DNA from: Sphingomonadaceae bacterium
GTDB taxonomy: Bacteria; Pseudomonadota; Alphaproteobacteria; Sphingomonadales; Sphingomonadaceae
NCBI GenBank assembly: GCA_947477745.1
Contig: CANJUF010000025.1
Coordinates: 1-45,359 of the forward strand
Reading direction: 5' to 3'
DNA length: 45,359 nucleotides
The notes under the pieces were generated by a model, which did no database searches, was not told the DNA's origin, and was given only the letters and a program-made list of their open reading frames with translations. Made by a program: the position numbers and the translations under genes. How positions within the stretch are numbered: the stretch's first letter is position 1; each line of letters opens with the position of its first letter. Positions 1 to 45,359 of the stretch are shown piece by piece.

Positions 1-1
1 C

Positions 2-208
2 AAGTGGACTATCGAGATCATCAAGCGATCCGACAAGGCAAAGGGCTTCGAACTCTTGCCCCGACGCTGGGTCGTCGAACGCACTCTGGCATGGCTCAAC
101 CGCAACCGCCGCCTCGCCAAGGACTTCGAGCAGACCATCGCTTCGGCTACCGCGTGGCTCTTCATCGCTGCCGTCCAGCTCTTCGCTAGGCGCATCGCAA
201 GATCATGA
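2..208 (+). CDS. IS5-family transposase, C-terminal end (partial)
   Basis: The frame is open from the left edge of the window to a TGA at 206-208, so the 5' part lies outside. The peptide carries [20 protein letters not shown] followed by LAKDFEQT and ends [16 protein letters not shown]. This is the usual C-terminal end of IS5-family (IS1031/IS427-like) DDE transposases, containing the third catalytic Glu in the R-W-V-V-E-R-T block. The enzyme cuts and joins DNA at the element's terminal inverted repeats. The right end of the insertion sequence should lie within a few tens of bases after the stop, but I cannot fix it because the left end is not visible. It abuts the retron-like remnant, so the insertion probably truncated that gene. 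Identity is fairly sure; IS name unknown. Confidence 0.85.
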
Positions 209-656
209 AACCATGCAGGATAATTTTGAATCAGACTCTAAGCTCTTTCCAGCAACATCTTTCGACAAATGTCATGCACCGTCCACTTCTGATACTTATT
301 GATAACGATGATGGCCTAAAGGGCATTGAGTCTGTCATAAAGAATAATTTTGGTTGTGATATCAGTATTCAAAAAACGACCGATATTTTGAGATCGCGCA
401 CCGAACATATATAGTTAAAACTCCTCATATTTCTAATAATAAATTCAAAAGTTGTGTGGAAGATTTCCTTGACCCTAACGCTTTATCAATAAATATTGAT
501 GGGAAGACATTTAGCTCTGCAAATACCTATGATCCCAAAAAATACTTCGGAAAAATCGAGCTTTCTAAGCACATCGTAGCAAACACCGCGAATTATTCAT
601 TCTCGAAGTTTGGCGCTATACTGGACCGACTCGCGGGGGCGATCGAAAACTCATGA
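205..656 (+). pseudogene. retron-type reverse transcriptase C-terminal remnant (TOPRIM-like), frameshifted
   Basis: Two frames join into one protein-like stretch. The first (205-about 376) reads SFQQHLSTNVMHRPLLILID then NDDGLKGIESVIKNNFGCDI. The second (about 372-656) reads RYFEIAHRTYIVKTPH, then VEDFLDPNALSINIDGKTF, YFGKIELSKHIVAN and FGAILDRLAGAIE before a TGA. From memory of the family, this succession (hydrophobic strand plus D-N-D-x-G; Y-I-V-K-T-P; E-D-F-x-D; D-G-K-T-F; Y-G-K; L-D-R-I) matches the C-terminal region of Ec67-type retron reverse transcriptases, where D-x-D belongs to a TOPRIM domain. The frame changes at an A6 run (371-376). The polymerase domain is absent, probably removed by the adjacent insertion sequence. 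The stretch is visibly AT-rich compared with its surroundings, which fits horizontal transfer. A different TOPRIM or phage protein is the main alternative. Confidence 0.55.
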
Positions 657-705
657 TAGCGACAAATTATGTGGGTTATGCGAACTGTGTCCTATATGCC
701 TGGAT

Positions 706-3729
<3,024 letters not shown>

Positions 3730-3847
3730 GGCGGAGATGTGGGGCCTTGGGTTGCACGAGTCCAGCCGCCCTGAAGGGAAAGCGGAGGACGGACCAATGT
3801 TCCACATATGTTCGGAGCGGGCAAGGGGCGCGGGCGATGGAGTTTTC

Positions 3848-3873
3848 GTCATTCCCGCGAATGCGGGAATCCA
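3848..3873. repeat. short palindrome (ATTCCCGC type) upstream of uvrA
   Basis: ATTCCCGC (3851-3858), loop GAAT, GCGGGAAT (3863-3870), flanked by CGTC and CCAG. This is the same type as the pair at 44631-44709 and sits in the 170-base gap between the start of uvrA and the end of the broken gene at 3900. Confidence 0.8.
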
Positions 3874-3899
3874 GACTTCGGAGCGGACCAAACAAATCG

Positions 3900-4295
3900 T
3901 CAGTCCAGCGGGAGTTTGTTCAGTTTCTCAATCAGCAGGTCGAAGTTCTGCGAAGTGACTTTCGCTGACTCCGCAATCTTGCGCCACTTGGCCTCGTTGT
4001 CTTTGACATTTTTTGCGAGCAGCCAAGCGAGTCCCAACGCGCCAAGTGTCGTGCCCCCCGTTGCAACCACTCCTGCAGTGAGAAGGCTTGCAGCAAAACC
4101 GCCAGCGGCAGCGGCCGCAATTTCATTTTCGTGATTGACCACGAGGTCAATTGTCCAGCGAACGAGGTTGAGACCGAACCGGACAACGAATCCGGTTTTC
4201 CTGTTGTTCGGATCGGATGGAACCGGCGCATTTCGTGCCGCTTGCCGCAGTGCGTGGTCGGCAACTGCGTCTGTCAGATCGGCTTCGCGCACCAC
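3900..4295 (-). pseudogene. C-terminal fragment of a broken unrecognised gene (membrane segment)
   Basis: This frame encodes about 130 residues with an Ala/Gly-rich hydrophobic stretch (AAAAAGGFAASLLTAGVVA followed by TGGTTLGALGLAWLLA), long enough for one or two membrane passes, then a charged tail ending [11 protein letters not shown]. The only near-start is a GTG at 4293-4295, which falls where the upstream frame (4274-4930) ends. Reading upstream in this frame gives ALADVVREADLTDAVADHAL, which continues the sense of the other frame across a one-base shift near 4300. I therefore read it as the 3' part of one frameshifted gene. A separate small membrane protein, or a sequencing error, is possible. 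Confidence 0.5.
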
Positions 4296-4930
4296 GTCCG
4301 CGAGCGCGCAGGTTCGGGCAATGGCTGGACAGCGTCTGGCCCGAGCAGCCTGGTGTCGATTGCCTCCAGAAACGGGTCCGAGCCAATCAATAGATTCAGG
4401 GCATTCACCGCATCCCTTGCAATGCGGAGGGCGTTGCCCTGCAATGGATCACGGTCATCGCTCGACCCATAGTCCTGCTGAATCTCCAATGCATCGCGAA
4501 GCGACTGTGTTTCAAGCACGAGCATTTGCGGTTCTGTTTCATCAATCGATTTGCCGAGCGATTCATCGATGAGATCCCCGATTGGGGCAAATGCATCGGC
4601 ATTGTTGTTGCCACGAAACACATTTCGCAGCTTTTCAATGCGCTCTCTTGCCCTGGCATGGCGGCGTTGTGCTGCGACGTCCTTCTGCAGCGCTTCGTTC
4701 TCGCGCAACGCTTCAATGCCAATCTTGCCAGTGTTGCGAATGCCGAAAATTGGCGCAGTAGAGTCTTGCGGATCGCTCTTTGTCGTTGGAGACAGTTCGC
4801 GCAGCCATTCAGCTATATTCGCATCGACAGCCGTCGGACCGCGATTCCACCATTCGTCGTCACATTCGATCAGGCGTTCAAAGAACTCTTCTTCCCCACC
4901 TTCGCGGAACGGATAGCCGTCCCTGCGGCC
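4274..4930 (-). pseudogene. middle fragment of the same broken gene
   Basis: The frame is open from just after the TAA at 4931-4933 to the TGA at 4274-4276. It lies in exactly the same frame as the 221-codon ORF upstream. It lacks an ATG or GTG near its beginning; the first plausible start is a TTG at 4706-4708 within it. The translated stretch includes EEEFFERLIECDDEWWNRGP and VDANIAEWLREL, then a charged, coiled-coil-like region around ENEALQKDVAAQRRHARARE. This looks like protein-coding sequence continuing through the stop, so the TAA is probably a disabling mutation. No function recognised. Confidence 0.45.
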
Positions 4931-5596
4931 TTAAATCCGCCGTTCGAACCAAGCGGCGAAAGTCTCATTTGGCTGAATTTCCAGGAGCGCATCCTTAGCC
5001 CGCGCCCAGCTTTCGATGAACCAGGCGGGCTGCTCCCCCCAGATCGGCTCACTGAGCAAGTCCTCCGGATCACTCCGATCTTCCAGTCGCCCGGCGTCAA
5101 TCGTAACGGCTTGCCAGATGTCGGTGCCACTAGCGGCGCGGGCAGCATATGAAGTAATTGCGGCAACGCCTTTAATGGCGACATAAATGGCATCACCGGA
5201 GTCGGTCTTGCTGACGACGCGGGCGTTGCCATATGCAACATCGGAGTCAGTGACGGCACAAGCAGGAACGAAGGCGGCTACCAAGGCTGCGTGGGCAGTC
5301 GCATTGACGGCGTCAGAATCGGCAATCTCCTCAACGGCGCGTTTGGCGGCATAGGCGGCGTCAATCCACTTTATGCAGGCGTGGGGATCAATCTTGGACC
5401 CTCCCCAAGCAACCAGAAGGACACGCGATAGCGCAACTATCAGGCGCAATTGGAGCGCTTGATTCAGTTCGGAATGTCGCTCGAATGCCAGCGGCGCTAC
5501 CCGAAGCGCGGAGCGCAGTGCCAGCACCGGCAGCCATTCGAGCGGCTTGCCTTCAAGCCACTCCGTGGCCGCTTCGTAAGAGGTAATCTCGACCAT
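4931..5596 (-). CDS. hypothetical protein, probably the N-terminal part of a broken gene
   Basis: The 221-residue product starts MVEITSYEAATEWLEGKPLE and is rich in Ala. Its helical middle region (WIDAAYAAKRAVEEIADSDA) is followed by segments such as AIYVAIKGVAAITSYAARAA. It ends AAWFERRI at a TAA. The next codons in the same frame read on without a start (GRRDGYPFREGG), suggesting the original protein was about 560 residues, with this part, a central charged part and a C-terminal membrane part. I do not recognise the family. The start is ATG at 5594-5596, overlapping nothing. If the TAA is genuine this is a complete small soluble protein. Confidence 0.55.
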   Translation of the reverse strand: MVEITSYEAATEWLEGKPLEWLPVLALRSALRVAPLAFERHSELNQALQLRLIVALSRVLLVAWGGSKIDPHACIKWIDAAYAAKRAVEEIADSDAVNATAHAALVAAFVPACAVTDSDVAYGNARVVSKTDSGDAIYVAIKGVAAITSYAARAASGTDIWQAVTIDAGRLEDRSDPEDLLSEPIWGEQPAWFIESWARAKDALLEIQPNETFAAWFERRI

Positions 5597-5610
5597 CGTC
5601 GGTCGTTGTT

Positions 5611-5739
5611 TCAGATGCCCCCGATATCATCAAGCGCGAACCCCGGCTCCTCGCCGTAAATCTCCACGTGCAGCCGCACTGGGCCTTCCAGTTTGACGTG
5701 GTGGACGGCCCGGCCGGAGAATCTCCGGCTGGTCCCCCG
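5611..5739 (-). other. orphan reading frame, possible gene remnant
   Basis: On the minus strand a frame ending in TGA at 5611-5613, just upstream of the 5596 start, reads VHHVKLEGPVRLHVEIYGEE then PGFALDDIGGI. The composition looks protein-like, but no start codon with a ribosome-binding site is visible and the frame runs back out of phase into the crotonase gene. It may be the tail of a lost gene or chance. Confidence 0.2.
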
Positions 5740-5741
5740 CC

Positions 5742-6554
5742 TTACTTCGGCCCCTTGCCCTTGCCGACATTGGCGTTGTGCGCGCGGCTGAGCTCGGCAT
5801 AGTCGGGGCTCAGCGTCAGCACCGAATTGGCCATCCGCTCGACCTGTGCGGCGTCGTGGCGGCTGAGCTCGGCGGCGAGCTCGATCGCGACCTTGGCGGT
5901 GCCCATGAATTCGGCGTTCTGGCTGGCGACATGGCGGCAGAAGGCCATGACCTCTTCCTCGAAACTTTCGTCCGGAAAGACCTTGTGGACCAGCCCGGCG
6001 ATCCGCGCTTCGTCAGCGCTGATCGGCGTGTTCGCCATGATCATCAGCTTGGTCCAGTGCGGGCCGACCAGCCGCACCAGCCGGCTCACCCCGTTGGTGG
6101 CGGGCAGCAGGCCGAAATTGCCTTCCGGGAAGGAATAGCTGGCGCTGGTCGCCGCCAGCCGGAAATCGCATGACAGCGACATCTCGAGGCTGCCACCGAC
6201 GCAGCGGGCGTGATGCGCGACAACGAACGGCTTTTCGATCGCCTCGATCTCGTCCCAGACGCGGCGCATGGTGAGCAGGCGGTGGCTTTCGCGCACCGCA
6301 GAGCCGCGGTCCTGCGTGAAGCTCGGCCCGCCGCCGCCGCCAGCCTTGAGATCGGCCCCGGCGGAGAAGTAGCGGCCCTTGGACTTGATCAGCATGACCT
6401 TAAGTTCGGGCGAGTCGCGAAACCGCAGCACGGCATTCTCGAGTATCTCCATGAGCGGCGCGCCCATCGCGTTGAGTTTCTCGGGACGGTTGAACGTGGC
6501 GACGACGATATTGCCCTCGACCACGTCGACCAGCATGTGGGGTTCTTCGCTCAT
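5742..6554 (-). CDS. enoyl-CoA hydratase/isomerase (crotonase) family protein
   Basis: The 270-residue product is a crotonase-fold enzyme of acyl-CoA metabolism in the cytoplasm. It has FNRPEKLNAMG (21-31) and the oxyanion-hole region FSAGADLKAGG (63-73). The second oxyanion block is CVGGSLEMSLSCDFRLA, followed by FPEGNFGLLPATNGVSRLVR. I chose the ATG at 6552-6554 (MSEEPHMLVD) because GGAGAG lies just upstream; the longer frame to 6623 has no support. It follows the B12-transport ATPase by 88 bases on the same strand but is not obviously related to it. The substrate cannot be told; hydratase and isomerase activities are both possible, and the Gly-rich loop after AGADLK is unusual. Confidence 0.9.
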   Translation of the reverse strand: MSEEPHMLVDVVEGNIVVATFNRPEKLNAMGAPLMEILENAVLRFRDSPELKVMLIKSKGRYFSAGADLKAGGGGGPSFTQDRGSAVRESHRLLTMRRVWDEIEAIEKPFVVAHHARCVGGSLEMSLSCDFRLAATSASYSFPEGNFGLLPATNGVSRLVRLVGPHWTKLMIMANTPISADEARIAGLVHKVFPDESFEEEVMAFCRHVASQNAEFMGTAKVAIELAAELSRHDAAQVERMANSVLTLSPDYAELSRAHNANVGKGKGPK

Positions 6555-6642
6555 GCACTTCTCTCCGGATCGCTGATAGGTCAGATTGCGGTGGCGAATT
6601 GCACGGCTAGGCGCGAGGCGCAAGCGTGTGCGTGGGCAGGGC

Positions 6643-7383
6643 CTAACCGATCGCCAGAGCGTGCGCGCCTTGCTCGCCGAGCCAGCGGGCGCGCACCCGC
6701 CAGACCTCCTCGATCACGGTTTCGGCAAGTGCCTGTGCTGGCGGGCCGTCAGCGACGAGCCTGCCCGACGAGAGCACCAGCACCCGGTCGGCATGGTTCA
6801 TCGCCGTGGCGAGATCGTGGAGCACGAGGACGACGCCCGCGCCCTCGCCCGCGCACCGGCGGAAATGGCGCGCGAGCGCCGCGCCGTGAGCAAGATCGAG
6901 ATTGGCGAGCGGCTCGTCGGCGAGCAGCCAGCGCGGCTGCGTCGCCAGCACGCGGGCCATCAGCGCGCGAGCGCGTTCCCCGCCTGACAATTTGCTGACG
7001 GGGCGGCGGCGCAGGTCGGCCAAGTCCAGTGCGGCGAGCGCCTGATCGATGGCCCGCTGCGTTTCGGGCGCGGGCGCGTCCCTCCACGGCAGGCGGCCAA
7101 GCGACACCAGAGTCTCGACCGTCACGTCCCAGGCCAGCTCCGGCACCTGCGGCAGATAACCAATCGCGCGGGCGCGATTCTGTGCCGGCATGTCGGCGAG
7201 CGGCGCACCGCCCAGCAGCACCGAGCCGCTCGTCGGTGCGAGCAATCCGGCAAGGCTCGAAAGCAAGCTGGACTTGCCCGCCCCGTTTGGTCCGCAAATC
7301 GCGGTTACCTCGCCCGGGCGCAGCTCTGCGGTGACCGCATCGAGCCGTCCGGCAAGGCTCAGGTTTTGCGCATAGAGCGTCAT
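6643..7383 (-). CDS. cobalamin/iron-siderophore ABC transporter ATP-binding protein (BtuD/FecE-like)
   Basis: This 246-residue ATPase powers the permease encoded just upstream. Walker A is GPNGAGKS at 31-38, the signature is KLSGGERARALMARVLA, Walker B is WLLADEPLANLDLAH, and the switch His is in VLVLHDLATAM. The start ATG (7381-7383) overlaps the permease stop (ATGA), so the two are translationally coupled. It is the last gene of a four-gene unit beginning with a TonB-dependent receptor behind a cobalamin riboswitch, so vitamin B12 or another corrinoid is the likely substrate. The longer open frame to 7803 is out-of-frame translation of the permease. Confidence 0.93.
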   Translation of the reverse strand: MTLYAQNLSLAGRLDAVTAELRPGEVTAICGPNGAGKSSLLSSLAGLLAPTSGSVLLGGAPLADMPAQNRARAIGYLPQVPELAWDVTVETLVSLGRLPWRDAPAPETQRAIDQALAALDLADLRRRPVSKLSGGERARALMARVLATQPRWLLADEPLANLDLAHGAALARHFRRCAGEGAGVVLVLHDLATAMNHADRVLVLSSGRLVADGPPAQALAETVIEEVWRVRARWLGEQGAHALAIG

Positions 7384-8342
7384 GCCAGCCCCCGCCTCAT
7401 CCTGAGCAGCAGCGCGAGGAAAAACGGCGCACCGATCAGGCTGAGCGCGATGCCGAGACGCAGTTCGCCTCCCGCCACCGGCAGCACCCGGCACAGCACA
7501 TCGGCCAGCAGCAGCAGCAGCGCGCCCGCCAGCGCACTCGGCACGATAATCGAGCTGGGCCGCCGGTCGGTCAGCGGGCGGATCAGGTGCGGCACGATCA
7601 GGCCGACGAAGCCGATGATCCCCGCCACCGCAACGCCCGCGCCGACGGTGAGACCAATGCCGAGGATCAGCAGGGCCTGCAGGCGGCGCGGATCGACACC
7701 CAGCGAGCGCGCGGCCATGTCGCCCAGCGTCAGCGCGTCGAGGCTTCGGCCCGCGGTGATCAGCACGGCGATCCCCGCCGCCGTGAGCGGCGCGGCGATC
7801 CACACCTCGCGCCAGCTACGGTCCGCCACCGCGCCCATCAGCCACACCACGATCTCGCTCATCGCGAAAGGCGTGGGCGAGAGGCTGATGGCGAGGCTCA
7901 TCAAGGCACCGGCGAGGCTGGCGATCATCAGGCCCGCAAGCGTGAACAGTGCGATCCCGCCGCTGCGCCCCGCGATAAGTGCGAGCAGCGCCATGGCGCC
8001 CGCCGCCCCGATCAGCGCGAACAGCGGCAGCGCCCAGCCGGTCGCGGCCCAGCCGGTCCAGAAGCTCAGCACCGCGCCCAATGCCGCGCCGGGAGCGATC
8101 CCGAACAGCCCCGGATCGGCGAGCGGATTGCGCAGGTAGCCCTGCATCGCCGCGCCTGCTGCGCCCAGACCCGCGCCGACGACCAGCGCCAGCACGGCGC
8201 GCGGCAGCCGAAGCTCGAACAGGATGAGCGCGGCATTGTGCGTTTGCGGATCGAAGGGATCGATCCACACCCGGCCCGCCAGCAGCGAGAGCGGCAGGGC
8301 GAAGGCAATGGCTGCGCACAGCAATGCGAGGACTCGCGTCAT
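7380..8342 (-). CDS. cobalamin/iron-siderophore ABC transporter permease (FecCD/BtuC family)
   Basis: The 320-residue inner-membrane protein is mostly hydrophobic, with about nine or ten membrane segments. It carries the family blocks FELRLPRAVLALVVGAGLG and AAMQGYLRNPLADPGLFGIA near the N-terminus, and GIIGFVGLIVPHLIRPLTDR towards the C-terminus, which contacts the ATPase. The start ATG (8340-8342) overlaps the stop of the binding-protein gene and its own stop overlaps the ATPase start. It would pass the corrinoid delivered by the periplasmic lipoprotein into the cytoplasm. Assignment to B12 rather than haem or ferric siderophore rests on the riboswitch upstream of the unit. Confidence 0.94.
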   Translation of the reverse strand: MTRVLALLCAAIAFALPLSLLAGRVWIDPFDPQTHNAALILFELRLPRAVLALVVGAGLGAAGAAMQGYLRNPLADPGLFGIAPGAALGAVLSFWTGWAATGWALPLFALIGAAGAMALLALIAGRSGGIALFTLAGLMIASLAGALMSLAISLSPTPFAMSEIVVWLMGAVADRSWREVWIAAPLTAAGIAVLITAGRSLDALTLGDMAARSLGVDPRRLQALLILGIGLTVGAGVAVAGIIGFVGLIVPHLIRPLTDRRPSSIIVPSALAGALLLLLADVLCRVLPVAGGELRLGIALSLIGAPFFLALLLRMRRGLA

Positions 8343-9265
8343 TTTTCTCTCCTCCCGCTTGCGGGAGGGGGCGGGGGTGGATCCTGCTGACGCCGCGAGA
8401 CTTGCCCACCCCAAACCCCTTCCGCAAGCGGGAGGGGCTTCGCGTTGCGCGCGTCGGCCAATCGCTGCGCCGCGCGTTCGAGCGTTGGACCGCCGCACCA
8501 CAGCAGCGAGGCCTCGAACGGCACGCGCTTCATGCCCGGCAGCCCATCCAGTACCGGATGCGCGAGCGAGCGGTTTTCCTGCGCGCGGGTGTCTGCGGCG
8601 ATGAACAGCAGTTGCGGCGGATCGGCGAGCAGCATTTCGAGCGAGAGGTGGTGGCCCTGCCCCATGCCCTTTGCCGCACTGGCGAGCGTGAAGCCGGTAT
8701 GCCCGAGCATGTCGGCGATCAGGGTGCCACGGCCCGGCACGATCCCGCCCGCCTGCCAGACGATTGCCTCGATCGGAACGCTGCCGCGCCGCGGAGCGGC
8801 CCGCGCCAAGGCCGTGTCGATCTGGCGGTTGAGCGCCATGCCCGCCGCCTCGTTATGCGCCAGCCGCGCCAGTTGCAGCACTTGCGCACGGCTCTCCTTA
8901 ATCGAGCGCGCGATGGGCAGGCTCACCACCGCGATGCCCGACCTCGTCAATGCTGCGCGCGTGGCGGGCGCGAGGAATGGATCGGCGACGACCAGATCGG
9001 GGCGCAGCGCCAGCACTTCCTCTGCCGAGCCGGATACCGCGCGAAACCGCCGCGCCTTGGCGAGGTCCATCGAGGCGCTCGCGGCGCTGTGGCTGAAATG
9101 CGAGATTGCGAGGAGCTGGCCCGGCCGCGCCACTTCGGCCAGCACCGCGTCGCTGCACGGATTGAGCGAGACGATCGTGGGTCGGTTGGCCGCCGGCTCG
9201 GGCGCAGGCACGTCGGGAGCACAGGCCCCCAACAAACATGCGGCAAGGGCGGCGGCCAGTCGCAT
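8339..9265 (-). CDS. periplasmic cobalamin-binding lipoprotein (BtuF-like) with repeat-derived tail
   Basis: The 308-residue product begins MRLAAALAACLLGAC, a lipoprotein signal with lipobox L-G-A-C (Cys15). It continues with the class III binding-protein fold: PTIVSLNPCSDAVLAEVA, then SAEEVLALRPDLVVADPF and LPIARSIKESRAQVLQLARL. It would capture the corrinoid released by the outer-membrane receptor and hand it to the permease. The ATG (9263-9265) overlaps the receptor stop (TGATG). Residues after about 276 are encoded by two inverted palindromes (8351-8437), giving a Pro-rich end (QQDPPPPPPASGRREK) unlike the rest. Despite this the stop still overlaps the permease start. Confidence 0.9.
   Translation of the reverse strand: MRLAAALAACLLGACAPDVPAPEPAANRPTIVSLNPCSDAVLAEVARPGQLLAISHFSHSAASASMDLAKARRFRAVSGSAEEVLALRPDLVVADPFLAPATRAALTRSGIAVVSLPIARSIKESRAQVLQLARLAHNEAAGMALNRQIDTALARAAPRRGSVPIEAIVWQAGGIVPGRGTLIADMLGHTGFTLASAAKGMGQGHHLSLEMLLADPPQLLFIAADTRAQENRSLAHPVLDGLPGMKRVPFEASLLWCGGPTLERAAQRLADARNAKPLPLAEGVWGGQVSRRQQDPPPPPPASGRREK
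8349..8438. repeat. inverted palindrome pair (CCTCCCGC type) in the 3' end of the btuF-like gene
   Basis: One unit is CCTCCCGC (8351-8358), TT, GCGGGAGG (8361-8368). The other is CCCCTTCCGC (8416-8425), AA, GCGGGAGGGG (8428-8437), with one T-G mismatch. They are about 48 bases apart and inverted. Both lie within the reading frame of the binding-protein gene and code for its last ~30 residues. Confidence 0.8.
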
Positions 9266-11118
9266 CAAAACCTCGCCCGCGCCCCGGCGAAGGCCGAGCG
9301 GCCTGCGGTATTGTACCCCGCGACCGTCTGATACTGCGCATCGGTCACGTTCTCGATCCGGCCGAACAGCTCGATATGCTCGGTGACCGGCAGCGAGGCG
9401 CGGAGCGTACCGGTCGCATAGCCATCGAGCCGGGTGAAATTGCCCGCGTCGTCGAAGCTGCCCGACGCCAAGTGCAGGTCCGCGCCGAGCGCCAGCCCCG
9501 CTAGCGGCGTCTGCCAGTCCACCGACATATTCACCGTATGGCGCGGCCTGCGGGCAAGATCATTGCCCTCATTGAAACCGCCCGGAGAGCGGTCCTTCGC
9601 CTTGAGGTATGTATAGGCCGCCGAGGCGCGGAAGTTTTCCGTCACGCGCGTGCCAAGTTCCAGCTCGAAGCCCTGCACGCGCGCCTTGCCGACATTCTGG
9701 TAAAGACCGAACGGGCGAGTGATGCACACTTCACCGGTGCAGGAAGCAAAGTCGATGAGGTCGCGGCTGTCGCGCCGGAACAGCGTGAGCGCGAGGTGCA
9801 GTGTGCCGTTGCGATCGCCCTTTTCGATGCCGAGATCGCAGCTCTTGCTGCGTTCTGGCGCGAGCGAGGCATCGCCATAGTCGGAATATAGCTGGTAAAG
9901 GGTCGGTGCCTTGAAGCCTTCGCCATAACTTGCGCGCAGCCGCCAGCCGTCCGCGATCTCGTAGCTGCCGTTGGCGCCGAGGGTCCACTCGCTGCCAAAA
10001 CCGGAGTGGTCGTCGATCCGCGCCCCTGCGGCGAGATTGAAGCCGCTGCCTGCCCAGCCGAGCAGCGCATGGGCGCTGATGCTCTTGGCCGAAGCCGGCG
10101 CGTCGAAACTGGTCTCGAAATGCGACCATTCATGATCCGCGCCGAAATCGAGATGCAATGCAGGATCCAGCGTGTACCGGCCCTTGAGCTCGACCCTGTC
10201 CTGCCGCCCGTCCGAGGCGAACGAGGGATCGCTGCCGGCGCGCGGGTCGAAATTGTCGCGGCTGATCCGGGCATGGGACCAGGCCGCCTCCAGGACCACG
10301 GGGCCGCGCTCGAAATTCAGCCCCGCCCGGCCCGATGCCTCGCGCGTCTCGGTAAATTCGGGCGTATCGATCAGGCCGTAAGGCGGTGAGAAATTGTATC
10401 CGTCGAATTCGGTGCGGCTGTCGGCATAGCGCCCCGTCGCGAGCAGCCATAGGCTGTCGGTCAGATAAAGCCGCCCGCGCCCTGACACACGGTACTGGCG
10501 AAAGCCGTCGTTCTCGCTGCCGGAAGCCGCGGACGAAAAGCCATCGCTTCGGGTATAGCCCGCCGAGAGCGACAGGGTGCCTCGCTCGGAAACGAAACCG
10601 CCGCTCGCATCGCCATTCCAGCTATCGCGGGCGCCGTATTCGGCGCTGGCCTCAAGGCCGATCACGTCGCGGGTGGTAAGTGCAAGCACGCCGCCGATCG
10701 CGTTTGAACCCCAGACCACCGAGTTCGATCCGCGTAGCAGTTCGACCTTGCCGATCGGCCCGGTCATCAGGTTGCCGAAGTCATAACCTCCCGATGGCGC
10801 GGCCAGATCGGCAACGCGCGCGCCGTCCAGCATGACCAGCACCTGCTGCGAACTCGCGCCGCGAACGAACAGGCCGGTAACGCCGCCAAGACTGCCATTG
10901 CGGGCGAGCGAAACGCCGGGAAGGCGCTGAAGTACGGTAACGAGATCGGGCGATTGGAGCGCCTCGATCTCCTCGCTGCCAATCACGCTGATCGATTGGC
11001 CGCTCGCTTCGACCGGCGCGTCCAGGCCGCTCGCCAGCACCGTGATCGCCTGATCCTGCGCCAACGCTGGTTCGATTAAACCGACCGAAAACCCGATAAA
11101 AAACATAAACTTACGCAT
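9265..11118 (-). CDS. btuB: TonB-dependent cobalamin receptor (BtuB-like)
   Basis: The 617-residue outer-membrane receptor has a signal peptide (MRKFMFFIGFSVGLIEPALA, 1-20). A TonB-box-like AITVLAS follows, then a plug domain (SISVIGSEEIEALQSPDLVT; PGVSLARNGSLGGVTGLFVR; IGKVELLRGSNSVVWGSNAI). The rest is a beta-barrel ending in a C-terminal Phe (AGARARF). ATG at 11116-11118 has TGGAGG seven bases upstream; the longer frame to 11199 has no such site. It imports corrinoids using the TonB proton-motive machinery. It heads an overlapping operon with the lipoprotein, permease and ATPase, and its leader carries a cobalamin riboswitch, so expression should fall when B12 is plentiful. Length and domain order match BtuB (about 600 residues). 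Confidence 0.93.
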   Translation of the reverse strand: MRKFMFFIGFSVGLIEPALAQDQAITVLASGLDAPVEASGQSISVIGSEEIEALQSPDLVTVLQRLPGVSLARNGSLGGVTGLFVRGASSQQVLVMLDGARVADLAAPSGGYDFGNLMTGPIGKVELLRGSNSVVWGSNAIGGVLALTTRDVIGLEASAEYGARDSWNGDASGGFVSERGTLSLSAGYTRSDGFSSAASGSENDGFRQYRVSGRGRLYLTDSLWLLATGRYADSRTEFDGYNFSPPYGLIDTPEFTETREASGRAGLNFERGPVVLEAAWSHARISRDNFDPRAGSDPSFASDGRQDRVELKGRYTLDPALHLDFGADHEWSHFETSFDAPASAKSISAHALLGWAGSGFNLAAGARIDDHSGFGSEWTLGANGSYEIADGWRLRASYGEGFKAPTLYQLYSDYGDASLAPERSKSCDLGIEKGDRNGTLHLALTLFRRDSRDLIDFASCTGEVCITRPFGLYQNVGKARVQGFELELGTRVTENFRASAAYTYLKAKDRSPGGFNEGNDLARRPRHTVNMSVDWQTPLAGLALGADLHLASGSFDDAGNFTRLDGYATGTLRASLPVTEHIELFGRIENVTDAQYQTVAGYNTAGRSAFAGARARF

Positions 11119-11235
11119 AAAACCTCCACACACATGAACGCAATGCCGTTCATGGCGAGAGGCCCGCGCACGCCGATCGGCACGCGGTCCACGCTGCATT
11201 CCGGTACACCCCGCCCGGCTGCGGAACGACCGTCA

Positions 11236-11420
11236 TGGGCAGGTCTCCTGGCTCCCGGATCGTTGCTCACTCCGCCTTCCCGATGATCGCTCACCAGTGG
11301 CATGTGGAGTTCGCTCCCCGGTCACAGTTGCGGGGGCAGCGCGGGAATAGGAGATCGCTCCCCTCACCCGCTTCCCTCTTCGCTTCGCCCCGGACATGCG
11401 TTCGCGGCGAAGAACCTATG
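11236..11420 (-). promoter_or_regulatory. cobalamin riboswitch
   Basis: Read on the minus strand, the leader contains in order GAAGAGGGAAGCGGGTGAG, then the core CTGCCCCCGCAACTGTGA, then GCCACTG and GGGAAGGCGGAG, and finally the B12 box AGCCAGGAGACCTGCC (+ strand 11238-11253). These are the conserved elements of the AdoCbl-binding aptamer in the expected order. The 5' boundary (about 11420, near GGTTC) is approximate. The aptamer ends about 120 bases before the receptor start, leaving room for an expression platform that could hide the ribosome-binding site. No T-tract terminator is evident, so control of translation is more likely than attenuation; that is inference. Confidence 0.95.
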
Positions 11421-11621
11421 ACGTGAAGCGCGCCTTACTGCGCGGCGCGGTGAGCCGCAAGCATCCAGAGGTAACCGGATTAACCATCGCGTTTAACCCG
11501 GTCTGCGCAGGTTCATGCTAATCGGCGGGACTGTACCGGCGTGGGACGCGCGATTCTGCGCGGCTGCAATGCAACAGGCGCCGGGTTACGCGCTGCGCGC
11601 GTAGCCAGACCAAGGAACCCG
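11421..11621. other. intergenic region between the riboswitch and the cell-wall hydrolase
   Basis: The divergent gap between the start of the B12 operon leader and the hydrolase gene should hold promoters for both. It is less GC-rich around 11470-11500 (GATTAACCATCGCGTTTAA). I see no convincing -35/-10 pair, no RNA gene and no further coding frame. Confidence 0.4.
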
Positions 11622-12773
11622 ATGTCGCCGTCCCAGCCTGTCACCGTTGCAACCCTGCGGCACCACCCGACCCGGGGCGCGCGCGTGCGCGACCGGCGCA
11701 AGGCGCGGCGCGCGGCGATGCGCGCCTGGCTGGCCTCGCGGCAGGGCGCACTGGTGCTGGGCCTTGGCGCGATCGCCTTGCCCGCCTTTGCCGCCACTAC
11801 CAGCGAATGGGACCGCTTCCACATCGGCGCGGCGGGCGAGGAAGGCGTGGTCATCGCGCCGATGCCGTTCGAAAAGGCCGGCAGCAGCTTTCCCGGCTCC
11901 GCCTTCTACTATCTCGACATGAGCCCCGAGCCTGTGCCGGGCTTCGGCGAGGGCATCCATTCCGATGCCGACACCGTTGTCCATGATGGCGTGCTCGATC
12001 CCGGCCCGGCGGCCCGGTCGCTCAGCATCGATAACAGCGGCGTGGACCGCACCCGCGCGCTCGATTGCATGACCGCCGCGGTCTATTACGAAGCGCGAAG
12101 CGAACCCGACACCGGCCAGCGCGCGGTGGCGCAAGTTGTGCTCAACCGGGTTGCCCATCCCGCCTATCCGAATACCGTGTGCGGCGTGGTCTACCAGGGA
12201 TCGCAGCGCAAGACCGGCTGCCAGTTCAGCTTCACCTGCGACGGGTCGCTGGGCCGCCGCCCAAATCCGATGTTCTGGGAACGGGCGCGTCAAGTCGCGC
12301 TGGCGGCGCTGGGCGGCTATGTCCACCGCCCGGCAGGCCTCGCCACGCATTACCACACGGTCCAGATCTATCCCTACTGGGCGCCGAGCCTCAACTACCT
12401 CGGCACGATCGGCGCGCACCGTTTCTACACCTTCAAGGGCCGCGCCGGACAGGGCGCGACCTTCCGCTTCGCCTATGCCGGCGGCGAGCCCGATGCGTTC
12501 ACGCTCAAGAGTTCAGCGCTCGCCCGCGAGAGCAGCCAGGCGCTCGATCCCGTGGCCCTGCAGCGCGCCTATGACGACGGCCTGCGCCAGGCGCAGGAAG
12601 CGGCAAGTAATGTGCTCGCTCCCGCCAAACTCGCCCCCGCCCCCACTTACACCTCCGAATTGCAGCAGCGCGGCGGCGATGCGATCTACCGCGGCGAGAA
12701 GCTGCCCGAAAGCTCGGGCATCAAGGCAGAGTATCGCAATTCCGGCCGCTGGATCGCCAGACCCGGAACCTGA
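11622..12773 (+). CDS. SleB-type cell wall hydrolase
   Basis: The 383-residue product has a basic cytoplasmic N-terminus and one hydrophobic segment (GALVLGLGAIALPAFAA, about 42-58), so it is exported or anchored facing the periplasm. At about 147-260 lies a Hydrolase_2/SleB domain: DCMTAAVYYEARSEPDTGQR with the catalytic-type Glu in Y-Y-E-A-R, then AVAQVVLNRVAHPAYPNT, CQFSFTCDGS and GLATHYHTVQIYPYWAPSL. Such enzymes cleave peptidoglycan. The C-terminal ~120 residues are Ala/Gln-rich with no recognised domain. I chose ATG 11622 (MSPSQPVTVA), with AAGGAA upstream, over the start at 11541. It is a single gene, divergent from the B12 operon. Confidence 0.9.
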   Translation: MSPSQPVTVATLRHHPTRGARVRDRRKARRAAMRAWLASRQGALVLGLGAIALPAFAATTSEWDRFHIGAAGEEGVVIAPMPFEKAGSSFPGSAFYYLDMSPEPVPGFGEGIHSDADTVVHDGVLDPGPAARSLSIDNSGVDRTRALDCMTAAVYYEARSEPDTGQRAVAQVVLNRVAHPAYPNTVCGVVYQGSQRKTGCQFSFTCDGSLGRRPNPMFWERARQVALAALGGYVHRPAGLATHYHTVQIYPYWAPSLNYLGTIGAHRFYTFKGRAGQGATFRFAYAGGEPDAFTLKSSALARESSQALDPVALQRAYDDGLRQAQEAASNVLAPAKLAPAPTYTSELQQRGGDAIYRGEKLPESSGIKAEYRNSGRWIARPGT

Positions 12774-12884
12774 TCGGCGGGCGCGGCGCATTGGTTACCT
12801 CGCGGCAACCATAGTCTCACACGCTTCCTTGCAAGGCTTGCGCTAGACCTTGTGCACTGTCCCACCGCGAGGAAAACACCCCTT

Positions 12885-13208
12885 ATGACCGTTCGCTTCG
12901 TCCCTGCCCGCCGCTGCAATCCCTCGCTGGCCGTGGTGCGGCGGAACCAGACGGGCGACAGGGTCTGGACCGCCGCCAACGACAACGCCGCGCTCCTGCA
13001 TGCCGCGAATGACGAGGCGCTGCTCGCCGATACGCTGCGCCATTTCGGCAGCCACGGGCTCAACGCGGCGCAAGTGGCGGGGGAAAAGGCCCGCACGGCG
13101 CGCGGTCTTGGCGACGAGAGCGGATTTGCGCACTGGCTGACGATCTGCTCGATGTTCGACCGGCGTCTTGCCGAGGCGATCCGGCGCGACCCGGCGTCCG
13201 GATCATAA
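12885..13208 (+). CDS. conserved hypothetical protein
   Basis: The 107-residue product begins MTVRFVPARRCNPSLAVVRR. It has a central TAANDNAALLHAANDEALLA, then FGSHGLNAAQVAGEKA and a helical C-terminus (FAHWLTICSMFDRRLAEAIR). It is soluble with no signal peptide. Proteins of this shape (an A-N-D-N motif, then a short helical domain with W-x-x-I-C) are familiar from sphingomonad genomes, but I know no function. The ATG is at 12885, with a GAGGAAAA site about ten bases upstream; the ATG-less extension to 12852 is not supported. It lies alone between the cell-wall hydrolase and mdh. Confidence 0.75.
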   Translation: MTVRFVPARRCNPSLAVVRRNQTGDRVWTAANDNAALLHAANDEALLADTLRHFGSHGLNAAQVAGEKARTARGLGDESGFAHWLTICSMFDRRLAEAIRRDPASGS

Positions 13209-13423
13209 GGGTTTGCCGAAGGCACCTGAGGCACGCGTTCAGGTCATTATCGCTATTGCGAACTATTATTGATTTAGCGAGGCAATGAATTGGGATAACT
13301 GCCCTTTTCGCGGTTGCAATATGAGTCCGCGCACCTTAGGGAACGGGGCGTTCGTAGGGCGTGTCCGGACATTGCGGGGATCGCGCAGCGCCTGACGTTC
13401 GTCGGCCTTTCCCCGCGACGTGA

Positions 13424-14556
<1,133 letters not shown>

Positions 14557-14565
14557 GCCTATAAT

Positions 14566-14673
14566 ATGCCTACAAATTCAATTGAGTATCAGTTTTGGCT
14601 TCCTGTAGGGTTTGGCGCTCTCGTGGGGTCTTTCTTGGGCTTTGCGGCAGCAGAAAATCAAGGATTTTATTGA
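14566..14673 (+). CDS. tiny predicted membrane protein, 35 residues
   Basis: A short frame ([20 protein letters not shown] then [15 protein letters not shown]) follows the previous tiny ORF by nine bases and ends two bases before the sucD start. It would have one membrane segment. AT-rich like its neighbour. It could be a second small membrane gene, part of a degraded larger gene, or non-coding; no strong ribosome-binding site is seen. Confidence 0.35.
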
Positions 14674-14675
14674 AG

Positions 14676-15566
14676 ATGTCCATCCTCGTAGACAAGAACA
14701 CCAAGGTCATCACTCAGGGGATGACCGGCAACACCGGCAGCTTCCATACCCAGGCAGCGCTCGATTACGGCACCAAGATGGTCGCGGGCGTGACCCCCGG
14801 CAAAGGCGGCACCGAATTCCTCGGCCTGCCCCAGTTCAACACGGTGGCCGAGGCGAAGGCGGCGACCGACGCGACCGCATCGTGCATCTATGTTCCGCCG
14901 CCGTTTGCCGCCGATGCGATCATGGAAGCGATCGACGCCGAGATCGAGCTTATCGTGACCATCACCGAGGGCATCCCGGTGCTCGACATGATCCCGGTGA
15001 AGCGCGCGCTGTCGGGCTCGAAGTCACGGCTGATCGGCCCCAACTGCCCCGGCGTGCTCACGCCCGGCGAATGCAAGATCGGCATCATGCCCGGCAGCAT
15101 TTTCTCCAAGGGTTCGGTCGGCGTCGTCAGCCGCTCGGGAACATTGACCTATGAAGCGGTGTTCCAGACCACCAACGCCGGCCTGGGCCAGACCACCGCA
15201 GTCGGCATCGGCGGCGATCCGGTCAACGGCACCAATTTCATCGACGTGCTCGAACTGTTCATGGCTGACGAGGCGACCAGGTCGATCATCATGATCGGCG
15301 AGATCGGCGGCTCGGCCGAGGAAGAGGCCGCGCAGTTCATCAAGGACGAGGCAAAGCGCGGCCGCAGCAAGCCGATGGTCGGCTTCATCGCCGGGCGCAC
15401 AGCGCCTCCGGGTAGGCGGATGGGCCACGCGGGCGCGATCGTCTCGGGCGGTCAGGGCGGCGCCGAGGACAAGATCGAGGCGATGGAAAGCGCGGGCATT
15501 CGCGTTTCCCCTTCGCCCAGCGAATTGGGCACCACGCTCGACGCGCTGCTTAAGGAAATTGCCTGA
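14676..15566 (+). CDS. sucD: succinyl-CoA ligase subunit alpha
   Basis: This subunit binds CoA and carries the phosphohistidine in the substrate-level phosphorylation step of the TCA cycle. The 296-residue product starts [20 protein letters not shown], has [31 protein letters not shown] and the nucleotide-linked [10 protein letters not shown]. It ends with the active-site loop [17 protein letters not shown], His251. ATG at 14676 was chosen because the family begins MSILVDKNT; the extension to 14595 translates the AT-rich spacer in another frame. The partner beta subunit (sucC), often just upstream, is absent from the window, so it must be encoded elsewhere. Confidence 0.97.
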
Positions 15567-15569
15567 CGC

Positions 15570-15593
15570 GAGTCCCTGCGCAGGCAGGGACCT
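15570..15593. repeat. oriented palindrome, left of the GIY-YIG gene
   Basis: GAGTCCCTGC, four bases, GCAGGGACCT. The stem is GTCCCTGC (15572-15579) with GCAGGGAC (15584-15591). It is the exact reverse complement of the unit at 20179-20202 and 23 of 24 bases match the reverse complement of 15985-16008. It starts four bases after the sucD stop. Confidence 0.85.
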
Positions 15594-15613
15594 CGTAGAA
15601 TTGCGGAGCAGGG

Positions 15614-15904
15614 GTGAAACCTGGTTTTGTCTATATTCTGACCAATCGTCGCGAGGGAGTGCTCTACATCGGCGTCACCAGCGACCTTGGCGCGCGGATT
15701 GGGCAACACAGAGAAGGGGCTGTCCCCGGTTTTGCGAAGATATACAATTTTCACAGGCTGGTCTGGTTCGAACGGCACGACGATTTGCAAGGCGCGAGAA
15801 CGGCCGAAGTGCGAATGAAGCGTTGGAAGCGAGATTGGAAAATCAGGCGGATCGTCGAACGGAACCCCGACTGGGATGATTTGGTTGATCAGTTAAATTG
15901 TTAG
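15614..15904 (+). CDS. GIY-YIG family endonuclease
   Basis: The 96-residue single-domain nuclease has FVYILTN (5-11) and LYIGVTSDL (17-25) as the two GIY/YIG strands, Arg28 and QHREG after them, and a Glu (65) in ARTAEVRMKRWKRDWK. It then ends without any DNA-binding extension. This is the small UPF0213/YhbQ-like form whose biological role is mostly unknown; the domain cuts DNA with a single metal. Start GTG at 15614 has GGAG nearby. It sits between sucD and sucA, two core genes, and is bracketed by near-identical inverted palindromes (15570-15593 and 15985-16008), which makes it look like a mobile passenger or mobiliser. Confidence 0.9.
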   Translation: MKPGFVYILTNRREGVLYIGVTSDLGARIGQHREGAVPGFAKIYNFHRLVWFERHDDLQGARTAEVRMKRWKRDWKIRRIVERNPDWDDLVDQLNC

Positions 15905-15950
15905 GCCTGACGGCGACAGGTTCAGCCTGCGCAAGGGCTCGGGAGGGTGC

Positions 15951-16008
15951 GCGTTCCTGCGAAAAGCAGGAGCATGTTGCAAGAAGGTCCCTGCCTACGC
16001 AGGGACTC
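15951..16008. repeat. inverted palindrome pair upstream of sucA
   Basis: The first unit is TCCTGC (15955-15960), GAAAA, GCAGGA (15966-15971). The second is GTCCCTGC (15987-15994), CTAC, GCAGGGAC (15999-16006). The nine bases between the units, GTTGCAAGA, resemble the spacer of the pair upstream of lpdA. The pair ends 16 bases before the sucA start. Confidence 0.85.
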
Positions 16009-16024
16009 ATTTGAGAGAACTCCA

Positions 16025-18883
16025 ATGGGCAACGAAAATCTCGAGTTTCTGCCGGACGCCGAGGATCAGGGGCCGCAGCCCGGACCAAGCTGGCAGCACG
16101 CTGGATGGCCGCTGGTCGGCGGCGCGGACGAGGATGAGCTGACTCAAGCGCTCGATCCCACCGCCTTGAAGGCGCTGGTCGCCGAGGCCGCTGCCCAGCC
16201 CGGCGCACCCATTGACGAGACCCGGATCGAGCAGGCCGCAGCCGATTCCATCCAAGCGATGATGATGATCCGCACCTATCGCTCGCGCGGGCATCTGGCA
16301 GCCAATCTCGATCCGCTCGGCCTCGGGCGCTCCGATCTGCCGCCCGATCTCACCCCCGATTTCCACGGCTTCACCGAAGACAAGCTCGACCGACCGGTTT
16401 TCGTCGGCGGCGCTTTGGGCCTCACATGGGTCACGGTGCGCGATCTGGTCGATATCCTGCGGTCAAACTACTGCGGCAATGTCGGTTTCGAATACATGCA
16501 CATCGCCGATGTCGAGGAGCGTCGCTGGCTGCAGGAGCGGATCGAAGGCGCCGACAAGACCATCGACTTCACCCTGATGGGCAAGAAGGCGATCCTTTCG
16601 GCCGTGATCCGCGGCGAGGAATACGAAAGCTACCTTGGCCGCAAGTACGTCGGCACCAAGCGCTTCGGGCTCGACGGCGGCGAATCGATGATCCCTGCGC
16701 TTGAATCGGTAATCAAACGCGGCAGCCAGCTTGGCGTGAAGGAAATCGTCTTCGGCATGGCCCACCGCGGGCGCCTCAACGTCCTCGCGAACGTCATGGC
16801 CAAGCCCTACAAGGTCATCTTCCACGAGTTCTCGGGCGGCAGCGCCAATCCCGACGATGTCGGCGGATCGGGCGACGTCAAGTACCACCTCGGGACTTCG
16901 ACTGACCGCGAGTTCGACGGGCTCACCGTGCACATGAGCCTGGTGCCCAATCCCAGCCACCTCGAAACCGTCGATCCCGTAGTGCTCGGCAAAGTGCGCG
17001 CGACGCTCCAGCTGCGCGACGACATTGCCGAAATGGACGAAGTGCTGCCCGTGCTGATTCACGGCGACGCCGCATTCGCCGGACAAGGCATCGTCTGGGA
17101 GACGCTCGGCTTCCAGGGCATTCGCGGCTACGCCACTGGCGGCTGCATCCATTTCATCATCAACAACCAGATCGGCTTCACCACCAGCCCGCAGTTCGCG
17201 CGCAATTCGCCATATCCGTCCGACGTTGCAAAGGCGGTCCAGTCGCCGATCTTCCACGTCAACGGCGACGATCCCGAAGCGGTCACCTTCTGCTGCAAGC
17301 TCGCCATCGAATATCGCCAGAAGTTCGACAAGGACGTGGTGATCGACATGTGGTGCTATCGCCGCTTCGGCCACAACGAGGGCGACGAGCCGAGCTTCAC
17401 CCAACCGCTGATGTACGCCAAGATCCGCGAGCACCCGCGCGTGAGCGAGATCTACGCGCAAAGGCTCGTCGACCAGGGCGTGATCGAGGCGGAGTTCCAT
17501 GCGCAGTGCCGCGATGAATTCGTGGCCTCGCTCGACGAGAGCTTCGAGGCGGCCAAAAGCTACTTGCCCAACGAGGCTGACTGGTTCGCCGGGCGCTGGA
17601 GCGGCTTCAACAAGCCGGTCGATCCCGAGACCGCGCGGCGCAACGTACCCACCGGCATCGAAGCCAAGCTGTTCGACAGCCTCGGCCGCACCTTGACCAC
17701 GGTTCCCGCCGATCTCGAAATCCACAAGACGCTGGCCCGCGTAATCGATGCCAAGCGCAAGATGTTCGAGGACGGCGAGGGCTTCGACTGGGCGACTGGC
17801 GAGGCGCTGGGCTTTGGCTCGCTGCTTTCGGAAGGCTACAATGTCCGCCTGTCAGGCCAGGATTCAGGGCGCGGCACATTCAGCCAGCGCCATGCGGTCT
17901 GGCTCGACCAGCGCGACGAGCGCCGCTACGTCCCGCTCGCCAGCGTGCCGCACGGCAGGTTCGAGGTCTATGACAGTCCGCTGAGCGAATACGGCGTGCT
18001 CGGATTCGAATATGGCTATGCCATGACCGACCCCAAGACGCTGGTCCTGTGGGAGGCGCAGTTTGGCGATTTCGCCAATGGCGCGCAGATCATCATCGAT
18101 CAGTATATCGCCGCTTCGGAGGCCAAGTGGCTGCGCGCCAACGGTCTCGTGCTGCTGCTCCCGCACGGTTATGAGGGCCAAGGGCCGGAGCATAGCTCGG
18201 CGCGGCTCGAACGCTTCCTGCAGCTTTGCGCGCAGGACAATATCCAGGTGTGCAACATCACCACCCCGGCGAACTATTTCCACGTGCTGCGCCGCCAGAT
18301 GCACCGCCCGTTCCGCAAGCCGCTGGTAATCATGACTCCCAAGTCGCTGCTGCGCCATCCGATGGCCAAGAGCGCGACCACCGATTTCGTCGGCGAGGGG
18401 CACTTCATGCGCATTCTTTCCGACCCGGCGCCGCCCGAGGACAAGAAGGTGCGCCGCCTGGTGCTGTGTTCGGGCAAAGTCGCTTACGACCTGATCGAGG
18501 CGCGCGACGCGGCGGGTCTGGACAATGTCTCGATCGTCCGGCTCGAACAGCTCTATCCCTTCCCCGGCGAGCCGCTGGCGCTGCGCCTCTCGCGCATGAC
18601 CGAGCTCAAGGAAGTGGTTTGGTGCCAGGAGGAACCGCGCAACAACGGCGCCTGGTTCTTCGTGCGCAGCCAGATCGAGGATGTACTCGAACAGGCGGGC
18701 CGCAAGGTCGGGCGGCTGGCTTATGCCGGACGCGACGCCAGCGCCTCGCCCGCGACCGGCCTCGCCATCCGCCACAAGCAGCAGCAGGAAGCGCTGATTG
18801 CCGATGCGCTGGGACTTCCCGCCGGCAAGGCCGCGCCAGCCGCAGCACCGAAGAAGCCAACACGGAAAGCAGCACGATCATGA
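16025..18883 (+). CDS. sucA: 2-oxoglutarate dehydrogenase E1 component
   Basis: This thiamine-diphosphate enzyme decarboxylates 2-oxoglutarate and transfers the succinyl group to the E2 lipoyl arm. The 952-residue length is close to the family's ~930-990. Visible blocks are the N-terminal E2-binding segment ([13 protein letters not shown]), [97 protein letters not shown] and [20 protein letters not shown]. The ATG at 16025 follows GAGAGAA; the open frame upstream to 15947 is palindrome sequence. The C-terminal tail is Ala/Lys-rich. Its stop overlaps the sucB start (ATGA), so E1 and E2 are coupled. Confidence 0.98.
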
Positions 18884-20136
18884 GCAGCGAAGTCAAGGTT
18901 CCCACGTTGGGCGAATCGGTTTCCGAAGCCACCATCGGCGAATGGCTCAAGCAGCCCGGCGAGCCGGTGAAGCTCGACGAGCCGATCGCCAGCCTCGAGA
19001 CCGACAAGGTCTCGGTCGAGGTGCCCTCGCCGGTCGCGGGCGTGATGGGTGCGCACCAGGTCAATGTCGGCGATACGGTCGAGGTCGGCGCTGTGATCGC
19101 CGTCATCGAGGACGATACGCCCGCCGCCGGTAACGAGCCGGTCGCCGAACGCACCGAAGCGCCGGTGCCGCCTGCATCCGATACACTTGCGCCGCCCGTT
19201 GCCGCACCTAGCGAACCCGACGTTTCGGCGCAGACGCTGTCGCCTGCGGTGCGCCGCGCCGTGCTCGAACACGGGATCGACCCTTCCGCCGTGCAGGGCA
19301 CCGGCAAGGACGGCCGGCTCACCAAGGAAGACGTCCTCGCCGCCGCCAAGGCCAAGGACAGCGGCGGGGGCAAGACGGTCAGCGCGCCTGCGCCTGTCTC
19401 GGCCCCTGCCCCGGCCCCTGCCGCGCCGACCGGCGAGCGCCGCGAGGAACGCGTCAAGATGACGCGGCTGCGCCAGACCATCGCCAGGCGCCTCAAGAGC
19501 GCGCAGCAGGATGCCGCGCTGCTCACCACCTTCAACGATGTCGATATGTCCGCCGTCATCGAGGCACGCGACAAGTACAAGGACCTGTTCGCCAAGAAGC
19601 ACGGCATCAAGCTTGGCTTCATGAGCTTCTTCGCCAAGGCATCGTGCCTGGCGCTGCGTGACGTGCCCTCGGCCAATGCCTACATCGAGGGTGAGGAAAT
19701 CGTCTATCACGACTATGTCGACATTTCGGTCGCGGTCTCCGCGCCCAACGGGCTCGTCGTGCCGGTGGTGCGCAATGCCCATGCCAAGAGCTTCGCGCAG
19801 ATCGAGCTCGACATTGCCGATTTTGGCAAGCGCGCACGCGATGGCAGTTTGACCATGGACGACATGAAGGGCGGCACCTTCACGATCTCCAATGGCGGCG
19901 TGTTCGGCTCGCTGATGTCCACCCCGATCATCAACCCGCCGCAAAGCGCCGTGCTCGGCCTGCACCGGATCGAGGACCGCGTGATCGTGGTCGATGGCCA
20001 GATGGTGATCCGGCCGATGATGTACATCGCGCTCAGCTACGATCACCGCCTGATTGACGGCCGCGAGGCTGTGACCACGCTCAAGATCATCAAGGAAGCG
20101 ATCGAGGATCCGACGCGGTTGTTGATTGATCTCTAG
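18880..20136 (+). CDS. sucB: 2-oxoglutarate dehydrogenase E2, dihydrolipoyl succinyltransferase
   Basis: E2 core of the same complex: accepts succinyl on lipoate and passes it to CoA. The 418-residue product has one lipoyl domain with Lys43 in ETDKVSVEV, then a linker rich in Ala/Pro. An E3-binding domain follows ([20 protein letters not shown] then [17 protein letters not shown], about 117-152), a second Ala/Pro linker, and the catalytic domain with [20 protein letters not shown] and the active-site [13 protein letters not shown] (His389, Asp393). The start ATG overlaps the sucA stop. The longer open frame to 18226 is sucA read in another frame. A palindrome pair lies between it and lpdA. 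Confidence 0.98.
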
Positions 20137-20145
20137 GTTTTTCCT

Positions 20146-20202
20146 GCGCTCCTGCGAAGGCAGGAGCCTTCTGCAAGGAGGTCCCTGCCTGCGCAGGGAC
20201 TC
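20146..20202. repeat. inverted palindrome pair upstream of lpdA
   Basis: First unit GCTCCTGC (20148-20155), GAAG, GCAGGAGC (20160-20167). Second unit GTCCCTGC (20181-20188), CTGC, GCAGGGAC (20193-20200). The spacer contains AAGGAGG immediately before the second hairpin, which itself ends 16 bases before the lpdA ATG. Layout and sequence closely follow the pair upstream of sucA. Confidence 0.85.
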
Positions 20203-20215
20203 GCGTTGAGTGATT

Positions 20216-21622
20216 ATGGCTAACCAGACCCACGACTATGACGTGCTCATCATTGGCTCCGGACCCGGCGGCTATGTCGCCGCGATCCGCGCCGCGCAGC
20301 TTGGCCTCAAGGTCGCCTGCGCCGAGAGCCGCGAGACGCTCGGCGGCACCTGCCTCAATGTCGGGTGCATACCTTCAAAGGCCCTGCTCCACGGTTCCGA
20401 ACTGTTCGATGAAGCTGCGAACGGCACTCTGGCGAAGTTCGGCGTGAAAACCGGCAAGGTCGAGATCGACGTGGCCACGCTTCAGGGCGAAAAGGCCGCG
20501 GCGGTCAAGGACCTGACCGGCGGCATCGCTTTCCTGTTCAAGAAGAACAAGGTCGACTGGCTCAAGGGCCAAGCGACGTTCAAGGACGCGCACACCGTCT
20601 CCATCGAGGGCAAGACCTACACCGCGAAGAACATTGTTATCGCCACCGGCTCATCGGTCACGCCGCTGCCCGGAGTCGAGGTCGACAATGCCAAGGGCGT
20701 GATCGTCGATTCGACTGGCGGGCTGGAGCTGCCTGCCGTGCCCGGGACCATGGTGGTGATCGGCGGCGGCGTCATCGGGCTGGAGCTTGGCTCGGTCTGG
20801 CGGCGGCTCGGTGCGAAAGTCACCGTAGTCGAATTCCTCGATCAGTTGCTTCCCGGCATGGACGGCGACGTGCGCAAGGAAGCGGCGAAGGTCTTCGCCA
20901 GGCAGGGCATGGAACTGCGCCTCTCGACCAAGGTCACCGGCGCGGTAGTCAAGGGAAAAACCGCCACCCTGACGCTGGAGCCGGCGGCGGGCGGCGCCTC
21001 CGAAACGCTCAAGGCCGACGTGGTGCTCGTCGCCATCGGTCGGCGCCCCAATACCGAGGGACTGGGCCTCGATGCCATCGGGCTCGAACTCAACAAGCGC
21101 GGCCAGATCGAGACCGACGAGACATTCCGCACCAAGGTGGACGGCGTCTGGGCCATCGGCGACGTGATCCCCGGCCCGATGCTGGCGCACAAGGCCGAGG
21201 ACGAAGGCATCGCCGTTGCCGAGAACATCGCCGGGCAGATCGGGATCGTGAACCACGCGGTGATCCCTTCGGTGGTTTACACCATGCCCGAGATCGCGGG
21301 CGTCGGCCTCACCGAGGAAGCCGCGCGCGAAAAGGGCGAGATCAAGGTCGGCAAGTTCCCGATGCTGGCGAACAGCCGCGCCAAAACCAACCGAGAGGGC
21401 GAAGGCTTCGTCAAGGTCATCGCCGATGCGGCGACGGACAAGGTGCTAGGCGTCTGGGCGATTGCCACGCTGGCGGGCACGATGATCGCCGAAGCCGCGC
21501 TGGGCATGGAGTTCGGCGCGACCAGCGAGGACATCGCCTACACTTGCCACGCTCACCCGACTCATTCCGAAGCGGTCAAGGAAGCCGCCATGGCGGTGCG
21601 CGGCAAGCCGATCCATATGTGA
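20216..21622 (+). CDS. lpdA: dihydrolipoyl dehydrogenase (E3)
   Basis: The FAD enzyme reoxidises the lipoyl groups of E2 and makes NADH. The 468-residue product has the FAD motif [11 protein letters not shown] (15-25), the redox disulphide [18 protein letters not shown] (Cys46/Cys51), the NAD motif [20 protein letters not shown], a second FAD block [20 protein letters not shown] and the C-terminal [16 protein letters not shown] with the active-site His-Glu pair. ATG 20216 was chosen; an in-frame GTG two codons upstream is less likely. The nearest strong Shine-Dalgarno-like AAGGAGG lies before a hairpin (20181-20200), so initiation could depend on that fold, or on the weaker TTGAG nearer the start. 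Confidence 0.97.
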
Positions 21623-21638
21623 ACAGGGGCGTTTCACG

Positions 21639-22064
21639 ATGACCCTGCCGCCTTTCCACCTCGCTTTTCCGGTCTACGACCTTAAGGCGGCGCGCGCCTT
21701 CTGGGGTGGGGTGATGGGCTGCGCCGAGGGTCGCAGCGCCGAGGACTGGATCGATTTCGATTTTTGCGGCCACCAGATCGTTGCGCACCGGGCGGCGAAC
21801 ATGGCGCCGCCGGATGCAGGCGCGAACCCGGTCGACGGTCACGAGGTGCCGGTGCCGCATTTCGGGCTGGTGTTGCCGATGGACGAGTGGCGCGCGCTGG
21901 CCGAACGCCTGCGCACGGCAGGCATCGCCTTCGTCATCGAGCCACATGTGCGCTTTGCCGGGCAAGTGGGCGAGCAGGCAACGATGTTCTTCCGCGATCC
22001 CTCCGGCAACGCGGTGGAGATCAAGGCCTTCGCCGATCCGTCGCAACTGTTCGCGACCGAATAA
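21639..22064 (+). CDS. VOC (glyoxalase/bleomycin resistance) family protein
   Basis: The 141-residue product has the VOC pattern: [20 protein letters not shown] at the N-terminus with His7, a central [20 protein letters not shown] with His75, and [15 protein letters not shown] with the late Glu. These match the metal ligands of single-chain glyoxalase-fold enzymes. Substrate unknown; it could be a dioxygenase or isomerase-like enzyme. It starts 16 bases after lpdA and is probably co-transcribed at the end of the TCA cluster. The following 228 bases contain four strong hairpins where transcription may end. Confidence 0.85.
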
Positions 22065-22095
22065 TACCAAACTGCTTGGAAAATATAACGACCGG

Positions 22096-22258
22096 GATCG
22101 CCGCACCGGCAGGGAACCCTCTGCCGCCGCGGCGATCGACCGGTCGCGAATTGCCTGCTCACGGACCTGAGCAAGGCAAAAAATCTTCTTTCTCCGGATC
22201 GCCAGGATGCTGGCGCATCACGATCCGGAAATGCTCAAGCGCCGCACGGGCTTGAGCA
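22096..22258. other. cluster of four consecutive hairpins between convergent genes
   Basis: In a 228-base gap four inverted repeats follow one another. (1) GATCGCCGC (22096-22104) with GCGGCGATC (22129-22137), enclosing GGCAG/CTGCC. (2) TTGCCTGCTCA (22151-22161) with TGAGCAAGGCAA (22168-22179; one bulge), followed by AAAATCTTCTTTCT. (3) TCCGGATCG (22193-22201) with CGATCCGGA (22221-22229), enclosing CCAG/CTGG. (4) TGCTCAAGC (22232-22240) with GCTTGAGCA (22250-22258). The likely use is termination for the convergent genes on either side; none has a classical long T tract. Confidence 0.6.
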
Positions 22259-22292
22259 AGACCCGATGAGACAAGCTCACCGGGCCATTGCT

Positions 22293-22853
22293 TTACGTCA
22301 ACGCACGCCCATCGACCGTGACGCTGCGAATTCTCCCCTCGGGGCCAGCAATGCAGCTGAACGCGCGCCCGTCCTGCAAGCGGCCATCGACTCGCCAGCC
22401 ATCCGATTCGCGGTTGACCCCCTCAACGCTGTCGATGCGGCGATCACCGCGCTCGATCTCGCCGGTGCAGGCAGTGACCGCGCCGTCGAGCGACTCGCCG
22501 CGCCAGTCGGTGCCACCATATGCCGCACTCTCGCCCTGCCCGGCGTAACCGGTATCGCGGTCGTTCTGCGCGCGCCAGTCACGATAGTCGCCGTCGGAGG
22601 GAGCGCGGGTTTCCGGATAACGCGCGTCGGGATAGCGGTAGTCGCGCGCCTGTCGCTCGCGGTTCGATCTGCTGGCGGCAGCGGCGACCGCCGCGATCCC
22701 GCCCAGGACCAGCACCCCGGCAAGCACGTCGCCGCCATCGATACCGCGGTCATGGTGACGCCAGTGGCGCGCCGATGCCGGGGTAGCCGTCAGCGCCACC
22801 GCCGCAAGCGAGGCGGCCACGAGAGCGGCACGAGACTTGTAGAGATTGATCAT
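22293..22853 (-). CDS. secreted or membrane-anchored hypothetical protein (paralogue 1)
   Basis: The 186-residue product starts MINLYKSRAALVAASLAAVA with a signal peptide ending near ATPASA. A His/Arg patch (RHWRHHDRG) follows, then a hydrophobic segment (VLAGVLVLGGIAAVAAAA), an Arg/Asp/Tyr-rich linker, and a C-terminal domain with Cys in AVTACTGEIERGDRRIDSVE and FSCIAGPEGRIRSVTVDGRA. It is homologous to the downstream-numbered neighbour 22936-23496: same order of signal, TM segment, linker and Cys domain. Function unknown; it is an envelope protein. The two Cys could form a disulphide. Confidence 0.75.
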   Translation of the reverse strand: MINLYKSRAALVAASLAAVALTATPASARHWRHHDRGIDGGDVLAGVLVLGGIAAVAAAASRSNRERQARDYRYPDARYPETRAPSDGDYRDWRAQNDRDTGYAGQGESAAYGGTDWRGESLDGAVTACTGEIERGDRRIDSVEGVNRESDGWRVDGRLQDGRAFSCIAGPEGRIRSVTVDGRALT

Positions 22854-22935
22854 GAAACCCACTCCCACACAAATGCACTCCTAGGCGGCCCAGCCTTTCG
22901 CGTGGCTGAACCGCCCGGGCGTGCAACAAATCGGA

Positions 22936-23496
22936 TCAAAGGCGGCGAATACCGCGATAATCGACATTGACCACGCGGCCATTGCGGTAATCGCAGCTGA
23001 ACCTGCCGGCGTCGTAACCACGCAGGTTGTCGTTCCAGCCGCGATAGTCGTTACCCCAGCCGTTGCCGTAGCGGCGGCCGTCGCGATAACGCCCGTTCTG
23101 CACCGCGATGCGGCCATCGACGGTGTAGCCGCCGCGAACCCTGTCGACCCTGCGGATGTCGGTAACATCGGCGCGGCCCCAGGTGTAGCGGTTGGCGTTA
23201 CGCTCGGCTGCAGCAACGCACTGGCTCACCGCCTGGCGCGGACTGCCATAACCGGCATAATAGCCCCGGCGGTTGTAGTCGTTGTAGCGACCGCCGCGGT
23301 AATCCCGGTCGTTGTCGGCCGCTGCCGCCACCGCGGCGATGCCGCCAATGACCAGCGCGCCCGCGATCACTTCGCCCGCGCTGATGCTGTCGTTGTCACG
23401 GTGACGATCATGCTGTGCCAGTGCCGGCGTGGCCGCAGTGGCCGCCATTGCACCAGCGGCCACGGTCGTGACCATTGCTTTGGTCAAGGTCTTCAT
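22936..23496 (-). CDS. secreted or membrane-anchored hypothetical protein (paralogue 2)
   Basis: The 186-residue product starts MKTLTKAMVTTVAAGAMAAT with a signal peptide ending PALA. It then has HDRHRDND, a hydrophobic stretch VIAGALVIGGIAAVAAAA, and a linker very rich in Arg, Tyr, Gly and Asp. The C-terminal domain contains AVSQCVAAAERNANRYTWGR, VRGGYTVDGRI and FSCDYRNGRVVNVDYRGI. The pattern parallels paralogue 1, so the pair arose by tandem duplication. ATG at 23494-23496 has AAGGAC upstream; the extension to 23517 is not needed. Likely co-transcribed with paralogue 1, 82 bases downstream. No function recognised. Confidence 0.78.
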   Translation of the reverse strand: MKTLTKAMVTTVAAGAMAATAATPALAQHDRHRDNDSISAGEVIAGALVIGGIAAVAAAADNDRDYRGGRYNDYNRRGYYAGYGSPRQAVSQCVAAAERNANRYTWGRADVTDIRRVDRVRGGYTVDGRIAVQNGRYRDGRRYGNGWGNDYRGWNDNLRGYDAGRFSCDYRNGRVVNVDYRGIRRL

Positions 23497-23641
23497 GGCT
23501 CTTGTCCTTCCAATCAAATCGAGGCGATATTGCCTCTGATGGAAACGCTTTAACGCAGCGATGGTGCCATGAGCCTGAACCCGTCCGACAGATGTTGTTC
23601 ACATTATTCGCTATTTGTATGAACGGATTTTCTCGCCGACG

Positions 23642-25840
23642 TCAGGGCGCCTGCTCCGGCGGCGGCGTCAGCCCGGTCCATGTCGCGAGGAACGCAAGCA
23701 CGTCCGCCCCTTCCTCGACGATCTTGTCGGTCGGCTTGCCCGCACCGTGCCCCGCCCTCGTCTCGACGCGGATCAGGCGCGGCCTGCTGCCCGGCCCTGC
23801 CGCCTGCAGCGCGGCGGCATATTTGAAGCTGTGCCCCGGCACCACGCGGTCATCGGTATCGGCAGTGGTGACGAGCAGCGCGGGATAGTCGGTACCGCTG
23901 CGGATGTTGTGATAGGGCGAATAGGCACGCAGCACGCGCCAGTCCTGCTCGACGGCGGGATCGCCGTAATCGTCGGTCCAGTACCGCCCGGCGGTGAACT
24001 TGTCGAAGCGCAGCATGTCCATCACGCCCACCGCGGCATTGCCCGCCGCGAACAGGTCGGGGCGCTGGTTGACGACCGCGCCGACCAGTAACCCGCCGTT
24101 CGACCCGCCTTGAATCGCGAGGCCGCCCTTTGGCGTAATCCCCTGCGCGATCAGGTATTCGCCCGCAGCGATGAAATCGTCGAACACGTTCTGCTTGTTG
24201 GCGAGCCGCCCGCCATCGTGCCACGCGCGCCCATATTCGCCGCCGCCGCGCAGGTTGGCCATGGCAAAGGCTCCGCCGGCCTCGAGCCAGGCCATGCGGA
24301 TTGCCGAGAATGCCGGGGTCATCGCCACGTCGAAGCCGCCATAGCCATAAAGCAGCGTCGGCAGCGGCTTGCCCGCCAGCGCGGCCGCCTTGCTGCGGAC
24401 AATGAACATTGGCACGCGGGTACCGTCCTTCGAGATGTAGAATTGCTGCGCCACGTCATAGTCGCGCGGCTCGAAACCGGTGGCGGGGCGCGCGAAGACC
24501 GTAGATTTCCCGGTGGCCAGGTCCATCCGGTAAACCGCACTCGGCTGATTGAAGCTCGAGAAGGCAAAGAAAGTTTCGGGATCGTCAGGCCGTCCGCGAA
24601 AGCCCGAGGCGCTGCCGATCCCGGTGAGCGAAATCGAGCGCACCGACTTGCCCTTGAGATCGTAGATCAGCGCCTTCGAGCTTGCATCCCGAAGCAGCGA
24701 GACAACCAGGTGCCCGCCGATGATCCGGGCATGGCTGAGGATGTCCGTGCTTTCCGGAATGATCTCGGTCCATTCGGGCTTGGGCGCGGCCAGATCGATC
24801 GACACCAGCCGGTAGCGCGGCGCATCGCTGTTGGTGACGAACCACAGCTTGCTGCCCATGCCCTCGACCAGTTTCCAGTCATGCTCGAAACCGCTGACCA
24901 GCGTGCGCGCCTTCCAGCCGTCGCGCGCGCGCTTGTCGAGATCGATGACCCGCACTTCGTAGCGTTCGTCGGTCCCGGTTGAGCTGAAGATGACGACATG
25001 GCGGCTATCGCGCGTCACTTCGGCGGAGTGCTTGGCTTGCGGCGCCTGCGGCGTCGCGAACACCAGTTCGTCGGCGGACTGCGGGGTTCCGGGGCGATGA
25101 AACCACACGGCATGGTCGTAATTGAGGCCGGTATAAGCGGATTTCTGTTCGGGTTCGGGGAAGCGCGAATAGAGGAAGCCCTCATCGCCGATCCAGCTCA
25201 TGCCGGTGAATTTCGCCCAGTGCACCGCGTCATCGAGCATGTCGCCGCTCTTGACGTCGAGCACGCGCAACGTGCGCCAGTCGCTGCCGCCCTGCTGCAC
25301 GCTGAGCGCCAGCAGGCGGCCGGATTCGGACGGCTCCCAGGCGCTGAGCGCATCGGCCCCGTCGCCTGACCATGAGTTGGGATCGAGCAGCAGGCGCGGC
25401 TTGCCGCCCAGACCCTTGCGCACGAACAATTGCGACTGGTTCTGCAGCCCGGAATTGCGCTCGTAGAAATAACTGCGGCCGGCCTTGCGCGGGATGCCGA
25501 TACGTTCGTAGTCGATCAGCTGGGCGATGCGCTTTTCGAACCAGTCGCGCGAGGGCAGCGCATCGAGATAGCCGCGCGTCACCTTGTTCTGCGCTTCGAC
25601 CCACCCGGCCACGCGCGGATCCTGGCGCACGTCGTTCTCGAGCCAGCGATAGGGATCGGCGACCTGCTCGCCGAACTGCGTCTCGACCACCGGCACGCGC
25701 TCGGTGACCGGATAGTGCAAGGCGGCGGGATCGTCGGAGCGGTTCATGTCCTTGCGCATTTCCTCTGCCGATAATGCGCCCGCCAGCGGCAGCAGAATAG
25801 CCGCGCCCAGACACAAACGGATGGCGATCGATCGCATCAT
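23642..25840 (-). CDS. prolyl oligopeptidase (S9A family serine peptidase), secreted
   Basis: The 732-residue product begins with a signal peptide (MMRSIAIRLCLGAAILLPLA). An N-terminal segment DPYRWLENDV follows, then the seven-bladed propeller and a C-terminal alpha/beta-hydrolase domain. Catalytic residues are the Ser in AIQGGSNGGLLVGAVVNQRP, the Asp in VTTADTDDRVVPGHSFKYAA and the His in RAGHGAGKP. It would cut after Pro in short peptides in the periplasm. Start ATG is at 25838-25840 or the next codon. It is transcribed in the same direction as rplQ but follows a clear terminator (25854-25890), so it has its own promoter, presumably in the short gap around 25841-25870. Confidence 0.95.
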   Translation of the reverse strand: MMRSIAIRLCLGAAILLPLAGALSAEEMRKDMNRSDDPAALHYPVTERVPVVETQFGEQVADPYRWLENDVRQDPRVAGWVEAQNKVTRGYLDALPSRDWFEKRIAQLIDYERIGIPRKAGRSYFYERNSGLQNQSQLFVRKGLGGKPRLLLDPNSWSGDGADALSAWEPSESGRLLALSVQQGGSDWRTLRVLDVKSGDMLDDAVHWAKFTGMSWIGDEGFLYSRFPEPEQKSAYTGLNYDHAVWFHRPGTPQSADELVFATPQAPQAKHSAEVTRDSRHVVIFSSTGTDERYEVRVIDLDKRARDGWKARTLVSGFEHDWKLVEGMGSKLWFVTNSDAPRYRLVSIDLAAPKPEWTEIIPESTDILSHARIIGGHLVVSLLRDASSKALIYDLKGKSVRSISLTGIGSASGFRGRPDDPETFFAFSSFNQPSAVYRMDLATGKSTVFARPATGFEPRDYDVAQQFYISKDGTRVPMFIVRSKAAALAGKPLPTLLYGYGGFDVAMTPAFSAIRMAWLEAGGAFAMANLRGGGEYGRAWHDGGRLANKQNVFDDFIAAGEYLIAQGITPKGGLAIQGGSNGGLLVGAVVNQRPDLFAAGNAAVGVMDMLRFDKFTAGRYWTDDYGDPAVEQDWRVLRAYSPYHNIRSGTDYPALLVTTADTDDRVVPGHSFKYAAALQAAGPGSRPRLIRVETRAGHGAGKPTDKIVEEGADVLAFLATWTGLTPPPEQAP

Positions 25841-25853
25841 GAACCTGACATAC

Positions 25854-25890
25854 AAAAACGGCCGCAAGGTGGATACCCGCGGCCGGTCTT
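25854..25890 (-). terminator. rho-independent terminator after rplQ
   Basis: On the minus strand the sequence reads CGGCCGC, loop GGGTATCCACCTT, GCGGCCG, then TTTTTGT. The stem is seven GC-rich pairs followed by a T tract, 24 bases after the rplQ stop. It closes the alpha ribosomal operon. Confidence 0.85.
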
Positions 25891-25914
25891 GTCGTTCATG
25901 TGCTGAACGGAAGC

Positions 25915-26337
25915 TTACGCCTCGGCGTAGTCGAGCTCTTCGCTCATCACCGGGCCGCTGTCCTGGCCCTTGGCATCGACGTCGCGGTCAACCAGTTCGA
26001 TGATCGCGATCGGCGCGGCGTCCGAACCGCGGATGCCCGCCTTGATGACGCGGGTATAGCCGCCTTCACGGCCGGCGTAACGCTCGGCCAGAACTTCGAA
26101 CAGCTTCTTTTCCTGCGTCTCGTCGAGCAGCCGCGCGTGCGCGAGGCGGCGGTTGGAAAGCCCGCCGCGCTTGGCCAGCGTGATCAGCTTTTCGACGTAG
26201 GGGCGCAGCTCCTTGGCCTTGGGCGTGGTGGTCTGGATCTGCTCGTGCTTGATCAGCGCGGCTGCCATGTTGCGCAGCAGCGCGGCGCGGTGGCCGCTCT
26301 TGCGCTGAAGCTTGCGGCCCGAAATCTTGTGACGCAT
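25915..26337 (-). CDS. rplQ: 50S ribosomal protein L17
   Basis: The 140-residue product begins [20 protein letters not shown], includes [20 protein letters not shown] and [20 protein letters not shown], and ends with an acidic tail. It binds 23S rRNA in the large subunit. It is the last gene of the rpsM-rpsK-rpoA-rplQ unit, 160 bases downstream of rpoA, with a palindrome pair in the gap and a terminator after it. Confidence 0.98.
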
Positions 26338-26403
26338 CTGTTTTACTCCGTTCGATATGGGCCCGTATCAGGTAGCCCGTAGCTGGTGCAAATAAGGGAG
26401 CAC

Positions 26404-26484
26404 CGGTCCCTGCGACCCCTAGCGAATGCAGGGTTCTCGTCCACTCGGATGCCAAAGCGAGGCCCCTGCCTTCGCAGGGGTCTC
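26404..26484. repeat. palindrome pair between rplQ and rpoA (one decayed)
   Basis: The right unit is intact: GCCCCTGC (26462-26469), CTTC, GCAGGGGT (26474-26481). The left unit has GTCCCTGC (26406-26413) with GCAGGG (26428-26433), separated by 14 bases instead of four, so it looks decayed. The pair occupies about half of the 160-base gap. Confidence 0.7.
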
Positions 26485-26497
26485 ACAAGGCAGCAGA

Positions 26498-27556
26498 TCA
26501 CCCCAGCAGTTCCTGCTCGAGCTTCTTGGCCATTTCCTCGATGTTCTCGGGCGGCCAGCCGGGGATATCCATGCCGAGCCGCAGCCCCATCGAGGACAGC
26601 ACTTCCTTGATCTCGTTAAGCGACTTGCGCCCGAAGTTCGGGGTACGCAGCATCTCTGCTTCGGTCTTCTGCACGAGATCGCCGATGTAGATGATGTTAT
26701 CGTTCTTGAGGCAATTGGCCGAACGCACCGAAAGTTCGAGTTCGTCGACCTTCTTGAGCAGGTAGCGGTTGAGCTGGTTGGTGTCGCTCTCTTCGGGGAC
26801 CGAAGCGGCAAGGCCGATCATCGGCGATGCGCCGACCGGAGTGACATCCTCGAAGTGGACGAACAGCGCGAGCTGGTCCTGCAGGATGCGCGCGGCATAG
26901 GCCACCGCGTCCTCGGGAGTGACCGTGCCGTCGGTGTCGATCGTCAGGCTGAGCTTGTCATAGTCAAGTTCCTGGCCGATGCGGGCATTATCGACCTTGT
27001 AGGACACCTGGCGGATCGGCGAATAAAGCGAATCGACCGGGATCAGGCCGATCGGCGCGTCTACCGGGCGGTTCTGCAAGGCCGGGACATAGCCCTTTCC
27101 GGTGTCGGCGGTCAGCTCCATGTTGAGCGTCGCGCCCTCGTCGAGATGGCAGATCACGAGCTGCGGGTTCATCACCTCGATGTCGCCCGAGACCGCGATG
27201 TCGCCCGCGCGCACTTCGCCTGGGCCAGTGGCCGAAAGCTGAAGCCGCTTGGCACCCTCGCCCTGCATGCGCAGGGCAATCTGCTTCACGTTGAGCACGA
27301 TGTCGGTCACGTCTTCGCGCACGCCCGCGAGGCTCGAGAATTCGTGCAGCACGTTTTCAATCTTGATCGAGGTGATTGCCGCGCCCTGAAGCGAGGACAG
27401 CAGCACGCGGCGCAGGGCATTGCCCAGCGTCAGGCCGAAGCCACGCTCGAGCGGTTCTGCGACGAAAGTGGCGCGAAGCTTGGGGTCGGCTCCGGACTTG
27501 ACCTCGAGGCTGTTGGGCTTCTTGAGTTCCTGCCAGTTCTTGGTGTTGACAGACAT
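26498..27556 (-). CDS. rpoA: DNA-directed RNA polymerase subunit alpha
   Basis: The 352-residue product ([20 protein letters not shown]) has the N-terminal assembly domain with [20 protein letters not shown] then [20 protein letters not shown]. The C-terminal UP-element/activator-binding domain carries [40 protein letters not shown] and [20 protein letters not shown]. Length is slightly above E. coli (329), as in other alphaproteobacteria. It lies in the conserved place between rpsK and rplQ. Confidence 0.99.
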
Positions 27557-27662
27557 GGATTTCCCCTAGGGTTTGATTGCAGGTTCGGCCGCAAGCCCGA
27601 TTGCGCGGGCCGCGGCCGATCCGAAACTGGGCCAGCCCGGAAAGGCCAGCCCGTGTGCTCGA

Positions 27663-28052
27663 TCAGACGCGGCGACGCTTGGAGGGTCTCACCCCGTTGT
27701 GCGGGATCGGCGTCACGTCGCGGATCGAGGTGATGGTGAAGCCCACCGCCTGCAGCGCGCGAAGGGCGCTCTCGCGGCCCGAACCGGGGCCCTTGACCTC
27801 GACTTCGAGCGTGCGCACGCCGTGTTCGGCGGCCTTCTTGCCGGCATCGTCAGCTGCGACCTGCGCGGCATAGGGAGTCGACTTGCGGCTGCCCTTGAAG
27901 CCCATCATGCCGGCCGAGGACCACGAAATCGCGTTGCCCTGAGCATCGGTGATGGTCACCATGGTGTTGTTGAAGCTGGCATTGACATGAGCAATGCCGC
28001 TGGAGATGTTCTTGCGCTCCCGCTTTTTGATGCGTTGGGGTTCGCGTGCCAT
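27663..28052 (-). CDS. rpsK: 30S ribosomal protein S11
   Basis: The 129-residue product ([20 protein letters not shown]) contains [40 protein letters not shown] and the C-terminal [18 protein letters not shown], all typical of S11, which lines the small-subunit platform near the E site. It lies between rpsM and rpoA, 122 bases after rpsM with an inverted repeat in the gap. Confidence 0.98.
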
Positions 28053-28073
28053 TTTTGGTATTCCCTATCCGAA

Positions 28074-28157
28074 CCGTTCGTTCCGGGCTTGTCGAAGGGC
28101 CATGCCTGGCTTCCAGGGGAAGCGCGGGGCCTCGACAAGCTCAGCCCGAACGGGGCT
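28074..28157. repeat. inverted repeat pair (CTTGTCGA / CGTTCGGGCT type)
   Basis: CCGTTCGTTCCGGGCTTGTCGA at the left (from 28075) is matched, inverted, by TCGACAAGCTCAGCCCGAACG at 28132-28152, with interruptions. This CTTCGACAAGCTCAGCC-type intergenic repeat is familiar from sphingomonad genomes. It fills the rpsM-rpsK gap. Confidence 0.6.
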
Positions 28158-28174
28158 GAACTCGTAAACGAAGC

Positions 28175-28543
28175 CTACTTCTTCTTGCCGGCGATCGGCT
28201 TGGCCTTGCCCTTGCGGGTGCGCGCATTGGTATGCGTGCGCTGGCCACGAACCGGCAGGCCCTTGCGGTGACGCAGGCCGCGATAGCAGGCGAGATCCAT
28301 CAGGCGCTTGATGTTCATCGCGGTATTGCGGCGAAGGTCGCCCTCGACGATGTGATCGGCATCGAGCGTTTCGCGGATCTGGAGCACTTCCGCATCGGAA
28401 AGGTCCTGCACCCGGCGGCTGTGATCGATACCCAGCTTGTCGACGATCTGGGTGGCCTTAGTCCGGCCGATTCCATGGATATAGGTAAGCGCGATCAGAA
28501 CGCGCTTGTTGGTGGGGATATTTACCCCGGCAATACGAGCCAC
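28175..28543 (-). CDS. rpsM: 30S ribosomal protein S13
   Basis: The 122-residue product starts [20 protein letters not shown], with [18 protein letters not shown] and the basic C-terminal [20 protein letters not shown]. It contacts tRNA and the 50S subunit at the head of the 30S. I chose the GTG at 28541-28543 because AGGAG lies seven bases upstream and the family starts MARIAGV; another in-frame GTG at 28561 would place the Shine-Dalgarno inside the gene. It is the first gene of the alpha operon, with a promoter-like sequence 167 bases upstream. Confidence 0.98.
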
Positions 28544-28858
28544 TTGTTTCTCCTGCTCCACAGGGCGCGGCGACCAGTTCGCGGCGACCCCATCTCAACG
28601 CGATGGCTCACTCGTCAGGTGCGGGATGCCTCAAAAGTAAAATGCCCGGATGGCGTACGCATAAGCTACCGCCGGCCGGACAAACCCGTTTTCTGTCGAG
28701 TGAAGGGCGCACTTAGAATGATTCGCAAAGCGTGTCAACGCCGTGCGAGCCTGTAAAAGGCCATCGAGCCGGAAGTCATGCTCCCGCCCGGTTCCCCTGT
28801 GCAGAGCCTTCTTAGCCGATTGCGCGCCGCCAGTCAAAAGCAGAGCGCTCAGGCGGGG
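28544..28858. other. leader region upstream of rpsM
   Basis: About 315 bases separate rpsM from the SRPBCC-like gene. Apart from the promoter-like site at 28710-28738 I see no gene. The leader between that site and rpsM (about 165 bases) is long enough for the S4-type translational feedback known for alpha operons in other bacteria, but I see no structure I can assign. Confidence 0.4.
28710..28738 (-). promoter_or_regulatory. probable promoter of the rpsM-rpsK-rpoA-rplQ unit
   Basis: On the minus strand TTGACA (+ strand 28733-28738) is followed after 17 bases by TAAGTG (28710-28715). The -35 box is a perfect consensus and the spacing is optimal; the -10 box is weak. It lies 167 bases before the rpsM start. 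No other good site is visible in the gap. Confidence 0.5.
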
Positions 28859-29599
28859 TCAACGGCCGACAAACCCCTGATCGTTCATGGCTTTCTCCGG
28901 CGGCGCTGCGCCGAGGCCGGGCGGCGGCGACGATTCGGTATTGCTGTCCCGCGCCTCGCCGATTCCCGCCTGCATCTCGCGAAGGAAGTCGCTGTCGGGC
29001 GCAGGCGCGGCGGGAACTGGCTTGGATGCTGGCGCGGCCTGAGCCGCTTCTGCCCCTCCCCGCGCGCCCAGCAGCTTGCCGAGCCGGAGCAATTGTTCCG
29101 CCAGCACGCTGTCGACTGCCTTGGCCATGCCCGGAACGTCGCCGCGCAGATAGCCGCCATACGCATATTCCCAGAGCACCCGCGTACCCTCGCCTTGCGG
29201 CTTGAGGATCACGGTCAGCGTGCCGGTCCCCGCACCCGCCTGAAGCGGGCCGAGCGCACCGCTCATCCGCAGCGCGCGCGGCTCTTCGACATAGATCACG
29301 CGCATATGCTCGACGCTGCCGCGCGGCGCGGCCTTGGGCGAGACCCTATTGGGCAGGACTTCGCAGAAGCATCCGCCCGCGCGGGGATCGAGCGAGAAAT
29401 TGGCGGCGTCGCTAGAATAGCTGTGCTCGGCGCTCCACCACTTGCGCGGAGTGACCAGCGCGTCCCACGTCGCCTGCGGGCCAGACGGCACATCGACACC
29501 AAGCTGGATGACAAAGCCCGCAGAGGAGCTTTCCTTGACCTCGGCCAGAGCGGGGCCCGGCAGGAGCAGCGCCCCGACAAGAATCGCGAAACGCTTCAT
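28859..29599 (-). CDS. SRPBCC/START-like domain protein with signal peptide
   Basis: The 246-residue product has a signal peptide (MKRFAILVGALLLPGPALA). A helix-grip domain follows of the kind found in Aha1/polyketide-cyclase-like proteins: PSGPQATWDALVTPRKWWSA, DPRAGGCFCEVLPN, GSVEHMRVIYVEEPRALRMS and TLTVILKPQGEGTRVLWEYA. The last ~70 residues are a Pro/Ala-rich low-complexity tail. Such domains bind hydrophobic ligands; here the ligand is unknown and the site is periplasmic. It starts 24 bases after adk and is probably read with secY-adk, an unusual passenger in a ribosomal cluster. It could also be a polyketide-cyclase-like enzyme. Confidence 0.8.
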   Translation of the reverse strand: MKRFAILVGALLLPGPALAEVKESSSAGFVIQLGVDVPSGPQATWDALVTPRKWWSAEHSYSSDAANFSLDPRAGGCFCEVLPNRVSPKAAPRGSVEHMRVIYVEEPRALRMSGALGPLQAGAGTGTLTVILKPQGEGTRVLWEYAYGGYLRGDVPGMAKAVDSVLAEQLLRLGKLLGARGGAEAAQAAPASKPVPAAPAPDSDFLREMQAGIGEARDSNTESSPPPGLGAAPPEKAMNDQGFVGR

Positions 29600-29623
29600 C
29601 CCTGCACTCCCCTGATTGCCCGG

Positions 29624-30271
29624 TCAGGTGGAGATAAGCCTTTCGATCGCGGCTGTCACCTCGTCCATGTCGGCCATGCCGTCGACGCGGCTGACGATGC
29701 CGCGCGCTTCGTAGATCGGCAGGATCGGCGCGGTCTTGGCGCGGTATTCGGCCATGCGCGTGCGCACGGTTTCCTCGTTGTCGTCGGGACGGCGCTTGAA
29801 CTCGGTCGATCCGCACTTGTCGCACTCGCCCGCAACCTTGGGCTGCTCGAACGTGTCGTGATAGCCTTTGCCGCAATTGGCGCAGGTGAAGCGCCCAGTG
29901 ATCCTTTCGACCAGCGCGTCCTCGTCGACGGCAAGCTCGATCACATGGTCAAGCGTCCGCCCGCGTTCATCGAGGATCGCATCGAGCGATCCGGCCTGCG
30001 CTTCGGTGCGCGGGTAGCCATCGAAGATCGCGCCCGTGTCGGAACCCATCGCATCGAGTTCCTCGCCGATCAGCGCCGAGACGATTTCATCGGAGACAAG
30101 CTCGCCGCGCTCCATCACCGCCTTGGCCTGCAGGCCAACCGGGGTCGCCGCCTTGACCGCAGCGCGCAGCATGTCGCCGGTGGAGAGCTGGCGCATGCCG
30201 TGCCGCTCGACGAGGCGCTGCGCCTGGGTGCCCTTGCCCGCACCCGGCGGTCCCAACAGGATGATATTCAC
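29624..30271 (-). CDS. adk: adenylate kinase
   Basis: Interconverts ATP + AMP and 2 ADP. The 215-residue product has the P-loop GPPGAGKGT (7-15), STGDMLRAAV with the AMP-binding residues, FDGYPRTEAQA, and a long LID with four cysteines (CANCGKGYH and CDKCGSTEF), so it is the zinc-stabilised long form. ATG at 30269-30271. It follows secY by 100 bases, the conserved spc order. Confidence 0.98.
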   Translation of the reverse strand: MNIILLGPPGAGKGTQAQRLVERHGMRQLSTGDMLRAAVKAATPVGLQAKAVMERGELVSDEIVSALIGEELDAMGSDTGAIFDGYPRTEAQAGSLDAILDERGRTLDHVIELAVDEDALVERITGRFTCANCGKGYHDTFEQPKVAGECDKCGSTEFKRRPDDNEETVRTRMAEYRAKTAPILPIYEARGIVSRVDGMADMDEVTAAIERLIST

Positions 30272-30371
30272 GCGGATTTCCCCTCGGCTTTATTATTTAG
30301 CGGTTCCCGGCAATGGCCCTTGACGTCTTTGGCGGAAGTGCGGGGGCACTTCAATCAAAGGCAATAAGGCT

Positions 30372-31739
30372 CTAGCGCAGCCGGCCCTTCAGTTTCGCTT
30401 TCTTGATAAGGTCGCCATACTGGTGCGCCAGCAGGTGCGACTGAATCTGGGTAATCGTATCGACGGTGACATTGACCACAATCAGCAGGCTGGTGCCGCC
30501 CATGAACATCAGGTGCATGCCGGTCTGCGCGAGGAAATATTCGGGCACCACGCAGACGATGGTCAGGTAGGCCGCGCCGATCACGGTAATACGGGTCAGC
30601 ACATAGTCGAGGTAGGTCGCGGTGTTCTTGCCGGGCCGGATGCCGGGAATGAAGCCGCCGTTCTTCTTGAGATTCTCCGAGGTTTCCTCGGGATTGAACA
30701 CGATCGCGGTGTAGAAGAAGCAGAAGAAGATGATGCCCGCGGCGTAGAGCGCCATGTAGAGCGGCTTGCCGTGCGCGAGATACTGGTTGAGCGTGACAAT
30801 GACGCCGCCCACAGCGCTCTCGGTCGACATCGACTTGCCAGCAAACTGGGTGATGGTCAGCGGCAGCAGCAGCAGCGAGCTGGCGAAGATCGGCGGGATG
30901 ACGCCGGCGGTGTTAATCTTGAGGGGCAGGTGGCTGCGATCGGCCTGCATCATGCCGCGCTGGGTGGCGCGCTTTGGATACTGGATCAGCAGCCGCCGCT
31001 GCGCGCGCTCCATGAAGCAGATGAACAGGATCATCGCCACGATCAGCACCACCAGCGCGACGATCACGAACGAGTTGACCGAGCCAGTGCGGCCGCCCTC
31101 GAACAGGTTGGCGATGAAGGTCGGCATCTGGGCGACGATGCCCGCCATGATGATCAGCGAAACGCCGTTGCCAATCCCGCGCGAGGTTATCTGCTCACCC
31201 AGCCACAGCAGGAACATCGTCCCGCCGACCAGGCTGATGACCGCGCCGACGCGGAACATGTAACCGGGAGCAACCACCGCCTGCAGCCCGCTTTGCGCGG
31301 AATAGGCCTCGAGCCCGGTGGCGATGAACCAGCCCTGCACCGCGCACAGCAGCACGGTGCCGTAGCGGGTATACTGGTTGAGCTTCTTGCGCCCCGCCTC
31401 GCCCTCTTTCTTGAGCGCCATCAGCGACGGATGGAGCGAAGCCGCAAGCTGCACCACGATCGAGGCGGTGATATAGGGCATCACGCCGAGCGCGATCAGG
31501 CTCATACGCTCGAGGCTGCCGCCCGAGAACGTGTTGAACAGGTCAAGGATGCCGCCGCGGGTCTGGTCGTAGAGATCCTCGAGGATCAGCGGATTGATGC
31601 CCGGCAGCGGCACGAAGCTGAGGAACCGGAACACGATCAGCGCGCCGACTGTGAACCAGATGCGGTTCTTCAGCTCGGTCGCCTTGGAGAAATTCGCAAA
31701 GCTCAGCGAGCTGGCGATGTTGTCGGCGCGTGAAGCCAT
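30372..31739 (-). CDS. secY: preprotein translocase subunit SecY
   Basis: The channel-forming subunit of the Sec translocon in the inner membrane. The 455-residue product has ten predicted membrane segments. Typical blocks are FRFLSFVPLPGINP, MSLIALGVMPYITASIVVQL, LGEQITSRGIGNGVSLIIMA, AQRRLLIQYPKRA and FFCFFYTAIVFNPEETSENL, and it ends with a basic tail KKAKLKGRLR. It follows rplO by 164 bases, wider than usual, with a palindrome pair in the gap. Confidence 0.99.
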   Translation of the reverse strand: MASRADNIASSLSFANFSKATELKNRIWFTVGALIVFRFLSFVPLPGINPLILEDLYDQTRGGILDLFNTFSGGSLERMSLIALGVMPYITASIVVQLAASLHPSLMALKKEGEAGRKKLNQYTRYGTVLLCAVQGWFIATGLEAYSAQSGLQAVVAPGYMFRVGAVISLVGGTMFLLWLGEQITSRGIGNGVSLIIMAGIVAQMPTFIANLFEGGRTGSVNSFVIVALVVLIVAMILFICFMERAQRRLLIQYPKRATQRGMMQADRSHLPLKINTAGVIPPIFASSLLLLPLTITQFAGKSMSTESAVGGVIVTLNQYLAHGKPLYMALYAAGIIFFCFFYTAIVFNPEETSENLKKNGGFIPGIRPGKNTATYLDYVLTRITVIGAAYLTIVCVVPEYFLAQTGMHLMFMGGTSLLIVVNVTVDTITQIQSHLLAHQYGDLIKKAKLKGRLR

Positions 31740-31816
31740 CGGATCGAATGGACCTTATCCAGGATTGCCCGTCCGCCCATATAGGGAGTGATCGCGCTTG
31801 TCGAACCCCTCCCCGT

Positions 31817-31894
31817 GAGTCCCTGCAAAGACAGGGACCTGCAGCCGGGCCATCGAACTTTCTGCGACGAGGCCCCCGCAAACGCAGGGGCGCC
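31817..31894. repeat. inverted palindrome pair between secY and rplO
   Basis: Left unit: GTCCCTG (31819-31825), CAAAGA, CAGGGAC (31832-31838), flanked by GA and CT like the unit at 15570. Right unit: GCCCCCGC (31872-31879), AAAC, GCAGGGGC (31884-31891), with one mismatch. Both CCT ends face inward, as in uvrA. Confidence 0.75.
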
Positions 31895-31903
31895 CGAAAC
31901 CGC

Positions 31904-32434
31904 TTACTTGGCGGCTGCCTTGGCCGCCTTGTTGACGTCGCGGCGTGCGGTCTTCTTCTCGTGCTCGCTCGCCTGTGCGGCAGGAAGCTCGACCGAACCG
32001 CCAGCCTTCTCGACCGCGGCGACCGCGCCCTTCGACGCGCCTTCGACCTTGAAGGTGGCCTTGGCGGTGAGCTCGCCCTTGCCGAGCAGGCGCACGCCGT
32101 GCTTGCCGCCGCGCGCGAGGCCAGCGGCCTTGAGCGCCGCATGGTCAATCACTGCATTGGCATCGAGCTTGCCCGCATCGATGAATTTCTGGACGAGGCC
32201 AAGGTTAACCTCGGCATAGTCCTTGGCGAAGGGATTGTTGAAGCCGCGCTTCGGGATCCGCATGTGCAGCGGCATCTGGCCGCCTTCGAAGCCGCCAATG
32301 GAAACGCCCGAACGCGCCTTGGCGCCCTTCTGGCCGCGACCGGCAGTCTTGCCCTTGCCCGAGCCGATACCACGGCCCACGCGCATACGGCCCTTGCGGG
32401 CACCCGGATTGTCTCGAAGATCGGTAAGTTTCAT
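31904..32434 (-). CDS. rplO: 50S ribosomal protein L15
   Basis: The 176-residue product begins [20 protein letters not shown] and has [40 protein letters not shown] and a C-terminal extension rich in Lys, Ala and Glu ([18 protein letters not shown]) that E. coli L15 (144 residues) lacks. It is a 23S rRNA-binding assembly protein. It normally follows rpmD directly; here 3 kb of opposite-strand genes separates them, so it must start a transcription unit with secY and adk. Confidence 0.98.
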
Positions 32435-32481
32435 GGGATAGCACTCGCTTTCGCTTTGTTCGCGCTTGATGGGAAGGCGGC

Positions 32482-32510
32482 CCGTTAGCCGATGTGGGCC
32501 GTGCTGTCAC
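32482..32510 (-). promoter_or_regulatory. possible promoter upstream of rplO
   Basis: On the minus strand GTGACA (+ 32505-32510) is followed after 17 bases by TAACGG (+ 32482-32487), 47 bases before the rplO start. The match to consensus is modest. A promoter is required somewhere here because the gene upstream is on the other strand. Confidence 0.3.
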
Positions 32511-32583
32511 CCCCAAACCGTGCGCCGGGCAAACACCTCGGCAATTGCAAACGCACCGGGTTTGACGCAGGCCCCGATCCACG

Positions 32584-32754
32584 GTGATCGGCATTGTCTC
32601 CAAGATCGGCGAGTTCTTCGCCAGCCTGATGTGGGCGCTGCTTGGCACTGCCGTCAAAGCGGCGGCGATCGGTTCGCTGTCGCTTGCCCTGCTGCTTGCA
32701 GTCCTGTTCGCGGTGCAATCGCTGATTTCGCAGCGCGACGACAAGGACCCGTAA
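32584..32754 (+). CDS. small predicted membrane protein, 56 residues
   Basis: A GTG-started frame reads MIGIVSKIGEFFASLMWALL, then GTAVKAAAIGSLSLALLLAV and LFAVQSLISQRDDKDP. Two hydrophobic segments or one long amphipathic plus one TM segment are likely, with a charged cytoplasmic end. A TGA just upstream in frame leaves GTG at 32584 as the only plausible start; the ribosome-binding site is weak. It lies 72 bases before the reductase gene on the same strand and may be its operon leader. Confidence 0.45.
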   Translation: MIGIVSKIGEFFASLMWALLGTAVKAAAIGSLSLALLLAVLFAVQSLISQRDDKDP

Positions 32755-32826
32755 CATTCGCGCCCCCACTTGCCCCCGCCCCCCTTCCCGTCCAGACACC
32801 TTGGCGCAGTCAGGGAGAGTAAGCGC

Positions 32827-33912
32827 GTGGCGCAGGGCCATATCGTAGTCACCGGAGCCAGCGGCCTCGTCGGGCGCGCCGCGATGGAGCATTTCGCCCG
32901 CGCCGGATACAAGGTGACCGCGGTCTCGCGCCGCGCGCCCTTCGATAGCTATGGCGCAAGGCATGTTTCAGTCGATCTGGCCGACGAGGCTGTCTGCCGC
33001 GCGGCCTTCGCGAGCCTGGGCGACGTGACTCAGATCGTCTTCGCCGCACTGCACGAGATGCCCGACCTTGTCGCCGGATGGACAAGCCAGGCCCACATCG
33101 AGCGCAATGCGGCGATGCTGCGCAATACGATCGAGGCGATTGCGCCAAGCGCGCCGGGGCTACGCAACGTTACAGTGCTGCAAGGCCCGAAAGCCTACGG
33201 CGCGCACGTCAAGCCGCTGAAGATAGCCGCCCGCGAGGACCGCGACGAGGATCGCTCGATCCCCCACTTCTACTGGGCGCAGGAGGACTACATCAGGGAC
33301 CGCGCGCACGGGCAGGACTGGGGCTGGACGATCCTGCGACCCTGCTTCGTGATGGGCATGGCAGTGGGCGGCGCGATGAACCTGATCGGCGCGATCGGTT
33401 TCTACGCGGCGCTGCTAAGGCAGCGGGGCAAGCCGCTGCACTTTCCGGGATCGCGCGGCGCTATCTCGCAGCCGACCGACACCGACCTGATGGCGCGGGC
33501 GATTGCATGGGCGGGCGAGGCAGAGGCCGCTCGCGACCAGGTGTTCAACATTGCCAACGGCGACCTGTTTGCACTCGCCGATATGTGGCCGGCGATAGCG
33601 GATGCGCTCGGCATGGATATTGGCGAGGACCGGCCCTTCCCGTTCGAGGAGCAAGTGCCGCGATGCTCTGGCGAATGGGATCTTGTGCGCAGGCGGCACG
33701 ATCTGATTTCGCCCGGCGCCGCCAGTTTTCTCGGCCAGTCGGCGCAGTTTGCCGACTGGATTTTCGCGCGCGCCTCGGGCGGGCTGCGCGGTTCGATCTC
33801 GACAGTAAAGCTCCAGAATGCCGGGTTCACCGAAGCCATGTATTCGGAAGACATGTTCCGCAAATGGATCGCGCGCTATCAGCAGGCCAAGCTGATTCCG
33901 CCGCGCGGATAG
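32827..33912 (+). CDS. NAD(P)-dependent SDR oxidoreductase, PRISE-like (progesterone 5-beta-reductase/iridoid synthase type)
   Basis: The 361-residue extended SDR has the nucleotide motif GASGLVGRAA (residues about 10-19) and a long variable middle. The blocks characteristic of PRISE-like reductases follow: VLQGPKAYGAHVKPLKIAAR, RSIPHFYWAQEDYIRDRA, DWGWTILRPCFVMGMAVGGA and GSRGAISQPTDTDLMARAI. The K-x-Y-G motif replaces the classical Y-x-x-x-K arrangement. Such enzymes reduce enone-type steroids or terpenoids; the bacterial substrate is unknown. I chose GTG at 32827 (MAQGHIVVTGASGLVG), preceded by GGGAGAG; the frame to 32770 has no such site. Twenty bases separate it from the SnoaL-kinase gene, so they form an operon. 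Confidence 0.88.
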   Translation: MAQGHIVVTGASGLVGRAAMEHFARAGYKVTAVSRRAPFDSYGARHVSVDLADEAVCRAAFASLGDVTQIVFAALHEMPDLVAGWTSQAHIERNAAMLRNTIEAIAPSAPGLRNVTVLQGPKAYGAHVKPLKIAAREDRDEDRSIPHFYWAQEDYIRDRAHGQDWGWTILRPCFVMGMAVGGAMNLIGAIGFYAALLRQRGKPLHFPGSRGAISQPTDTDLMARAIAWAGEAEAARDQVFNIANGDLFALADMWPAIADALGMDIGEDRPFPFEEQVPRCSGEWDLVRRRHDLISPGAASFLGQSAQFADWIFARASGGLRGSISTVKLQNAGFTEAMYSEDMFRKWIARYQQAKLIPPRG

Positions 33913-33932
33913 ACAACAGGGAGATCAAGGAC

Positions 33933-35375
33933 ATGGGCACTCGCACGCCGCGCGAGCTGATCGAAATCTATTGGGACGAGGTCTACAACAACTGCCGGAC
34001 CGACCTGATCCGCGAGGTCTGCGCCGATCCGATCATCCGCCATGACGCGGGATCGATCACGCCGCTCAGCCATGACGAGCAGATCGAGCGGGTCGAGCGC
34101 TCGCTACGCATCAAGCCCTATTTCACGCACCGCGTGCTCCATGCCGACGACCGTTTCGTCACGTCTGTGTGGAACATGGATTCGATGGACGGCAAGGGCG
34201 TGAAGCTGTGCGGCATCGAGGTGTTCGAGGCCGAGAACGGCCACTTCACGCGTTGCTGGAACTCGACTTATATGAAGGGCTTCTGGGGCGAGGACGGCGA
34301 TCTCTTCGATCCCGCGAAGCTGACCGCACCGCCGCTGCTCGAGACGACGGGTGAGATTACCGCGCAATGGCTGGAGCGCGCTTTCGCGGCAGGCGGCGCG
34401 GTCGTCCCGCAACGCATCGCCATCGAGCCGGTCGTCGCGCCGATCGGCCACGGCACCAGCGGCACCACCGCGCAGGTCCATATGGGCTACAATGTCGGCA
34501 CGGTCACCGCGCCCACCGACGTCATCGCCAAATTCGGCCGCACCAAGGGAGTCAGCCCCGGCCGCAGCCCGGCCGAACGCGAGCGGCTGACTTACGAATT
34601 GCTCGGCAATGATGCGCCGTTCCGCAAGCCGCGCCTGTGGTTCGGCGCGAGCGACGAGACCGGACTCACCAATTTGGTGCTCGAAGATCTCTCATCGAAG
34701 ACACGCCCCGGCGACCAGATCGCCGGGTGTTCGATCGGCGACGCCCGCGCGGTGGTGCGCGAACTGGCCGCGTTCCATGCGGCATGGTGGGGAGACGAAC
34801 AGACGCTCGCGCTCGACTGGCTAATCGATCACCGCGAGATGCTGCCGCTGTTCGAGGCAGGCGCGCAAAAGCTCGGGCCGTGGCTGGCAGACCGTATCGC
34901 TGCCGACGATCTCGCGCTGGTCGAGGCATTCCGCCTGCGCGCGAGCGACTGGCTGGCGGTCACGCCAAAACGCCGCACGCTGATTCATTCCGATCCGCGC
35001 GTGGACAACGTGCTGTTCGAGGATGGACCGGACGGCACCGCCGCATGGATCATCGACTGGCAGCTTCCCGCAGCGGGCGATCCGCAGCACGATGTGGCCT
35101 ATTTCCTCTCGGGCAGCGTCAGCCCATCCGATCGGCGTGCTTGCGAGCGCGAGCTGGTGGCGGAATATGCCGCGCTGATCCGCCAAACCGTTCCCGGCTA
35201 TTCGGACGAGGAGGCGCTGGAAAGCTATCGCGGCAATGTGGTCGCCGGCCTTTGGCTGACCGCAATCGCCACTGCTGCGATCGAGCAGAGCGCGCACAAC
35301 GCCAATCTCATCTGCGCTCTGGTCGAGCGCAACTGCGCCGCGATTCGCGACTGGGATGCGCTGGCGGCGCTTTGA
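33933..35375 (+). CDS. fusion of SnoaL/NTF2-like domain and aminoglycoside-phosphotransferase-like kinase
   Basis: The 480-residue product has two parts. Residues 1 to about 125 resemble a SnoaL/NTF2-like cup: MGTRTPRELIEIYWDEVYNN, IIRHDAGSITPLSHDEQIER, RFVTSVWNMDS and GIEVFEAENGHFTRCWNSTY. Residues from about 135 on are a protein-kinase-like phosphotransferase of the ecdysteroid-kinase/APH kind. This part has a Gly-rich GHGTSGTTAQVHMGYNVG and a Lys in DVIAKFGRTKG. Its catalytic HSDPRVDNVLFE and metal-binding IIDWQLPAAGDPQHDVAYFL follow. ATG 33933 follows GGGAGATC. It would phosphorylate a small hydroxylated molecule. With the adjacent enone reductase this suggests terpenoid or steroid-like metabolism; that is inference. 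Confidence 0.85.
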   Translation: MGTRTPRELIEIYWDEVYNNCRTDLIREVCADPIIRHDAGSITPLSHDEQIERVERSLRIKPYFTHRVLHADDRFVTSVWNMDSMDGKGVKLCGIEVFEAENGHFTRCWNSTYMKGFWGEDGDLFDPAKLTAPPLLETTGEITAQWLERAFAAGGAVVPQRIAIEPVVAPIGHGTSGTTAQVHMGYNVGTVTAPTDVIAKFGRTKGVSPGRSPAERERLTYELLGNDAPFRKPRLWFGASDETGLTNLVLEDLSSKTRPGDQIAGCSIGDARAVVRELAAFHAAWWGDEQTLALDWLIDHREMLPLFEAGAQKLGPWLADRIAADDLALVEAFRLRASDWLAVTPKRRTLIHSDPRVDNVLFEDGPDGTAAWIIDWQLPAAGDPQHDVAYFLSGSVSPSDRRACERELVAEYAALIRQTVPGYSDEEALESYRGNVVAGLWLTAIATAAIEQSAHNANLICALVERNCAAIRDWDALAAL

Positions 35376-35381
35376 CATACG

Positions 35382-35409
35382 AAAAAGCCCCGGCACTCGG
35401 GCCGGGGCT
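35382..35409 (-). terminator. rho-independent terminator after rpmD
   Basis: On the minus strand AGCCCCGG (+ 35402-35409), an eight-base loop, CCGGGGCT (+ 35386-35393), then TTTTC. It lies 35 bases after the rpmD stop and between two convergent genes. On the plus strand it is not followed by T's, so it mainly ends the rpsJ-to-rpmD operon. Confidence 0.85.
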
Positions 35410-35443
35410 CATCGCGGCGATTGCTCGCAATTTTGTGAACCGA

Positions 35444-35623
35444 TCAGTCGTTCACGACCTCGACCATGTGCGGCAGCTTGGCGATGGCGCCGCGCACTTC
35501 GGGGGTATCCTGCAGCTCGACGACGCGGTGCATCTTGCCCAGGCCGAGCCCGATCAGCATCTGCTTCTGCTTGGAAGGACGACGGATCGGCGAACCGATC
35601 TGCTTCAGCTTGATGGTAGCCAT
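35444..35623 (-). CDS. rpmD: 50S ribosomal protein L30
   Basis: The 59-residue product ([20 protein letters not shown], then [20 protein letters not shown], ending HMVEVVND) is L30, a small 23S rRNA-binding protein. ATG at 35621-35623, five bases after the rpsE stop. It is the last gene before a terminator; rplO, its usual neighbour, is 3 kb away beyond opposite-strand genes. Confidence 0.97.
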
Positions 35624-35628
35624 GTTGA

Positions 35629-36408
35629 TTACTCCGTAACCGCTTCGGCGGCGGCCTCGGCCTCCACCACGCTCGCGCCGCCACGGCCGAGCAGATCGGC
35701 AACCTTCTTGCCGCGCCGCTGCGCCACCGACTTGGGCGAGGTCTGCGTCGTCAGCGCGTCGAAGGTGGCGCGGATCATGTTGTAGGGGTTCGAGGTGCCG
35801 ATCGACTTGGTCACCACGTCGGCAACGCCCAGACTCTCGAACACGGCGCGCATCGGACCGCCGGCGATGATACCGGTGCCCGCAGGCGCGGTGCGGACAT
35901 TGACCTTGCCCGCGCCGAAACGGCCCTTGCCGTCATGATGCAGGGTGCGGCCTTCCTTGAGCGGAACGCGGATCATCTTCTTCTTGGCGGCAGCGGTCGC
36001 CTTGGTGATCGCCTCGGGCACTTCGCGCGCCTTGCCGTGACCGAAGCCGACCCGGCCCTTGCCGTCGCCCACCACGACCAGCGCGGCAAAACCGAAGCGC
36101 TTGCCGCCTTTCACGGTCTTGGAAACGCGGTTGATGTGGACGAGCTTCTCGATCAGTTCCTCGCCGCCATCGTCGTCGCCACCGCGTCCACCGCGGCGAT
36201 CATCGCGGCCACGGCCCCGGCCGCCATCACGGCCGCCACGGTCACCGCCGCCGCCACCGCGACCACGTCCGCCGCGGCCACCGCCGCCGCCGCGCGCTTC
36301 GCGAGGCTGGCCCGCGTCACCGCCCTGGGGATGCTCGGCCGCGATCGGCGCGTCGGCAAGCTGCTCGGCGCTCTGCGTCTCGGGAGTGTTGTTTTCGTCA
36401 GCCATCAT
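35629..36408 (-). CDS. rpsE: 30S ribosomal protein S5 with long RGG-rich N-terminal extension
   Basis: The S5 core ([20 protein letters not shown] onwards, with [34 protein letters not shown] and [18 protein letters not shown]) begins near residue 83 of 259. Before it lies an acidic start ([20 protein letters not shown]) and a stretch from 39 to about 77 made almost only of Gly, Arg and Asp, with RGG/RGR repeats. E. coli S5 has 167 residues. S5 forms the mRNA entry tunnel, so the extension would lie near incoming mRNA. The start is one of two adjacent ATGs (36408 or 36405) overlapping the rplR stop. Confidence 0.97.
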
Positions 36409-36746
36409 CAGAACTCCAGCCCGCCTTCGCGCGCGGCATCGGCCAGCGCCTTGACGCGGCCATGATAGAGGAAGCCGCCACGGTCGAACACGACCGAGGT
36501 GATGCCAGCCTGCTTGGCGGCAGCGGCGAGATCGGCGCCGACCTTGGCGGCGGCATCGACATCGGCGCCCTTCGCGCCAAGCGAGTTGGCGGCGGCAAGA
36601 GTCTTGCCGAGGCCATCATCGATGATCTGCGCGTAGATGTGCTTGCCGGTGCGGTGCACGGAAAGGCGCGGACGCCCGCCCGCACGCGATTTGAGCGACG
36701 TGCGCACCCGGCGGCGGCGGCGATCGAAAAGAGTGAGCTTTGCCAT
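36408..36746 (-). CDS. rplR: 50S ribosomal protein L18
   Basis: The 112-residue product begins [20 protein letters not shown] and contains [20 protein letters not shown] and [20 protein letters not shown], typical of L18, which binds 5S rRNA. Its ATG overlaps the rplF stop (TAATG) and its stop overlaps the rpsE start, indicating translational coupling. Confidence 0.97.
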
Positions 36747-37279
36747 TACTTCTTCTTCCCTTCCTTGCGGAAGATGTACTCGCCGCGATACTTGATGCCC
36801 TTGCCCTTGTAGGGTTCCGGCTTGCGCCAGCGGCGGATCTCGGCGGCAACCTGGCCGACCTTCTGCTTGTCGATGCCCGAAATCTCGATGGTCGTGTTGT
36901 CCGGGGTCTTCACTTCGATGCCGTCGGGCACGTCGATGTCGACATCGTGGCTGTAGCCGAGCTGAAGCTTGAGCTTCCTGCCCTGCGCCGAGGCACGATA
37001 GCCCACGCCGGTGATCTCGAGCACCTTGGTGAAGCCGTCGGTCACGCCCTCGACGAGGTTGGAGACCATCGTGCGCTGCATGCCCCAATGGCTGCGCGCC
37101 GGCTTGGTATCGTTCGCCGGAGTAACGGTAATCTGTCCGTCCTCAAGCTCATACCTGACCAGGTCGGACAGGCCCATCGACAGGGTGCCCTTGGGCCCCT
37201 TCACGCTGAGCTGGCCGTCCTTCATCTCGGCTGTCACGCCGCTGGGGATCGCGACCGGCTTTTTGCCAATGCGGCTCAT
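36746..37279 (-). CDS. rplF: 50S ribosomal protein L6
   Basis: The 177-residue product starts [20 protein letters not shown] and has GPKGTLSM, the second repeat [20 protein letters not shown], and the conserved [19 protein letters not shown] end. It binds 23S rRNA near the factor-binding site. ATG overlaps the rpsH stop (TGATG). Confidence 0.98.
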
Positions 37280-37674
37280 CAGAACACCTCCGCGAGCACT
37301 TCGCCGCCGACGTTTTCGGTGCGCGCTTCCGCATCGGAAAGCACGCCCTTGGGCGTCGAGACGATGGTAATGCCAAGGCCGTTGCGCACGATCGGCAGTT
37401 CTTTCGAACCCGAATAGACGCGGCGGCCGGGCTTGGACACACGCGCGACATGCTTGATCGCGGGTTCGCCCTCGAAATACTTCAGTTCGATCCGCAGCTG
37501 CTTGTGCTTGCCGGTCTCGTCCTCGGAAAAGCCACGGATGTAGCCCTCGCGCTGGAGCACCTCGAGCACACGCGCGCGCAGCGTCGAGGCCGGAGACAGG
37601 ACGGAGTCCTTCTTGGCCTGCTGGCCATTGCGGATACGGGTGAGCATGTCACCCAGGGGATCGGTCATCGCCAT
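37279..37674 (-). CDS. rpsH: 30S ribosomal protein S8
   Basis: The 131-residue product ([20 protein letters not shown]) ends [20 protein letters not shown] then [21 protein letters not shown], typical of S8, which binds 16S rRNA helix 21 and in E. coli represses spc translation. The first ATG (37674) has AGGGA about eight bases upstream; the second (37668) is the alternative. It starts 12 bases after rpsN. Confidence 0.98.
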
Positions 37675-37686
37675 TCGACTATTCCC

Positions 37687-37992
37687 TTACCAGCTCGACT
37701 TGGTGACGCCGGGGATCATGCCCTTGTTGGCAAGATCGCGCAGCTCGATGCGGCACAGGCCGAACTTGCGGTAATACCCGCGCGGGCGGCCCGTGGTGGC
37801 GCAGCGGTTGCGCACCCTGGTCGGATTGCCGTTGCGCGGGATTTCCGCCAGCTTCAGCCGCGCCATCAGGCGCTCGCCGTCGTCCGCAGACTTGTCGTCA
37901 GCGACAGCCTTGAGCTTCGCGTAACGGTTTGCGTACTTCTTGACGAGCTTCTTGCGCCGCTCGTTCTTGTTGATGGAACTCAGTTTCGCCAT
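37687..37992 (-). CDS. rpsN: 30S ribosomal protein S14
   Basis: The 101-residue product ([20 protein letters not shown]) is the long, zinc-free form of S14: it has [20 protein letters not shown] but lacks the CxxC pairs of the short form. It sits in the 30S head. Gap to rplE is 81 bases and contains a palindrome. Confidence 0.98.
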
Positions 37993-38022
37993 GGACTTAA
38001 GCTCTCTTCTTCTCTTTCTTCA

Positions 38023-38040
38023 CCCCGGCAAAGACCGGGG
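38023..38040. repeat. short palindrome between rpsN and rplE
   Basis: CCCCGG (38023-38028), loop CAAAGA, CCGGGG (38035-38040). It is preceded by CTTTCTTCA and has the appearance of the other intergenic palindromes here, with the same A-rich loop. Confidence 0.6.
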
Positions 38041-38073
38041 CCCATTTCTGCCGACCAGCGGCAAGGGGACGGA

Positions 38074-38655
38074 TTACGCGGCCTGCTGCTCTTCAACAGC
38101 CTCCAGCGGGAACGGGAAACCGAACAGGCGAAGCAGCTCGCGCGCTTCGTCGTCGGTCTGGGCGGTGGTGGTCACGATCACGTCGAGGCCGCGCACCTTT
38201 TCGATCCGGTCGTAGCTGATCTCGGGGAACACGATCTGTTCCTTCAGGCCCATCGCATAGTTGCCGCGCCCGTCGAAGCTCTTCGGGTTCAGCCCGCGAA
38301 AGTCGCGGATGCGGGGCATGGCCACCGTGATCAGCCGGTCGAGGAATTCGTACATGCGTTCGCGGCGCAGGGTGACCTTGCAACCGATCGGCATGCCTTC
38401 GCGCAGCTTGAACTGTGCGATCGACTTCTTCGCCTTGGTGATGATCGGCTTCTGGCCGGCGATCAGTTCCATTTCCTCGGCAGCGGTCTGGACCTTCTTC
38501 TTGTCCTGGCTCGCCTCGCCGACGCCCATGTTGAGCGTGATCTTCTCGATCTTGGGCACCTGGTTGCGGTTGGTATAACCGAACTTCTCGGTCATCGCCT
38601 TGACGATCTCGTCGTCGTAGCGCGTACGCATGCGCGGGATATATTTATCAACCAT
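38074..38655 (-). CDS. rplE: 50S ribosomal protein L5
   Basis: The 193-residue product ([20 protein letters not shown]) has [38 protein letters not shown] and [20 protein letters not shown], typical of L5, which binds 5S rRNA and P-site tRNA. I chose the ATG at 38655, inside the 3' end of rplX (eight-base overlap); the longer frame to 38838 translates rplX out of frame. Confidence 0.98.
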
Positions 38656-38962
38656 CGATGGTCTCCCCGGACTTGACGGCCACGCGGACCTTCTTTCCGT
38701 CCCTGGTTTCGAAACGCACCCGGCTCGGCTTGCCGTCGACCGCGAGGCCGACCTTGGCGATCGCCATCGGCGCTTCGCGGCGCTCGATCCCGCCCTGCGG
38801 GTTCGTCTGGGTGGGCTTGCGGTGGCGGGTCGCGACATTCACGCCCTCGACCAGCACCTTGCCTTCCTTGGGCATGACCTGGAGGACAGTGCCGGTGCGG
38901 CCCTTGTCCTTGCCCGAGCGGACAACGACGCTGTCACCCTTCTTGATCTTGGCGGCGGACAT
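38648..38962 (-). CDS. rplX: 50S ribosomal protein L24
   Basis: The 104-residue product ([20 protein letters not shown]) has the KOW motif [20 protein letters not shown] and [20 protein letters not shown]. It starts 50S assembly. ATG overlaps the rplN stop (ATGA), and the stop lies within the start of rplE. Confidence 0.98.
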
Positions 38963-39330
38963 CACAGCACCTCCGGAGCAAGCGAGATGATCTTCATGAA
39001 GCCGCGGCCGCGCAGCTCGCGCACCACCGGGCCGAAGATACGGGTGCCGATTGGCTCCTCGTTCTTGTTCACGAGCACCGCGGCGTTGCTGTCGAAGCGG
39101 ATAACGCTGCCGTCCGAGCGACGCACGTCCTTGCGGGTGCGCACGATCACGGCGCGGTGAACGTCGCCCTTCTTGACGCGGGCGCGCGGCTGCGCCTCCT
39201 TGACGGAGACGACGATCACGTCGCCCACCGAGGCGGTGCGGCGCTTCGAGCCGCCCAGCACCTTGATGCACTGGACGCGCTTTGCGCCACTGTTGTCCGC
39301 GACGTCGAGATTGGATTGCATCTGGATCAT
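38962..39330 (-). CDS. rplN: 50S ribosomal protein L14
   Basis: The 122-residue product ([20 protein letters not shown]) has [20 protein letters not shown] and [20 protein letters not shown], typical of L14, which contacts 16S rRNA in a bridge between subunits. It begins 127 bases after rpsQ, an unusually wide gap filled by an inverted repeat. Confidence 0.99.
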
Positions 39331-39362
39331 CGATCCGCTTCCTTCTTATTCAATCTATGGTC

Positions 39363-39406
39363 GCATCGCGGGCGGAAAAACCGGTGCCCACTTTTTCCTG
39401 CGATGC
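39363..39406. repeat. inverted repeat between rplN and rpsQ
   Basis: GCATCGC (39363-39369) pairs with GCGATGC (39400-39406). Inside lie GGAAAAACCGG and CACTTTTTCC, so a second partial stem forms. The GGAAAAAGTGGGCACCGG core read on the minus strand is familiar from intergenic repeats of alphaproteobacteria. It sits within a ribosomal operon without T-tract ends, so termination is doubtful. Confidence 0.6.
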
Positions 39407-39457
39407 TTCTTTGCTGGCTTGCCGAAACCTGTCCGGCAGTTCCAAAATTCCTTGTGG

Positions 39458-39757
39458 TCAGGCCTGCGTGCTGTTGGTCGCCTCGACGTCGAGGTTGGCT
39501 TCCACCGCCATGCCCCTGCCCGCCTGCAGGCGATCGAGTACGCGCCACGTCTTGGTCTTGGAGATCGGCCTGGTCTCCTCGATGCGGACGCGCTCGCCGG
39601 TCTTGTAGGCATTGTCCTCGTCGTGCGCGTTGTAGCGCTTCGAGCGGCGGATGATCTTGCCGTAGAGCGGGTGCTTCACCTTGCGCTCAACGAGCACGGT
39701 GACCGTCTTGTCGGTCTTGTCGGACACCACGGTGCCGGTCAGGATACGCTTGGGCAT
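39458..39757 (-). CDS. rpsQ: 30S ribosomal protein S17
   Basis: The 99-residue product ([20 protein letters not shown]) has [20 protein letters not shown] and [20 protein letters not shown], the S17 pattern. It is longer than E. coli S17 (84) owing to a C-terminal extension ([15 protein letters not shown]). S17 is an early 16S rRNA-binding protein. It starts ten bases after rpmC. Confidence 0.98.
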
Positions 39758-39767
39758 CGGTGTCTCC

Positions 39768-39980
39768 TTACGCCTTGGCCGACTGAGTGCGCTCAGTCTG
39801 CAGCGTCTTGATGCGGGCGATGTCGCGGCGCACTTCCTTGATGCGGGCCGGACGCTCGAGCTGGTTGGTCGCGGCCTGGAAGCGCAAGTTGAACGCCTCG
39901 CGCTTCAGGTCGGCAAGTTCGGCGCCGAGCTGATCGTCGGACTTGGCGCGCAGGTCTTCGGTACGGGACTTGTCAACCAT
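39768..39980 (-). CDS. rpmC: 50S ribosomal protein L29
   Basis: The 70-residue product ([20 protein letters not shown]) has [20 protein letters not shown] and [19 protein letters not shown], the helical hairpin of L29 at the tunnel exit. ATG overlaps the rplP stop (TGATG). A longer frame to 40226 is rplP read out of frame. Confidence 0.97.
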
Positions 39981-40417
39981 CACACGCCTCCACCCAGATG
40001 CGAGGTGTCGCCCAGGCGGGCAACCACCTTGGTCTTGATCGGCAGCTTCATCGCCGCGCGGCTGAATGCCTCGGCAGCGAGCGGGCCGGCAACACCGTCG
40101 AGCTCGAACAGGATGCGGCCCGGCTTCACGCGAGCAGCCCAGTATTCGACCGCGCCCTTGCCCTTGCCCTGACGGACTTCGGCAGGCTTTTTCGAAACCG
40201 GCACATCGGGGAACACGCGGATCCAAAGACGGCCCTGGCGCTTGATGTGGCGCGTGATCGCGCGGCGGGCCGCTTCGATCTGGCGCGCGGTGATCCGCTC
40301 GGGTTCCATCGCCTTGAGGCCGTAGGAGCCGAAGTTCAGCTCGGTCCCGCCCTTGGCAGCGCCCTTGATCCGGCCCTTGAAGGCCTTGCGGAACTTGTGT
40401 TTCTTGGGTTGCAGCAT
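39980..40417 (-). CDS. rplP: 50S ribosomal protein L16
   Basis: The 145-residue product ([20 protein letters not shown]) has [40 protein letters not shown] and [20 protein letters not shown], typical of L16, which helps position A-site tRNA. It follows rpsC by 35 bases. Confidence 0.99.
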
Positions 40418-40452
40418 ATCGCTTACTCTATCTCACACTCACCGTGGCGTCG

Positions 40453-41148
40453 TTAACGAGCGGGTCGCACGCCGGACGTCTGCGCTTCCATCATCAGGCG
40501 GTCCTGTGCCGTCGGATCATGGCCAAGGATCTCGCCCTTGAAGATCCACACCTTGATGCCGATGATGCCGTAAGCGGTCAGCGCCTCGGCTTCGGCATAG
40601 TCGACATTGGCGCGCAGTGTGTGGAGCGGCACGCGGCCCTCGCGGTACTGCTCGACACGGGCGATCTCGGCGCCGCCGAGACGGCCGCCGCACATCACCT
40701 TGATGCCTTCGGCGCCGAGCCGCATGGCAGACTGCATCGCGCGCTTCATCGCCCGGCGGAACGCCACGCGGCGAACCAGCTGATCGGCAATGCCCTGCGC
40801 GACGAGCTTGGCGTCGATCTCGGGCTTGCGGATCTCGACGATGTTGAGCTTGACCTCGCTACCGGTCATCTTGGCGAGCTGGCCGCGAAGCTTCTCGATG
40901 TCCGCGCCCTTCTTGCCGATGATGACACCGGGACGCGCGGCATAGATCGACACGCGGCACAGCTTGGCCGGACGCTCGATCACCACCTTGGAGATAGCGG
41001 CCTGCGGCAGCGTCTCCATGATGAACTTGCGCATCTTGATGTCTTCTTCGAGCAGCTTGCAGTACTCGCGGCCTTCCGCGTACCACCGGCTGTCCCAGGT
41101 GCGGTTGATCTGAAGACGCAGACCGATCGGATTGCTCTTGTGACCCAT
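40453..41148 (-). CDS. rpsC: 30S ribosomal protein S3
   Basis: The 231-residue product ([20 protein letters not shown]) has a KH domain with [17 protein letters not shown] and a C-terminal domain with RREVAFRRAM-like [20 protein letters not shown] and [16 protein letters not shown]3 forms part of the mRNA entry site with S4 and S5. It starts three bases after rplV. Confidence 0.99.
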
Positions 41149-41151
41149 GGA

Positions 41152-41529
41152 TCAGGCCTCCTCTGCTTCGCGGACGACGATCCGCAGCCGGCTGAACGGC
41201 TTGATGATCCGGGTGGACTTGCCGCGGCCGCGCGCATGCCAGCGCTTCATCGAGATCGACTTGCCAACGCTGGCTTCGGCAACGACCAGCGCGTCGACGT
41301 CCAGGTTGTGGTTGTTCTCGGCATTGGCGATCGCGGACGCGAGCACCTTCTTGGCTTCGACGGCCATGCCCTTCCTCGAGAAGGACAGGATGTTCATCGC
41401 ATCCTCGGCCTTCTTGCCGCGGATCAGCCCGGCAACGAGGTTCAGCTTCTGCGCCGAACCGCGAATCTGGGTGCCGACGGCGAGCGCCTCGTTATCGGCG
41501 ACGCGGCGGGGGGATTTTGGCTTGCTCAT
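41152..41529 (-). CDS. rplV: 50S ribosomal protein L22
   Basis: The 125-residue product ([20 protein letters not shown]) has [40 protein letters not shown] and the loop [20 protein letters not shown] that lines the exit tunnel. ATG overlaps the rpsS stop (TGATG). Confidence 0.98.
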
Positions 41530-41807
41530 CAGCGCTTGCCCTTCTTGTCGGCGACGTGGCCGGGGAAGGTCCGCGTCGGCGCGAACTCACCCAGCTTGTG
41601 GCCGACCATGTCCTCGTTGACCGAGACAGGAATAAACTTGTGGCCGTTGTAGACGCTGAACGTCAGGCCAACGAACTGCGGCAGGATCGTCGAACGACGC
41701 GACCAGGTCTTGATCGGACCGGCGCGGGTGCCGGCATCCTGTGCGGTTTCCGCCTTCTTGAGCAGATAAAGGTCGACGAACGGACCCTTCCATACGGAAC
41801 GTGCCAT
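41529..41807 (-). CDS. rpsS: 30S ribosomal protein S19
   Basis: The 92-residue product ([20 protein letters not shown]) has [20 protein letters not shown] and [20 protein letters not shown], typical of S19 in the 30S head. It starts five bases after rplB. Confidence 0.98.
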
Positions 41808-41812
41808 GGCCC

Positions 41813-42649
41813 TTACCTCTTCTTCTTCGCGTGACGCGAACGGATGATCATCTTGTCCGTCTGCTTGTTATGGCGAGTGCGCGCGCCCTTGGTCGGCTTG
41901 CCCCACGGGGTCACCGGGTGACGGCCGCCCGAGGTGCGGCCTTCGCCGCCGCCATGCGGGTGATCGACGGGGTTCTTGGCGACACCGCGAGTCAGCGGGC
42001 GCCTGCCCTGCCAGCGGGTGCGTCCGGCCTTGCCGAAGTTCTGGTTCTGGTTGTCGGGGTTCGACACCGCGCCGACCGTGCCCATGCAATCGCCGCGCAC
42101 ATAGCGCTGTTCGCCCGAGTTGAGGCGCACGATGACGAGGCCGCGGTCACGTCCGACGAGCTGCACATAGGTGCCTGCCGAACGGGCGATCTGGCCGCCC
42201 TTGCCCGGCTTCATCTCGACATTGTGGCAGATCGTGCCAACCGGCATCTGGCTGAGCAGCATGGCGTTGCCCGGCTTCACGTCGGTCTTCTCACCGGCGA
42301 TAACCTGATCGCCCACGCCAAGGCGCTGCGGCGCGAGGATGTAGGCGAGTTCACCGTCCTCGTACTTGACCAGGGCGATGAACGCGGTGCGGTTGGGATC
42401 GTATTCAATCCGCTCGACCGTCGCGGCCATGTTCCACTTGCGACGCTTGAAGTCGATGAAGCGGTACTTCTGCTTGTGGCCGCCAGCGATGCCGCGCGAG
42501 GTGACATGGCCCTTGTTGTTGCGGCCGCCCGTCTTGCGCTTGCCTTCGGTCAGCGCCTTGAGCGGCTTGCCCTTCCACAGCGCCGACTTGTCGACGAGGA
42601 TGAGGGCGCGGCGGCCCGGGCTCGTGGGGTTGTAATTCTTGAGTGCCAT
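41813..42649 (-). CDS. rplB: 50S ribosomal protein L2
   Basis: The 278-residue product ([20 protein letters not shown]) has [40 protein letters not shown], and the peptidyl-transferase-proximal [20 protein letters not shown] with the conserved His. It is required for subunit joining and peptidyl transfer. Four bases separate it from rplW. Confidence 0.99.
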
Positions 42650-42653
42650 CGGA

Positions 42654-42965
42654 TCAGCTCACGCCTTCGGTGATGTCGATCGACTGGCCTTCGGCCAGCG
42701 TGACAATCGCCTTCTTCACATCGGAGCGCTTGTAGGGCCTGCCCTTCCAGCGCTTGGTCTTGCCCTTGACAACAATCGTGTTGACGCCGGTGACCTTGAC
42801 GCCGAACAGCGCCTCGACCGCGTCCTTAATCTGCGGCTTGCTGGCATCGCCCGCCACCTTGAATACGACTGCGTTGTTCTCGGACAGCAAAGTCGACTTT
42901 TCGGTGATGTGGGGAGCCAGGATCACGTCGTAGTGACGCGTGTCCACCTGCTGCTGCTTAGCCAT
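42654..42965 (-). CDS. rplW: 50S ribosomal protein L23
   Basis: The 103-residue product ([20 protein letters not shown]) has [40 protein letters not shown] and [21 protein letters not shown]23 is the docking site for trigger factor and SRP at the tunnel exit. ATG at 42963-42965 overlaps rplD by eight bases; the frame to 43019 is out-of-frame rplD. Confidence 0.98.
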
Positions 42966-43584
42966 TAAACCGCGCCTCCAGCTTCTCGACCGCGTCCTTG
43001 GTGAGAACCAGCGTGTCATGCTTCAGGATGTCGTAGACGTTGGCGCCGGCTGCGGGCAGCACGTTGATGCCCGGCAGGTTGCGGGCCGAACGGGCGAAGC
43101 CCTGGTCCACGGTGTCGCCGTCGATCACGAGGATCTTGCCGCTCCAGCCAGCCTTGTCGAGGTTGCCCTTGAGCGCCTTGGTCTTGGCGTCCGTGAGCGA
43201 AAGCGTATCGACAACGATCAGACCGCTCTTGGCCTTGGCGGAGAGCGCCATCTTGAGGCCAAGCACGCGGACCTTCTTGTTTAGCGACGGGTTGAAATCA
43301 CGCTTGCGCGCGCCGTGGGCCTTGCCGCCGCCGATGAAGATCGGAGCCGCTCGGTCGCCGTGACGGGCGGTGCCGCCGCCCTTCTGCCGGCCGAACTTCT
43401 TGCCGGTGCGCGAAACCTCGGACCGCTCGCGGGTCGGGCGGGCAGTGCCGCGCCGCTTCTCGAGCTGCCAGGTGACCACGCGGTGGAGAATATCGGCGCG
43501 CGGCTCGAGGCCGAACACGTCGTCGGAAAGTTCGATGTCGCCCTTGGCGGCCGAACCATCCAGATTGAGGACCTTGACCTTCAT
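42958..43584 (-). CDS. rplD: 50S ribosomal protein L4
   Basis: The 208-residue product ([20 protein letters not shown]) has [40 protein letters not shown] and [20 protein letters not shown], the tunnel-lining loop of L4. L4 represses the S10 operon in E. coli; I see no matching leader here that I can assign. It starts three bases after rplC. Confidence 0.98.
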
Positions 43585-43587
43585 TGC

Positions 43588-44457
43588 TCAGTCCTCCTTC
43601 TTTTCGTCGCTGCCGGCCTGTTCGCCATCGGACGCTTCCGGCTGCGCGGCGGGAGCCTCATCAGCGGGCGCATCGGCCTGCTGCTCGGTTGCCGGCGCCT
43701 CGGCTTCAGGTGCAGCCGTGTCGATCACTTCTTCCTCGGCCGGAGCCGCAATGATCTCGTCCTCGACAGGAGCGGCGTCATTCGCGCCCTTGATCCCCGC
43801 GGGATAAGGCGCATCGGCGTGGCGAGCGACCTTGACCGCGTCGGCTACCATGAGCCACGAGTTCTTCGCGCCGGGCACCGAGCCCTTGACGAAGATCAGA
43901 CCGCGCTCGTCATCGGTGCGGACGATCTCGAGGTTTTGCTGCGTGCGCTGACGGTCGCCCATGTGGCCGGCCATCTTCTTGTTCTTGAAAACCTTGCCCG
44001 GATCCTGGCGGTTGCCGGTCGAACCGAGAGCACGGTGAGAGATCGAGACGCCGTGAGTGGCGCGCATGCCGCCGAAGCCCCAGCGCTTCATGCCGCCCTG
44101 GAAACCCTTGCCCTGGGTGTGTCCCGCGACATCGACAAGCTGGCCGGGCACGAAGTGCGAAGCGGCGATCGTTGCGCCGACTTCGAGCACGGCGTCATCG
44201 GCCACGCGGAATTCGGCAACGCGCTGCTTGAGCGGCACCTGCGCCTTGGCGAAGTGCTCTCGCTGCGGCTTGTTGACGTTCTTCTGTTTCGCTTCGCCCG
44301 CGCCGAGCTGGACGGCCACGTAGCCATCGGTCTCAGCGGTGCGGACCGAAACGACCTGACAGTCTTCCAGCGCCAGGACAGTCACGGGTACGTGCTGTCC
44401 GTCCTCCTGGAACAGGCGGGTCATCCCGACCTTCTTAGCGATCACGCCAGTGCGCAT
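43588..44457 (-). CDS. rplC: 50S ribosomal protein L3 with acidic C-terminal extension
   Basis: The 289-residue product ([20 protein letters not shown]) has the L3 core with [40 protein letters not shown], and [20 protein letters not shown]. After about residue 227 comes a tail of about 62 residues rich in Ala, Glu, Asp and Pro ([32 protein letters not shown]). E. coli L3 has 209 residues. AAGGAG lies seven bases before the ATG. The gap to rpsJ is 261 bases and contains a palindrome pair. Confidence 0.98.
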
Positions 44458-44630
44458 GATCCGAACTCCTTACACAGAGGCACGCGGAGACCATCCCCGC
44501 GTGCTTGCCAGCCCAATGATTTATGCGAGCCCCGTCCGGGCTGAAGTGCCTTCCGTGGGAAGGCGAGACGGGGAACGCAGCCCGGAAATTCCGGCGGTAT
44601 TCCTATGTGTCGGGAGCCGAGGCCCCTGTT

Positions 44631-44709
44631 CGTCATTCCGGCGAAAACCGGAATCCAGCTTCCAGAGCGTAGACTTCCACTCTGGATCCCGGCCTGCGCC
44701 GGGATGACG
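44631..44709. repeat. inverted palindrome pair between rplC and rpsJ
   Basis: Left unit: ATTCCGG (44635-44641), CGAAAA, CCGGAAT (44648-44654), flanked by CGTC and CCAG. Right unit: ATCCCGGC (44686-44693), CTGC, GCCGGGAT (44698-44705), flanked by CTGG and GACG. The ends show that the two are inverted with the GTCAT ends outward. The single unit at 3848-3873 is of the same type. Confidence 0.8.
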
Positions 44710-44718
44710 TAATCGCTA

Positions 44719-45030
<312 letters not shown>

Positions 45031-45054
45031 GTCCAACTACCGATGAGAAAGAGC

Positions 45055-45077
45055 AAAAAGGGGAACGTGTGTTCCCC
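45055..45077 (-). terminator. terminator-like hairpin between tuf and rpsJ (distal)
   Basis: On the minus strand GGGGAAC, ACAC, GTTCCCC followed by TTTTTGCTCTTT. A seven-pair stem with a T tract, 24 bases before the rpsJ start. It could end tuf transcripts or attenuate entry into rpsJ. Confidence 0.75.
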
Positions 45078-45079
45078 CC

Positions 45080-45124
45080 GAAAAACCGACGCCGGGGCCA
45101 GAACGAATCTGGTTAGTCCCCGGC
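45080..45124 (-). terminator. terminator-like hairpin after tuf (proximal)
   Basis: On the minus strand GCCGGGG, then CCAGA ... TCTGG inside, then CCCCGGC, and after GTCGG a T5 tract. The stem is + 45091-45097 with 45118-45124. It lies 15 bases after the tuf stop. Confidence 0.7.
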
Positions 45125-45139
45125 GGAGCGCGGCCTATA

Positions 45140-45359
45140 TTACTTAGTGATGGTGCTGACAACCCCCGAACCGACGGTGCGGCCACCTTCGCGAATTGCG
45201 AAGCGCAGACCGGCATCCATCGCGATCGGCGCGATCAGCTTGACGTTGATCGTGACGTTGTCGCCCGGCATGACCATCTCGGTGCCCTCGGGGAGGATAA
45301 CCTCGCCGGTGACGTCGGTGGTGCGGAAGTAGAACTGCGGACGATAGTTCGCGAAGAAC
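45140..45359 (-). CDS. tuf: elongation factor Tu, C-terminal end (partial)
   Basis: The frame is open to the right edge of the window. The peptide reads [60 protein letters not shown] and [12 protein letters not shown] before TAA at 45140-45142. This is the C-terminal beta-barrel of EF-Tu, which carries aminoacyl-tRNA to the ribosome. Only about 73 residues are in the window. It precedes rpsJ on the same strand, the usual str-S10 order. Confidence 0.98.

Follow-up and report, generated by a model that had tools for sequence, protein, structure and literature searches.

A small GIY-YIG nuclease gene between inverted palindromes as candidate partner of CGTC-type REPs

The GIY-YIG gene and its two palindromic arms

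The window, i.e. the whole stretch of DNA that was analysed, is an entire contig of 45,359 bases belonging to a draft genome of 3.03 Mb (hereafter G000). A small gene coding for a predicted GIY-YIG nuclease sits there in the gap between the end of sucD, at 15566, and the start of sucA, near 16025, both gene names being putative. On each side of the gene stands a palindromic unit with an 8-bp stem and a 4-nt loop, the right unit being the inverse of the left one with 23 of 24 bases alike (Table 1). The arrangement given in a preliminary description of this DNA, namely a 96-residue nuclease gene between sucD and sucA with such inverted 24-base units around it, was thus recovered with exact coordinates. 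The right flank is, in addition, a heterodimer, a feature absent from that description, whose internal member matches a gene-less dimer located elsewhere in the window.

PF01541 is the sole Pfam domain matched by the protein, with 45.1 bits for a cut-off of 22.6, and no NCBIfam model matches it at E<=0.01. In an alignment of 23 homologues, Y7, Y18, G20, H32, E65, and N84 are invariant and R28 is nearly so; the Pfam match and the conserved GIY, YIG, Arg, Glu, and Asn positions place the protein in the GIY-YIG superfamily. The AF2 model of the 96 residues has a pLDDT of 88.3, and its nearest folds are UPF0213, Slx1, and UvrC nuclease domains, the best match being the UPF0213 protein BH0048 (1zg2; E 1.6e-3, TM 0.56) and none falling below 1e-3.

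Table 1. Palindromic units and nuclease gene in the window
Feature	Position	Strand	Remarks
Gene-less pair inside uvrA (frame 706-3891, minus strand)	2895-2966		Reading frame kept; second member degenerate
Canonical CGTC-tagged REP (cgtcATTCCCGCgaatGCGGGAATccag)	3847-3874	+
Left palindrome unit GAGTCCCTGC-GCAG-GCAGGGACCT	15570-15593	+	Tag side outward; DNA hairpin z -3.76 (single-strand fold)
GIY-YIG gene, predicted nuclease, 96 aa	15614-15904	+	GTG start; PF01541 match
Degenerate internal unit of right-hand heterodimer	about 15953-15975	+	Found by eye; same spacer as the dimer at ~20146-20202
Right palindrome unit AGGTCCCTGC-CTAC-GCAGGGACTC	15985-16008	-	DNA hairpin z -5.75 (single-strand fold)
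Gene-less heterodimer, 3' of the gene after sucA	~20146-20202		Core search and inspection
Gene-less degenerate pair between secY (30372-31739) and rplO (31904-32434)	~31817-31893		Second member degenerate
Canonical CGTC-tagged REP, reverse	44682-44709	-

Further units in the window and in the genome

The core GTCCCTGCN4GCAGGGAC, with at most two mismatches, occurs six times in the window, where a mean of 0.02 is expected and none of 100 shuffles reaches six. Genome-wide, 22 exact and four one-mismatch copies were counted, the reversed control pattern giving none. The gene-less inverted pairs already noticed in uvrA and between secY and rplO are both real, one member of each being degenerate, and the uvrA pair is missing in the closest relative found, G447. 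Another pair of units, strongly degenerate, was seen at 26404-26480. Elsewhere in the genome, a long ORF, presumably glyS (L020, G000:C34:7900-9000), contains in-frame units at two sites, where they add short peptides such as VPASAGT. Besides, a stretch of about 350 bases adjacent to units is seemingly repeated in inverse orientation at L019 (G000:C7:33600-34700) and L022 (G000:C46:1600-2400), and may be a larger repeat with units at its end.

Three places of the genome match PF01541: the window gene, a 660-codon frame that is taken for UvrC, and a copy with an internal stop on contig C7 (L021, G000:C7, ~66800-68000). The latter lies between inverted CGTC-tagged palindromes of another type (CGTCATGCTGAAC..GTTTCAGCATCC), which suggested that each nuclease has a palindrome of its own.

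Relation of the window unit to CGTC REPs

Di Nocera et al. (2013, PMC3733652) characterize CGTC REPs by a CGTC tag, a stem of 8-9 bp, a loop of 4-5 nt, and mostly a CCA tail. They are reported there as predominantly head-to-head dimers, with individual units also located within genes, e.g. those of UvrABCD, and as occurring mainly in Alphaproteobacteria but in five phyla overall, with Neisseria dRS3 and Rickettsia RPE-4 and RPE-6 among them and with S. meliloti, A. lipoferum, and the Neisseriae among the named hosts. According to the paper, these REPs "apparently lack a dedicated transposase"; its authors searched for genes of RAYTs or other transposases with CGTC units on their flanks and found none.

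The window unit shares with this family the 8-bp stem, the 4-nt loop, and an unpaired tag and tail, as well as the head-to-head pairing, the presence of units in uvrA-type genes, and the company of canonical units in the window itself. Eleven of the 12 close unit pairs in the related genome G484 have their tags outward, and gene-internal pairs are found in uvrA and in an mtaB-like gene. Whereas CGTC REPs have CGTC, TGTC, or CCTC as tag and CCA as tail, the window unit has a diverged tag, GAG, and a diverged tail, CCT; the CGTC tag and CCA tail are carried by the C7 copy, by two other window units, and by most homologue arms. Judged by this comparison of sequences, the window palindrome would be a local variant of the CGTC REP superfamily, a link that the preliminary description did not recognise. 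In contrast to the REPs of that publication, for which it reports no dedicated enzyme, a GIY-YIG gene stands here between the arms.

Inverted arms at homologous genes

A total of 169 loci of this GIY-YIG family were collected, 166 of them with both flanks and corresponding to 159 distinct proteins, and an arm was called when the 300-base flanks on the two sides gave an inverted repeat with a score of 15 or more. Inverted arms were found at 129 of the 159 distinct homologues, the other 30 having none at this threshold. In the same loci, arms were called in only 11 of 983 control windows, around 5 of 204 other ORFs, and around 5 of 130 ORFs of 60-200 aa, so that the proposed enrichment of matching inverted palindromes at such nuclease genes is borne out. 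Broken down by origin of the loci, arms are present in 27 of 30 from the family, 58 of 74 from named genome contigs, 20 of 28 from the class, and 24 of 27 from the genus, these loci having been ranked by likeness to the window protein and being thereby an uneven sample of bacteria. They also occur on contigs labelled Nitrospirae, Planctomycetota, Omnitrophus, Marinimicrobia, Deltaproteobacteria, and Gammaproteobacteria, for which misbinning is possible because most of them are MAGs.

Of the 134 upstream arms, counted with duplicates, 65 show a CGTC-type tag at the outer end only, 8 show it in reverse only, 9 in both senses, as in a dimer arm, and 52 not at all. In the 59 loci where both outer tags could be read, no target-site duplication was detected, direct matches of 1-6 bases being at the level of shuffled sequences. 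A control based on mismatched pairs of flanks was dropped, as paralogous loci have long stretches in common. In these 59 loci, G is scarce in the eight bases before the CGTC tag (3-9 of 59 at each position), as is C at the mirror positions past the right arm.

Arm types and nuclease lineages

The arms of the 134 loci were assigned to types, successive attempts leaving first 21 and then 30 loci untyped. Of these 30, L045, L104, L130, and L231 were typed by hand, L054, L116, L134, L149, and L162 were dropped, and the remaining 21 were put in the GTG class. On the resulting tree of 124 distinct proteins, with 87 CGTC arms (the labels of L047 and L159 being doubtful), 24 GTG arms, and 13 GTGAG arms, the arm type changes six times, versus at least 30 times in each of 500 shuffles.

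Twenty low-scoring GIY-YIG loci (about 46-58 bits; L278-L297) were considered as a negative control and rejected, since they turned out to be a second positive: two of them are cut short, and 13 of the 18 readable ones have inverted arms. Other ORFs and windows of the same loci then served as the controls. By eye, the arms of this distant subfamily are of another palindrome type, TCCTGAG..CGAAGGA (e.g. CCTCATCCTGAGCTTGTCGAAGGATGAGG), a motif present in none of the 134 arms of the first family, and on a joint tree a single change parts the two subfamilies. Joint inheritance of gene and arms is enough to explain such a co-variation, and what it demonstrates is the unit rather than an activity.

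Unit numbers across genomes

The generalised unit GAGYCCCNGCN4GCNGGGRCCT was counted in 59 genomes of the genus. At least two copies were found in four of them, i.e. G484 (38 copies in a genome 68% complete), G000 (20), G474 (7), and G446 (3), and these are exactly the genomes with a homologue above 120 bits, the next best score being 104.5. Five further genomes have one copy; in G467, this copy and the resident GIY-YIG gene are 20 bases apart. The unit stems mostly fit the arms of the resident gene, being CCCTGC in G000, CCCCGC in G484 and G474, and in G446 CCCCGC for two of three units, the third being mixed.

At the level of the family (199 genomes), 8 of the 10 genomes with at least five units have a homologue with E<=1e-31, compared to 7 of the 189 others (Fisher 5e-9, kinship ignored). 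The two exceptions, G092 and G103, contain many copies of the window's unit and no close homologue. Conversely, a close homologue goes with fewer than five units in G065, G100, G122, G149, G157, G158, and G168, some of which have arms of other types. Canonical CGTC units are present in 91 of the 199 genomes; where the canonical pattern CGTCATYCCNGCGNANGCNGGRATCCA reaches at least five copies, a GIY-YIG gene at E<=1e-14 was detected in 37 of 43 genomes, compared to 92 of the 156 others (Fisher 0.001, kinship ignored). The six CGTC-rich genomes in which none was detected at that threshold (G015, G018, G032, G049, G136, and G177) may hold relics, or another enzyme. According to the preliminary description, genomes rich in the unit would speak against its proposal if they lacked the nuclease: most of them do have a homologue (all four in the genus, eight of ten in the family), but 2 of 10 unit-rich and 6 of 43 CGTC-rich genomes are without a close one, so that this refuting observation does occur in part.

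Named hosts and same-site comparisons

A tblastn search of a plasmid collection retrieved 33 records, N. gonorrhoeae among them. The gonococcal homologue (L298, 1201-1485) lies inside a dRS3 array, where a stretch of 2,667 bases contains 16 dRS3-like units; its frame is unannotated in the record of the collection. Inverted arms are present at six of the seven named loci inspected, those of S. meliloti, A. lipoferum, Rhizobium CIAT894, two Sphingobium, and N. gonorrhoeae, and no arms were found at the seventh, R. tumorigenes (L304). The current labels of these genes are "putative endonuclease", "GIY-YIG nuclease family protein", and "excinuclease ABC subunit C".

Several sites can be compared with and without the element. 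The sucD-sucA junction, for which the preliminary description suggested looking for an empty state, is gene-free in G447 (SucD 97% identical), where an unrelated gap of 112 bases holds neither gene nor unit, and is occupied in G446 by a different GIY-YIG element of its own. In uvrA, G474 and G000 both have a pair at the linker, that of G474 being of its own stem type, and in the mtaB-like gene a pair of 73 bases makes a net addition of only 54. Clean insertion boundaries were sought at these three sites and were not obtained. Azospirillum, Sphingobium, and Sinorhizobium were compared on named plasmids or chromids. In Azospirillum lipoferum 4B, the element is located between sufB and sufC, and three aligned relatives have neither gene nor REP there. 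No clear empty site was found for the Rhizobium CIAT894 region, nor, among the matches listed, for that of R. tumorigenes L304.

In Sphingobium TomTYG46, TomMM7A, and TomMM15, the element lies beside fnrL, and the same site holds a single palindrome tagged at both ends in TomTYG64 and TomTYG74 and neither of the two in TomTYG72. In Sinorhizobium K101, a similar both-tags palindrome occupies the site at which S. meliloti Ak57 carries one gene copy plus part of another; in the latter strain (L299), the full and the partial copy were seen in tandem between gltA and lpxB. The 223 tagged hairpins of L061-L170 and L298-L313 comprise 209 with a C-type tail, 13 with a different tail, and a single one tagged at both ends. 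This one is the TomTYG64 allele, those of TomTYG74 and K101 having been missed because of a mismatch or another tag. Such a both-tags palindrome would fit an excision scar, and slippage between the stem halves would also give it.

The edges of multi-copy elements were compared for five of the seven matches of G139 and four of the six of G111, and the evidence they provide is mixed. In G111, the likeness between L180 and L181 starts 4 bases outside the left tag and stops at the right tag, and that between L180 and L182 extends further on either side. In G139, the likeness continues about 25-55 bases past the left tag in all ten pairs, and on the right it ends sharply at the tag in four, within about 20 bases in three, and only 150-165 bases later in three. 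Several of the copies in these genomes (L171-L175 in G139, L180-L182 in G111) stand 15-30 bases past a common motif like TTGCGGACGTT, possibly an insertion target or a repeat of a different kind.

Proposed mechanism and alternative explanations

The gene at 15614-15904 and its inverted hairpins are likely to form one element of a widespread family, whose nuclease lineages have their own CGTC-like REP types and whose predicted nuclease would cut, and so spread, the hairpins. From the whole of the analysis, we infer that these nucleases would be the dedicated enzymes of CGTC-type REPs, in the manner of RAYTs but on another fold. In this scheme, the protein would recognise the hairpin via its stem and unpaired tag and would cut at the tags of both arms, extruded as single-strand hairpins or cruciforms, after which host repair or replication would take the segment to a new place or make a new copy of it. 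Gene-less pairs would be moved in trans, as GTAG REPs are thought to be by RAYT transposases. Cutting at the tags followed by copying through host repair or replication is proposed because GIY-YIG enzymes cut DNA by hydrolysis and are not known to join it. According to the titles of the matched structures, Slx1 acts on branched DNA, with which a hairpin or cruciform substrate would fit.

The main rival, which we regard as unlikely, is that of a homing-like hitchhiker, in which a selfish GIY-YIG gene inserts into pre-existing REPs that are spread by something else. GIY-YIG proteins are well known as homing endonucleases, as is also set out in the background of PMC1564403, REP-rich genomes without the gene do exist, and a both-tags palindrome is found where relatives carry the gene. 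However, the two arms of an element are alike and, from genome to genome, go with the nuclease lineage, the unit numbers within one genus track the close homologue, and both-tags palindromes are otherwise nearly absent (1 of 223) and thus not a common target. Quite improbable is a caretaker or domesticated nuclease that would process the hairpins of the repeats, by repair or removal, without spreading them, these being moved by another transposase such as a RAYT. Two of its nearest folds, Slx1 and the UvrC nuclease domain, are those of repair enzymes, but such a caretaker would not need arms of its own at varied sites, nor several copies of which some are broken by stops, and the search reported in PMC3733652 for genes of RAYTs or other transposases between CGTC units gave none. 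As for mere crowding, by which any small gene would often be bracketed because intergenic REPs are common, canonical CGTC units in 91 of 199 family genomes and inverted arms around 5 of 204 other ORFs give it some ground, but it has next to no probability and is refuted as the source of the association by 129 of 159 homologues with arms versus 5 of 204 ORFs, or 5 of 130 when only small ORFs are counted, and 11 of 983 windows, and by six window units versus 0.02 expected.

Beyond the single element, we lean, with some reserve, towards GIY-YIG nucleases being a second, HUH-independent REP machinery, one lineage of which would drive CGTC REPs, including the gonococcal dRS3, across several phyla, and a sister lineage the TCCTGAG..CGAAGGA palindromes. 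Much of the interspersed palindromic DNA of Alphaproteobacteria would then come from small GIY-YIG elements and their gene-less copies. The association provides a candidate enzyme for CGTC REPs, testable with the 96-residue protein and the 24-base hairpin. If true, REP-type elements would have arisen at least twice, on unrelated nucleases, and a role would be given to genes so far named only "putative endonuclease" and the like.

Comparison with known systems

Among the matches listed from the open-licence literature, to which subscription papers do not belong, no title or abstract opening connects REPs with GIY-YIG genes. MITEs and insertion sequences have, like the present element, short inverted terminal repeats and gene-less copies, but here the arms are palindromes in their own right, the 59 loci show no target-site duplication, and PF01541 is the only domain of the gene, the DDE or HUH transposase of those elements not being part of it. 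The UPF0213-type small GIY-YIG proteins, to which the best fold match 1zg2 belongs, are likewise single domains of about 95 aa, whereas the window protein stays outside every NCBIfam model at the threshold given above. GIY-YIG homing endonucleases, of which I-TevI is an example, share the catalytic domain and the selfish behaviour; they are associated with an intron, an intein, or an extra DNA-binding domain, whereas here a free-standing single domain of 96 aa is flanked by arms that are the element's own palindromes.

By sequence comparison, the closest known kind would be the RAYT REPtron. The layout is alike in that a gene lies between inverted REPs, with many gene-less copies, tags-outward dimers, and a REP type proper to each enzyme lineage. 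The enzyme and the tag that define the REPtron, i.e. a Y1 HUH transposase of the IS200/IS605 type and GTAG, are replaced here by a gene matching PF01541 GIY-YIG only and by CGTC or a relative of it (CGTC 87, GTG 24, and GTGAG 13 of 124).
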